NCBI GenBank assembly: GCA_022616615.1 | Contig: JAKEER010000317.1 | Location: forward strand, 1-37,735 | Source of the DNA: Acidobacteriota bacterium | Lineage (GTDB): Bacteria; Acidobacteriota; Terriglobia; Versatilivoradales; Versatilivoraceae | Length of the DNA: 37,735 nucleotides | Reading direction: 5' to 3' | Shown here: positions 1 to 37,735 of the stretch, piece after piece | Layout of the letters: each line of letters opens with the position of its first letter | How positions within the stretch are numbered: the stretch's first letter is position 1 | The notes under the pieces: generated by a model | Told to the model about the DNA's origin: nothing | The model's input: only the letters and a program-made list of their open reading frames with translations | The model's database searches: none | Position numbers and translations under genes: made by a program

Positions 1-881
1 CCCATAAAAATTGAATTCGCGCCTGCGATAAAACAGAGCGCTTGAGTTTCGTCCGACAGCGAAAGCCGGCCCGCGCTCAAACGCACCATCGAGGCTGGCA
101 TCAGTATGCGTGCGGTGGCAATCATTCTCGTCATTTCCAGCGGATCGATCTCTGGCTGATCCTCCAAAGGCGTTCCATCGATTCTGACCAGCAGGTTGAT
201 CGGCACGCTTTCGGGATGGGGGCGTTGCGTCGCCAGCTGTTCCAAAAGCCGGTAGCGGTCCAGACGATCTTCACCCAATCCAATGATCCCTCCGCAACAT
301 ACGGAAATTCCCGCGGTTCGGACATGGGCCAGAGTCTCCAGCCGGTCCTGATAAGTGCGAGTGGTAATAATCTCGCCGTAAAACTCGGGAGAAGTGTCCA
401 GGTTGTGATTGTAAGCGGTGAGTCCGGCGGCAGCCAGCGCCTGGGCTTGATCGCTGGTCAACATGCCAAGCGTGCAGCAGGCTTCCATTCCTAAGGCTCG
501 AACCCCACGGACCATTTCCAGCACCTGATCAAATTCCGCTCCGGCAGGCGCACAGCGCCAAGCCGCTCCCATGCAAAAGCGGGTTGCTCCTTGCTCCCGT
601 GCCTGCGCGGCCGCAGCAAGCGTCTCGGGTACTCCCAACAAAGGAACCTTCTGCAGACCCGTGGCATAATGAGCAGACTGAGGGCAATACGCGCAATCTT
701 CAGGGCAGCCTCCCGTCTTGATGCTCAAGAGAGAGCATCCTTGAACCTCGTTCGGCGCATGATGTTTCCGATGAACGCTTTGGGCGTGGAATAGCAGTTC
801 CGGGATTGGGAGCTCGTAGATCGCTTCGATCTCGGCCAGTGTCCAGTCGGTACGGATCTCTGAGTTGCCAAAAGAAATCAT
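1..881 (-). CDS. bioB: biotin synthase BioB (3' end beyond the window)
   Basis: This radical-SAM enzyme inserts sulfur into dethiobiotin in the last step of biotin synthesis, in the cytoplasm. Reading leftward from the ATG at 881 the frame stays open to the window edge, giving about 293 residues of a usual 320-345. The radical-SAM cysteines are seen in [13 protein letters not shown] (CxxxCxxC). Further family marks are RFCMGAAWR, a CCTLGML stretch, [14 protein letters not shown], and near the edge VRLSAGR followed by [10 protein letters not shown]. The arginine in VRLSAGR corresponds to the conserved [2Fe-2S] ligand of BioB. Only the last 30-50 residues are missing. No other bio gene is visible. 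The tRNA-Thr gene lies just upstream on the same strand. Identification is secure. Confidence 0.96.
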
Positions 882-909
882 TGGAAGCTTAGGAGTGGAA
901 GTTATGCTG

Positions 910-985
910 TGGAGCCGACGATCGGACTTGAACCGATGACCTGTCGATTACGAATCGACTGCTCTACCAACTGAGCTACGTCGGC
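910..985 (-). tRNA. tRNA-Thr (anticodon CGU)
   Basis: The minus strand folds as a full 76-nt cloverleaf. The acceptor stem GCCGACG pairs with CGTCGGC. The D-arm has TAGCTCAGTTGGTAGAGCA, the anticodon stem GTCGA/TCGAC holds loop TTCGTAA (anticodon CGT), and the T-arm has GGTTCAAGTCC. The 3' CCA is encoded (910-912). Confidence 0.96.
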
Positions 986-1010
986 CCGGGAATCAGGGAG
1001 TGCAGTCTTC

Positions 1011-1041
1011 AAAAAAAAGTGCTCACCAGATTGGTGAGCAC
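1011..1041 (-). terminator. rho-independent terminator of the DtxR-family gene
   Basis: On the minus strand a perfect 10-bp stem GTGCTCACCA / TGGTGAGCAC with a 3-nt loop is followed by eight T residues (1018-1011). It lies downstream of the regulator gene ending at 1233 and before tRNA-Thr, so it separates the two transcripts. Confidence 0.9.
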
Positions 1042-1232
1042 GCTCAAAGAGAGGATCGAAAAACACGCCAATGTTTCATCGCTAAGCCGGGGTGAATATA
1101 TGAAATCGATCCCAAGCTTGTCAAGAGATTCGGCAGTCACGGCAGTCACCGCCGCCGATCCCAGTCACTGAAGCCCAGCGGGAAAGGCGCTTCGAAAGCG
1201 CCCGATTGAACGTCGCCGTTGGTTCGATCGGA

Positions 1233-2009
1233 TTAAGATTCTTTGCGCCTGCTTGACCTGGGCTGGGCGGGTCTCTTTCCTGGTACGGCCAGAGTTGCCT
1301 TTCTAGCTGCTCTCGACGAAATCCCGCATGTCCGTCCATCCTCAGCAGGACAAACAAAGATGCATTGGGCTACCTCGAACGCAACGTAGGTCGGAGTGCT
1401 GCTACCGCGAAGGCGGAGTTTCAAAGGACCTTGGAAGGGGACCTTCTCAAGGAGCGTGAGGCTCTGCGCGGGCACCAGCGACTCCTTGTTCAGATAAGTA
1501 AGCAGTTCGGGATCCGCGTTGATCACTTTCCGGATTGTGAAGCTGCCTGCGCCGGCCTCCGCCAGAGAAATGTCGTTTTCCGACTCGCGGAAGCCGCGAG
1601 CATCCGGAATCACCTCGCCGTGCGGGTCTTTGGACGGATGATTCATCAAGGCGTCAATGCGTTCGACGAAAAAATCAGACACTGCGTGCTCCAGCCGCTC
1701 TGCTTCATCATGCACCTGTTCCCACCCGTAGCCCATGATCCGATGCAGGAATAACTCAATGAGGCGATGGCGCCGGAGGATCTTCAGCGCAATGGCGCGT
1801 CCACGGGGTGTCAGCGCAGCGCCATAGTAGGGTGTGTACTCCAGTAGCCCGGCCGACTGCAGCTTCCTCAACATGTCAGTCACCGTGCCATCAGACACGT
1901 CAAGGCGGCGAGCGACGTTCGAGGTGCTGGCCTTCTCTTTCATGTCTTCGAGCTTCAGAACAGCTTTTAGGTAGTCTTCGGCAGTACTGGTCACCGCGCT
2001 CTTTCTCAT
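1233..2009 (-). CDS. DtxR/MntR-family metal-dependent transcriptional repressor, probably Mn-responsive
   Basis: This is a cytoplasmic metal-sensing repressor of about 258 residues. The start at 2009 (MRKSAVTST) is chosen because GAGGG lies 4 nt upstream; an upstream in-frame ATG (2081) lacks this. The order is an N-terminal winged helix (AEDYLKAVLKLE to LTPRGRAIA), a dimerisation and metal domain (RRHRLIELF, VHDEAERLEHAVS), and a C-terminal SH3/FeoA-like part. In DtxR the primary site uses a Cys in HDEACRWEH. Here that position is Glu (HDEAERLEH), and the N-terminal ligand position is Asp (AEDY), both as in MntR. I infer Mn(II) sensing although MntR itself lacks the SH3 part. The last ~30 residues are basic and unusual. 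It is divergent from the porin at 2187, its likely target. Confidence 0.87.
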   Translation of the reverse strand: MRKSAVTSTAEDYLKAVLKLEDMKEKASTSNVARRLDVSDGTVTDMLRKLQSAGLLEYTPYYGAALTPRGRAIALKILRRHRLIELFLHRIMGYGWEQVHDEAERLEHAVSDFFVERIDALMNHPSKDPHGEVIPDARGFRESENDISLAEAGAGSFTIRKVINADPELLTYLNKESLVPAQSLTLLEKVPFQGPLKLRLRGSSTPTYVAFEVAQCIFVCPAEDGRTCGISSRAARKATLAVPGKRPAQPRSSRRKES

Positions 2010-2109
2010 AAACCCTCGAAGCCCGCCCCGGAGTGATTCCCGTGATTCCAAGCCCTGACAAACGCCTCCCCGCGGCTTCATTCTAGCGAGTTCCCGCCAG
2101 AAATGTCTC

Positions 2110-2138
2110 TTGACAAATGTTTTGAGTTATCAAAATAT
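2110..2138 (+). promoter_or_regulatory. putative sigma70-type promoter of the porin gene
   Basis: A perfect -35 TTGACA (2110-2115) is followed after 17 nt by AAATAT (2133-2138) as a poor -10 element. A TATAAA further on (2152-2157) is an alternative. The predicted transcript leads to the porin start at 2187. The element overlaps the palindrome at 2113-2142. Confidence 0.5.
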
Positions 2139-2142
2139 TTGT
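2113..2142. promoter_or_regulatory. 30-bp palindrome, probable operator of the DtxR-family repressor
   Basis: The arms ACAAATGTTTTGA and TCAAAATATTTGT are reverse complements with one mismatch in 13, around the spacer GTTA. The site covers the region from the -35 to past the -10 of the porin promoter, the classic position for repression. It lies in the divergent spacer between the metalloregulator and the porin. DtxR-family proteins bind such AT-rich dyads. Binding by this regulator is inferred. Confidence 0.7.
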
Positions 2143-2186
2143 TTCGATATTTATAAACTATGAGATGCTTGCTGCCTGGAGGTCAT

Positions 2187-3587
2187 ATGCGCACTACCGT
2201 TGTCCGCACCTGTGGGATTTACTGGGTTGTCTTCATCACTTGCCTGTTTCAGCCAGGCTTCTTGAGAGCGGCCACCACTGAGGAGCGCCTATCGGCCCTG
2301 GAGCAAAGGTTATCCCGGTTGGAGCGCAATCTGGAGCTTCTCCTGCAAAAGGTTTCGAGCGAGGCTTCGGTTGAAAGCAAAGCCGTGGAAGAAATGAAGG
2401 ACGCAACCAAGCCGGTGACAAGCGATCTGAAAGCCCTCCAGGCAGCTGCACCCGGCGTCCCGCAGGACCGGGCTGGGCAGGCGCCGGTTCAAGATCCGAC
2501 GATAGCCACGTTAGCCTCTACGCCAGCCGTCGATGCTGCCTCTGAGATCCAGAATATGCCGTATGCCGGTTACATGGAGACTCACTTGAATCACGATGGC
2601 TTGAATCCCACGTCCTTTGATTTCCACCGATTCGTACTTCTCTTTGGGCATGGATTTGGAGACCGTATTCGCTTTTGGTCCGAGCTCGAGTTTGAGCATG
2701 CGTTTGTGGAAGGAAGAGAAGAAAGCGGAGAAATCGCGCTGGAACAGGCCTATCTCGATTTTCTGATCCATCCGAAGTTCAATTTTCGCGCGGGGATGCT
2801 GCTGTCACCGGTAGGCATCATTAACGAGCGTCACGAACCGCCGAGTTTCAATGGTGTGGAACGCCCCTTTGTGGATACCTTTATCGTTCCTTCGACCTGG
2901 TTTGGTTCCGGCGGCGGCTTCGTGGGCGATCTGGGAAAGGGCTTCGCCTACAAAGCCTACTTGATGACTTCGCTGGATGCCGCGGGCTTTTCAGCCGAAG
3001 AAGGGTTTCGCGGCGGCCGGCAGAATGGTTTCTTCGAAAACGCGCAACACATGGCGCCGGTGGGAAGGTTAGAATATCGTGGCGTTCCAGGGCTCAATCT
3101 GGGGACCAGTTTCTGGACGGGCCGAACCGGATTCAATCTCCCCGATATTAACGGTCAAGCTCGAATCTTCGAGTTCGACGGCCGCTATCGCAAAGGCCGC
3201 TTAGACTGGCGAGGTCAGTTTGCAACCAACCATCTGGACAATGCGGCTGAGATCAACCGCGCGTTGCAGCGGCAAACGGGAGTCAATCCGAATATCGCCC
3301 GTGCGATGCGCGGATTCTATGCGGAAGGCGCAGGCCACCTGTTTCCCACCAAGTTCAGACATGACTTGGTGGCATTCTATCGTTACGAGAACTTTGACAC
3401 CCAGTATCGTATGCCCGCGGGGTTCCTGCCGTTGAAGCAATTCGATCGCTCCGCACATATTGTCGGGCTCACTTATTACCCGTACCCGGATGTCGCGTTG
3501 AAGTTTGACTACAATTTCATGCGAAATGCCAGCGAGGTGGTTCGAGTACCCAACCGTTGGAATTTTGGGGTGGGTTGGTGGTTCTGA
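2187..3587 (+). CDS. outer-membrane porin with N-terminal coiled coil
   Basis: This is an exported beta-barrel protein of 466 residues. The start at 2187 is supported by GGAGGT 4 nt upstream and yields a clean signal peptide (MRTTVVRTCGIYWVVFITCLFQPGFLRAA). An earlier in-frame ATG at 2160 has no such site. After cleavage a heptad-rich segment (EERLSALEQRLSRLERNLELLLQ) is followed by a Gln/Ala/Pro linker. The rest consists of alternating short strands rich in aromatics and charges (YMETHLNHDGLNPTSFDFHRF, RIRFWSELEFEHAF) and ends in FGVGWWF, with the C-terminal Phe typical of outer-membrane barrels. It resembles phosphate-selective-porin-like proteins. The promoter palindrome and divergent metalloregulator suggest it carries metal ions across the outer membrane; that substrate is inference. 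Confidence 0.85.
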   Translation: MRTTVVRTCGIYWVVFITCLFQPGFLRAATTEERLSALEQRLSRLERNLELLLQKVSSEASVESKAVEEMKDATKPVTSDLKALQAAAPGVPQDRAGQAPVQDPTIATLASTPAVDAASEIQNMPYAGYMETHLNHDGLNPTSFDFHRFVLLFGHGFGDRIRFWSELEFEHAFVEGREESGEIALEQAYLDFLIHPKFNFRAGMLLSPVGIINERHEPPSFNGVERPFVDTFIVPSTWFGSGGGFVGDLGKGFAYKAYLMTSLDAAGFSAEEGFRGGRQNGFFENAQHMAPVGRLEYRGVPGLNLGTSFWTGRTGFNLPDINGQARIFEFDGRYRKGRLDWRGQFATNHLDNAAEINRALQRQTGVNPNIARAMRGFYAEGAGHLFPTKFRHDLVAFYRYENFDTQYRMPAGFLPLKQFDRSAHIVGLTYYPYPDVALKFDYNFMRNASEVVRVPNRWNFGVGWWF

Positions 3588-3920
3588 CCGGCTTGTTTTT
3601 GGAATCGTTCTCATGCTCGTCGTCGTACTCGGCCCTTCATTTCGAGGAAGAGAACGGGTACGACGACGAATACGAACAAATCGGGGTCAAAGGCGAAGCC
3701 ATTGCCCTAAGCAGGACGAGTCAGAATCAAAATGGACTACGGAGAACACTGGGGACAAGCTAACCGCGAATGGACGCAAATGAACGCGAATTCTGAGGAA
3801 AGTTGACTATGGGTTGAATCGTTGTCAACTGTCTGTCCATACGCGTTTCCAGACGTGTCGAAACATTCTCTGAGCAAAGACGAAATCCATTCCACTGCTG
3901 AGGGTCTTAGGAGATCAATC
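3588..3920. other. 333-bp intergenic region with CTCGTCGTCGTACTCG-type inverted repeat
   Basis: No gene is seen. At about 3608-3685 GTTCTCATGCTCGTCGTCGT is inverted against ACGACGACGAATACGAAC, a degenerate dyad. A related CTCGTCCTCG..CGAGGACG dyad occurs at 10581-10605 and 25735-25808, so this is probably a dispersed repeat relic. Confidence 0.5.
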
Positions 3921-4334
3921 ATGCTGTTTCGCTTCAAAACGAAGAGTCAGGAGCTAGCGCTGGTGCTAACCGTCTGTTGGGTGTTGGTGCCTTTCAGCTT
4001 GAGCCAGGAAGAGCAGACGTCCAAGTCCAGCGAAAAGGATGAAAAGGGACGCAAGGTGCAGAGAGTAAATGTGGTGGCTGAGCGCTTCAACTTCACGCCG
4101 TCGCAGATCAAAGTGAAGCAAGGAACGTTACTGGAGATCACACTCACCAGCGACGACACGTTTCATGGTTTCCGCGTTCCGTCGATGCAGATCAACCAAG
4201 TTATCCCGGCGCGAGGCCGGGGCAGCGTCAAGGTGGTTTTCGACGCCAAGGAAAAAGGAACCTATTCGTTTGAGTGCTCCCGGCCGTGCGGCGCCGGTCA
4301 TACCATGATGCGGGGCGTGATCGTGGTCGAGTGA
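3921..4334 (+). CDS. exported CuA-type cupredoxin (COX2-like copper domain)
   Basis: This is a periplasmic electron carrier or copper protein of 137 residues. The start at 3921 follows AGGAG by 7 nt and gives a signal sequence or anchor (ELALVLTVCWVLVPFSLS); the longer ORF from 3822 is unsupported. After a charged linker comes one cupredoxin fold (VNVVAERFNFTPSQIKVKQG onward). The ligands are His82 (TFHGF), Cys119, Cys123, His127 and Met130 in ECSRPCGAGHTMMRG. This C-x3-C-x3-H-x2-M pattern is that of the binuclear CuA centre of cytochrome oxidase subunit II and N2O reductase. It lacks the usual two COX2 transmembrane helices, and no oxidase subunit I is near. It lies 27 nt before the di-heme oxidoreductase, so the two are probably one transcript. 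Confidence 0.88.
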   Translation: MLFRFKTKSQELALVLTVCWVLVPFSLSQEEQTSKSSEKDEKGRKVQRVNVVAERFNFTPSQIKVKQGTLLEITLTSDDTFHGFRVPSMQINQVIPARGRGSVKVVFDAKEKGTYSFECSRPCGAGHTMMRGVIVVE

Positions 4335-4361
4335 TTTCTCGCCAAAAGGGGGCGAAGAGCC

Positions 4362-5570
4362 ATGTTAAGCAGAATTTGTTTCTCTTTGGTGCTGCTCGCT
4401 GTAGGACTCTCTGGGTTTCAGATCTTGCAAGTCAAGAGGGCTGTCTCACAGCAGGAACAGATTGTCACCGGCACAGAGTTCGGAGACCCGCTTCCAGCGA
4501 TCACCGCGAAAGACTTCGAATTGTTTCGCCTGGGCTTGGAGGATTTTACTGAAGTGGAGAATCCGGACGAAGGGCTGGGGCCGGTCTTCAACGGCCGCTC
4601 TTGTGCCGAGTGCCATAGTGTGCCTCGAATCGGCGGTTCCAGCACGATCACTGAAGTGCGAGGCGGCATTCGCAAAGACGACGGTTCTTTTGAAGAATAT
4701 GCTGGTGGCTCGGTGATGCAGATGTTTTCGATCCCGCCGCATGAGACTCAAATCACCATTCCACCAGAAATAAACGTGATTGCCAGACGGAAATCGCTGG
4801 CATTGTTCGGGAACGGTTTGGTCGAAGCCGTTCCCGACGCCGTGTTCATGGCTATGGAAGATCCCGACGACCATGACGCCGATGGGATCAGCGGGCGAGC
4901 CCACCGCGTTCAAGACAAGGCGTCCGACAGGACCAGGATTGGCCGGTTCGGCTGGAAGGCCCAGCAGGCCACGCTGCTGGCGTTTGGGGCTGAGGCCTAT
5001 CGGGATGAGATGGGAATCACCAACGATCTCTTTCCGGCGGAAGCCTGCCCTGGCGGCGACTGTGAGAAGATTAATTTCTTCAACCCCGTTCCTGGGTTGC
5101 AGGACGCTCGAGACCTAACCACGGGTCTCAGGGGCATCGACAACTTTGAAAACTTCATGAAACTACTCGGACCACCGCCACGTGGCCCCATCAGCGAAGA
5201 AGTTCTGGAGGGAGAGAAGCTGTTTCATTCTGCCGGCTGTGTTGCCTGCCACATTCCCTCGCTTGTTACCGGTGCTAGTCCAGTCAAAGCGCTTAACTTC
5301 AAACGCTTCTTTCCATACAGCGACTTTCTACTGCACGACGTCGGGACTGCCGATGGCATCGGCCAAGGCGACGCCAGGCCCGAAGAAATTCGAACACCTC
5401 CGCTGTGGGGTGTTCGTCTGCGCGCCCCCTTTTTGCACGATGGAAGAGCTTCGACGCTGCAAGAAGCTATTGAGCTACACGCGAGCGAAGCCCTGAAGAG
5501 TCGAGGCGCTTACGAAAAACTGTCACCTGAGGAGCAGAAAGCTGTTGTGGCGTTCTTAAGGTCGCTCTGA
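4362..5570 (+). CDS. di-heme c-type oxidoreductase (DHOR/putative peroxidase family)
   Basis: This is a periplasmic di-heme cytochrome of 402 residues, starting with a signal peptide (MLSRICFSLVLLAVGLSGF). Two haem-attachment motifs are present: CAECH (Cys81, Cys84, His85) and CVACH (Cys293, Cys296, His297). Between them are family segments such as EDPDDHDADGISGRAH and RIGRFGWKAQQATLLAF. After the second haem, RTPPLWGVRLRAPFLHDGRASTLQEAIELH closes the domain. This matches COG3488-type 'thiol oxidoreductase'/di-haem peroxidase-like proteins, whose substrates are mostly unknown. It follows the CuA cupredoxin gene closely. I infer the CuA protein exchanges electrons with it. Confidence 0.88.
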   Translation: MLSRICFSLVLLAVGLSGFQILQVKRAVSQQEQIVTGTEFGDPLPAITAKDFELFRLGLEDFTEVENPDEGLGPVFNGRSCAECHSVPRIGGSSTITEVRGGIRKDDGSFEEYAGGSVMQMFSIPPHETQITIPPEINVIARRKSLALFGNGLVEAVPDAVFMAMEDPDDHDADGISGRAHRVQDKASDRTRIGRFGWKAQQATLLAFGAEAYRDEMGITNDLFPAEACPGGDCEKINFFNPVPGLQDARDLTTGLRGIDNFENFMKLLGPPPRGPISEEVLEGEKLFHSAGCVACHIPSLVTGASPVKALNFKRFFPYSDFLLHDVGTADGIGQGDARPEEIRTPPLWGVRLRAPFLHDGRASTLQEAIELHASEALKSRGAYEKLSPEEQKAVVAFLRSL

Positions 5571-5750
5571 CTCTCAAATGCGAGAAAGACACTCTGTTCA
5601 GAGCTGAGCAAAACGGAATCAATGCCTCGGAGTGGAACGTAGCACGGCTGAGCCAATTTCGATCCCAGTATGATTTCAATCGAACAGCACAAGGCCTGGC
5701 GGGCAATAGCAGTTTCTGTCGTGAAATACAGCGCAGCTTACGCCAGCGGT

Positions 5751-5821
5751 ATCAGTAGCCCGACCGTAAGAGAGGGCATCCCGCAAGGCACAACGCCCTC
5801 CCTTACGGTCGGGCTACTGAT
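5751..5821. repeat. 71-bp palindromic repeat (REP-like)
   Basis: Arms of 27 bp (ATCAGTAGCCCGACCGTAAG... and its complement ending GGTCGGGCTACTGAT) match with one mismatch around a 17-nt loop. The element is the only structure in the 350-bp gap between the di-heme oxidoreductase and the methyltransferase. No ORF is present. It could fold in either transcript, but no T-tract follows, so it is not a simple terminator. Confidence 0.85.
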
Positions 5822-5920
5822 GGCTTTCGCGTCACGCGTGAGGAACACTCGTTCTAAACTGGCGCTGCTTCTCATAGATTCGGAGCTGGCAGTGTTGAAC
5901 ACATCTACATCGATGCAAAC

Positions 5921-6535
5921 ATGGGACTCTACGGGAAGTACTTTCTGCCTCGACTCATCGACCTCACGATGAGGAATAAGGAAGCGACAGGCCTCCGCGC
6001 CGTCTGGATACCGCAAGCCTGCGGTGACGTACTGGAAGTCGGAATCGGCTCCGGACTGAACCTGCCGTTCTATCCGCCGAAGGTTCGCCGAGTTTACGGT
6101 GTCGAGCCGTCGTCCGAACTTGAAGCCATGGCTCGCAAGAGAACGAAGCAATTATCATTTCCAGTCGAATTCCTTTCGCAGTCCGCCGAAGAGCCGTTGC
6201 GCATCGACGCCGCTAGTATCGACACAGTCGTTATGACATGGACACTCTGCTCTATCCCCGACGCTCCAAAGGCACTTGCGCAGATTCGGCGAGTTCTAAA
6301 ACCTGGCGGCTGTGTCATTTTCGTTGAGCATGGTCGGGCTCCAGAATCTGGTGTCGCGGCTTGGCAGGACCGCCTCACGCCGATCTGGAAACGTATTGGC
6401 GGAGGATGTCACCTCAATCGGAAAATCGATGACCTTATTTCGAGTGCAGGGTTTCGGGTTGTCGAGCTCGAGGCTGATTACTTGCCGGGTCCACGTCCGA
6501 TGACCTACACGTACCGGGGAATCGCAGAGCTTTGA
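5921..6535 (+). CDS. class I SAM-dependent methyltransferase
   Basis: This is a cytoplasmic methyltransferase of 204 residues with a Rossmann-type SAM fold. Motif I is VLEVGIGSGLNLPFY (about residues 37-51), followed by the acidic end of strand 2 in VYGVEPSSEL. Motif post-I/II is in IDTVVMTWTLCSIPD, and LKPGGCVIFVEHG is the typical motif III of UbiE/methyltransferase-11 proteins. The C-terminal part (RKIDDLISSAGFRVVELEADYLPGPRPMTYTYRGIA) resembles METTL7/phospholipid-methylase-like members. The substrate is not predictable. The upstream ribosome site is weak. It stands alone between two gaps. Confidence 0.87.
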   Translation: MGLYGKYFLPRLIDLTMRNKEATGLRAVWIPQACGDVLEVGIGSGLNLPFYPPKVRRVYGVEPSSELEAMARKRTKQLSFPVEFLSQSAEEPLRIDAASIDTVVMTWTLCSIPDAPKALAQIRRVLKPGGCVIFVEHGRAPESGVAAWQDRLTPIWKRIGGGCHLNRKIDDLISSAGFRVVELEADYLPGPRPMTYTYRGIAEL

Positions 6536-6753
6536 GGCGCACGATTCTTTTTTTCGCAGCTCCCCGCTCGTTCGTAACTTTCGTTGCAGGATGGCTGTCC
6601 TGCCTGATTTTGACGCAACCTTGAGCGCCCATCGTTGCTCTTGACAGAATCAGTTGGCAGCCAGATGATTCGCTATCAAACAAATCTTGTAACCCAGCGG
6701 ATCGGTTTGGCGTCTGATTGATCTAAATGACCTCATTATGAAAGGAGCGCGCT

Positions 6754-7872
6754 ATGAAGCGAATCTGCACTCTCAGTGTGTTGGCTCTCTTGGTGCTTGG
6801 CTTGTTCACGCAGGCACAGGCGGGCAAATTGACGGCCGACATGAAGCAAGGCAAGCCGGCATTTCAATCGATGGGCCCGCTAGCCTTCGGGCCAGAAGGC
6901 ATTCTCTTCGTTGCCGACACTAAAGGGGCGGCCATTGTCGCCATTGCCACCGGCGACGCCACGCCGGTTTCAGGCGCGAAATTGCTGAAGGTCGAAGGAA
7001 TCAACCAGAAGATTGCTGGCCTGCTCGGAACCAGCGCTGACCAGGTGCTGATCGAAGATATGGTAGTGAATCCGATCTCGCGCAATGCTTATCTGGCTGT
7101 TTCCCGCGGGCGGGGCCCGGATGCAGTTCCGGTGCTGGTTCGAGTGAAAGCGGACAGCCAGCCCGAAGTCGTCTCGCTGGATAAAGTGAAGTTCTCCCGG
7201 GCCGAGTTGCCCGATGCGCCGGTGGATGGCGTCGTCGGGCAGGGCAACCGGCAAAGCAACCCACGGCGTGAATCGATTACCGACATTGGATTTTTGCAAG
7301 ACCGCGTCTTGATTGCAGGCCTCTCGAACGAGGAATTTTCTTCAACGCTTCGTGCCATTCCATTTCCTTTCAAGACCGTGGCCAATGGCACCAGCGTCGA
7401 GATCTATCACGGAGCCCACGGGCGCTTTGAGACCCGTTCGCCCGTGCGGACCTTCGTTCCTTTCAGCGTTGGCAAGCAACCGCATCTTCTGGCGGCTTAC
7501 ACTTGCACACCGCTGGTGCAGTTTCCCATTGATGAATTGAAGCCCGGCGCCAAGATCATGGGGAAGACGGTTGCCGAACTGGGAAACCGCAACCGGCCCC
7601 TTGACATGATTGTTTATCAGAAGGGCGGCAAAGACTATCTCCTGCTGGCCAATAGCAGCCGGGGGATCATGAAGATCAGTACAGACCAGATTGAAAACGT
7701 CGAGAAGATAGCAGCGCCCGTTCCGGATGGCGGCAAGAAAGGACTGCCGTACGAGACGATTGAGAGCTGGACGGGAATCGATCAGTTGGATCGCCTCGAC
7801 CCGCAGTACGCCGTGGTCGTGCGGCGCGGGGAAGGTGGTTCGCTGAATCTCGAATCGTTGCCTCTGCCGTGA
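6754..7872 (+). CDS. secreted protein of unknown function, beta-propeller-like
   Basis: This 372-residue protein starts after AAAGGAG and has a clear signal peptide (MKRICTLSVLALLVLGLFTQAQA). The mature part has repeated strand-rich segments such as PLAFGPEGILFVADTKGAAIVAI, EDMVVNPISRNAYLAVSRG and QPHLLAAYTCTPLVQFPID, which suggest a seven-blade-propeller or SMP-30-like layout. I recognise no catalytic motif. The next gene begins at GTG inside its stop (GTGA overlap), so the two products are translated together and probably act together outside the cytoplasm. The function cannot be assigned. Confidence 0.8.
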   Translation: MKRICTLSVLALLVLGLFTQAQAGKLTADMKQGKPAFQSMGPLAFGPEGILFVADTKGAAIVAIATGDATPVSGAKLLKVEGINQKIAGLLGTSADQVLIEDMVVNPISRNAYLAVSRGRGPDAVPVLVRVKADSQPEVVSLDKVKFSRAELPDAPVDGVVGQGNRQSNPRRESITDIGFLQDRVLIAGLSNEEFSSTLRAIPFPFKTVANGTSVEIYHGAHGRFETRSPVRTFVPFSVGKQPHLLAAYTCTPLVQFPIDELKPGAKIMGKTVAELGNRNRPLDMIVYQKGGKDYLLLANSSRGIMKISTDQIENVEKIAAPVPDGGKKGLPYETIESWTGIDQLDRLDPQYAVVVRRGEGGSLNLESLPLP

Positions 7873-9140
7873 CCCTAATCCAAAGCACGCGCGGGTGGAC
7901 GGCGGCTCTGCTTGCTCTAGCCGCCGTCAGCTGGCTCGGAACCTTGCCGTTCGCCGGATCGTTTGGCGTTCGGCTTGCCTTTCTATCCGGCAGCGCGGCT
8001 GATCCATCAAATAGCAGTTCTCGCGCTGCGCAGCCAAACTCATATTCTCTCCGCTGGGTGACCAGCCCGGCGGATGCCCGCAGAGCGACGGTGGAAGTCT
8101 CCGAACTCGCTGCCACCACGCTTCAGGCCTTGCAACAGTCCAACTGGAAGTTAGCGCAGTGGAACAACCTGCTATCGGTTTACGCAGAACAAGGAAATTC
8201 GGCGGCAAGCGCAGGTGTGCCACCGATGCTTGGCACTTATCGCATCCAGGCTCGCCTGCTCTGCTTCGAACCCCAGTTCCCTCTGGAGCCTGAGATTACC
8301 TACCGTGCGGTTTTTCGTCCAAGCCAGCTCCCCACGGGGCGCGGCTCCAAAGATGCTCCCATCGTAACAGTCTTCAAACTCCCGCCTAGCCGGCGAGGTC
8401 CAGCTACCGTTGTCCAGCACATCTTCCCCAGCGCGCAGAGTCTTCCCGAAAACTTACTGAAATTTTATATCCACTTCTCTGCGCCGATGAGTCGCGGGCG
8501 AATCTACGAGCACATCCATCTTCGAGACGATACCGGAAAAAAAATCGAGTTGCCTTTCCTGGAGATCGACGAAGAGCTGTGGGACCCGGCGATGACCCGG
8601 CTCACGTTGTTCTTCGACCCCGGAAGGACAAAACGCGGGGTGTTGCCGCTTGAAGAAGTAGGGCCGGCATTGGAAGAGGGAAAGCGCTACACGCTCGTAA
8701 TCGATCAACAGTGGCGAGATGGCGCTGGGAATCCGCTTCAGGAAAGCTTCCAGAAGCTTTTCAGCATCGGGCCGCCCGATCGCGATCCACCCGATCCTTC
8801 TCGCTGGAAAGTTCAACCACCGCCGTCGGGCACACGCGCGGCGTTGGCGGTTACCTTTCCAGAACCCATGGACCATGCGCTGGCGCAACGCGTAATTCAA
8901 GTGACTGGCGACTTGGGTGAACCTGTCAAAGGGGAGGTTGCGTTGAGTGATCAGGAACGGCACTGGGCCTTCACCCCAAGCAATCCATGGCGTCGAGGAA
9001 CTCACCAGCTTGTCATCCCAACGACGTTGGAAGACTTGGCGGGAAACAATATTGGCAAGCCGTTTGAAGTCGATCTGTTTGAAGGTGTCCACCGACGGCT
9101 CGCGACGCCGACCGTTAAGTTGTCTTTCGAGATTCGATAG
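7869..9140 (+). CDS. secreted protein with Ig-like (SbsA/Big-type) repeats
   Basis: This is a 423-residue protein. The start is the GTG at 7869, overlapping the TGA of the upstream gene by 4 nt; translation is probably coupled. A hydrophobic N-terminal segment (AALLALAAVSWLGTLPFAGSF) acts as signal or anchor. Two regions look like the Ig-like domains common in bacterial surface proteins. One is LLKFYIHFSAPMSRGRIYEHIHLRDDTGKKI, running on to YTLVIDQQWRDGAGNPL. The other is ALAVTFPEPMDHALAQRVIQV, running to LVIPTTLEDLAGNNIGKPFEVDLFE. The 'sAPMsr...i.l.d..G' and 'l.D.aGN.l' patterns are those of SbsA-type domains. Role unknown; partner of the preceding secreted protein by gene coupling. Confidence 0.8.
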   Translation: MTLIQSTRGWTAALLALAAVSWLGTLPFAGSFGVRLAFLSGSAADPSNSSSRAAQPNSYSLRWVTSPADARRATVEVSELAATTLQALQQSNWKLAQWNNLLSVYAEQGNSAASAGVPPMLGTYRIQARLLCFEPQFPLEPEITYRAVFRPSQLPTGRGSKDAPIVTVFKLPPSRRGPATVVQHIFPSAQSLPENLLKFYIHFSAPMSRGRIYEHIHLRDDTGKKIELPFLEIDEELWDPAMTRLTLFFDPGRTKRGVLPLEEVGPALEEGKRYTLVIDQQWRDGAGNPLQESFQKLFSIGPPDRDPPDPSRWKVQPPPSGTRAALAVTFPEPMDHALAQRVIQVTGDLGEPVKGEVALSDQERHWAFTPSNPWRRGTHQLVIPTTLEDLAGNNIGKPFEVDLFEGVHRRLATPTVKLSFEIR

Positions 9141-9142
9141 GG

Positions 9143-9223
9143 ATGGATGCCAACTGGCTTAATCGCTTATCCGCTGAACTTGCCGAACGACTGCAGACAA
9201 TTCTAGACAACCCCGAAGGTTAA
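9143..9223 (+). CDS. possible 26-residue small protein
   Basis: An ATG 2 nt after the stop of the Ig-like gene opens MDANWLNRLSAELAERLQTI, continuing LDNPEG and then TAA. The peptide would form an amphipathic helix. It ends just before a terminator hairpin, so it would be the last cistron of the operon. There is no separate ribosome site beyond ATAGGG, so expression would depend on coupling. It may be chance. Confidence 0.25.
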   Translation: MDANWLNRLSAELAERLQTILDNPEG

Positions 9224-9225
9224 TG

Positions 9226-9260
9226 ACGCCGCTCCACGCTCAGTCGAAGCGGCGTTTGTT
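9226..9260 (+). terminator. rho-independent terminator after the secreted-protein operon
   Basis: The 8-bp stem ACGCCGCT / AGCGGCGT (9226-9233, 9248-9255) with a 14-nt loop is followed by TTGTT. On the minus strand no T-tract follows, so it serves the plus-strand operon. The T-tract is weak. Confidence 0.6.
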
Positions 9261-9264
9261 GGAT

Positions 9265-10239
9265 TCATTCTCTCGTCGCCAGTAAGGCGAGCGTGACCCA
9301 ACCTGTGGTGGACAGTCGCTGAGCATAGCTATCACCGCCGGCTGGCCGCGTGGTTGCGGGCCAGCCTCCATCAGAGTCCTGCTGAGCGGCCAGGAAATTG
9401 CGCCCCCGGCGAATCCGGTTGCTAACGCCCCCCTGCGATCGTGTCTCGGCCAGCGCCAGGAGTACCATCGCGGTGTCGAAGGGTTCTGGCGGAGAATCCG
9501 CATAAGGCCCCCAGCCGCCGTCACGAGTCTGCGCGCGCAAGATTGTTTTCAGGTATTCCTCTTGCCGGATCCGAACGGCCTGACCGGAATCACCTGCTGA
9601 AGCAAGCAGCAACACCGCTGCGGCAGAGACTGAATTCGCCGGCGCCTGGCGCAGCCAGCGCTCGGCTCTCTGCAACGCGTCCACAGTTTCAGGCGCGGTC
9701 GCTGCTTTCAGCACTCGGCTGGCCAGAGTAGTTGCCAAGGTCGTGCCGTAGGTGGCTGGCGAACCTAGGGTGGCTCCGGTGTCAACCGGCCAGGCGCCAT
9801 CGGAGCTCTGATCGTTTGCGACTTTCCGCGCAGCAGCTTGAAGGGGCCTGGTGTCCGTCAAGTGTCCCGCCTCCAACGCTGCCTGCAAAGCCGCGGCAAA
9901 TTGAATATTAGCAAGCCGCTTGTCGCTAAATCTGGGGTCGCCCTTATTCTCGTCCCAGCGATGTGGCTGTGCGAGCCAGGCCGTTGTCTCTGCCAAGACA
10001 TTTGCCGGAATGCGATATCCCTTTCGGTGTGCTGCGTAGAGCGCTCGTGCCGCGTCACCATTGTTATGGCAGGAGAAACAACGGTTGTTTCTCGACCAGG
10101 CTGGAACCTCGCGCTTTAGAAACTCAACGGCGCTGGCTTCTGCGTGCCTGCCTGGGTCAGTGGTTCGGCTGTCGGTAAGGAACTGCGTAGAAGCCAGGGT
10201 GATGAGAATGCAACTCGATGCCGCTGTGTTTTTAAGCAT
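9265..10239 (-). CDS. secreted protein with haem-c motif and prenyltransferase/squalene-cyclase-like repeats
   Basis: This is a 324-residue protein with a short hydrophobic signal (MLKNTAASSCILITLASTQF). Near the N-terminus it carries one CxxCH motif (Cys54-Phe-Ser-Cys57-His58 in NRCFSCHNN), the covalent haem-c attachment site. The rest is an all-helical repeat protein with QxxDGxW-type motifs: QSSDGAW, QTRDGGW and DSDGGW. These are typical of the alpha/alpha toroid of squalene-hopene cyclases and protein prenyltransferases. The catalytic DxDD motif of cyclases is not seen and the length is half of a real cyclase, so it is not a hopene synthase. Similar haem-plus-toroid proteins occur in Planctomycetes and Acidobacteria, without known function. 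It is convergent with the secreted-protein operon. Confidence 0.8.
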   Translation of the reverse strand: MLKNTAASSCILITLASTQFLTDSRTTDPGRHAEASAVEFLKREVPAWSRNNRCFSCHNNGDAARALYAAHRKGYRIPANVLAETTAWLAQPHRWDENKGDPRFSDKRLANIQFAAALQAALEAGHLTDTRPLQAAARKVANDQSSDGAWPVDTGATLGSPATYGTTLATTLASRVLKAATAPETVDALQRAERWLRQAPANSVSAAAVLLLASAGDSGQAVRIRQEEYLKTILRAQTRDGGWGPYADSPPEPFDTAMVLLALAETRSQGGVSNRIRRGRNFLAAQQDSDGGWPATTRPAGGDSYAQRLSTTGWVTLALLATRE

Positions 10240-10600
10240 GTTCTGAAACCTGAAAAATCGAGGCGGCAGGATCGATGAAAATCTGTTTAGAGTCCAGCGT
10301 TCAGGGCCGCCCGTCAGGCAACAAGCTGAAGGTTGGACTCTGAACTCGTCGTCGGGTCGGGTCGTTGAGCGAATTCACAGGCATGTCGGTGTCTGGTGGC
10401 TGAGCCGCACTGTCAAGATCGAGAGCCTGATTATCGTTCACGACCCTTCGTTCTACAACCAGCAGTATGATATGAAAAGTAAAGCGGATTCCACCTTGAC
10501 AAGTGTTTCCGCGTTCATTCATAAGTCTGAAGCCTAGGCAGTACAGCTTCTGCCATACTGCGTTCTGGTACAGGGTTTTTCGCCGAGGACGAACACGAGG
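10240..10600. other. intergenic region upstream of the toroid gene, no gene seen
   Basis: I see no convincing ORF or RNA. TGAAAAATCGAGGCGG and nearby sequence may hold the promoter of the minus-strand toroid gene, but no clear -35/-10 pair stands out. From about 10581 a CGAGGACGAACACGAGG stretch begins, which leads into the dispersed repeat at 10601. Confidence 0.4.
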
Positions 10601-10655
10601 ACGATTTTCAAGGGAGTTTTTCATGCCGCTCGGTGGCGCCACCTTTGATGAGAAG
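10601..10655 (+). repeat. dispersed repeat A, copy 1 (contains SD and ATG)
   Basis: This segment is about 89% identical to 25805-25858 (6 differences in 54). It contains GGGAG, then TTTTTCATG and codons for MPLGGATFDEK. In both copies a CCCCTT/AAGGGG palindromic element follows directly. The two copies open different, non-homologous downstream frames, so they are repeat sequence and not a gene. Confidence 0.7.
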
Positions 10656-10665
10656 TCTAAGATTT

Positions 10666-10811
10666 GTCCCCTTATAAGTCCTGATAAGGGGGACGCCGCG
10701 TCTTTTGCGGCAGGGGGTGGACTCTGGGGTGGACCCCCGGTGAACCGACGTCAGCGCTACGGTGATGGCTTCTTAAGCCTTCACCCCCTCCCAAGCCTCC
10801 CAAGAGGGGAT
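10666..10811. repeat. CCCCTT..AAGGGG palindromic element, copy 1 (before the flavoprotein gene)
   Basis: The left end is TCCCCTTATAAG and the right end AAGAGGGGATTTTCAG. The centre holds GGGGTGGACCCCCGG and other GC-rich dyads. It is the most degenerate of four copies. The right end sits 18 nt before the ATG at 10829, with AGAGGAG directly after it acting as the ribosome site. Confidence 0.55.
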
Positions 10812-10828
10812 TTTCAGAGGAGATCAGA

Positions 10829-12304
10829 ATGAGTGGTAAGAATGGGCCCGAGATCACCCGGCTGGGCAGCATGCGCGACGTGCAGCGCTTCCAAGAACAT
10901 CTGCAGTCGTTGCAGTTGTCCATTCCGTGCGATCGGGAACTAGTGCACGGGGAAGAGTCGCCGCTAGCTCGCCCATTGCTGCGCGGCGGCCTGAAGATTG
11001 GCAACCGCATCGCCATTCATCCCATGGAAGGTTGGGACGGCACGGCCGATGGCAATCCCAGCGACAGTACAATTCGACGCTGGCAGCGGTTTGGCCGCAG
11101 CGGCGCAAAGCTGATCTGGGGCGGGGAAGCGGTCGCCGTGCGCAACGAAGGGCGCGCCAATCCGAATCAGTTGGTGATGGCCGAGCACACCCTCAAAGGA
11201 CTGGCCCGGCTGAGGGAGGTACTAATCGAAGAGCACCGGCAGACGACGGGCTCGGACGAGGGTTTGCTTGTAGGCTTGCAGCTCACCCATTCGGGGCGTT
11301 ACAGCCGCCCCAGACAACGACTCGAACCACGCATCCTTTATCGGCATCCGATCCTGGACAAGCGCCTCGGACTGCCACCGGACTATCCTGTGTTGAGTGA
11401 CGAGGAAGTTGCCGGCATCATCGAGGATTTTCACAGGGCTGGCCGCATGGCACAAGAGCTGGGTTTCGACTTTGTCGACGTCAAGCATTGCCACGGCTAC
11501 CTGGGACATGAGTTCCTGAGCGCCCATACGCGGGAAGGGAGATACGGCGGCAGTTTTGCGAATCGAACCCGCTTCCTGCGGGAGGTGACTGCTGGAATAC
11601 GGTCGGCAGCTCCGGGTTTGTTGATCGGGGTGCGGCTTTCAGCGTTTGATATGGTGCCGTTCCGTCCGGATCCCGATCGATCCTCACCTGGAAAACTGGG
11701 GCCGGGCGTTCCCGAACCCCATGAGCAGTGCATCCCGTACCGCTGGGGATTTGGCGTCAATCCGCAAGATCCGACGCAGGCTGACCTGGCGGAGCCGGTG
11801 CGCTTCTTGTCGTTGCTGGAGGAGTTGGATATTCGGCTGGTGAATCTGACGGCCGGCAGTCCTTACTATAATCCGCATATCCAACGCCCGGCGCTATATC
11901 CACCGTCGGATGGATATCAGCCTCCAGAAGACCCGCTGGCGGGCGTGGCGCGGCAGATGGAGATGGTTCGCGAGCTCAAGCAGCGGTTCCCGGAGCTGAT
12001 GGTCGTGGGGAGTGCCTACACCTATCTGCAAGATTTTCTACCACACGTCGCGCAAGCAGCGCTGCGCGAGGGACGGGTGGATTCGGTTGGGCTGGGGCGA
12101 ATGGTGTTGAGCTACCCGGCGGTGTTGTGGGATGTCATCGCAGGACAGACAATCCAGCACAAGCTGGTCTGCCGGACCTTTAGCGACTGCACTACCGCGC
12201 CGCGGAACGGATTGCCTTCAGGATGCTATCCGCTGGACAGCTATTACAAGGCATCTGAAGCGGCTGAGCAACTAAAGGCGGTGAAGGCCAAGAGGCGGGC
12301 GTAA
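10829..12304 (+). CDS. Old-Yellow-Enzyme-type NADH:flavin oxidoreductase
   Basis: This is a cytoplasmic FMN-dependent TIM-barrel ene-reductase of 491 residues. It starts after AGAGGAG. Family marks include [13 protein letters not shown] (flavin site at the barrel N-terminus), the active-site [29 protein letters not shown] with substrate-binding His residues, [23 protein letters not shown], and near the end VVGSAYTY and [14 protein letters not shown]. The protein is longer than simple OYEs (350-380 residues). It has an N-terminal extension and a C-terminal cysteine pattern, Cys448-x5-Cys454-x11-Cys466 ([19 protein letters not shown]). That pattern differs from the CxxCxxxC [4Fe-4S] motif of 2-enoate reductases, so iron-sulfur binding is uncertain. 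It stands alone; the substrate is unknown. Confidence 0.9.
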
Positions 12305-12691
12305 GCCGGCAGCTGCTTTCGAAGACCGTTTGAACCTGGCAGGAGCTCTCCGAGCAGCGACCGATTTCTGGGAGCGCGGAGGTCCCTGTCCGCGCCTGAC
12401 GAAGTAAGGATCACCTTTTGCCTTCGGGAGAATGATCCGGAAGCGGTGTTCTATTGAAAGACAACGTGCCGCTGTCTCGTGCGACGGCTCCAGTTGCGGC
12501 GCGAGATCGACCTGACTTAGCCGGCGCGAAAGCGAACGCGAATTTGACGATTGTAGTCACCTCAGGATTTTGCTAAATTCTCTTCGCTATCATACCGGCT
12601 GGCCAATCGTTCACGTCCTCGGTGCCTTGTCGAACAGACGTTTCGATGTCCGCGACAAGACTGAATTCGGGAGTCCCCAGCAGTGTTCTCT
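12305..12691. other. 387-bp intergenic region before tRNA-Glu, no gene seen
   Basis: No ORF with coding character is present. GTTTGAACCTGGCAGG and GGGAGCGCGGAGGTCCCTGT form weak dyads. TTGACG at 12544-12549 could be a -35 box, but no -10 at proper distance follows. The region probably holds the tRNA promoter. Confidence 0.35.
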
Positions 12692-12768
<77 letters not shown>

Positions 12769-12772
12769 TCAT

Positions 12773-13115
12773 TTCAAGCCACTTAGTGCAACCTCGGATT
12801 TTTCGTCTCTCGGGCTGGCGTTCGAAAACAGCCTGGCCCATGTTGCCCAGGCGGAGGCGGAAGCACTCAAAGAGTTCGATGCCGCCGTCGCTCGCATAGA
12901 AGCGTTCGGCACGAGCGTTGCTGACAATGCCATCAAGGACTCAGGCAAAGTGGCAACTTCCTCAAAGGTTGTCGTCAAAAGGCGGCGGGTGGTCGAACCT
13001 GCCAAGCTAGTCAAGACGACCTATCTGGAAAGAGGACGTAGCTGGCTTTCTCGATGATCTACGGCAGGAACTTGAGGCGGGCATCAACAACCACGAACGC
13101 ATCCAGATCCGCTGA
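12773..13115 (+). pseudogene. brxC: C-terminal remnant of BREX ATPase BrxC, frameshifted
   Basis: From 12773 an open frame encodes FENSLAHVAQAEAEALKEFD, then a basic stretch KVVVKRRRVVEPAKLVKTTYLE. At about 13031 the frame breaks. Another frame continues EDVAGFLDDLRQELEAGINN and HERIQIR with stop TGA at 13113-13115. Joined, the end reads KTTYLE-x-EDVAGFLDDLRQELEAGI..ERIQIR. I recognise this as the typical C-terminus of the BREX P-loop protein BrxC (over 1000 residues when intact). Only about 110 residues are left, without start or P-loop. No pglX, brxL, pglZ or brxB is in the window. It is a relic of a phage-defence island at tRNA-Glu. The family call rests on remembered C-terminal consensus. 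Confidence 0.6.
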
Positions 13116-13139
13116 ACGCTAACCACGGATAACAACTTG

Positions 13140-13344
13140 ACCACGGATTGCACGGATAACATCGATAAAAGCGAGTAAGGCGAGATCGGGTGGACTGTTT
13201 CTTCGGGGATGCCTCTCTTCGGGACTTGCAAGGCGCTTTTGTCAGATTGCGGGAAAGCCACCTAAGGGCATTGCAGGGGGATAAAACGGTTGAATGAGTT
13301 TTTCTTCCTCGGGTTCTAACTGTGTTATCCGTGTCATCCGTGGT
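13140..13344. repeat. ACCACGGAT-type repeat, outer inverted pair
   Basis: ACCACGGATTGCACGGATAA (from 13140) is inverted against TTATCCGTGTCATCCGTGGT (to 13344), with two mismatches in 22. A partial extra copy CTAACCACGGATAAC lies at 13129. The right unit ends 12 nt before the GxxExxY start. The space between the two has no gene. The same repeat, inverted, follows the GxxExxY gene. Confidence 0.75.
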
Positions 13345-13356
13345 CGAGTGAATTCA

Positions 13357-13734
13357 ATGATTGTCGATGAGTTGATCCACAAGGAATTGAGCGAGTCGAT
13401 CATTGGAGCCGCCATGACAGCCCTGAATGCCCTTAAGCCCGGACTGGATGAAGAGATCTATGAACGGGGCCTGGCCATCGAACTTCAAAAGAGGAGCCAC
13501 CGAGTCGAGCAGCAAAGGCAGTTTCCAGTGCGCTATGAGGGTCAACTGATCGGAACACTTACGCCAGACTTGATCGTTGATAGTCTAGTGATTGTAGATA
13601 TCAAGGTCGTAACAGCGTTTCATGAAACGCACAGTGCTCAAATGTTGGGGTACTTAAGCATTACTGGCCTCCGCTTGGCGTTATTGCTGAACTTCAAGAA
13701 CGCAAAACTGGAGTGGAAGAGAATCGTGCGGTGA
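13357..13734 (+). CDS. GxxExxY protein (PD-(D/E)XK nuclease-like fold)
   Basis: This is a 125-residue protein of the GxxExxY family (PF13366-like), a compact PD-(D/E)XK fold of unknown role. The start at 13357 (MIVDELIHKELSESII) is chosen because the 21 codons upstream (VIRVIRG..) are translated ACCACGGAT repeat. Motif residues seen are the family signature GLDEEIY, then LTPDLIVDSLVIVDIKVV with the Asp and the D-x-K pair of the nuclease core, and HSAQMLGYLSITGLRLALLLNF with the conserved Gln and Tyr. Length is normal. It is bounded on both sides by inverted copies of the same repeat. Such genes are often found with these repeats; why is not known. It is the only intact gene of the island. Confidence 0.85.
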   Translation: MIVDELIHKELSESIIGAAMTALNALKPGLDEEIYERGLAIELQKRSHRVEQQRQFPVRYEGQLIGTLTPDLIVDSLVIVDIKVVTAFHETHSAQMLGYLSITGLRLALLLNFKNAKLEWKRIVR

Positions 13735-13740
13735 AAGCTG

Positions 13741-13815
13741 TTGAACCACGGATTACACGGATGGCACGGATAATGCGGATTTCTATCGGTGTTATCCGTG
13801 TGATCCGTGGTTCAA
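13741..13815. repeat. ACCACGGAT-type palindromic repeat after the GxxExxY gene
   Basis: Arms of 22 bp beginning TTGAACCACGGATTACACGG (13741) and ending CCGTGTGATCCGTGGTTCAA (13815) pair with one mismatch around 31 nt. Within the left arm CACGGAT recurs three times at 9-nt steps (ACGGATTACACGGATGGCAC). It starts 6 nt after the GxxExxY stop. Confidence 0.85.
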
Positions 13816-13856
13816 TAACCCATGGTTCTATGGCTTGTAAGGAAGGAGAAACACCC

Positions 13857-14089
13857 ATGTCTTCGAACGTCACGTTACAGGAAGCAACGCTCACTTGCCG
13901 GAGCTGATTGCTAAACTCGCTCCGGGTGAGGAAGTCCTCATTCTTCAGAATGACCGGCCCATAGCGAAGCTCGTCGGCGAGCCCGCAGCGAGCCGCCAAC
14001 CTCGGCAGCCGGGCAGCGCCAAGGGCAAATTGACGATCCTGGCCGACGACGAAGCTCATCTCCATGACTTCAAAGAGTACCTGCCATGA
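13857..14089 (+). pseudogene. VapB/Phd-like antitoxin, frameshifted
   Basis: A good ribosome site (AAGGAG, 8 nt spacing) precedes ATG 13857, which encodes MSSNVTLQEA and then runs to a stop at 13905-13907. In another frame from about 13888 the sequence continues AHLPELIAKLAPGEEVLILQ, NDRPIAKLVGEP and ends FKEYLP at 14089. Joined, QEA-x-AHLPELIAKLAPGEEV is the classic N-terminal half of Phd/VapB antitoxins. One base is missing near 13886-13889. A TTG restart at 13895 could make a shortened protein lacking the DNA-binding start. The stop overlaps the toxin start (ATGA), as in working VapBC operons. Confidence 0.75.
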
Positions 14090-14476
14090 GGCTATTGCTC
14101 GATACCCACTCATTCTCATGGTTCCTCCTGAATGATCCACAATTGAGTGAAATTGCGAAAACCTTGATTGCCGATGCCAATAACGACATCAAAGTCAGTC
14201 CGGCCAGCACAGGAGATTGCCATCAAGATCAGTCTCGGCAAATACACGTTGACCGAGCCCTACGAAGTTTTTATGGAGCGGGGGATTGCGGCAAACCGGT
14301 TTCGGCTGTTGTCGCTTGAGATCAAGCACACCACGGTGTTGACCTCTCTCCCTTTTCATCACAGGGACCCCTTCGACAGATTGCTGGTGGCCCAGGCCAT
14401 TGCCCGCGCGTCAGCACCGGCTGGGTTCATCGCAATGACGTACGGGACTTTGACGGGGCCCTGCCCACCGACCTGA
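14086..14476 (+). pseudogene. PIN-domain (VapC-like) toxin, frameshifted
   Basis: The frame from ATG 14086 encodes MRLLLDTHSFSWFLLNDPQL, the PIN-domain start with the first catalytic Asp, up to VSPAST near 14208. There one base is missing. The next frame resumes EIAIKISLGKYTLTEPYEVF and continues to LPFHHRDPFDRLLVAQAIA with the later acidic residues. Normal PIN proteins have TWEIAIK at this join, so a T was lost. The last 20 residues (RASAPAGFIAMTYGTLTGP) do not match the usual VTADxxFxxY end. The original role was ribonuclease toxin paired with the antitoxin before it. Both genes are broken, so the system is dead unless the bases are sequencing errors. Confidence 0.75.
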
Positions 14477-14769
14477 GTGGGCGACTCGTTTGCAATGCGA
14501 GTTTCTTGGTTGGCAGCGTGGTGAGGCCTCAAAAGAATTGCCGGTCGTTTGAGCATGGAGAAGCTAGAGCGAAGAACGCCACCGAGAATCCATGTCTACC
14601 TGGCGTTCGCAAGCCTTCATCAAGATTCTTTATCGACTTCATCAAAATAATCAATTTGTGATCTGTCACGGTTTTCCTTACAGTCCCGCCAGTACCAAGT
14701 GGTACCGACTAATCTAAGCCGATTGAACCTGTCCTGTCAGCCGGCTCTGCTTTAACCTTTCCAAGGACC

Positions 14770-14821
14770 AAGGCGTCCTGGAGGAGTCAACGTGTTGACT
14801 GCCCTGGGGGCCTTTTCTTTT
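14770..14821 (+). terminator. strong hairpin terminator in the leader of the nitrate cluster
   Basis: AAGGC (14770) pairs with GCCTT (14810-14814). Inside, an interrupted stem leads to a perfect top AGTCAA-CGTG-TTGACT (14786-14801). The run TTTTCTTTT follows. It lies 50 nt before the porin-like pseudogene that heads the nitrate cluster, with no gene within 290 nt upstream. It therefore sits in a leader and could be an attenuator, as leader terminators of nas operons are. I could not find a clear antiterminator or ANTAR-type hexaloops. Confidence 0.6.
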
Positions 14822-14871
14822 GCCGTTCTGGTGCCTGCTCGTCCACCCCTTGACTTTCAATTGGAGGTCCC

Positions 14872-15240
14872 ATGAGACACCGCAGCGTTTTGCTGTTGAT
14901 CTGGGTCTGGGTATGCGGCTCGAACGTGGAACAAGGCTTCTCGCAACAGTCGCAGGCAGGAAAGTATTTCTTGGTGATGGGCTCTACGGCGTGAACAGCG
15001 CCTTGATCGTTCGCGTGGCCAACGGCTCCGCAGGCCGATTCGTCGGACAAGAGTTGGATGCACAGGCCGTTTGAAACGCTAGCAAGGCGATGCAGATTGC
15101 CGGTGGATATGCGTATCTCTTTCCGGGAACCTTCCTGAAAAATACGACACCTGGCAGTGCTTATGGGTTTCCGTTTGTGTCGGTCAACTATTGTTTTGAT
15201 CGGGCTGGAGTCGTTGCGCCACTGCGAACAATTCCCCCTT
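14872..15240 (+). pseudogene. remnant of an alginate-export-family outer-membrane porin
   Basis: ATG 14872 opens MRHRSVLLLIWVWVCGSNVE, a signal peptide, and stops at about 14994 (GSTA*). In another frame DGLYGVNSALIVRVANGSAG and RFVGQELDAQAV run to an in-frame TGA (15072-15074). The same frame then continues NASKAMQIAGGYAYLFPGTF and LKNTTPGSAYGFPFVSVNYC to 15240. These are the signal peptide and last strands of alginate-export-type porins (PF13372), which usually have over 400 residues. About 300 central residues are deleted, and there is a frame change and a nonsense codon. Such porins often head nitrate-uptake clusters, so the outer-membrane component here appears lost. Family call from remembered C-terminal consensus. 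Confidence 0.65.
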
Positions 15241-15382
15241 AAAAAGGGGGGGCGCGGAGGGCGAGGGGTTGCCGGTGATGGACTTGCGATCCTCTCAGGA
15301 CAACCCCCTGAAGGCTCCGCGACCGCGTGAAATCTTCTCAAGATTTCACCTTCGCCTTCTTTCCCCTTTGATAAGGGGGATT
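15231..15382. repeat. CCCCTT..AAGGGG palindromic element, copy 2 (before nrtA)
   Basis: The ends are ATTCCCCCTTAAAAAGGGGG and TTTCCCCTTTGATAAGGGGG. Inside, GGTTGCCGG and GACAACCCCCTGAAGGCT form further dyads, and GTGAAATCTTCTCAAGATTTCAC (15328-15350) is a small perfect hairpin. The right end is 12 nt before the nrtA ATG, and GGGAG of the ribosome site follows it directly. Confidence 0.75.
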
Positions 15383-15393
15383 CGGGAGAAAAT

Positions 15394-16638
15394 ATGTCAA
15401 CCACACGAAGAAAGTTTCTTCAACAGACCGCCACATCTAGTGCCGCCGGACTTCTGGCTGGCCTTCCCAAAGGTTGGGTTGGCAGCGTTTACGCCAATGG
15501 CGGACCTGAGGTCTCTCAGGTCCGGTTCGGAATTATCGCCCTCACCGACTGTGCCTCGATCGTGATGGCTCATGAGCTGGGGCTTTTCAAGAAGTACGGA
15601 ATTCAATCTGTCATCGCCAAGGAAGCCTCCTGGGCCGTGATTCGCGACAAGCTCAGCCTGGGCGAAAACCAGGCGACGCACATGCTGTTCGGCATGCCTT
15701 TCGCCTCAACCATGGGACTGGCCGGTTCACCCGTGAAACCGATGGTCATTCCTTGGCTGCTCAATCGCAACGGGCAGGCGATTACGCTTACCAATAAACT
15801 GAAACCGGCAAGGACGGCGGGGCAAGTGAAGCCGATGGTCGAACAAGCGAAAGCGTCTGGCAAGCCGATGACGTTTGCGATGACTTTTCCGCCGGGCACT
15901 CATGCCATGTGGCTGCGCTACTGGCTGGCCTCGGGTGGCATTCATCCCGACAAAGACATCAGTCTAATCACGATCCCTCCTCCACAGATGGTGGCCAACA
16001 TGAAAGTGGGTAAGATGGACGGCTTTTGCGTCGGAGAGCCCTGGAACCAGCGCGCCATCACGGATGGCATCGGTTACACCGCGGTTACCACGCAGCAGAT
16101 CTGGCGCGATCATCCGGAAAAAGTCTGTGCCTTTACGGAAGAGTTTGCACTTCGGAATCCGCGCACTGTGAAAGCCATCCTCAAGGCATTGCATGAATCC
16201 AGCGTGTGGATCGACAAGCTGGAGAACCGTCCGCATGTCGCTGAAGTAGTCTCACAAGCCAGTTACATCAATTGTCCCAAGGAAGTCATTCTGTCTCGGT
16301 TGCAGGGCAAATATGACTACGGCGACGGCAGAAGCGAGCAGGATCCTTGGTACATGACGTTTTCGTCGCGCGAATGCAATGCGCCACGCAGGTCTTTCGG
16401 ACTTTGGTGGTTGAGCCAGTTTCGCCGATGGGGCATGGTGAAAGGGACTCCCGACTATCAAGGCATTGTCAAAAAAGTCCTCCGCACGGATCTCTATCTG
16501 GAGGCGATGAAAGAGATCGGAGTCACTTCTAAAGGGCAAGACATGCAAAAGGAGAAGTTTTTTGATGGCGTGGTTTTTGATCCCGCCGACCCCGAGAAGT
16601 ATGCACGGAGTTTTGCCGTGAATAGCCTAGCGCAGTGA
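15394..16638 (+). CDS. nrtA: nitrate ABC transporter substrate-binding protein NrtA
   Basis: This is a periplasmic binding protein of the NrtA/SsuA/TauA class, 414 residues, starting after GGGAG. It carries a twin-arginine signal (STTRRKFLQQTATSSAAGLLAGL), so it is exported folded and possibly membrane-tethered. Family segments are VRFGIIALTDCASIVMAHELGLFKKYGI, ASWAVIRDKL, GENQATHMLFGMPFA, TFPPGTHAMWLRYWLASGGI, MKVGKMDGFCVGEPWN and FTEEFALRNPRTVKAILKAL. These match nitrate/nitrite NrtA rather than sulfonate proteins, notably the ADGFCVGEPWN-like stretch. It is followed by permease and ATPase genes and by nitrate and nitrite reductases, which settles nitrate as substrate. The porin relic and a palindromic repeat lie upstream. 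Confidence 0.93.
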   Translation: MSTTRRKFLQQTATSSAAGLLAGLPKGWVGSVYANGGPEVSQVRFGIIALTDCASIVMAHELGLFKKYGIQSVIAKEASWAVIRDKLSLGENQATHMLFGMPFASTMGLAGSPVKPMVIPWLLNRNGQAITLTNKLKPARTAGQVKPMVEQAKASGKPMTFAMTFPPGTHAMWLRYWLASGGIHPDKDISLITIPPPQMVANMKVGKMDGFCVGEPWNQRAITDGIGYTAVTTQQIWRDHPEKVCAFTEEFALRNPRTVKAILKALHESSVWIDKLENRPHVAEVVSQASYINCPKEVILSRLQGKYDYGDGRSEQDPWYMTFSSRECNAPRRSFGLWWLSQFRRWGMVKGTPDYQGIVKKVLRTDLYLEAMKEIGVTSKGQDMQKEKFFDGVVFDPADPEKYARSFAVNSLAQ

Positions 16639-16684
16639 TCTCAATCGCCGGGTGCTTGTGCGTCCACGTAAGTCCCCGGAAGGG

Positions 16685-16925
16685 ACCCATATGAATAGCC
16701 CCGGGCGTCGCGTCACGCCGCGGCACCCGGGGTAAATGTCACCGAAGGCACCGACTCTGAAAGGGTCGAACTGCAATGGTCACGCGAAGATTACCGAGAC
16801 TGGGTTCAACCCTTTCGGGGTTGGATGTGAAACGTTCTCCTACCGTGGGTTTCGCTCCGCGCTGCTTCGCGCTGCTGCGCTCACCCACGGCTATCCAGAT
16901 TGGATCCCCTCCGGGGACAGCTGAG
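16685..16925. repeat. cluster of palindromic dispersed repeats between nrtA and nrtB
   Basis: Three dyads lie side by side: CCCCGGG..CCCGGGG (16699-16732), AAAGGGTCGAAC..GTTCAACCCTTTC (about 16759-16816), and CCGTGGGTTTCGCT..TCACCCACGG (16843-16890). No coding frame of merit is present in the 419-bp gap. The AATAGCCCCGGG..CCCGGGGTAAATG form resembles repeats common in planctomycete and acidobacterial genomes. Confidence 0.7.
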
Positions 16926-17057
16926 ACAAAGCCTCCGGTGTTTAGCAAGAAACTTGTAGGACAGGTTCAGTGGATATAGGGGTCAAACGGACTCAGATTC
17001 AGCCCAACGGTGCATTTCAGCGGCACCCTGCGAAGCTACCAATAGGAGGCCGATTCC

Positions 17058-17828
17058 ATGTCGACACAGCGCATCATCAATTTCTTTCTACCCTGCTTGG
17101 GGCTCCTGATGGTGGGTGTCCTCTGGTGGTTGGCCAGCGTTTATGTCTCCAAGGACTTGCCTTCACCCTGGAAGTCTTGGGAAGAAAGCAAATTGTATGT
17201 TTTGAAGCCTTTTGAAAAGAGGGGGGAAACTGACCAGGGAATTGGCTTGTTGGCGCTTTACAGTCTGGAGAGAGTTGCGAAAGGGTTCATGCTCGGGATC
17301 GGGTTGGCGACGCCCCTCGGGTTTCTCATTGGTCTCTCGAAGAGTTTTCATCGCATGCTGGATCCGGTGATTCAGATCCTGCGCCCGATCTCTCCGCTTG
17401 CCTGGCTGCCGCTCGGCCTGGTGCTCTTTCAAAGCTCGGAACCGGCCGCGTTGTTTGCCATTGCCCTCTGTTCCATGTGGCCAACCGTGCTGAACACGAT
17501 GGCTGGAGTGCGCTCCATTCCTCAGGACTACTGGAACGTGGCCAAGGTCTTGAGGCTTTCGAAAGCAAAAACCTTCATCAAGATTCTTCTGCCAGCCACG
17601 TTGCCGCACATCTTTACGGGCTATCGGTTAAGTCTCGGAATTGCCTGGCTGGTGATCGTCGCCAGCGAAATGCTGACGGGCACACCGGGTATCGGTGGCT
17701 TTCTCTGGCAGGAATACAACAGCTTGATCTATGCGCATATCTTGCTTTGCATCCTTGCTATCGGCGTGGTGGGTTTTGTGCTCGATCGGATGATGGGTTT
17801 TGTGGAAGCACGGTTGAGATCGGTTTAG
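17058..17828 (+). CDS. nrtB: nitrate ABC transporter permease NrtB
   Basis: This is an inner-membrane permease of 256 residues. It starts after AGGAGG (9 nt spacing). It has six predicted membrane segments, the first at FFLPCLGLLMVGVLWWLASV. The coupling helix (EAA loop) that docks the ATPases is seen in WNVAKVLRLSKAKTFIKILLPATLPHIFTGYRLSLGIAW. PISPLAWLPLGLVLF is typical of NrtB/SsuC permeases. The NrtA gene lies upstream after a repeat-filled gap and two ATPase genes lie downstream. Assigned to nitrate by context. Confidence 0.93.
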   Translation: MSTQRIINFFLPCLGLLMVGVLWWLASVYVSKDLPSPWKSWEESKLYVLKPFEKRGETDQGIGLLALYSLERVAKGFMLGIGLATPLGFLIGLSKSFHRMLDPVIQILRPISPLAWLPLGLVLFQSSEPAALFAIALCSMWPTVLNTMAGVRSIPQDYWNVAKVLRLSKAKTFIKILLPATLPHIFTGYRLSLGIAWLVIVASEMLTGTPGIGGFLWQEYNSLIYAHILLCILAIGVVGFVLDRMMGFVEARLRSV

Positions 17829-17983
17829 TCGGCAGTGAAGGCTGGCCAAGACGAGAGCGCGTCTGGCAACTCCGATTTTGAACGGGAAGAACCCGGAAGG
17901 GGCCCATGCCGCAGGCAACGCCACGAAGGATGAAACAGGTTCCTTTGCTGCCAACGAAGTTCAAATTCCGGTCAAATTTGGAG

Positions 17984-18178
17984 CGACCCCCTCTCCCGTT
18001 TGTGGGGAGAGGGTGGCCGAAGGCAGGGTGAGGGGTCGGTGTACAGCGGAGACGCAACCTCGGCGGTATGAGGTCGCTCGCTAAAGCTTGTCATTCCCGC
18101 GAACGTGGGAATCCAGACGGTTGCGGCTGTCAACAGGGGACCTGGATTCCAGCTCGCGCTGCGCTTGGCCGGAATGAC
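17984..18178. repeat. two dispersed palindromic repeats between nrtB and the first ATPase gene
   Basis: The first (17984-18038) has CGACCCCCTCTCCC inverted against GGGTGAGGGGTCG. The second (18090-18178) has GTCATTCCCGCGAACGTGGG and CTGGATTCC, ending in CCGGAATGAC, the widespread CATTCCCGCG..CGGGAATG type. The 395-bp gap holds no other gene. The repeat falsely extends the frame of the next gene upstream to 18068. Confidence 0.75.
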
Positions 18179-18223
18179 GAAGACGACGAGGACGATTTCA
18201 TCGGAACAGCGACAGGAGTGAAC

Positions 18224-19087
18224 GTGGCTTTCATTGAACTGAGAAACGTCGCCAAGACTTTTCAGTCGGGAAAAGTTAGTCGTGCGGTTCTGGAGAACAT
18301 CAATCTATTTGTTGAGGAAGGAGAGTTTGTTTCGATCGTCGGCTACACCGGCTCTGGAAAGTCCACACTGCTCAGTATCGCAACTGGATTGCTGGCTCCT
18401 GACCGTGGCCACGTAAGACTAGCCGGTGATCCCGTCTCCAAGTTCTCCTCCGAGGCTTCCATTGTTTTTCAGAACTACTCACTTTTACCTTGGTTCTCGG
18501 CACTGGAAAATGTGCGTCTAGCAGTGGAAGGCACGTTTCCCGCCTGGTCGCGCCCGCGCCAGCAGGAACAAGCGGTGCGTTATCTGGAAATGGCCGGATT
18601 GGGCAAAGCGCTGCAGAAACGGCCCGGTCAGCTTTCGGGCGGCATGCGTCAGCGCGTCGCCATCGCAAGAGCTTTTGCCGTCGAGCCCGCCGTCCTGTTC
18701 TTAGACGAACCGTTTGGCGCACTGGACGCGCTCACGCGCGCCAACCTTCAGCAGGAACTAGCCCGGCTTTGTGGCGAAGCAGGAAGACCGGTGACCATCT
18801 TGATGATCACAAATAATGTGGACGAGGCCATTCTGCTTTCCAACCGGATTGTGCCATTGACTCGCGGGCCACGCGCCACACTGGGCGCTCCAGTGGAAGT
18901 GCCGCTTAAGAGGCCAAGGAGCGCCGCGCAGCTACTGCACGACGAAGCAGCCGTACGGATTCGTTCGCGTATCGTCGAGTGCCTGACCGGAGTCGTCACA
19001 ACGACTTCAGAGGCGAAAATGGCGGCTCCCGAACTGAGTCAATCATACGCGACCGTTACTTCCGTTGTCACAGAAGGTGAATCATGA
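18224..19087 (+). CDS. nitrate ABC transporter ATPase (first of pair, altered H-loop)
   Basis: This is a cytoplasmic ATPase of about 287 residues powering the Nrt permease. The start is taken at GTG 18224 (then AFIELRNVAK) because AGGAG lies 5 nt upstream and the longer frame from 18068 is repeat sequence. Walker A is GYTGSGKST, the signature LSGGMRQRVAIARAF and Walker B VLFLDEPFGALD. The H-loop, normally THDVDEA, reads TNNVDEAI, so the switch histidine is Asn. A C-terminal extension follows (PRATLGAPVEVPLKRPRSAA). The stop overlaps the next ATPase start (ATGA), so the two are co-translated and probably pair as a heterodimer. Confidence 0.92.
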   Translation: MAFIELRNVAKTFQSGKVSRAVLENINLFVEEGEFVSIVGYTGSGKSTLLSIATGLLAPDRGHVRLAGDPVSKFSSEASIVFQNYSLLPWFSALENVRLAVEGTFPAWSRPRQQEQAVRYLEMAGLGKALQKRPGQLSGGMRQRVAIARAFAVEPAVLFLDEPFGALDALTRANLQQELARLCGEAGRPVTILMITNNVDEAILLSNRIVPLTRGPRATLGAPVEVPLKRPRSAAQLLHDEAAVRIRSRIVECLTGVVTTTSEAKMAAPELSQSYATVTSVVTEGES

Positions 19088-19881
19088 TTCATCCATTAGA
19101 AATCAGCGCGCTGAGTAAGAACTTCGAGACAAGCTCCGGCATCTATCCGGCAGTGAAAGATTTCAACGTCAGCATCGAGAATGGTGAGTTCGTATCCATC
19201 GTCGGGCACTCTGGCTGCGGCAAGTCAACCGTCTTATCCATCGTTGCCGGATTACAGAAAGCAACGCTGGGTGGCGTATGCATCGACGGTAGGGAAGTGC
19301 GGGAGCCCGGAAGGGACCGCGGCGTTGTGTTCCAATCGCCTTCCTTGCTCCCTTGGCTGAGTGCTTTGGAGAATGTGGCTTTGGCTGCAGGCCAGGCATT
19401 CCCAAGTCTTTCCACCAACCGGCAGAAGGAACACGCGCACCAATATCTGGCGCTGGTGGGAGTAGACGAATTCTGGAACCAGAAACCCGGTGAACTGTCT
19501 CTAGGTACCCAGCAACGTGTTGCCATCGCCAGGGCCCTGGTTCTGGAGCCTCGGTTTCTGTTGTTGGATGAGCCTTTCGGCATGCTCGATTCGCTCACCC
19601 GTTTCGAGTTGCAGGATGTCTTGCTGCAGGTGTGGGAAAAGAACCGCAAGATCGTGGTCATGGTCACGCATGACGTTGACGAGGCGCTTTATCTCTCGGA
19701 TCGAATCCTGCTAATGACGGACGGCCCTGAGGCGACCCTGGGGGAAGTGTTGAAGGTCCCGTTTGCCAGGCCGCGCCAGAGAAATGCGGTATTGGAGCAT
19801 CCGACCTACTACCGCTGCCGCAGCCAGGTGATTGATTTTCTGGAGCATCACGCGCACCAAGCCGGACAGCGGGTAGCATGA
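19084..19881 (+). CDS. nrtD: nitrate ABC transporter ATPase NrtD-like (second of pair, altered signature)
   Basis: This is the cytoplasmic ATPase partner, 265 residues. Walker A is GHSGCGKST, Walker B FLLLDEPFGMLD, and the H-loop VTHDVDEAL is intact. The ABC signature reads LSLGTQQRVAIARAL instead of LSGGQ/M. The C-terminal PEATLGEVLKVPFARPRQRNAVLEHPTYYRCRSQVIDFLE is typical of nitrate/sulfonate ATPases. It overlaps the previous gene by 4 nt. Because a composite ATP site takes its signature from the partner, the odd signature here faces the odd H-loop of the other subunit. Confidence 0.93.
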   Translation: MIHPLEISALSKNFETSSGIYPAVKDFNVSIENGEFVSIVGHSGCGKSTVLSIVAGLQKATLGGVCIDGREVREPGRDRGVVFQSPSLLPWLSALENVALAAGQAFPSLSTNRQKEHAHQYLALVGVDEFWNQKPGELSLGTQQRVAIARALVLEPRFLLLDEPFGMLDSLTRFELQDVLLQVWEKNRKIVVMVTHDVDEALYLSDRILLMTDGPEATLGEVLKVPFARPRQRNAVLEHPTYYRCRSQVIDFLEHHAHQAGQRVA

Positions 19882-19965
19882 GCGCGACTCAAGTTGAAGG
19901 ACCGGAGTGTGAGTTATGGATTCGAGCATGGCTCCGTCAAAGTCAAGCGGCAGACAGGCGAGCAA

Positions 19966-20093
19966 GTCCCCCTTTACAAAGGGGGCAAAGGCCGCAGGCA
20001 TTGGGGTTGTCCTGGCAGGTATGTAAACCGCAGGCGCGACAACCCCCGCGCGGTTTCTGCGAAACCGCTGTTCCCCCTTTGTTAAGGGGACTT
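19966..20093. repeat. CCCCTT..AAGGGG palindromic element, copy 3 (before the membrane cytochrome-like gene)
   Basis: The ends are GTCCCCCTTTACAAAGGGGG and TTCCCCCTTTGTTAAGGGGA. The centre has GGTTGTCCTGGCAGG and GCGACAACCC. The right end is 4 nt from the first possible ATG (20098), so AGGGGA of the repeat itself would serve as ribosome site. Confidence 0.75.
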
Positions 20094-20097
20094 TGAC

Positions 20098-21360
20098 ATG
20101 GCCCTGGGATTCGAGGAGCGATTTCCCATGGTCCGAGAGAGCGACCGATCGACATCAGCAGATGCGCGACGGTCTCTCAAATCCGTGCATATCCGGAAGG
20201 ATCTAATGCGGCAATTTCTTAAATCGCTCGATCCAATCGGAACTATCGCCGGGAGTGTAGCGATGCTGATTTTCTCGGTCGGCATTCTGGCCGGCTCACG
20301 GAGTCTGCGTGACTACGACCCGGCGTTGCTCACTTACACATTTGGCACTCTCTTCGCAGCCTTTGCGGTCGCTTACCGCTATGCCGTCTGGCTTCAGCGG
20401 CCCGCCACTAAGGTGTACTGGCGACGCGGCTGGAGCCTGATGTTCCAGCGCGGCAAAGTGCTGCGGAACCTGGCATTGCTAGCGCGCGGCGCCGGTTCGA
20501 ACTTGGTTGCCCAGGAGTTTATTCGGAAGCGGAGCCAGATCCGCTGGTTCGCCCATTTCTGTTTTGCCTGGGGATGCCTGCTGGCAGCCGCCGTGACGTT
20601 TCCCCTCGTCTTCGGCTGGGTTCATTTTGAAACCCATGTCGATGACCCTCTCATCTACCGGCTGTTCTTGTTTGGCACCGCGGTAGATGAGTTTCACGTC
20701 GCCTCGATCAAGCGTTATGTGATGTTCAACCTGTTGAATTTGTCGGCCGCCATGGTCATCGTAGGCGTGTCTCTGGCGCTGCGACGGCGGCTCAAGGAGG
20801 CGGGCCCGATTGCGCGGCAGCAATTTGGCAACGATCTGGTGCCATTACTCCTCCTGCTGGCGATCGCGGTAACAGGCCTGATGCTGACCTTTAGCATGCA
20901 CGTTTTGCACGGCTATGGTTACAGCGCCATCTCACTAATCCATGCACTGACCGTTGTGGCGACTTTGCTCTACCTGCCCTTTGGGAAGTTCTTCCATATC
21001 TTTCAACGTCCCGCCCAACTCAGCGTCGCCATTTACAAGAAGGCTAATGAGGAGATGCCAGCGGCGATATGCCGCGTTTGCAAGGAAGGCTTTGCTGGTG
21101 CGATGCACGTGGAGGATCTCATAGGAGTGTTGGCAGACGTGGGTTTGGACTGGCAGATGGAAACTGGTCACTATTCTGAGATTTGCCCGCGCTGCCGGCG
21201 GAGACTCATTGGGTTCTCGCAAGGGCGTTTAGTCGCAAGAAGCCGGGCCGCCAGATTGGTAGAAATGGCGAGAAGCGAAAAGGTAGCATCGGAGCCAGAT
21301 CGCCCGGTTGAGCTGGATATGACGTCGTTTGTGGCTTACACCGCGATGACGGAGAACTGA
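20098..21360 (+). CDS. NarI/DsrM-like membrane protein with C-terminal CxxC/CxxC domain, nitrate reductase electron input
   Basis: This is an inner-membrane protein of up to 420 residues, with about five transmembrane helices. Starts at 20098, 20128 (AGGAG upstream) or 20206 (GAAGGA upstream) are all possible; helices begin near residue 48 of the longest form. Histidines in or at the helices (H153 in [12 protein letters not shown]268, H271, H282 and H300 in [26 protein letters not shown]) could bind b haems. The layout, and the [10 protein letters not shown] segment, recall the quinol-oxidising NarI/DsrM/HdrE group. The cytoplasmic tail carries Cys325-x2-Cys328 and Cys363-x2-Cys366, a zinc-ribbon-like set. 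It ends 4 nt before the nitrate reductase gene. I infer that it passes quinol electrons to that enzyme. Family call is moderate. Confidence 0.75.
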
Positions 21361-21364
21361 GAGA

Positions 21365-23530
21365 ATGGCACAGCTTCCACAAACGATCTCTGAACTGATC
21401 GACCTGCACGGTCCGCATCTAAATGACTTGCCACCGGGAGGCTGGACTTCCGGGGAGGAGCCCGACCGTTTGGTGAAGACCCACTGCTGCTTCTGCGGTG
21501 TGCAGTGTGGCATTCAGCTCAAGGTCAAAGACAACCAAGTCGTCGGCTTTGAGCCGTGGGAAGACTTTCCAGTCAATCACGGAATGCTGTGCCCAAAGGG
21601 CGTGACGCGTTATTTGCAGGGAAGCCATCCGGATCGCCTGCTGTCACCAATGGTGCGCACTGCCAACGGCTTTCGCGAGACGAGCTGGGCGGAGGCGATT
21701 GATCGTGTTGTCGAGAACATCCAACGCATTCAAAGCAAGCACGGCAAAGACGCCTTGGCGGTGCTGTCAGGCGCGTCGCTCACGAATGAGAAGGCCTACC
21801 TGATGGGAAAGTTTGCCCGCGTCGCCCTGGGGACGCGTCACATTGACTACAACGGCCGTCTCTGCATGGTCGCTGCCGGAGCTGCGAACAAGATGGCTTT
21901 TGGCATCGATCGGGGAGCCAATCCCTGGAGCGATATTCCTTTGGCCAAGTGTCTGATCTTGACCGGGACGAATGTGGGTGAGTGTTTTCCGATTCTGACC
22001 GACTACATCTGGAAGGCTCGGGACAACGGCGCGCGAATTATCGTGATCGACCCACGGATGACGCCCATCGCACGCACCGCCGACCTTTTTGTGCCGATTC
22101 GACCAGGGCGCGACAGCGCGCTGATGAATGGGCTGCTGCATGTATGCATTGAACGCGGTTGGGTGGACGCAGAGTTCGTCGAGCAGCACACCTGCGGATT
22201 TGAGGCTGTCAGTCAAACGGTGGCAGCTTACACGCCGGCCCGGGTGGGCGAGATCTGTGGCATTCCGGCCCGGGCGGTGCTGCAGGCTGCCGAGTGGTGG
22301 GCGTCGGCCGACACTGGGATGTTGCTGCATGCCCGCGGCATTGAACACCACAGCAAGGGCACGGAGAACTGCCTTTCCTGTATCAACCTCGTTCTGGCTA
22401 CTGGAAAAATCGGAAAGCCGGGCTGTGGATACTCAACCCTTACGGGTCAGGGCAATGGCCAGGGCGGACGCGAGCATGGCCAGCGTTGCAACCAACTTCC
22501 AGGCGCTCGCGATATTGAGAATCCACAGGATCGACAAGTCGTCGCCGAACACTGGAAGATTGACGAATCCGAGTTGCCCCACACCGGCATAGCTTCGACG
22601 GAGATGATGGCGGCGATTCATCGCGGAGAGATTCGAGGCCTGCTATCGATCTGCTTCAATCCGCTGGTATCTCTTCCAGACGCCGAGCACACCCGCTCTG
22701 CCCTCGACAAGCTGGAGTTCTTTGGCGTCATCGATTTCTTCCTGTCAGAAACCGCACGTCATGCGGATGTCGTTCTGGCAGGTTCTTTGCACGAAGAAGA
22801 CGAAGGCACGGTGACGACTGCCGAGGGTCGGGTGGTACGCATCCAGCGCGCTGTCGAGCCACCTGGAAACGCCCGAGCCGACTGGGAGATTGTCTGCGAT
22901 CTGGCTCGCCGGTTTGTCCCGTTTGAGCAGTTCCCCTATGCAGGCGTAGAAGACATCTTCCGTGAGTTGTGTCATGTCTCCAGTGGAGCCGTTTGCGACT
23001 ATGCAGGCATGACGTACCACAAAATCGAGAGCAACTACGGCGTCTTCTGGCCATGCCCATCGCCGAACCATCCTGGAACGCCACGGTTGTATGAAGGCGG
23101 AAAGTTCTATCACTGGGATGGCCGGGCCCGCTTCAACGCGGTGGAGTATCGGCCTCCGGTCGAGGATACGGACGCCGAATATCCTGTCATTTTGACCACA
23201 GGCCGAGTGGTGTCGCAATTTCTGAGCGGCACGCAGACACGACGGATTGGGCCGCTCGTGAAGCAGTATCCGGAGCCCTTGGTGGAATTACATCCGGACT
23301 TGGCGAGCCGGCGCGGGATTGGAAGCGGAGACGCAGTTCGCGTTTGGAGCCGCCGCGGAGAGGTGATGTTGCGCTGCCAAGTGGTGAAAACCATTCGGCC
23401 TGACACGATCTTTATTCCGTATCACTGGGCAGATGAAAGGTCGGCAAACCGTTTGACGAACAACGCGCTCGATCCGATATCGAAGATTCCTGAGTTCAAG
23501 GTCTGTGCGGTGCAGATTGCGAAGGCGTAG
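21365..23530 (+). CDS. nasA: assimilatory-type nitrate reductase catalytic subunit (Mo-bisMGD, [4Fe-4S])
   Basis: This enzyme reduces nitrate to nitrite in the cytoplasm; no Tat or Sec signal is present. It has 721 residues. The N-terminal cluster motif is Cys41-x2-Cys44-x3-Cys48 and Cys76 in MLCPKG. The likely Mo ligand is Cys167 in [19 protein letters not shown]. Further molybdopterin segments are [73 protein letters not shown] and the C-terminal [34 protein letters not shown]. It resembles NarB/NasA and lacks the C-terminal [2Fe-2S] domain of some NasA. No NasC, FAD partner or ferredoxin reductase is nearby. Instead it is co-transcribed with the membrane protein and Fe-S genes around it. 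Confidence 0.93.
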
Positions 23531-23577
23531 CGAGGCCCCCATCACTTTGGCAAAGGGGAGCTGTGAAAAACTTCAAC

Positions 23578-23645
23578 GGTAGGGACGCGCTGCCGCGCGT
23601 CCGCAACCGGAAAAACGAGCGGACGCGGAGCACCGCGTCCCTACC
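23578..23645. repeat. 68-bp palindromic repeat GGTAGGGACGCG..CGCGTCCCTACC
   Basis: Outer arms GGTAGGGACGCG and CGCGTCCCTACC are perfect complements of 12 bp. Inner CGCGTCCG and CGGACGCG pair again around CAACCGGAAAAACGAG. It lies 48 nt after the nitrate reductase stop and before the small acidic ORF, and could fold in the operon mRNA. Confidence 0.85.
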
Positions 23646-23728
23646 GGATCAGATCCGTATGCCCCATGGAATTTTTCTCACCTCCCGTTTGTTAAGGTCA
23701 AAGACGCAAGCCGGAGAGGAAAACAGCC

Positions 23729-23836
23729 ATGGATGAAGATGACACCTTCTACGATGTGGAAGGGCCTGAAAGAGAAGACGAGGAAGAAGACGACGACTGG
23801 GGCGCGTGGACGCTCGACAACGAGACGTCGGTGTAG
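23729..23836 (+). CDS. 35-residue highly acidic small protein in the nitrate reductase operon
   Basis: This ORF is too short for standard gene calling. ATG 23729 encodes MDEDDTFYDVEGPEREDEEE, continuing DDDWGAWTLDNETSV, then TAG. Seventeen of 35 residues are Asp or Glu, with one basic residue. A purine-rich ribosome site (GGAGAGGAAAACAGCC) precedes it. It lies between the catalytic subunit and the Fe-S subunit on the same strand. The two Trp residues in DDWGAWTL look like a short binding motif. I do not recognise a family. It could be a docking or assembly peptide for the enzyme complex; that is inference. Confidence 0.6.
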   Translation: MDEDDTFYDVEGPEREDEEEDDDWGAWTLDNETSV

Positions 23837-23878
23837 GGTGCGCTGCTTTCCAAGCGCACCCAGATGGGTTGCAATTCA

Positions 23879-24451
23879 ATGATCAATCCACCAATGGAAT
23901 TCTTTATTGACCCTTCGCGCTGCATCGGCTGCCAGGCGTGCTACCACGCCTGCGCCGAATGCGAGACTCATCGCGGCATTTCCATGATTCATCTGGAATA
24001 TGTGGATCGGGCAGAGTCCCCACAGACAGTTCCGGTAGTGTGCATGCATTGCGAAGAGCCGGCCTGCGCCAAGGTTTGTCCCGCGGACGCAATCAAGAAG
24101 ACTGCTGATGGCGTTGTCCAGTCGGCACTCAAGCCTCGTTGCATCGGATGTTCGAACTGTGTCCTGGCCTGTCCATTCGGAGTACCGCGCTACCTGGTGG
24201 ATTTCGACCAGATGATGAAGTGCGACATGTGTTACGACCGGACTTCTGCAGGGAAAAAGCCGATGTGCGCAACCGTGTGCCCAAGTGGCGCACTGGCCTA
24301 CGGTCCCAGCGCCGAGATCGAGCGGCAAAGAAACACGGTTGCGAGCAACACGTTTGTTTTTGGTCCGCAAGTCGTTCGGACCAAAGTTCAGATGATGCTT
24401 CCGGCGGAAGAAAGCGAGTTGGAGCTGGATGTGGCCGCGTTCATGAAGTGA
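23879..24451 (+). CDS. ferredoxin-type subunit with four [4Fe-4S] clusters (NrfC/DmsB-like)
   Basis: This is a cytoplasmic electron-transfer subunit of about 190 residues; start taken at 23879 (MINPPMEFF), with 23864 or 23894 also possible. Sixteen cysteines form four clusters: [11 protein letters not shown] (15, 18, 21, 25), [13 protein letters not shown] (55, 58, 63, 67), [11 protein letters not shown] (88, 91, 94, 98), and CDMC with CATVC (115, 118, 130, 134). This is the arrangement of the B subunits of DMSO-reductase-family enzymes, which carry electrons between a membrane quinol oxidase and the Mo subunit. Assimilatory nitrate reductases do not normally have such a subunit. No signal peptide is present, which agrees with a cytoplasmic complex. 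Confidence 0.92.
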
Positions 24452-24772
24452 GGGTGGGAGCCGCTCTCCGAGCGGCGCCAGAGATTGGACATTTTTGCTC
24501 CCCTCCTCGGCTGAGGAGGGGCGGGCGCTGGCACGGGACGGCGGTCCCACGCCAGCGCCGGGGTGGTGCGAGCGGCCGCTGCAGAGGCCCCGAGTTGAAC
24601 GTTTCGAGTCAAGAGAGTGAATACTCGAAACGAAACGCCTAACGAATGGTTTCGGGGCATCCCTCAGACCACCCCCGTGCCGCTGCACGGCACCTCCCCT
24701 CCTGATCTCAGGAGGGGAGCCCGAAAAATATCCAATCTGACCAAGTCGCCGCTGGGACAGCGGCTCCCACCC
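24452..24772. repeat. 321-bp element with 14-bp perfect terminal inverted repeats
   Basis: GGGTGGGAGCCGCT (24452-24465) and its complement AGCGGCTCCCACCC (24759-24772) bound the element, which starts directly after the stop of the Fe-S gene. Inside are two hairpins built on CCCCTCCTCGGCTGAGGAGGGG (24498-24519) and CCCCTCCTGATCTCAGGAGGGG (24697-24718). No convincing ORF is inside. It looks like a non-autonomous MITE-like element. Confidence 0.7.
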
Positions 24773-24830
24773 TCGTTCTTGATCTTCAAGGAAGCCGGCC
24801 TTGGGGCCGGCGGCGCTACCAGGGATGAGA

Positions 24831-24908
24831 AGGTAGGGTGGGCTGTCCTCAGCCCGCCGTCGGAGTAAAGATACCGACAGTGGCGCGGTGAGCGCGCCGC
24901 GACCTACC
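24831..24908. repeat. GGTAGGGTGGGCTGTCCTCAG repeat, copy 1
   Basis: GGTAGGGTGGGCTGTCC begins the unit and GGTAGG recurs inverted as CCTACC at 24903-24908. Inside, CGGTGAGCGCGCCGCGA forms dyads. A shortened copy lies at 25659-25688. It ends 24 nt before the Rieske gene start. Confidence 0.6.
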
Positions 24909-24932
24909 TTTCAGTTTTGAAAGGACCTATCT

Positions 24933-25424
24933 ATGTCTGACTCGCCCGCCTGGAAAGAAGACTTCCCGATTGCCTGGACCGACGATCACTTTGTGACACG
25001 GCGTGAATTTACCAAGTCGCTGGTGCTCGTGTCTTGTGCGTCCTTTGTGGCGAATGCGAGTGTGGCAACGCTTGAAGCATTCCAGGAGGCGCCTAAGGTA
25101 GTTTTCCCGGCGGTGCGAGTGGCAACTGCTGGCGAGTTGCCCGTAGGTGGAAGTCGGGTCTTCCATTATCCGGGTCCGAACGAGGTTTGCCTGCTGGTCC
25201 GAATCGGCAGCGAGCGCTATGTTGCTTACAGCCAGAAGTGCACGCATCTGGGCTGTCCGGTGCACTATCAGGCTGAGGTGCGGAAGCTTTATTGTCCTTG
25301 CCATGAAGGTTTCTTCAACGTTGACGACGGGCGCGTTCTGGCAGGACCCCCGCCGAGACCGTTGGCTCAGATCCGGCTCGAGAAGAGAGGAGAGGAACTA
25401 TGGGCTATTGGGAAGACCGGGTAG
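24933..25424 (+). CDS. Tat-anchored bc1-type Rieske [2Fe-2S] protein
   Basis: This is a Rieske protein of 163 residues. It starts after GAAAGGACC. A twin-arginine motif (TRREFTKSL) before a hydrophobic segment (VLVSCASFVANASVATL) predicts an uncleaved N-terminal anchor with the cluster domain outside the cytoplasm, as in QcrA. The cluster motifs are Cys103-T-His105-L-G-Cys108 and Cys121-P-Cys123-His124. Cys108 and Cys123 would form the disulfide found in high-potential bc1-type Rieske proteins. No cytochrome b or c1 of a bc complex is nearby. It overlaps the next membrane gene. Its place in a cytoplasmic nitrate reductase cluster is unusual. Confidence 0.92.
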   Translation: MSDSPAWKEDFPIAWTDDHFVTRREFTKSLVLVSCASFVANASVATLEAFQEAPKVVFPAVRVATAGELPVGGSRVFHYPGPNEVCLLVRIGSERYVAYSQKCTHLGCPVHYQAEVRKLYCPCHEGFFNVDDGRVLAGPPPRPLAQIRLEKRGEELWAIGKTG

Positions 25425-25648
25425 GTAGGTCGACGCTTCAGGCTCATCGCTCGCAACAGATGGCGTTGATCTATACCGTGATGATTTGCGTCTTCATTAT
25501 CCTTTTTCTGCAGTTTCTCATGTTGACGGTCGCGCTGGAGAGTTACTTGGGAGGGCAGGGAGGAGTGATTCTGCCAACTGCAGTGACTTCGGGAATCTGC
25601 TGCGCGCTCGCGTGCAAGCTGATCGGGTACGTGCTCACGCAGCGATAA
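25400..25648 (+). CDS. small two-helix membrane protein co-translated with the Rieske protein
   Basis: This 82-residue protein starts at ATG 25400, inside the end of the Rieske gene (25-nt overlap, different frame), after GAGAGGAG. It has a short polar N-terminus (MGYWEDRVGRSTLQAHRSQQ) and two hydrophobic helices, at about residues 21-44 (MALIYTVMICVFIILFLQF) and 52-78. No cofactor motif is seen. The overlap suggests a fixed stoichiometry with the Rieske subunit, perhaps as its membrane partner. It may belong to a DUF family (DUF6755-like from memory), unverified. Confidence 0.8.
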   Translation: MGYWEDRVGRSTLQAHRSQQMALIYTVMICVFIILFLQFLMLTVALESYLGGQGGVILPTAVTSGICCALACKLIGYVLTQR

Positions 25649-25658
25649 AAGTGGCAGA

Positions 25659-25688
25659 GGTAGGGCGGGCTGTCCTCAGCCGGCCGCA
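25659..25688. repeat. GGTAGGGCGGGCTGTCCTCAG repeat, partial copy 2
   Basis: GGTAGGGCGGGCTGTCCTCA followed by GCCGGCCG matches the start of the repeat at 24831 with few changes. It lies 10 nt after the stop of the small membrane protein. Confidence 0.6.
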
Positions 25689-25804
25689 GTGCGGATGACC
25701 ACGGCGATGCGGTGAACGGTCGATGAAAAACTCTCGTCCTCATCGTCGTTCTCGTCCTCGGTTTTTAGGGAAGGTACAAGCCGGGCACGAGGACGAGCGC
25801 GACG

Positions 25805-25858
25805 ACGATTTTCAGAGGAGTTTTTCATGCCGCTCGGCAGCGCCACGTTTGATGAAAA
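25805..25858 (+). repeat. dispersed repeat A, copy 2 (contains SD and ATG)
   Basis: Matches 10601-10655 with 6 differences in 54. It contains AGAGGAG, TTTTTCATG and codons MPLGSATFDEN, then hits TAA inside the next palindromic element. Upstream, CTCGTCCTCG and CGAGGACGAG (25735-25795) form a dyad that also precedes copy 1 in part. Confidence 0.7.
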
Positions 25859-25860
25859 TA

Positions 25861-25982
25861 TTCCCCCTTAACAAAGGTGGCGGCGCGAAGCGCCAGGGGG
25901 TTGTCAGGTCGGCCTTCCCAAACCGGTCACAACGACCGCCTGAAGGCTTCGCCTTCTTTCCCCCTTGGTTAAGGGGGATTTT
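25861..25982. repeat. CCCCTT..AAGGGG palindromic element, copy 4 (before nirB)
   Basis: The ends are TTCCCCCTTAACAAAGGTGG and TTTCCCCCTTGGTTAAGGGG. The centre has GGGGGTTGTCAGG and GACCGCCTGAAGGC. The right end is 14 nt before the nirB ATG, and GGGAG follows it, as at nrtA. Confidence 0.75.
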
Positions 25983-25996
25983 GGGAGAAAATCAAG

Positions 25997-28447
25997 ATGT
26001 CTGCCAAACAACGCTTGATCGTGATTGGGAACGGCATGGCCGGAGCGCGTCTTGTCGAAGACCTACTGGCCCGCGGAGGCGGCGACAAGTATGAAATCGT
26101 CATGTTCGGCGATGAGCCCTATGGCAACTACAATCGTATCCTGCTTTCTGGCGTCTTGTCTGGAACGCATGATCCAAAAGAAATCTTCATCAATCCACTG
26201 AGCTGGTATTTAGAGAAGGGAATTCGCCTGCATTCGGATGTGCGTGTGTCGGCGATCGACCGCGAACGCTGCCAGGTGCTGGGTGGCGACACAATTACAG
26301 AACCTTACGATCAGTTGGTGATTGCAACTGGGAGCCGGCCTTTCGTTCCGCCCATAGAGGGGCTCAGGTTGGACTCGGGCCGGTTCAAAGAGGGAGTTTT
26401 TCTGTTTCGTACGCTGCAAGACTGTGACGGCATCATCAAGTTTGCAGGCCGATGCCGGAAGGCTGTTGTCATTGGTGGCGGACTTCTGGGTCTGGAAGCG
26501 GCCCGAGGTTTGTTAAACCTTGGAGTAGAAACCCATGTCGTGCATCTCATGAGTCATCTCATGGAGGTACAACTCGATGGCCCCGCAGGAGCCGTACTGA
26601 AGAATACTTTGGAACATCTGGGAGTGCAGGTGCACCTTGAGAAACTAACAACTGCGATTCTCGGCAACGATGAAGTCAAAGGATTACAGTTCAAGGATGG
26701 AACGACGCTGGATTGCGACATGGTTGTCATTTCGGCAGGCATCCGTGCCAACAGCGAGCTCGCTCAAGCGGCCGGACTGAAGGTGGAACGCGGAATTGTA
26801 GTGAACGACTTTCTGAATTGTCCGGATGATCCGAAGATTTTTGCCGTGGGCGAGTGCGCCCAGCACCGGGGACAGGTCTACGGACTTGTGGCCCCGCTCT
26901 GGGAACAAACCGCAGTCTTGGCAGACCGATTGAGCGGGCGTAACCCTCAGGCGGTTTATTCCGGCTCGAAAGTTTCAACCAAGCTCAAGGTCATGGGCGT
27001 CGAGTTGGCCGTGATGGGCGACAAGCAACCGCGCGAGCGTGAAGATGAGGAAGTGAGTTACGTCGAACGGTCTCGCGGTATTTACAAGAAGCTCATCATC
27101 CGCAACGGCCAGTTAGCGGGGGCGATTCTGTTGGGAGATTCGTTGCGCGCTGCCTCGCTGCACCAATACTTCGATCAAGGCTCTGAACTGCCCGAGAATC
27201 GAGCTGAATTACTCTTCCCCATGACTGGCGAAGCCAAGCCGCTCACCATGGCGTATGTCCCGGATTCCGCGCAGATCTGCAATTGCAATGGCGTTTCGAA
27301 GGGAAGGCTGGTGCAGGCAATTCAATCCGGCTGCTGTCGCAGCCTAAAGTCTCTATGCGACGCGACGCGGGCCGGGACTGGCTGCGGTTCTTGCAAGCCG
27401 CAGGTCCAGGCGATTCTAGAGATGGCGTCGGACGGCCTGATGGTGGAAGATCCTTCGGCGCATTATTACGTCCCGGGAATCCCGTTGGCGAAGCCAGCAC
27501 TGATTCAAGCCATCAAAGAGCAAGGTTTGCGAAGTGTTTCCGCCGTTTTTGAAGCTTTGGCTGGAGGCAGGGAAGATGCTGGCAGCAAGGTCGGATTGGC
27601 TTCTCTGCTCAAGACCGTTTGGGGCAAGGATTATGACGACGAACGGGATGCGCGTTTTATTAATGATCGCGTTCATGCCAACGTTCAGAAAGACCGGACG
27701 TTTAGCGTTATTCCCAGGATCTACGGCGGCGTGACCAGCGCAGCGGAGCTGCGGCGTATTGCGGATGTTGCAGAGAAGTACAGCGTCCCGATGGTCAAGA
27801 TTACAGGTGGCCAGCGAATTGATCTCTTAGGCATCTCCAAGGAAAACCTTCCGAAGGTCTGGCAAGACCTTGGGATGCCGTCAGGACATGCGTACACCAA
27901 AGCGTTTCGAACGTGCAAAACGTGCGTCGGCACTGAGTTCTGTCGATATGGAGTTGGTGATAGCACGACATTGGGTATCCAGATCGAGAAACGCTTTCAG
28001 GGGATTGAGTCGCCCCACAAGATGAAACTTGCAGCAGCCGGCTGCCCGCGCAATTGTTCCGAGGCCACGACCAAGGATCTTGGTGCGGTGGCGATTGAGG
28101 GCGGTAGGTGGGAGATCTACATCGGTGGAGCGGCCGGATCGCGAGTTCGCAAAGGGGACATTCTTTGCGTTGTCGACACCCACCAAGAGGTGTTGAAGTT
28201 TATAGGCCGTTTCATGCAGTACTATCGGGAAAACGGCAAGTACCTGGAGCGGACCTACGACTTCGTGGAGCGCATCGGCATTGAGAGATTGCGCCGGCTT
28301 CTGGTGGATGACTCCGAGGGAATCTGTCCACGGCTGGATGAAGAAATCCAGGCGGCTGTTGATGCGTACGCGGATCCCTGGCAGGAGGCGGTCCATCAAG
28401 CGCATCCCACCCAGTTTCTGGACGCGCTGGCTCCCGTGAAGCATTAG
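25997..28447 (+). CDS. nirB: assimilatory NAD(P)H nitrite reductase large subunit NirB
   Basis: This cytoplasmic enzyme reduces nitrite to ammonium with six electrons from NAD(P)H. It has 816 residues. The N-terminal FAD site is IVIGNGMAGARLVEDL and the NAD site VVIGGGLLGLEAARGL. A BFD-like [2Fe-2S] domain uses Cys428, Cys430, Cys463 and Cys466 (CNCNG..GTGCGSC). The C-terminal sulfite/nitrite reductase domain binds siroheme and [4Fe-4S] through Cys643-x5-Cys649 and Cys683-x3-Cys687 (CPRNCSEA). The ribosome site GGGAG adjoins a palindromic repeat. The stop codon TAG lies inside a MITE-like repeat, yet the length is normal. NirD follows after that repeat. It takes nitrite from the nitrate reductase encoded upstream. 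Confidence 0.96.
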   Translation: MSAKQRLIVIGNGMAGARLVEDLLARGGGDKYEIVMFGDEPYGNYNRILLSGVLSGTHDPKEIFINPLSWYLEKGIRLHSDVRVSAIDRERCQVLGGDTITEPYDQLVIATGSRPFVPPIEGLRLDSGRFKEGVFLFRTLQDCDGIIKFAGRCRKAVVIGGGLLGLEAARGLLNLGVETHVVHLMSHLMEVQLDGPAGAVLKNTLEHLGVQVHLEKLTTAILGNDEVKGLQFKDGTTLDCDMVVISAGIRANSELAQAAGLKVERGIVVNDFLNCPDDPKIFAVGECAQHRGQVYGLVAPLWEQTAVLADRLSGRNPQAVYSGSKVSTKLKVMGVELAVMGDKQPREREDEEVSYVERSRGIYKKLIIRNGQLAGAILLGDSLRAASLHQYFDQGSELPENRAELLFPMTGEAKPLTMAYVPDSAQICNCNGVSKGRLVQAIQSGCCRSLKSLCDATRAGTGCGSCKPQVQAILEMASDGLMVEDPSAHYYVPGIPLAKPALIQAIKEQGLRSVSAVFEALAGGREDAGSKVGLASLLKTVWGKDYDDERDARFINDRVHANVQKDRTFSVIPRIYGGVTSAAELRRIADVAEKYSVPMVKITGGQRIDLLGISKENLPKVWQDLGMPSGHAYTKAFRTCKTCVGTEFCRYGVGDSTTLGIQIEKRFQGIESPHKMKLAAAGCPRNCSEATTKDLGAVAIEGGRWEIYIGGAAGSRVRKGDILCVVDTHQEVLKFIGRFMQYYRENGKYLERTYDFVERIGIERLRRLLVDDSEGICPRLDEEIQAAVDAYADPWQEAVHQAHPTQFLDALAPVKH

Positions 28448-28549
28448 TATTACTTTGCTAGGTTTTGCAGCCGAGGTCTGGGTGGCGCACACATGGCGCA
28501 GTTTGCCATGTCTGCGCCACCCAATTGTGACTTAACAGAGCAATGCTAG
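28444..28549. repeat. MITE-like repeat C, copy 1, supplies the nirB stop codon
   Basis: The left end TTAGTATTACTTTGCTAGG and the right end GACTTAACAGAGCAATGCTA match the 30872-31020 element. Inside is a near-perfect hairpin, GGGTGGCGCA..TGCGCCACCC with ATGGC/GCCAT nested within. The TAG at 28445-28447 is the nirB stop. The seven differences between the two ends are all transitions. Confidence 0.75.
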
Positions 28550-28600
28550 AGGCAGCCAGCAGTGTTCTTTTCCACATCTTCCTTTCGGAGGTGTTGACCG

Positions 28601-28948
28601 TTGTCCTACAAAGCGAGCGAAAATGTGACCTATTCTCTCGGCCCGGCTTCCCAGATTCCTGTCGGCGAAGGGAAGGCTTTTCAGGTCGGAGAGCTGCAGG
28701 TAGCGGTTTTTCGCTCACGCGATGGGAGACTCTTCTCTACTCAAGCGTTCTGTCCACACAAGCATGGGCTGCTGGCTGATGGCATCATCGGCGCCGGCAG
28801 GGTGATTTGCCCGCTTCATTCCTATAAGTTTGATCTGGAAACGGGAAAGCCGGTCGGAAACGACTGCAAGGCTTTGCAGACGTACCGAGTAGAACTGTCT
28901 GAAAATGGCAACCTACAGCTCCATCTGGAAATCGTGGAAGGATATTAG
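28601..28948 (+). CDS. nirD: nitrite reductase small subunit NirD (Rieske-type)
   Basis: This is the small partner of NirB, 115 residues, cytoplasmic. The only sensible start is TTG 28601, 8 nt after GGAGGT. The Rieske-like fold carries a full [2Fe-2S] ligand set: Cys51-P-His53 and Cys70-P-L-His73 (CPHKHG, CPLHSYKF). Many NirD proteins have lost these, so this one probably carries a cluster. There is no disulfide pair, unlike the Rieske protein at 24933. It is separated from nirB by a hairpin-forming repeat that may lower its expression; the strong ribosome site may offset the weak start codon. Confidence 0.93.
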   Translation: MSYKASENVTYSLGPASQIPVGEGKAFQVGELQVAVFRSRDGRLFSTQAFCPHKHGLLADGIIGAGRVICPLHSYKFDLETGKPVGNDCKALQTYRVELSENGNLQLHLEIVEGY

Positions 28949-29026
28949 TCCGAGCAGTGGTTAGAAGACACGACGCTCCTGACGACCCAGCCTCGGAACT
29001 CTATCTCAGAACGCTTTACCCATTGG

Positions 29027-29659
29027 ATGGACGTCAGTGAGTGCTGCGGCATGAATAAAGCGATGTTGCCTGGATCGAAAGCGGCTCCAGCAGCCGTTGG
29101 CTTTCGAGTGAAATCAGGGTGGGCGGCTGCTGTATTGCTGTCGGGTCCGGCACTAGACCCAAGAGTCCTCGACTGCCGCTCTGTAGATCTTTCGGATCCT
29201 CACTTCCCAGAATCCAGGCAGCCTTACCATGCCCGGATGGGAACGTTGGAAGAGGATAGCTTGAAGATTAGCGAGCGGAGGAAAATCGTGCAGCGCGTCG
29301 CCAAACACTCGATAGCTGACCTGCTCAGGGAGTACGCAGCCGTTGGTTACCAGGTGCAGGGAGCAGCCCTCGTGGTTGGCAGTCAGATCGATCCAGCCTT
29401 GATCAAGAATCCGCACATCCGCGCTCACGCGCTGGAGGGACGGCTATTCAAAACAGTCCTAGAACAAGCACCCCATACCCACGATCTCTCGTGTCTGATC
29501 GTCACCGAACGCAACGCCTACCTGGAGGCCTCGGCCATTTTAGGGCGGCCGGAAGAGGATTTGCGGCGGGCCCTCTCGGCGCTTGGGCGTTCGTTGGGTG
29601 GGCCGTGGCGCGTTGATCAAAAGATGGCAGCGCTAGCGGCCTGGATGGCCTTGAGATGA
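29027..29659 (+). CDS. protein of unknown function, conserved-looking
   Basis: This ORF of up to 210 residues starts at 29027, or at 29051 (MNKAMLPG) if shorter. I do not recognise a family with certainty. It shows ordered blocks: AAVGFRVKSGWAAAVLLSG, then DLSDPHFPESRQPYHARMGT, a helical region (ISERRKIVQRVAKHSIADLLREYA), a strand-helix block QGAALVVGSQIDPALIKNPHIRAHALEGRLF, and LIVTERNAYLEASAILG. The pattern suggests a small alpha/beta protein, perhaps RNase-H-like, without a clear catalytic set. It follows nirD by 78 nt on the same strand and could be the last gene of the nitrate cluster. Confidence 0.65.
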   Translation: MDVSECCGMNKAMLPGSKAAPAAVGFRVKSGWAAAVLLSGPALDPRVLDCRSVDLSDPHFPESRQPYHARMGTLEEDSLKISERRKIVQRVAKHSIADLLREYAAVGYQVQGAALVVGSQIDPALIKNPHIRAHALEGRLFKTVLEQAPHTHDLSCLIVTERNAYLEASAILGRPEEDLRRALSALGRSLGGPWRVDQKMAALAAWMALR

Positions 29660-29738
29660 GTCTCCCAAGGATGTGTGGTGTGAGAGTCTTACACCGATCA
29701 GCCCAACGTAGCCCTGGGGAATGCGCCGCTTGCGTTAA

Positions 29739-29842
29739 CGAATGACCAATGACGAAGCTCTAATGACGAAACAATGACGAACCTCTGCATCATTCGGATT
29801 TTGGATTTCTTTCGTCATTCGTGCTTAGTCATTAGTCATTCC
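29739..29842. repeat. AATGACxAATGAC-type repeat region
   Basis: AATGACCAATGACGAAGC and TAATGACGAAACAATGACGA are inverted against TTTCGTCATTCGTGCTTAGT and CATTAGTCATT. The unit AATGACGAA recurs in both directions. No gene is present between 29660 and 29912. Confidence 0.7.
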
Positions 29843-29912
29843 GCTACACATGCCGTCTCGTTCTGGCTTGTGCAAATTAGGTATGACAGACTGCCTGGCC
29901 GGCGTGAGGCGG

Positions 29913-30377
29913 TTATGCCTTCTTGCGATACTCCTTTAGAAAACCCACAAACATCACTTTGTGCGCCTCTTCGGAGGATAGCAACCGGATGCACAGATCC
30001 TGCGTTACATAATCCTGCCCTTCGCAGAGGCGAATGATCTTATTGTATTGGTTGATTGCATCATCCTCGGCTTGGATGACGCCCTCGATGACGCTGGTAA
30101 CATCGGTCGTGTCTTGCGGCGGCTGCAGAGATTTCTGGCCGAATTCCAAGGCAAGCGAGCCAGGAACGAATCCACTCAGTTGCTTCATTCTCTCGCCAAG
30201 TTGCCGGGCATGCATCAGTTCCTCGGGGATGTCGGCGGCCAGCGCTTTCTTGATCTCCTCGGCACGCACGCCATCCAGGTTGATCGAAATTGCCAAGTAA
30301 TTTGTGACGGTTTCCAGCTCCATCCGGTAGGATTTCTGAAGTTCCTCGATAATCGTGTTCTGGCTGGCCTTCGGCAT
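29913..30377 (-). CDS. ferritin-like diiron protein (bacterioferritin-like)
   Basis: This is a cytoplasmic four-helix-bundle protein of 154 residues, starting after AAAGGAG. The ligand spacing matches bacterioferritin: Glu20, Glu53-x2-His56 (PEELMHA), Glu104 (AEDDAINQYNKII) and Glu136-x2-His139 (SSEEAHK). So the ferroxidase diiron centre is complete. The haem-binding Met of Bfr (just after the first bridging Glu) is Leu54 here, so haem binding is doubtful. It should store iron or protect against peroxide. An inverted repeat TTCTATC-N9-GATAGAA lies upstream of the gene. It is convergent with the nirD-side genes. Confidence 0.87.
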   Translation of the reverse strand: MPKASQNTIIEELQKSYRMELETVTNYLAISINLDGVRAEEIKKALAADIPEELMHARQLGERMKQLSGFVPGSLALEFGQKSLQPPQDTTDVTSVIEGVIQAEDDAINQYNKIIRLCEGQDYVTQDLCIRLLSSEEAHKVMFVGFLKEYRKKA

Positions 30378-30470
30378 GAAATAGCTCCTTTAGGGATTGA
30401 GATTCCAAGCGATAACAATTCAAGCAAGTCGCGCCACTGGACTGCGGCTGCTGCATAGAGAGCGGCGTGA

Positions 30471-30493
30471 TTCTATCGGTTGAGCGGATAGAA
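30471..30493. promoter_or_regulatory. inverted repeat upstream of the ferritin-like gene, possible operator
   Basis: TTCTATC and GATAGAA form perfect 7-bp arms around 9 nt, 94 nt upstream of the ferritin start. The spacing fits a dimeric regulator on one DNA face. No regulator is identified, and it may instead be residue of the decayed gene beside it. Confidence 0.35.
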
Positions 30494-30555
30494 CACAATC
30501 TGAAGATGAGGCCTGGAACTTGTGAGGACCAGCGCCGGGCTTCCGATGGCCGGTC

Positions 30556-30819
30556 GGCATTGCGCGCATTAATCCCATCCAGGCTTACATGGATGCCGAT
30601 CCGGCAACAGTCATTTCTGTGCTGCGCGAGATGAAGAAGGCTGGAAAAGGTGTGATTGGAATGAAGATTATGGGGCAGGGAAAGCTGTCGCACGACCCCA
30701 ATCGCGCAATCGAACATGCAGCGAAGCTCGACTGCCTCGATAGCTTCACCACCGGCTTCACTAATTCTAAGCAACTCGATGAGGTTGTGAATAAGCTCCC
30801 GCTTCTGTCGGTGGCTTAA
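30556..30819 (+). pseudogene. C-terminal remnant of an aldo/keto reductase
   Basis: An open frame encodes VGIARINPIQAYMDADPATV, then EMKKAGKGVIGMKIMGQGKL and LDCLDSFTTGFTNSKQLDEV, with stop TAA at 30817-30819. AGKGVIGMKI.G.GKL and FTxGF.s..Q.DE are the last beta strands of bacterial aldo/keto reductases (about 300 residues). The N-terminal two thirds, with the catalytic Asp-Tyr-Lys-His, are absent. The upstream frame is closed at 30523. ATG 30589 could start a 76-residue piece, which would be inactive. Confidence 0.7.
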
Positions 30820-30871
30820 GGCGGAGAAGAAAAGGAGACTTCATGTGGAAGTTTGGCAGCAAAGTCTACCG

Positions 30872-31020
30872 GCTAGTATTACTCTGTTAAGTCTTGATCG
30901 CGTGGCGCATACATCGGGCTTTAACGACATAAGCGCCGCATGGGCAAGATGTCCATGCCACGTGGCACGGACGTCCCGCCCGTGAAGATTGGCTTCACGA
31001 CTTAACAAAGTAATACTAGC
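30872..31020. repeat. MITE-like repeat C, copy 2, supplies the stop of the small paralog gene
   Basis: The ends GCTAGTATTACTCTGTTAAG and CTTAACAAAGTAATACTAGC (22-bp arms, one mismatch) bound 149 bp. The interior holds GCATGGGCAAGATGTCCATGCC and CGTGAAGATTGGCTTCACG hairpins. The minus-strand gene at 31016 ends at a TAG inside the right arm. A second copy abuts nirB. Confidence 0.85.
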
Positions 31021-31435
31021 TGCCCAACTTTTTGGTTAAATGGCGGGGCCGGGTTACCAACTGGGTTGGTTCCTTTCGGGCCTCGAACATCTTGACTTCA
31101 CCTGCGGTGCTGGGTGGCGTGGCCTCGTCAGGCAGATCTCTCTCAACGGTTCGCCCAAGATAGAAGGCGAACCACTTGCCGCCCTTGGTGCAAATTTTGT
31201 CGATGCCTTCAAGGTTGGCTTCCACTTTCTTCTCAAAGTCCTGCAACGACCGGGTCAACAATTCCACGACAGCTTGTTCCACGTACTGGGACTTCAGCGC
31301 CGGGTCGTAGGCGCTTTTGAGATCTGCTACTGCCTGGCGTATGCTTGTCGTGAATTTGCCGCCCAATCGCATCAGATCCTCACAACCCTGCATAAATTTC
31401 TGAACGTCCTCTTCGCTGAGCTTTTTGTTCTGCAT
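31016..31435 (-). CDS. small helical protein, paralog 2 of a tandem pair, function unknown
   Basis: This 139-residue protein starts at 31435 (MQNKKLSEEDVQKF) after AAGGAG; a start at 31450 would include the ribosome site. It is mostly helical and charged: VQKFMQGCEDLMRLGGKFTT and YVEQAVVELLTRSLQDFEKK. The shared motif with its neighbour is NLEGIDKICTKGGKWFAFYLG. After it comes a basic, Pro-rich tail (EARKEPTQLVTRPRHLTKKLGS). The TAG stop is in the end of a MITE-like repeat, so the natural C-terminus may have been cut or replaced. It lies 18 nt after its paralog. The helical layout recalls phasins, but I do not recognise the family. Confidence 0.7.
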   Translation of the reverse strand: MQNKKLSEEDVQKFMQGCEDLMRLGGKFTTSIRQAVADLKSAYDPALKSQYVEQAVVELLTRSLQDFEKKVEANLEGIDKICTKGGKWFAFYLGRTVERDLPDEATPPSTAGEVKMFEARKEPTQLVTRPRHLTKKLGS

Positions 31436-31453
31436 CGCGCTCTCCTTCATGCA

Positions 31454-31819
31454 TTACGAAGCGTTCTGCGCGTTTCCCCTGAACGGCCCGGCCTGTTCCG
31501 CGCCAGTGGGTGGGCGAAGCTGCCGGCCCAGGGCGGTTCCAAAGCAGAATGCATACCACTGGCCGCCTTCCGTGCAGATCTTGTTGATGCCGTCCAGGTT
31601 GTTCCTGACCTCTCGCTCGAGTTCAGAAAAAGACTGTGCCAGCATTTCGGCCACCGCCCTTTCCAGAAAGTGAGTCTTGAGAAGAGTGTCAAACTGGAGT
31701 TTGAATCCTTCCAGTGCAGTCTCAATATTCCCGCTGAAGGACTCTCCCATCCGCATCAACTCCTCGCTGGCCTTCAAGAATCGGTCGAGGGACTCCTGTT
31801 TTGGGGGGATGCCGCTCAT
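31454..31819 (-). CDS. small helical protein, paralog 1 of a tandem pair, function unknown
   Basis: This 121-residue protein starts after GGAGAG (MSGIPPKQESLDRFL). Helices run from ASEELMRMGESFSGNIETAL through FLERAVAEMLAQSFSELEREV. The motif NLDGINKICTEGGQWYAFCFG matches the downstream paralog's NLEGIDKICTKGGKWFAFYLG, and the overall order of helices agrees, so the pair arose by duplication. No signal peptide or cofactor site is seen. The KICT-x-GG-x-W-x-AF block is the most striking part. Family unknown; phasin-like or other granule or oligomer protein is a guess. Confidence 0.72.
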   Translation of the reverse strand: MSGIPPKQESLDRFLKASEELMRMGESFSGNIETALEGFKLQFDTLLKTHFLERAVAEMLAQSFSELEREVRNNLDGINKICTEGGQWYAFCFGTALGRQLRPPTGAEQAGPFRGNAQNAS

Positions 31820-31952
31820 TACTCTCTCCAGGTAGACAACAGTAAGAGAGATGATAACTCAAGTCAGACGCATCCTATAGGGGAAAATTCCGATTGCGGC
31901 TGGGCAGGGAGCAGGGCTGCAAGTGAAGAAAGCAGCAGATCCGATCGAGGAA

Positions 31953-32510
31953 TTAGGCAAATTGCTTGAGGGGAGCGAGCAGTTCCATCCCAACCAGATG
32001 TTCCTGGCTGTTTCCGGTTTGGCGGGCCCAGACCACGCGGCCACTAACCTTCTCCTGGCCTTCAAACTCAAGCGACACTGTGCTGTCCTTGTGGAGTTGC
32101 CGGGAAAGGATCAGGCAGGCGCCGAGCCGGCTGAGGTTCTTCGTCATAGTGATCTCTTCGAAGCTATCGTTGTTGAGGTCGTGCCCGCGCAGGGTCGTCA
32201 TGATCTGCACGTTGTATCGCTTGGCATCGCGCTTCCGCTGCTCCACGGCGACGCGGTAAGCATCGTAGATGGCAATGCCCCAAATCACCGGCGGGACCAT
32301 CGCCAGAAGCACAACCATCAAGGCGCCAATGTGAAGAGCTGGACTCAATAGAAGCAGAAAGAACAGAGCGGTAGAAAAGCTGAAAAGGGTGATGAGCATC
32401 ATGCCTTTGAAGAGTTCCCCGTTGGACAGCTGCCCAAGCCCGGGGAATGCGGCTGACAACCTGGCAGCTCTCCTCCCAGCTTGAGAGTGATAGTTCGAGC
32501 CGTCTCCCAT
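31953..32510 (-). CDS. membrane-anchored PilZ-domain protein
   Basis: This 185-residue protein probably senses cyclic di-GMP. An N-terminal PGLGQLSNGELFKGM segment of the type found before paired helices leads into two membrane segments (about 37-59 and 61-81). The C-terminal PilZ domain faces the cytoplasm. It has Arg94-x3-Arg98 (RDAKR) and Asn125-x-Ser127-x2-Gly130 (NLSRLG), the c-di-GMP-binding set, followed by SLEFEGQEKVSGRVVWARQ and HLVGMELL. The 30-residue stretch between the two motifs is longer than usual. It lies upstream of the small paralog pair on the same strand. Output is unknown. Confidence 0.85.
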   Translation of the reverse strand: MGDGSNYHSQAGRRAARLSAAFPGLGQLSNGELFKGMMLITLFSFSTALFFLLLLSPALHIGALMVVLLAMVPPVIWGIAIYDAYRVAVEQRKRDAKRYNVQIMTTLRGHDLNNDSFEEITMTKNLSRLGACLILSRQLHKDSTVSLEFEGQEKVSGRVVWARQTGNSQEHLVGMELLAPLKQFA

Positions 32511-32646
32511 CGTTTCACCTCACACCAGAATGCACTTTCGCGCATTGTATCGGCTTCAGTGGATGATCGCTTGAATGCTTTTTTGACAGGGGCCCCGTGC
32601 CTTGCCCACCGCACCGACGGACGCCAGTGGATCGCGGATGCGTCTT

Positions 32647-35040
32647 TCAGGGATCATCCTGCCGCCTGAAGTGCGCCAGCTCCCACGCCGGAAGGGCGAA
32701 AGCCTCAGACCGGTGCCTGTGGAACAGGAATAGAGCTGCCAAGAGATAAAGTCCGATCGCCAGGGTCAAGGCTTGATTGAATCCAAGGTTGACCGCAATC
32801 ACCATGGTCAGGATCGATCCGAGAACGGAAGCTGAGCCATTGATGCCCCATGCCCAGGGAATTAGTGGCGGCGATACTCGCTGCAGCCATTGAATGCCAA
32901 GCGGCATGGGCATTCCCATGACAAAGCCCAGGGGCGCAAGAAATGCGATAACCAGCAATGCTTTCAACGGAGTAGTGAGTCCTACAAAACGGTAGAGGAA
33001 GAACGGCAGGAGGGGAAGATAGGCCAATACTAGGGCTGCGACGAGTAGGCAGACAGCGGAGATGCTCCGCCGCAACCGGTCTTTTGGCAACCGACCTGAG
33101 AAGAGGCTTCCCAGTCCGCTGAAAAGCAATGTGGCGAAAAGGACGACACTCAGAGCGTAGACAGGACGCCCCAGGAACAGGATAAACTTTTGTACCAGAG
33201 TCATTTCGATAAGTATGAACCCCAGGCCAAGACAAACGAAGTATCCCAGTTCAGAGCTTCCCCGTCTTTCGCTGAGGGCTTTCTTCCGGAACCCGTAGAG
33301 CGGAACGAGAATGAAGAGAAGGACTAGAACCAAGGCAGCCAGAAAAACGAGAAACAGCACCAACAAGCCGACATTGGTCTTCTTGGATTCCCAGGACAGA
33401 AATAGGGAACTCCAAACCTGTCGGAGCCTGACCGTGTGAAAAAAGAACGGGCTGTTATCGCGCGGCGGTGACACATCATAAGGGTAGCTGTCATAGAAAG
33501 GTCGCGGGTTAGCTGCCGTAATCAACTTTGTGAAAGGGTTATCAGGCCGGGTGAGTGGCGTGTACAGCATCTCAAACGCGTTAGCTTGGCTGATGGCTTC
33601 GATTCTTTGCACTTCTTCGTCGGTAAAACCTGATTTCTTGAAGAGGAAATTGCACTCAACGGCCTCGCGCTGGCGGCTTTCGCGCACAATAATCATCGAA
33701 CGCTCCGGGCCCGACAGGCCGAGCTCTTGCATAGCCGCGCGCGTCAGAGAGACAAGCCGCAAGTCCTGCTGGGGCGGCTCGAGGTTCCAACGGGTAAAGG
33801 TGAGAATTCCGTCGTCCTTGAGCTTTGAGAAATAGTCCTTGAACGCCTCCACCGTATAGAGGTTGTTCTCGGTCAGCGCAAAAGCTCCCGCCGCCGTAGC
33901 GGCCCAGGTGTCGACCAGCGTCGCCTGGATGATGTCATAAGACTGGGCAGCACGGCGGATGAAGCTGCGTCCTTCGTCGACGTGGATCTGCACTTCCGGT
34001 CTAAAATACAAGCCCCCGGTAAAGTCCTTGAATTGCTCTCGCATCACGTCGTTGACAGTGATGGGGTTGACCTCCACTCCCGTGATTTCCCGGTTGCCGA
34101 ACGTGAGCGCCGTGAGAACGTCAATGCCACCGCCCGGTCCCACAATCAGGGTTTGGGCGGATGGCTTTATGTGGTAGGCCAGGGAAGACACACGGGCCTG
34201 CAGGAACCGCCACGATGCGATGTTCCCATCAAAGTCTGGCAACAGGGTGCCGGCATCGCCGTCCATGATGATCCAGGTATTCTTGCGGTCACGATTCACC
34301 TGAACGACCGTAATCCGCGAAGACGAATCCCACTTCGAAAAAAGTGCCTCGCCTTCATTCCGCCCTTTGACATACTGAATCTTAAGCCACGGATTGCCGG
34401 GGGAGAGGATAAGGAATGCGGTGATGGGCCCCACAAGGAACAGGGGAATCCAGAGCCAGCTTCTTGAGCCGCCTGAGGGCAAGAGAAGCCAGCAAACAGC
34501 CGCTGCCAAACTCGCGATGGAAAGCATGGCCTGCGGACCACCTAGTACGTTTAGCAGCGGAATCACGAGCAGACAGCCGCAGGCCGCGCCAGCGAGGTCG
34601 AAGGAATAAAGGCGGCTCACGTTTTCTGCCAGATGAGTCATGGCCAGGGAAAGGCACAAGCCGCCAAGAAAAAAAGGAACTGCCGGAATGCTGTAGAGCA
34701 GAAGGATCCGTCCAAGCTGGCGCAAGGTGAAGTCGAATTGAAAGTCCAGCCTGAGGATTAGGGCCAAAGTCAACGGAATGGATGCTGCAAAAAGCCAGCA
34801 GGCCAGGAAGAGTTGTCTTTCAAGCCGGTCTCGCCGGAAGAAATTTGGAAACAGATAGACGTAAACCCCGCTCGCGCCCGATCCCAAAAGGGCCAGTGAA
34901 ATGACCATAAAGGCATAATGGTAATAGAGCTTTACAGAGAAGATGCGGGTCAGAACCAGCTCCAGCATTAGGATGGACGCGCTGATCACGAAAACCGCGA
35001 AGCAGACCCGGCGGCCGGGAAGAGACTGAGGGAGATTCAT
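32647..35040 (-). CDS. polytopic membrane protein with spermidine-synthase-like domain
   Basis: This is a 797-residue protein with many membrane helices around a soluble Rossmann-type domain. The N-terminal block (residues about 12-215) has six or more helices (AVFVISASILMLELVLTRIFSVKLYYHYAF). The middle domain has TLIVGPGGGIDVLTALTFG (301-307 glycine loop) followed by ITGVEVNP, the SAM-like pocket of SpeE, then DEGRSFIRRAAQSYDIIQATLVDT. The C-terminal half returns to helices (GLGFILIEMTLVQKFILFLGRPVYALSVVLF). Such fusions are common in Acidobacteriota and Deltaproteobacteria and are not proven to make polyamines. The usual substrate Asp pair is not clearly conserved. It stands alone, divergent from the MFS gene. 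Confidence 0.87.
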   Translation of the reverse strand: MNLPQSLPGRRVCFAVFVISASILMLELVLTRIFSVKLYYHYAFMVISLALLGSGASGVYVYLFPNFFRRDRLERQLFLACWLFAASIPLTLALILRLDFQFDFTLRQLGRILLLYSIPAVPFFLGGLCLSLAMTHLAENVSRLYSFDLAGAACGCLLVIPLLNVLGGPQAMLSIASLAAAVCWLLLPSGGSRSWLWIPLFLVGPITAFLILSPGNPWLKIQYVKGRNEGEALFSKWDSSSRITVVQVNRDRKNTWIIMDGDAGTLLPDFDGNIASWRFLQARVSSLAYHIKPSAQTLIVGPGGGIDVLTALTFGNREITGVEVNPITVNDVMREQFKDFTGGLYFRPEVQIHVDEGRSFIRRAAQSYDIIQATLVDTWAATAAGAFALTENNLYTVEAFKDYFSKLKDDGILTFTRWNLEPPQQDLRLVSLTRAAMQELGLSGPERSMIIVRESRQREAVECNFLFKKSGFTDEEVQRIEAISQANAFEMLYTPLTRPDNPFTKLITAANPRPFYDSYPYDVSPPRDNSPFFFHTVRLRQVWSSLFLSWESKKTNVGLLVLFLVFLAALVLVLLFILVPLYGFRKKALSERRGSSELGYFVCLGLGFILIEMTLVQKFILFLGRPVYALSVVLFATLLFSGLGSLFSGRLPKDRLRRSISAVCLLVAALVLAYLPLLPFFLYRFVGLTTPLKALLVIAFLAPLGFVMGMPMPLGIQWLQRVSPPLIPWAWGINGSASVLGSILTMVIAVNLGFNQALTLAIGLYLLAALFLFHRHRSEAFALPAWELAHFRRQDDP

Positions 35041-35469
35041 TTGTGATCGTCTGAGGTGTCCTTAAAAGGTACGGTGTGCCACCGAAGCGCGCAGGATTCT
35101 AGCAATTTCACCCACGGCACACACGACTAAAACACGACCTAAGTAAGAGAACGTTATCTTGCCTGATGAGAATGGACCAGTGCTGAGCGTGCTCTCGAAA
35201 GCCAGAGCCCCGGCCGAGGATGGCTTGATTGAGCCGTCGCACCCAAAGAATGGCCCATCCGCCCTTGACTGTTTGAAACTGTCTTCAGGCACTCGCTGCG
35301 TTCCCGTTGCACCCCACACAAGGATCGTAGGGATAATTTTGTTGACGCCTCCAAGTAGCGCCTCTAGAATCAAGCCGCTTCCAAGAGATCAATTCCCATC
35401 CTCTCATGCCAGGAAACCTTCAGTGGCGTGCTGCGGGAAATCCCTCACAAGTCGAGGTCATTCGGACTC
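35041..35469. other. divergent intergenic region between the SpeE-like and MFS genes
   Basis: No supported gene. A minus-strand frame of about 100 codons at 35062-35373 (including TGTQRVPEDSFKQSRADGPF) has no ribosome site, and overlapping frames are equally open. It may be a decayed gene or dispersed repeat. The region must hold the promoters of both flanking genes, but I see no clear pair of boxes. Confidence 0.4.
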
Positions 35470-36765
35470 ATGATACAGCGTTCAGCGGTACGTCCATCGC
35501 GGGCCCGTTACTGGGTGATCGTGTTCGCGGTAACACTTTCGGTCATCACCTACATCGACCGAGTGTGCATTTCGCAGGCTGCTCCCGAGATCTCCAGAGA
35601 TCTGGGCTTGTCCAAGGTCGAGATGGGTTACGCCTTTTCGGCCTTTGCTCTGGCTTATGCGCTCTTCGAGATTCCAGGTGGATGGTGGGGCGACAAAATT
35701 GGCGCGCGCAAGGTACTGATGCGTGTTGTGATCTGTTGGTCGTTCTTCACTGCGGCGACCGGCTGGGCCTGGAATCTCTTGTCGCTGGTGTTCACGCGCT
35801 TTTGGTTTGGCGCTGGCGAAGCAGGATGTTTTCCCAACCTGACGAAAGCCTTTACCACTTGGCTGCCACAAGACGAACGCGTGAAGGCGCAAGGCATCAT
35901 GTGGATGAGCGCTCGTTGGGGCGGGGCATTCACGCCCATGCTGGTCGTCCTAGTTTTCCATTTCATGTCGTGGCGCTATGCCTTCGGTCTTTTTGGCGCG
36001 TTGGGAGTCGTATGGGCCGTGTTTTTTTATCGCTGGTTTCGTGATGATCCTCGTCAGCACAAAAGCGTGAACGAGGGCGAACTGGCGCTGCTCAAGGGTA
36101 CCGAGCACCTGGTTTCGGGCCACGGCGATGTCCCGTGGAAAAAACTGGTGACTTCTCGAACGGTGTGGCTATTGTGGATTCAGTACTTTCTGCTGGCCTA
36201 TCCCTGGTATTTTTACATCACGTGGCTGCCCACCTATCTGCAGGAATTCCGGCGCCAGGACCAGGCGAGGAGCGCACTGCTGGCTGGAATTCCTCTGCTG
36301 TTTGGCGGCTTTGGCTCGCTGTTCTGTGGTTTTCTTTCTTCATACCTGACGGGTTTGACCGGAAGCGTTCGAAAAACCAGACGTCTGATGGGGACGCTGG
36401 GGTTCTTGTGCGCTTCCATACTGCTCACGCTTTCCGTCAACATCCCCGATGTGACAATTGCCATGCTGGTGATGGGTCTGGCGAGCTTCGCCAACGACCT
36501 CGTGATGCCCGGCAGTTGGGGCGCTTGCATGGACATCGGCGGCAAGTATGCTGGCACACTTTCTGGCTCGATGAACATGATGGGCAACCTGGCGGGGTTC
36601 GTCGCACCCGTCGTTACCGGCTACATCCTCCAATCCACCAATCAAAACTGGAACATCAACCTGTACGTGATGGCAGGAGTCTATTTTCTTGGAGTGCTCA
36701 CCTGGCCGTTCATCGATCCGGTGACACCGCTCGAGGAGTCTTCCCTGGGCAAGGTTCATCCCTGA
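35470..36765 (+). CDS. MFS transporter, anion:cation symporter (sugar acid)-like
   Basis: This is an inner-membrane transporter of 431 residues with twelve predicted helices. The start is taken at ATG 35470 (MIQRSAVRPSRARYWVIVF); a GTG at 35428 would add 14 residues without better support. Helix 1 has TYIDRVCISQAAPEISRDLGLSKVEMGYAFSAFALAYALFEIPGGWWGDKIGARKVL. This contains the D-R-x and the loop 2-3 motif GDKIGARK typical of the glucarate/hexuronate/phthalate (ACS) branch. Loop 6-7 is hydrophilic (DDPRQHKSVNEGELALL), also usual for that branch. The substrate is probably an organic anion but cannot be named. It has no catabolic genes beside it. Confidence 0.88.
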   Translation: MIQRSAVRPSRARYWVIVFAVTLSVITYIDRVCISQAAPEISRDLGLSKVEMGYAFSAFALAYALFEIPGGWWGDKIGARKVLMRVVICWSFFTAATGWAWNLLSLVFTRFWFGAGEAGCFPNLTKAFTTWLPQDERVKAQGIMWMSARWGGAFTPMLVVLVFHFMSWRYAFGLFGALGVVWAVFFYRWFRDDPRQHKSVNEGELALLKGTEHLVSGHGDVPWKKLVTSRTVWLLWIQYFLLAYPWYFYITWLPTYLQEFRRQDQARSALLAGIPLLFGGFGSLFCGFLSSYLTGLTGSVRKTRRLMGTLGFLCASILLTLSVNIPDVTIAMLVMGLASFANDLVMPGSWGACMDIGGKYAGTLSGSMNMMGNLAGFVAPVVTGYILQSTNQNWNINLYVMAGVYFLGVLTWPFIDPVTPLEESSLGKVHP

Positions 36766-36810
36766 CGGCTAGTTCCAGATACGAAGAACTTTGGCCGGTC
36801 CGTAGGGCGC

Positions 36811-37065
36811 GAGGGCATTCAGCGCACGCTTGAAGGCATCTTTGTCACGTTTCCGGATTGGCGGACGGATATTCTCGAAATCGTAGCGCATGAAGACGTC
36901 GTGGTCGTGCGATGCAAAGCTAGTGGCACTCATCGTGGAATCGGGAAGCGCCCTGTGAACGGTGGCATGCTGGTCGGTGTAGAGCCGACGGGCAAGCGTG
37001 CCAAAGGAGCTCGCGACCAGGGTGCCAGAGTCTTCGGGTGCGTACGTGATCTATCGAAATGGTGA
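36811..37065 (+). pseudogene. SnoaL-like/ester-cyclase-type protein remnant
   Basis: An open frame without start codon near its beginning encodes GIQRTLEGIFVTFPDWRTDI, then EIVAHEDVVVVRCKASGTHR and VGVEPTGKRAK, and runs out at TGA 37063-37065. FPDWRxxI..i.aheD.VVVR..asGTHRG and PPTGKR are typical of SnoaL/ester-cyclase proteins of about 130-150 residues. The N-terminus and the last strands are missing or out of frame. It directly follows the MFS gene. Confidence 0.5.
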
Positions 37066-37428
37066 AGGCAATACAAGCGAGGTCATCCTTTGACATCGGA
37101 GAAAGTGGCCCTCGGCCGAACTCCAGGCCCCATGGGCTGCGAGGGAGACTTGCGACCACGGTTTCCCATTCAGCTTCCGAAAAGATCGCCCGTGACATAA
37201 GAAACGGCAAAATCCTCTGCGAACTAAGTGTCATATGATTTGAGACTGAATCGAAGTCCCTTGCTAAGGAACTTCAAGACGCGCTCATCACCTTGTTTCG
37301 CCGAGAGTGCGGATTGCAACCAGTCTACAACGCAAGGCGGGAAGCGCATCTGAGACCTGATGCGTACGTGCAAGCGTTTGTTCAGGTGAAGAAGAAGATC
37401 GGCTGCTTCGCACCGAGATAGCGCGGCG

Positions 37429-37526
37429 GCCTAACGAATAGGAGTCTTTGCGACGGCTCGCGAGCGAACTGTGACATCAGTGGGAACGCCGAACTCCCGC
37501 GAGCGGTCGCAAAGACTTTGTTGGGC
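37429..37526. repeat. 98-bp attC-like imperfect inverted repeat
   Basis: The left end GCCTAAC fits the integron R'' consensus RYYYAAC and the right end GTTGGGC fits R' GTTRRRY. Between them AGTCTTTGCGACGGCTCGCG (37443-37462) pairs with CGCGAGCGGTCGCAAAGACT with one mismatch, leaving unpaired GAATAGG on one side. Length is in the attC range (57-141 bp). A 61-codon open frame ends 7 nt before it. No integrase or second attC is in the window, so it may instead be an ordinary palindromic repeat. Confidence 0.45.
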
Positions 37527-37735
37527 TAAACTGCTGGGCCGGTCCGTCGGTCTGTACCGACTCTATGGGGATTGTATCCGATCCACTTGTCGGTCAAAGA
37601 CTTGCAGGAGGTTACCTGGCGGGAAAAGGAGATTAAAAGTTCCATATTCACCGCTCATGGTACCCAGCGACCCCGGTGGAATCAAGCAATTTCTCTCCCG
37701 GCTGGCCTCCTACCGCGACAGCGGTTTAGTCCAAC

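What the first reader, a model, noticed from the sequence alone, without database searches (positions are those of the whole stretch)
20098..25648. Candidate membrane-linked, quinol-driven assimilatory nitrate reductase
Seen: a signal-less NasA/NarB-type catalytic subunit is encoded with a NarI/DsrM-like membrane protein, a 16-Cys four-cluster ferredoxin subunit, a Tat-anchored bc1-type Rieske protein and a two-helix membrane protein, between nitrate uptake genes and NirBD. Known: assimilatory nitrate reductases are fed by NAD(P)H-diaphorase subunits, ferredoxin or flavodoxin; B-type four-cluster subunits and membrane quinol oxidases belong to respiratory DMSO-reductase-family enzymes. Inferred: the cluster encodes a hybrid complex in which quinol, not NADH or soluble ferredoxin, pays for nitrate assimilation, perhaps with energy conservation. 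A topological puzzle remains: the Rieske cluster should lie outside while the Mo enzyme lies inside.
Basis: partly seen in the sequence, partly recalled or inferred. Interest (0 to 1): 0.85.

Follow-up and report, generated by a model that had tools for sequence, protein, structure and literature searches.

The report
Membrane-linked NasA-type nitrate reductase module
Five neighbouring genes, kept together in several hundred genomes from many bacterial phyla, appear to encode an undescribed membrane-attached nitrate reductase fed from the quinone pool, used here to make ammonium from nitrate and in most relatives probably for nitrate respiration.

Summary
At 20098-25648 five + strand genes encode a NarI/EtfD-fold cytochrome-b-like membrane protein (MemB), a cytoplasmic NasA-type Mo enzyme, a four-cluster ferredoxin, a Tat-anchored Rieske protein and a DUF6755 protein, between an ABC transporter and NirBD.

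They form a real unit. In 347 Acidobacteriota genomes, 47 carry both MemB and NasA, adjacent in all 47. DUF6755 occurs in 45 genomes, all among those 47. All five genes are complete in 86 of 103 loci examined; nearly all the rest are cut by contig ends. Hosts include Acidobacteriota, Planctomycetota, Myxococcota, Armatimonadota and Deinococcus plasmids.

Nitrate as substrate is supported by the Cys-Met active-site signature and by NarK-family transporters beside or fused to MemB. Own-genome searches found no narG, napA or Nas diaphorase.

Two corrections. First, 'assimilatory' fits only the window's small subclade, where NirBD is always adjacent; elsewhere the neighbours (NarK, RIC, NnrS, Rrf2, Crp/Fnr) point to dissimilatory use. 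Second, MemB has three invariant histidines, enough for one bis-His heme b, so energy conservation is not shown. The Rieske role is open; several hosts lack bc-type cytochrome b.

Quinol as donor is inferred, not shown. No description was found in the open-access library searched.

The parts
15394..16638 (+). ABC substrate-binding protein, NMT1-like (PF13379), likely nitrate
   Evidence: substrate inferred from context
17058..17828 (+). ABC permease (PF00528)
18068..19087 (+). ABC ATPase 1 (PF00005)
19084..19881 (+). ABC ATPase 2 (PF00005)
20206..21360 (+). MemB: 6-TM, NarI/EtfD-fold cytochrome-b-like subunit with cytoplasmic Cys4 domain; ORF opens at 20098 but homology starts near 20206. Invariant H153, H282, H300 and C325, C328, C363, C366 (numbering from 20098)
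21365..23530 (+). NasA: cytoplasmic Mo-bisMGD nitrate reductase catalytic subunit with N-terminal 4Fe-4S site and Cys-Met active-site signature (C167-M168)
23577..23646 (.). Strong hairpin (28-nt arms, 89% complementary, 14-nt loop) in the NasA-FdxB gap; role unknown
23864..24451 (+). FdxB: DmsB-type four-[4Fe-4S] ferredoxin subunit
24933..25424 (+). Rieske [2Fe-2S] protein, N-terminal Tat anchor; CTHLxC / CPCHxGxF motif
25400..25648 (+). DUF6755 small membrane protein, found only in module-bearing genomes in this phylum
25997..28447 (+). NirB, NADH-nitrite reductase large subunit (847 bits, cut-off 578)
28601..28948 (+). NirD-like small subunit (64.9 bits, cut-off 74.65)

Best explanation
The five genes encode one membrane-bound nitrate reductase complex. 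Proposed path: quinol is oxidised at MemB (NarI/EtfD-type, at least one heme b near the cytoplasmic face); electrons pass through the four clusters of FdxB docked on MemB's cytoplasmic side to the N-terminal 4Fe-4S and Mo-bisMGD of NasA, which reduces nitrate to nitrite in the cytoplasm. The Tat-exported Rieske protein, perhaps held by DUF6755, sits at the outer face of MemB and takes part in quinol chemistry there or exchanges electrons with a periplasmic partner. In the window the complex works between ABC uptake and NirBD, i.e. for assimilation; in most other hosts it sits with NarK transporters and nitrosative-stress genes and probably serves nitrate respiration. Shown: gene content, conserved linkage, nitrate-reductase signature, predicted MemB fold, NarK fusion, two genomic contexts. 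Inferred: complex formation, quinol as donor, electron path, cellular role. Open: what the Rieske does, and whether the reaction is electrogenic.
For: Linkage: 47/47 genomes with both MemB and NasA have them adjacent; all 45 DUF6755 genomes are among those 47, out of 347. 86 of 103 loci hold all five genes. Gene order can change while content stays: Armatimonadota have FdxB-Rieske-DUF6755-MFS-MemB-NasA. Substrate: CM signature in all 38 module NasAs, shared with NapA and NasC and unlike FDH CH; NarK-family MFS adjacent or fused to MemB, NarK being its best NCBIfam match in 7 of 8 tested (NarU in the eighth). MemB: model pLDDT 92; EtfD (prob 1.00) and NarI (0.90) among the top hits; positive-inside charge and the MFS fusion agree on N-in/C-in; H117/H264 cytoplasmic side, H246 outer side in trimmed numbering. 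EtfD precedent: bis-His heme b plus menaquinone linked to cytoplasmic Fe-S clusters (PMC13083937). No rival dedicated donor or nitrate reductase found in the genome. The Rieske does not depend on a bc complex: 5 of 9 module genomes, G175 and G264 being single contigs, have no PF13631 cytochrome b match. Dissimilatory context: NarK x2, NarJ-type PF02613, RIC, Rrf2, YwiC, HPP, MobA; in the closed genome G175 the other MopB proteins read as an FDH and a Tat-signal Phs-type protein.
Against: No biochemistry. MemB is matched by fold only (Foldseek E 0.009 at best; weak sequence hits). Only one bis-His heme is certain, so a membrane-crossing electron path is not established. No complex could be modelled here. 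Two exceptions: L080 has MemB-NasA but no FdxB, Rieske or DUF6755 within the stretch held; L204 has an MFS-MemB fusion without NasA. Standalone NasA next to NirB exists in related genomes (L159, L208), so the sister clade of the catalytic subunit does not need MemB. In the window the intergenic gaps are long.
Confidence: 0.72

Rival explanations
1. NasA is an ordinary soluble ferredoxin- or flavodoxin-dependent assimilatory enzyme; the MemB/FdxB/Rieske/DUF6755 genes are a separate electron-transfer unit that merely travels with it, for instance making reduced ferredoxin or detoxifying NO.
For: Standalone NasA next to NirBD exists in related genomes (L159, L208) and is the sister clade of module NasA. 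RIC and NnrS genes are frequent neighbours.
Against: Strict adjacency in 47/47 genomes and survival of gene content through reordering. FdxB is the B-subunit type that pairs with MopB catalytic subunits. Module NasAs form one clade apart from standalone ones (100/100).
Confidence: 0.13
2. The electrons enter elsewhere: the Rieske collects electrons from a periplasmic donor (cytochrome c, cupredoxin) and MemB carries them inward to NasA, so quinol is not the direct donor.
For: A P-side Rieske with Tat anchor is invariant; the nearest Rieske structures include arsenite oxidase AioB, whose Rieske passes electrons to periplasmic carriers (role from general knowledge); bc-type cytochrome b was not detected in several module genomes.
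Against: No cytochrome c or cupredoxin gene was among the recurrent neighbour clusters examined. The Rieske lacks the Ser and Tyr of high-potential bc1 Rieskes (CPCHxGxF), suggesting a lower potential. Moving electrons inward against the membrane potential from a carrier near +250 mV to nitrate would gain little (general knowledge).
Confidence: 0.12
3. The Mo enzyme is not a nitrate reductase but a formate dehydrogenase or another oxyanion enzyme.
For: It scores below the curated NasC cut-off and also matches Fdh-alpha.
Against: CM rather than the CH or CQ of formate dehydrogenases; grouped with NirB-linked NasA, apart from FDHs; NarK transporters, NarJ-type chaperone and NirBD neighbours.
Confidence: 0.03

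Closest known systems
Assimilatory nitrate reductases NasA/NasC/NarB
   Same: Catalytic subunit family, cytoplasmic, Cys-Met active site; NirBD and uptake neighbours in the window clade.
   Different: Known donors are NAD(P)H diaphorase subunits, ferredoxin or flavodoxin; here a B-type ferredoxin, a cytochrome-b-like subunit, a Rieske and DUF6755. Scores below the NasC cut-off; a distinct clade.
Respiratory NarGHI
   Same: Plan of catalytic + four-cluster + NarI-fold membrane subunit with cytoplasmic active site; NarK and NarJ-type neighbours in some hosts.
   Different: Catalytic subunit is NasA-type, not NarG; the B subunit is the short DmsB/Fdh type; one rather than two bis-His hemes certain; extra Rieske and DUF6755.
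Mycobacterial EtfD (and QmoC, DsrM, HdrE)
   Same: Membrane fold, best Foldseek hit; cytoplasmic Fe-S to heme b to menaquinone wire (PMC13083937).
   Different: EtfD reduces menaquinone with electrons from ETF and has HdrD-like clusters; MemB has a Cys4 C-terminal domain and a Mo partner.
Arsenite oxidase AioAB and cytochrome bc1/b6f Rieske proteins
   Same: Tat-anchored Rieske; MopB enzyme with a Rieske subunit in Aio.
   Different: In Aio both subunits are periplasmic; here the Mo enzyme is cytoplasmic. No bc-type cytochrome b in the cluster, and none detected in several module genomes.
Haloarchaeal nar operon with Rieske and cytochrome b genes
   Same: Recalled precedent, not tested: nitrate reductase encoded with a Rieske and a cytochrome b.
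   Different: There a NarG-type enzyme faces outside with a bc-type cytochrome b (recalled).

Membership tests
Assimilatory nitrate reductase (Nas/NarB) | NasA/NasC-family catalytic subunit, cytoplasmic, Cys-ligated Mo | tested here: met
   NF047855 824 bits (best family), no signal sequence, CM signature, sister to NirB-linked NasA
Assimilatory nitrate reductase (Nas/NarB) | Passes the curated NasC cut-off | tested here: not met
   824 < 1100; 0 of 347 genomes pass
Assimilatory nitrate reductase (Nas/NarB) | NADH diaphorase partner encoded | tested here: not met
   No NirB-like diaphorase other than NirB in the genome; ferredoxin-dependent Nas types need none
Assimilatory nitrate reductase (Nas/NarB) | Function is assimilation | tested here: inconclusive
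   NirBD and ABC uptake adjacent in the window clade only; dissimilatory-type context elsewhere
NarGHI respiratory nitrate reductase | NarG-type catalytic subunit | tested here: not met
   NarG model gives only trace hits in the genome; catalytic subunit is NasA-type
NarGHI respiratory nitrate reductase | NarI-like membrane subunit with two bis-His hemes | tested here: inconclusive
   NarI fold prob 0.90, but only three invariant His
NapAB periplasmic nitrate reductase | Tat-exported NapA | tested here: not met
   No signal on NasA; NapA score 294 vs cut-off 904
Cytochrome bc1/b6f complex | bc-type cytochrome b with the Rieske | tested here: not met
   MemB has no Pfam cytochrome b hit; several module genomes have no PF13631 match
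NarI/EtfD/QmoC membrane cytochrome b fold | Fold and bis-His heme site | tested here: met
   Foldseek EtfD prob 1.00, NarI 0.90; H117 and H264 invariant at the cytoplasmic side in 70 sequences; heme itself not shown
Quinol-dependent enzyme | Quinol oxidation activity | not testable with these tools
   Needs biochemistry

The most novel reading that the evidence does not exclude
The module is a further type of bacterial nitrate reductase beside Nar, Nap and soluble Nas: a membrane complex with a NasA-type cytoplasmic catalytic subunit that performs nitrate respiration in most hosts (hidden in annotations as assimilatory nasA plus unnamed genes), in which a NarI-like cytochrome b and a Rieske protein together oxidise menaquinol at the outer face, a bc-like reaction without a bc complex.
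Probability: 0.4. Interest if true: 0.9.

Novelty: new variant of a known kind. Interest (0 to 1): 0.78.

Why it matters
It would mean that nasA-like genes in abundant soil and freshwater bacteria, counted as nitrogen assimilation markers, often belong to a quinone-linked enzyme able to support nitrate respiration. A 2018 survey found that Granulicella mallensis and strain KBS 96 reduce nitrate although only nasA genes, no dissimilatory nitrate reductase, were identified (PMC5900883); this module is a testable explanation, though whether those strains carry it was not checked. It also gives DUF6755 a functional context and poses a defined bioenergetic question: what a Rieske protein does without a bc complex.

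Tried and rejected
Literature: 10 full-text searches for DUF6755, quinol-linked or membrane-bound assimilatory nitrate reductase, Rieske with NasA, and Deinococcus or Acidobacteria nitrate reductases found no description; subscription papers are not covered. MemB versus PDB sequences gave nothing useful. The MopB superfamily survey PMC10100899 lists NasC/NasA as cytoplasmic and assimilatory; its passages read did not mention this module. Tested and rejected: contig from an unrelated organism (an OYE-like gene on the window is 78% identical to the same-genus genome G001, although the assembly is 9.6 Mb with 8% contamination); the Rieske gene borrowed from a bc complex; the Mo enzyme being a formate dehydrogenase. 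Apparent absence of FdxB in the G175 group came from frame-overlap filtering and vanished with six-frame HMM search. Complex modelling was not possible: only single proteins can be predicted.
Full report
OBSERVATION. The five ORFs exist as described. Pfam and NCBIfam give NasA/NasC-type MopB, DmsB-type ferredoxin, Rieske, DUF6755 and NirB/NirD-like proteins, with an NMT1-like ABC transporter upstream. MemB has no Pfam family; NCBIfam gives only weak QmoC and TcuB matches.

CONSERVATION. Searching 151 relatives with MemB gave 13 strong hits; every locus long enough holds MemB-NasA-FdxB-Rieske, usually with DUF6755. With six-frame profile searches 86 of 103 loci have all five genes; of the other 17, the real exceptions are L080 and L204, the rest lie at contig ends. 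In 347 Acidobacteriota genomes MemB occurs in 49 and NasA (E below 1e-190) in 49, 47 shared, all 47 adjacent by coordinates. DUF6755 occurs in 45, all inside the 47 (in G197 it lies on another contig). In cultured Deinococcus the module lies on plasmids as a compact operon followed by a nitrate/nitrite transporter gene.

SUBSTRATE. Module NasAs form one clade (38 rows, 100/100) whose sister is standalone NasA (L159 and L190); long branches make the outer part of that tree unsure. All 38 have the Cys-Met signature of NapA, NasC and NasA; formate dehydrogenases have Cys-His or Cys-Gln. NarK-family transporters lie in the cluster or are fused N-terminal to MemB.

TWO CONTEXTS. The window falls in a six-row subclade (97/87) in which every member has NirB beside the module; among the 80 public loci NirB is adjacent only in L050-L053 and L055, the window's nearest relatives. 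Elsewhere recurrent neighbours are ScdA/RIC (16 loci), Crp/Fnr (8), NnrS (7), SLAC1 (7), a porin (7), Rrf2 (5) and radical SAM (5). In deeper Acidobacteriota the clusters include two NarK genes, a PF02613 chaperone, RIC, Rrf2, YwiC, an HPP protein and MobA, not all in one genome. In closed genome G175 the MopB search gave only the module, one FDH and one Tat-signal Phs-like protein (classed by reading motifs, not by profile). A respiratory role is therefore likely for most of the family; for the window assimilation remains the best reading. Standalone NasA with NirBD and an ABC protein in L208 shows that the same assimilation slot can be filled without MemB.

MEMBRANE SUBUNIT. The AF2 model (pLDDT 92, pTM 0.82) has six TM helices, an outer beta-hairpin and a cytoplasmic Cys4 domain. 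Foldseek: EtfD first (prob 1.00, E 0.009), NarI 0.90. Loop charges (9.6 K+R in loop 64-110; few on the other side) and the MFS fusion both place N- and C-termini inside. His117 and His264 (trimmed numbering; 153 and 300 in the ORF) are at the cytoplasmic side, His246 (282) at the outer side; the 18-residue spacing of the last two equals that of NarI His187/His205 (recalled), but the fourth NarI ligand is missing. So one heme b is likely and a second uncertain. EtfD has one heme (His78, His241) with menaquinone 4-5 A away (PMC13083937).

RIESKE. The twin-arginine motif is invariant in the 35-row alignment, and CTHLxC/CPCHxGxF in nearly all copies read. Positions that carry Ser and Tyr in bc1 Rieskes carry Gly and Phe, which by general knowledge lowers the potential. 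G175, G199, G229, G264 and G037 have the module but no detected bc-type cytochrome b, so the module Rieske does not need a bc complex.

ALTERNATIVE DONORS. In the window's genome the other MopB proteins classify as FdhF with NuoF, FdhN, Phs/Qrc-like, an unassigned MopB protein (L163) and NuoG; no NarG, NapA or second NasA, and no second NirB-type diaphorase. The assembly is 94% complete, so absence is not absolute.

JUDGEMENT. Real, conserved, undescribed in the library searched. The parts are known families; the combination is new. Quinol as donor is the most likely inference but untested.

Noticed in passing
L160:7102-11144 (G080:C36): Another unusual Nas arrangement: a NasA-like enzyme matching FDH, NasC and NapA models, next to a 620-aa protein with a DmsB-like four-cluster domain, NirB and an MFS transporter, in a genome that also has the five-gene module.
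   Followed up: partly
L204:9211-11835: MFS-MemB fusion gene with no NasA, ferredoxin or Rieske nearby (G301), on a 496-kb contig.
   Followed up: partly
L080:9968-13383: MemB-NasA without FdxB, Rieske or DUF6755 in the 7.6 kb held downstream.
   Followed up: partly
L187, L188, L189 (Deinococcus plasmids): Unfused MemB is annotated as 'MFS transporter', apparently an annotation spread from the MFS-MemB fusions of other genomes.
   Followed up: no
window 15231, 19965, 25860; 23577-23646; 24450-24774: Intergenic repeats (CCCCCTTAA-type) and long inverted repeats between module genes; probably dispersed repeat elements.
   Followed up: no
window whole; G000: The assembly is 9.6 Mb against 5.4 Mb for the same-genus genome, with 8% contamination; G001 carries an MFS-fused version of the module, unlike the window's.
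   Followed up: partly
window 29027-29659 and 32647-35040: A 210-aa protein after NirD without any Pfam or NCBIfam match, and a 797-aa protein with a spermidine-synthase-like domain.
   Followed up: no
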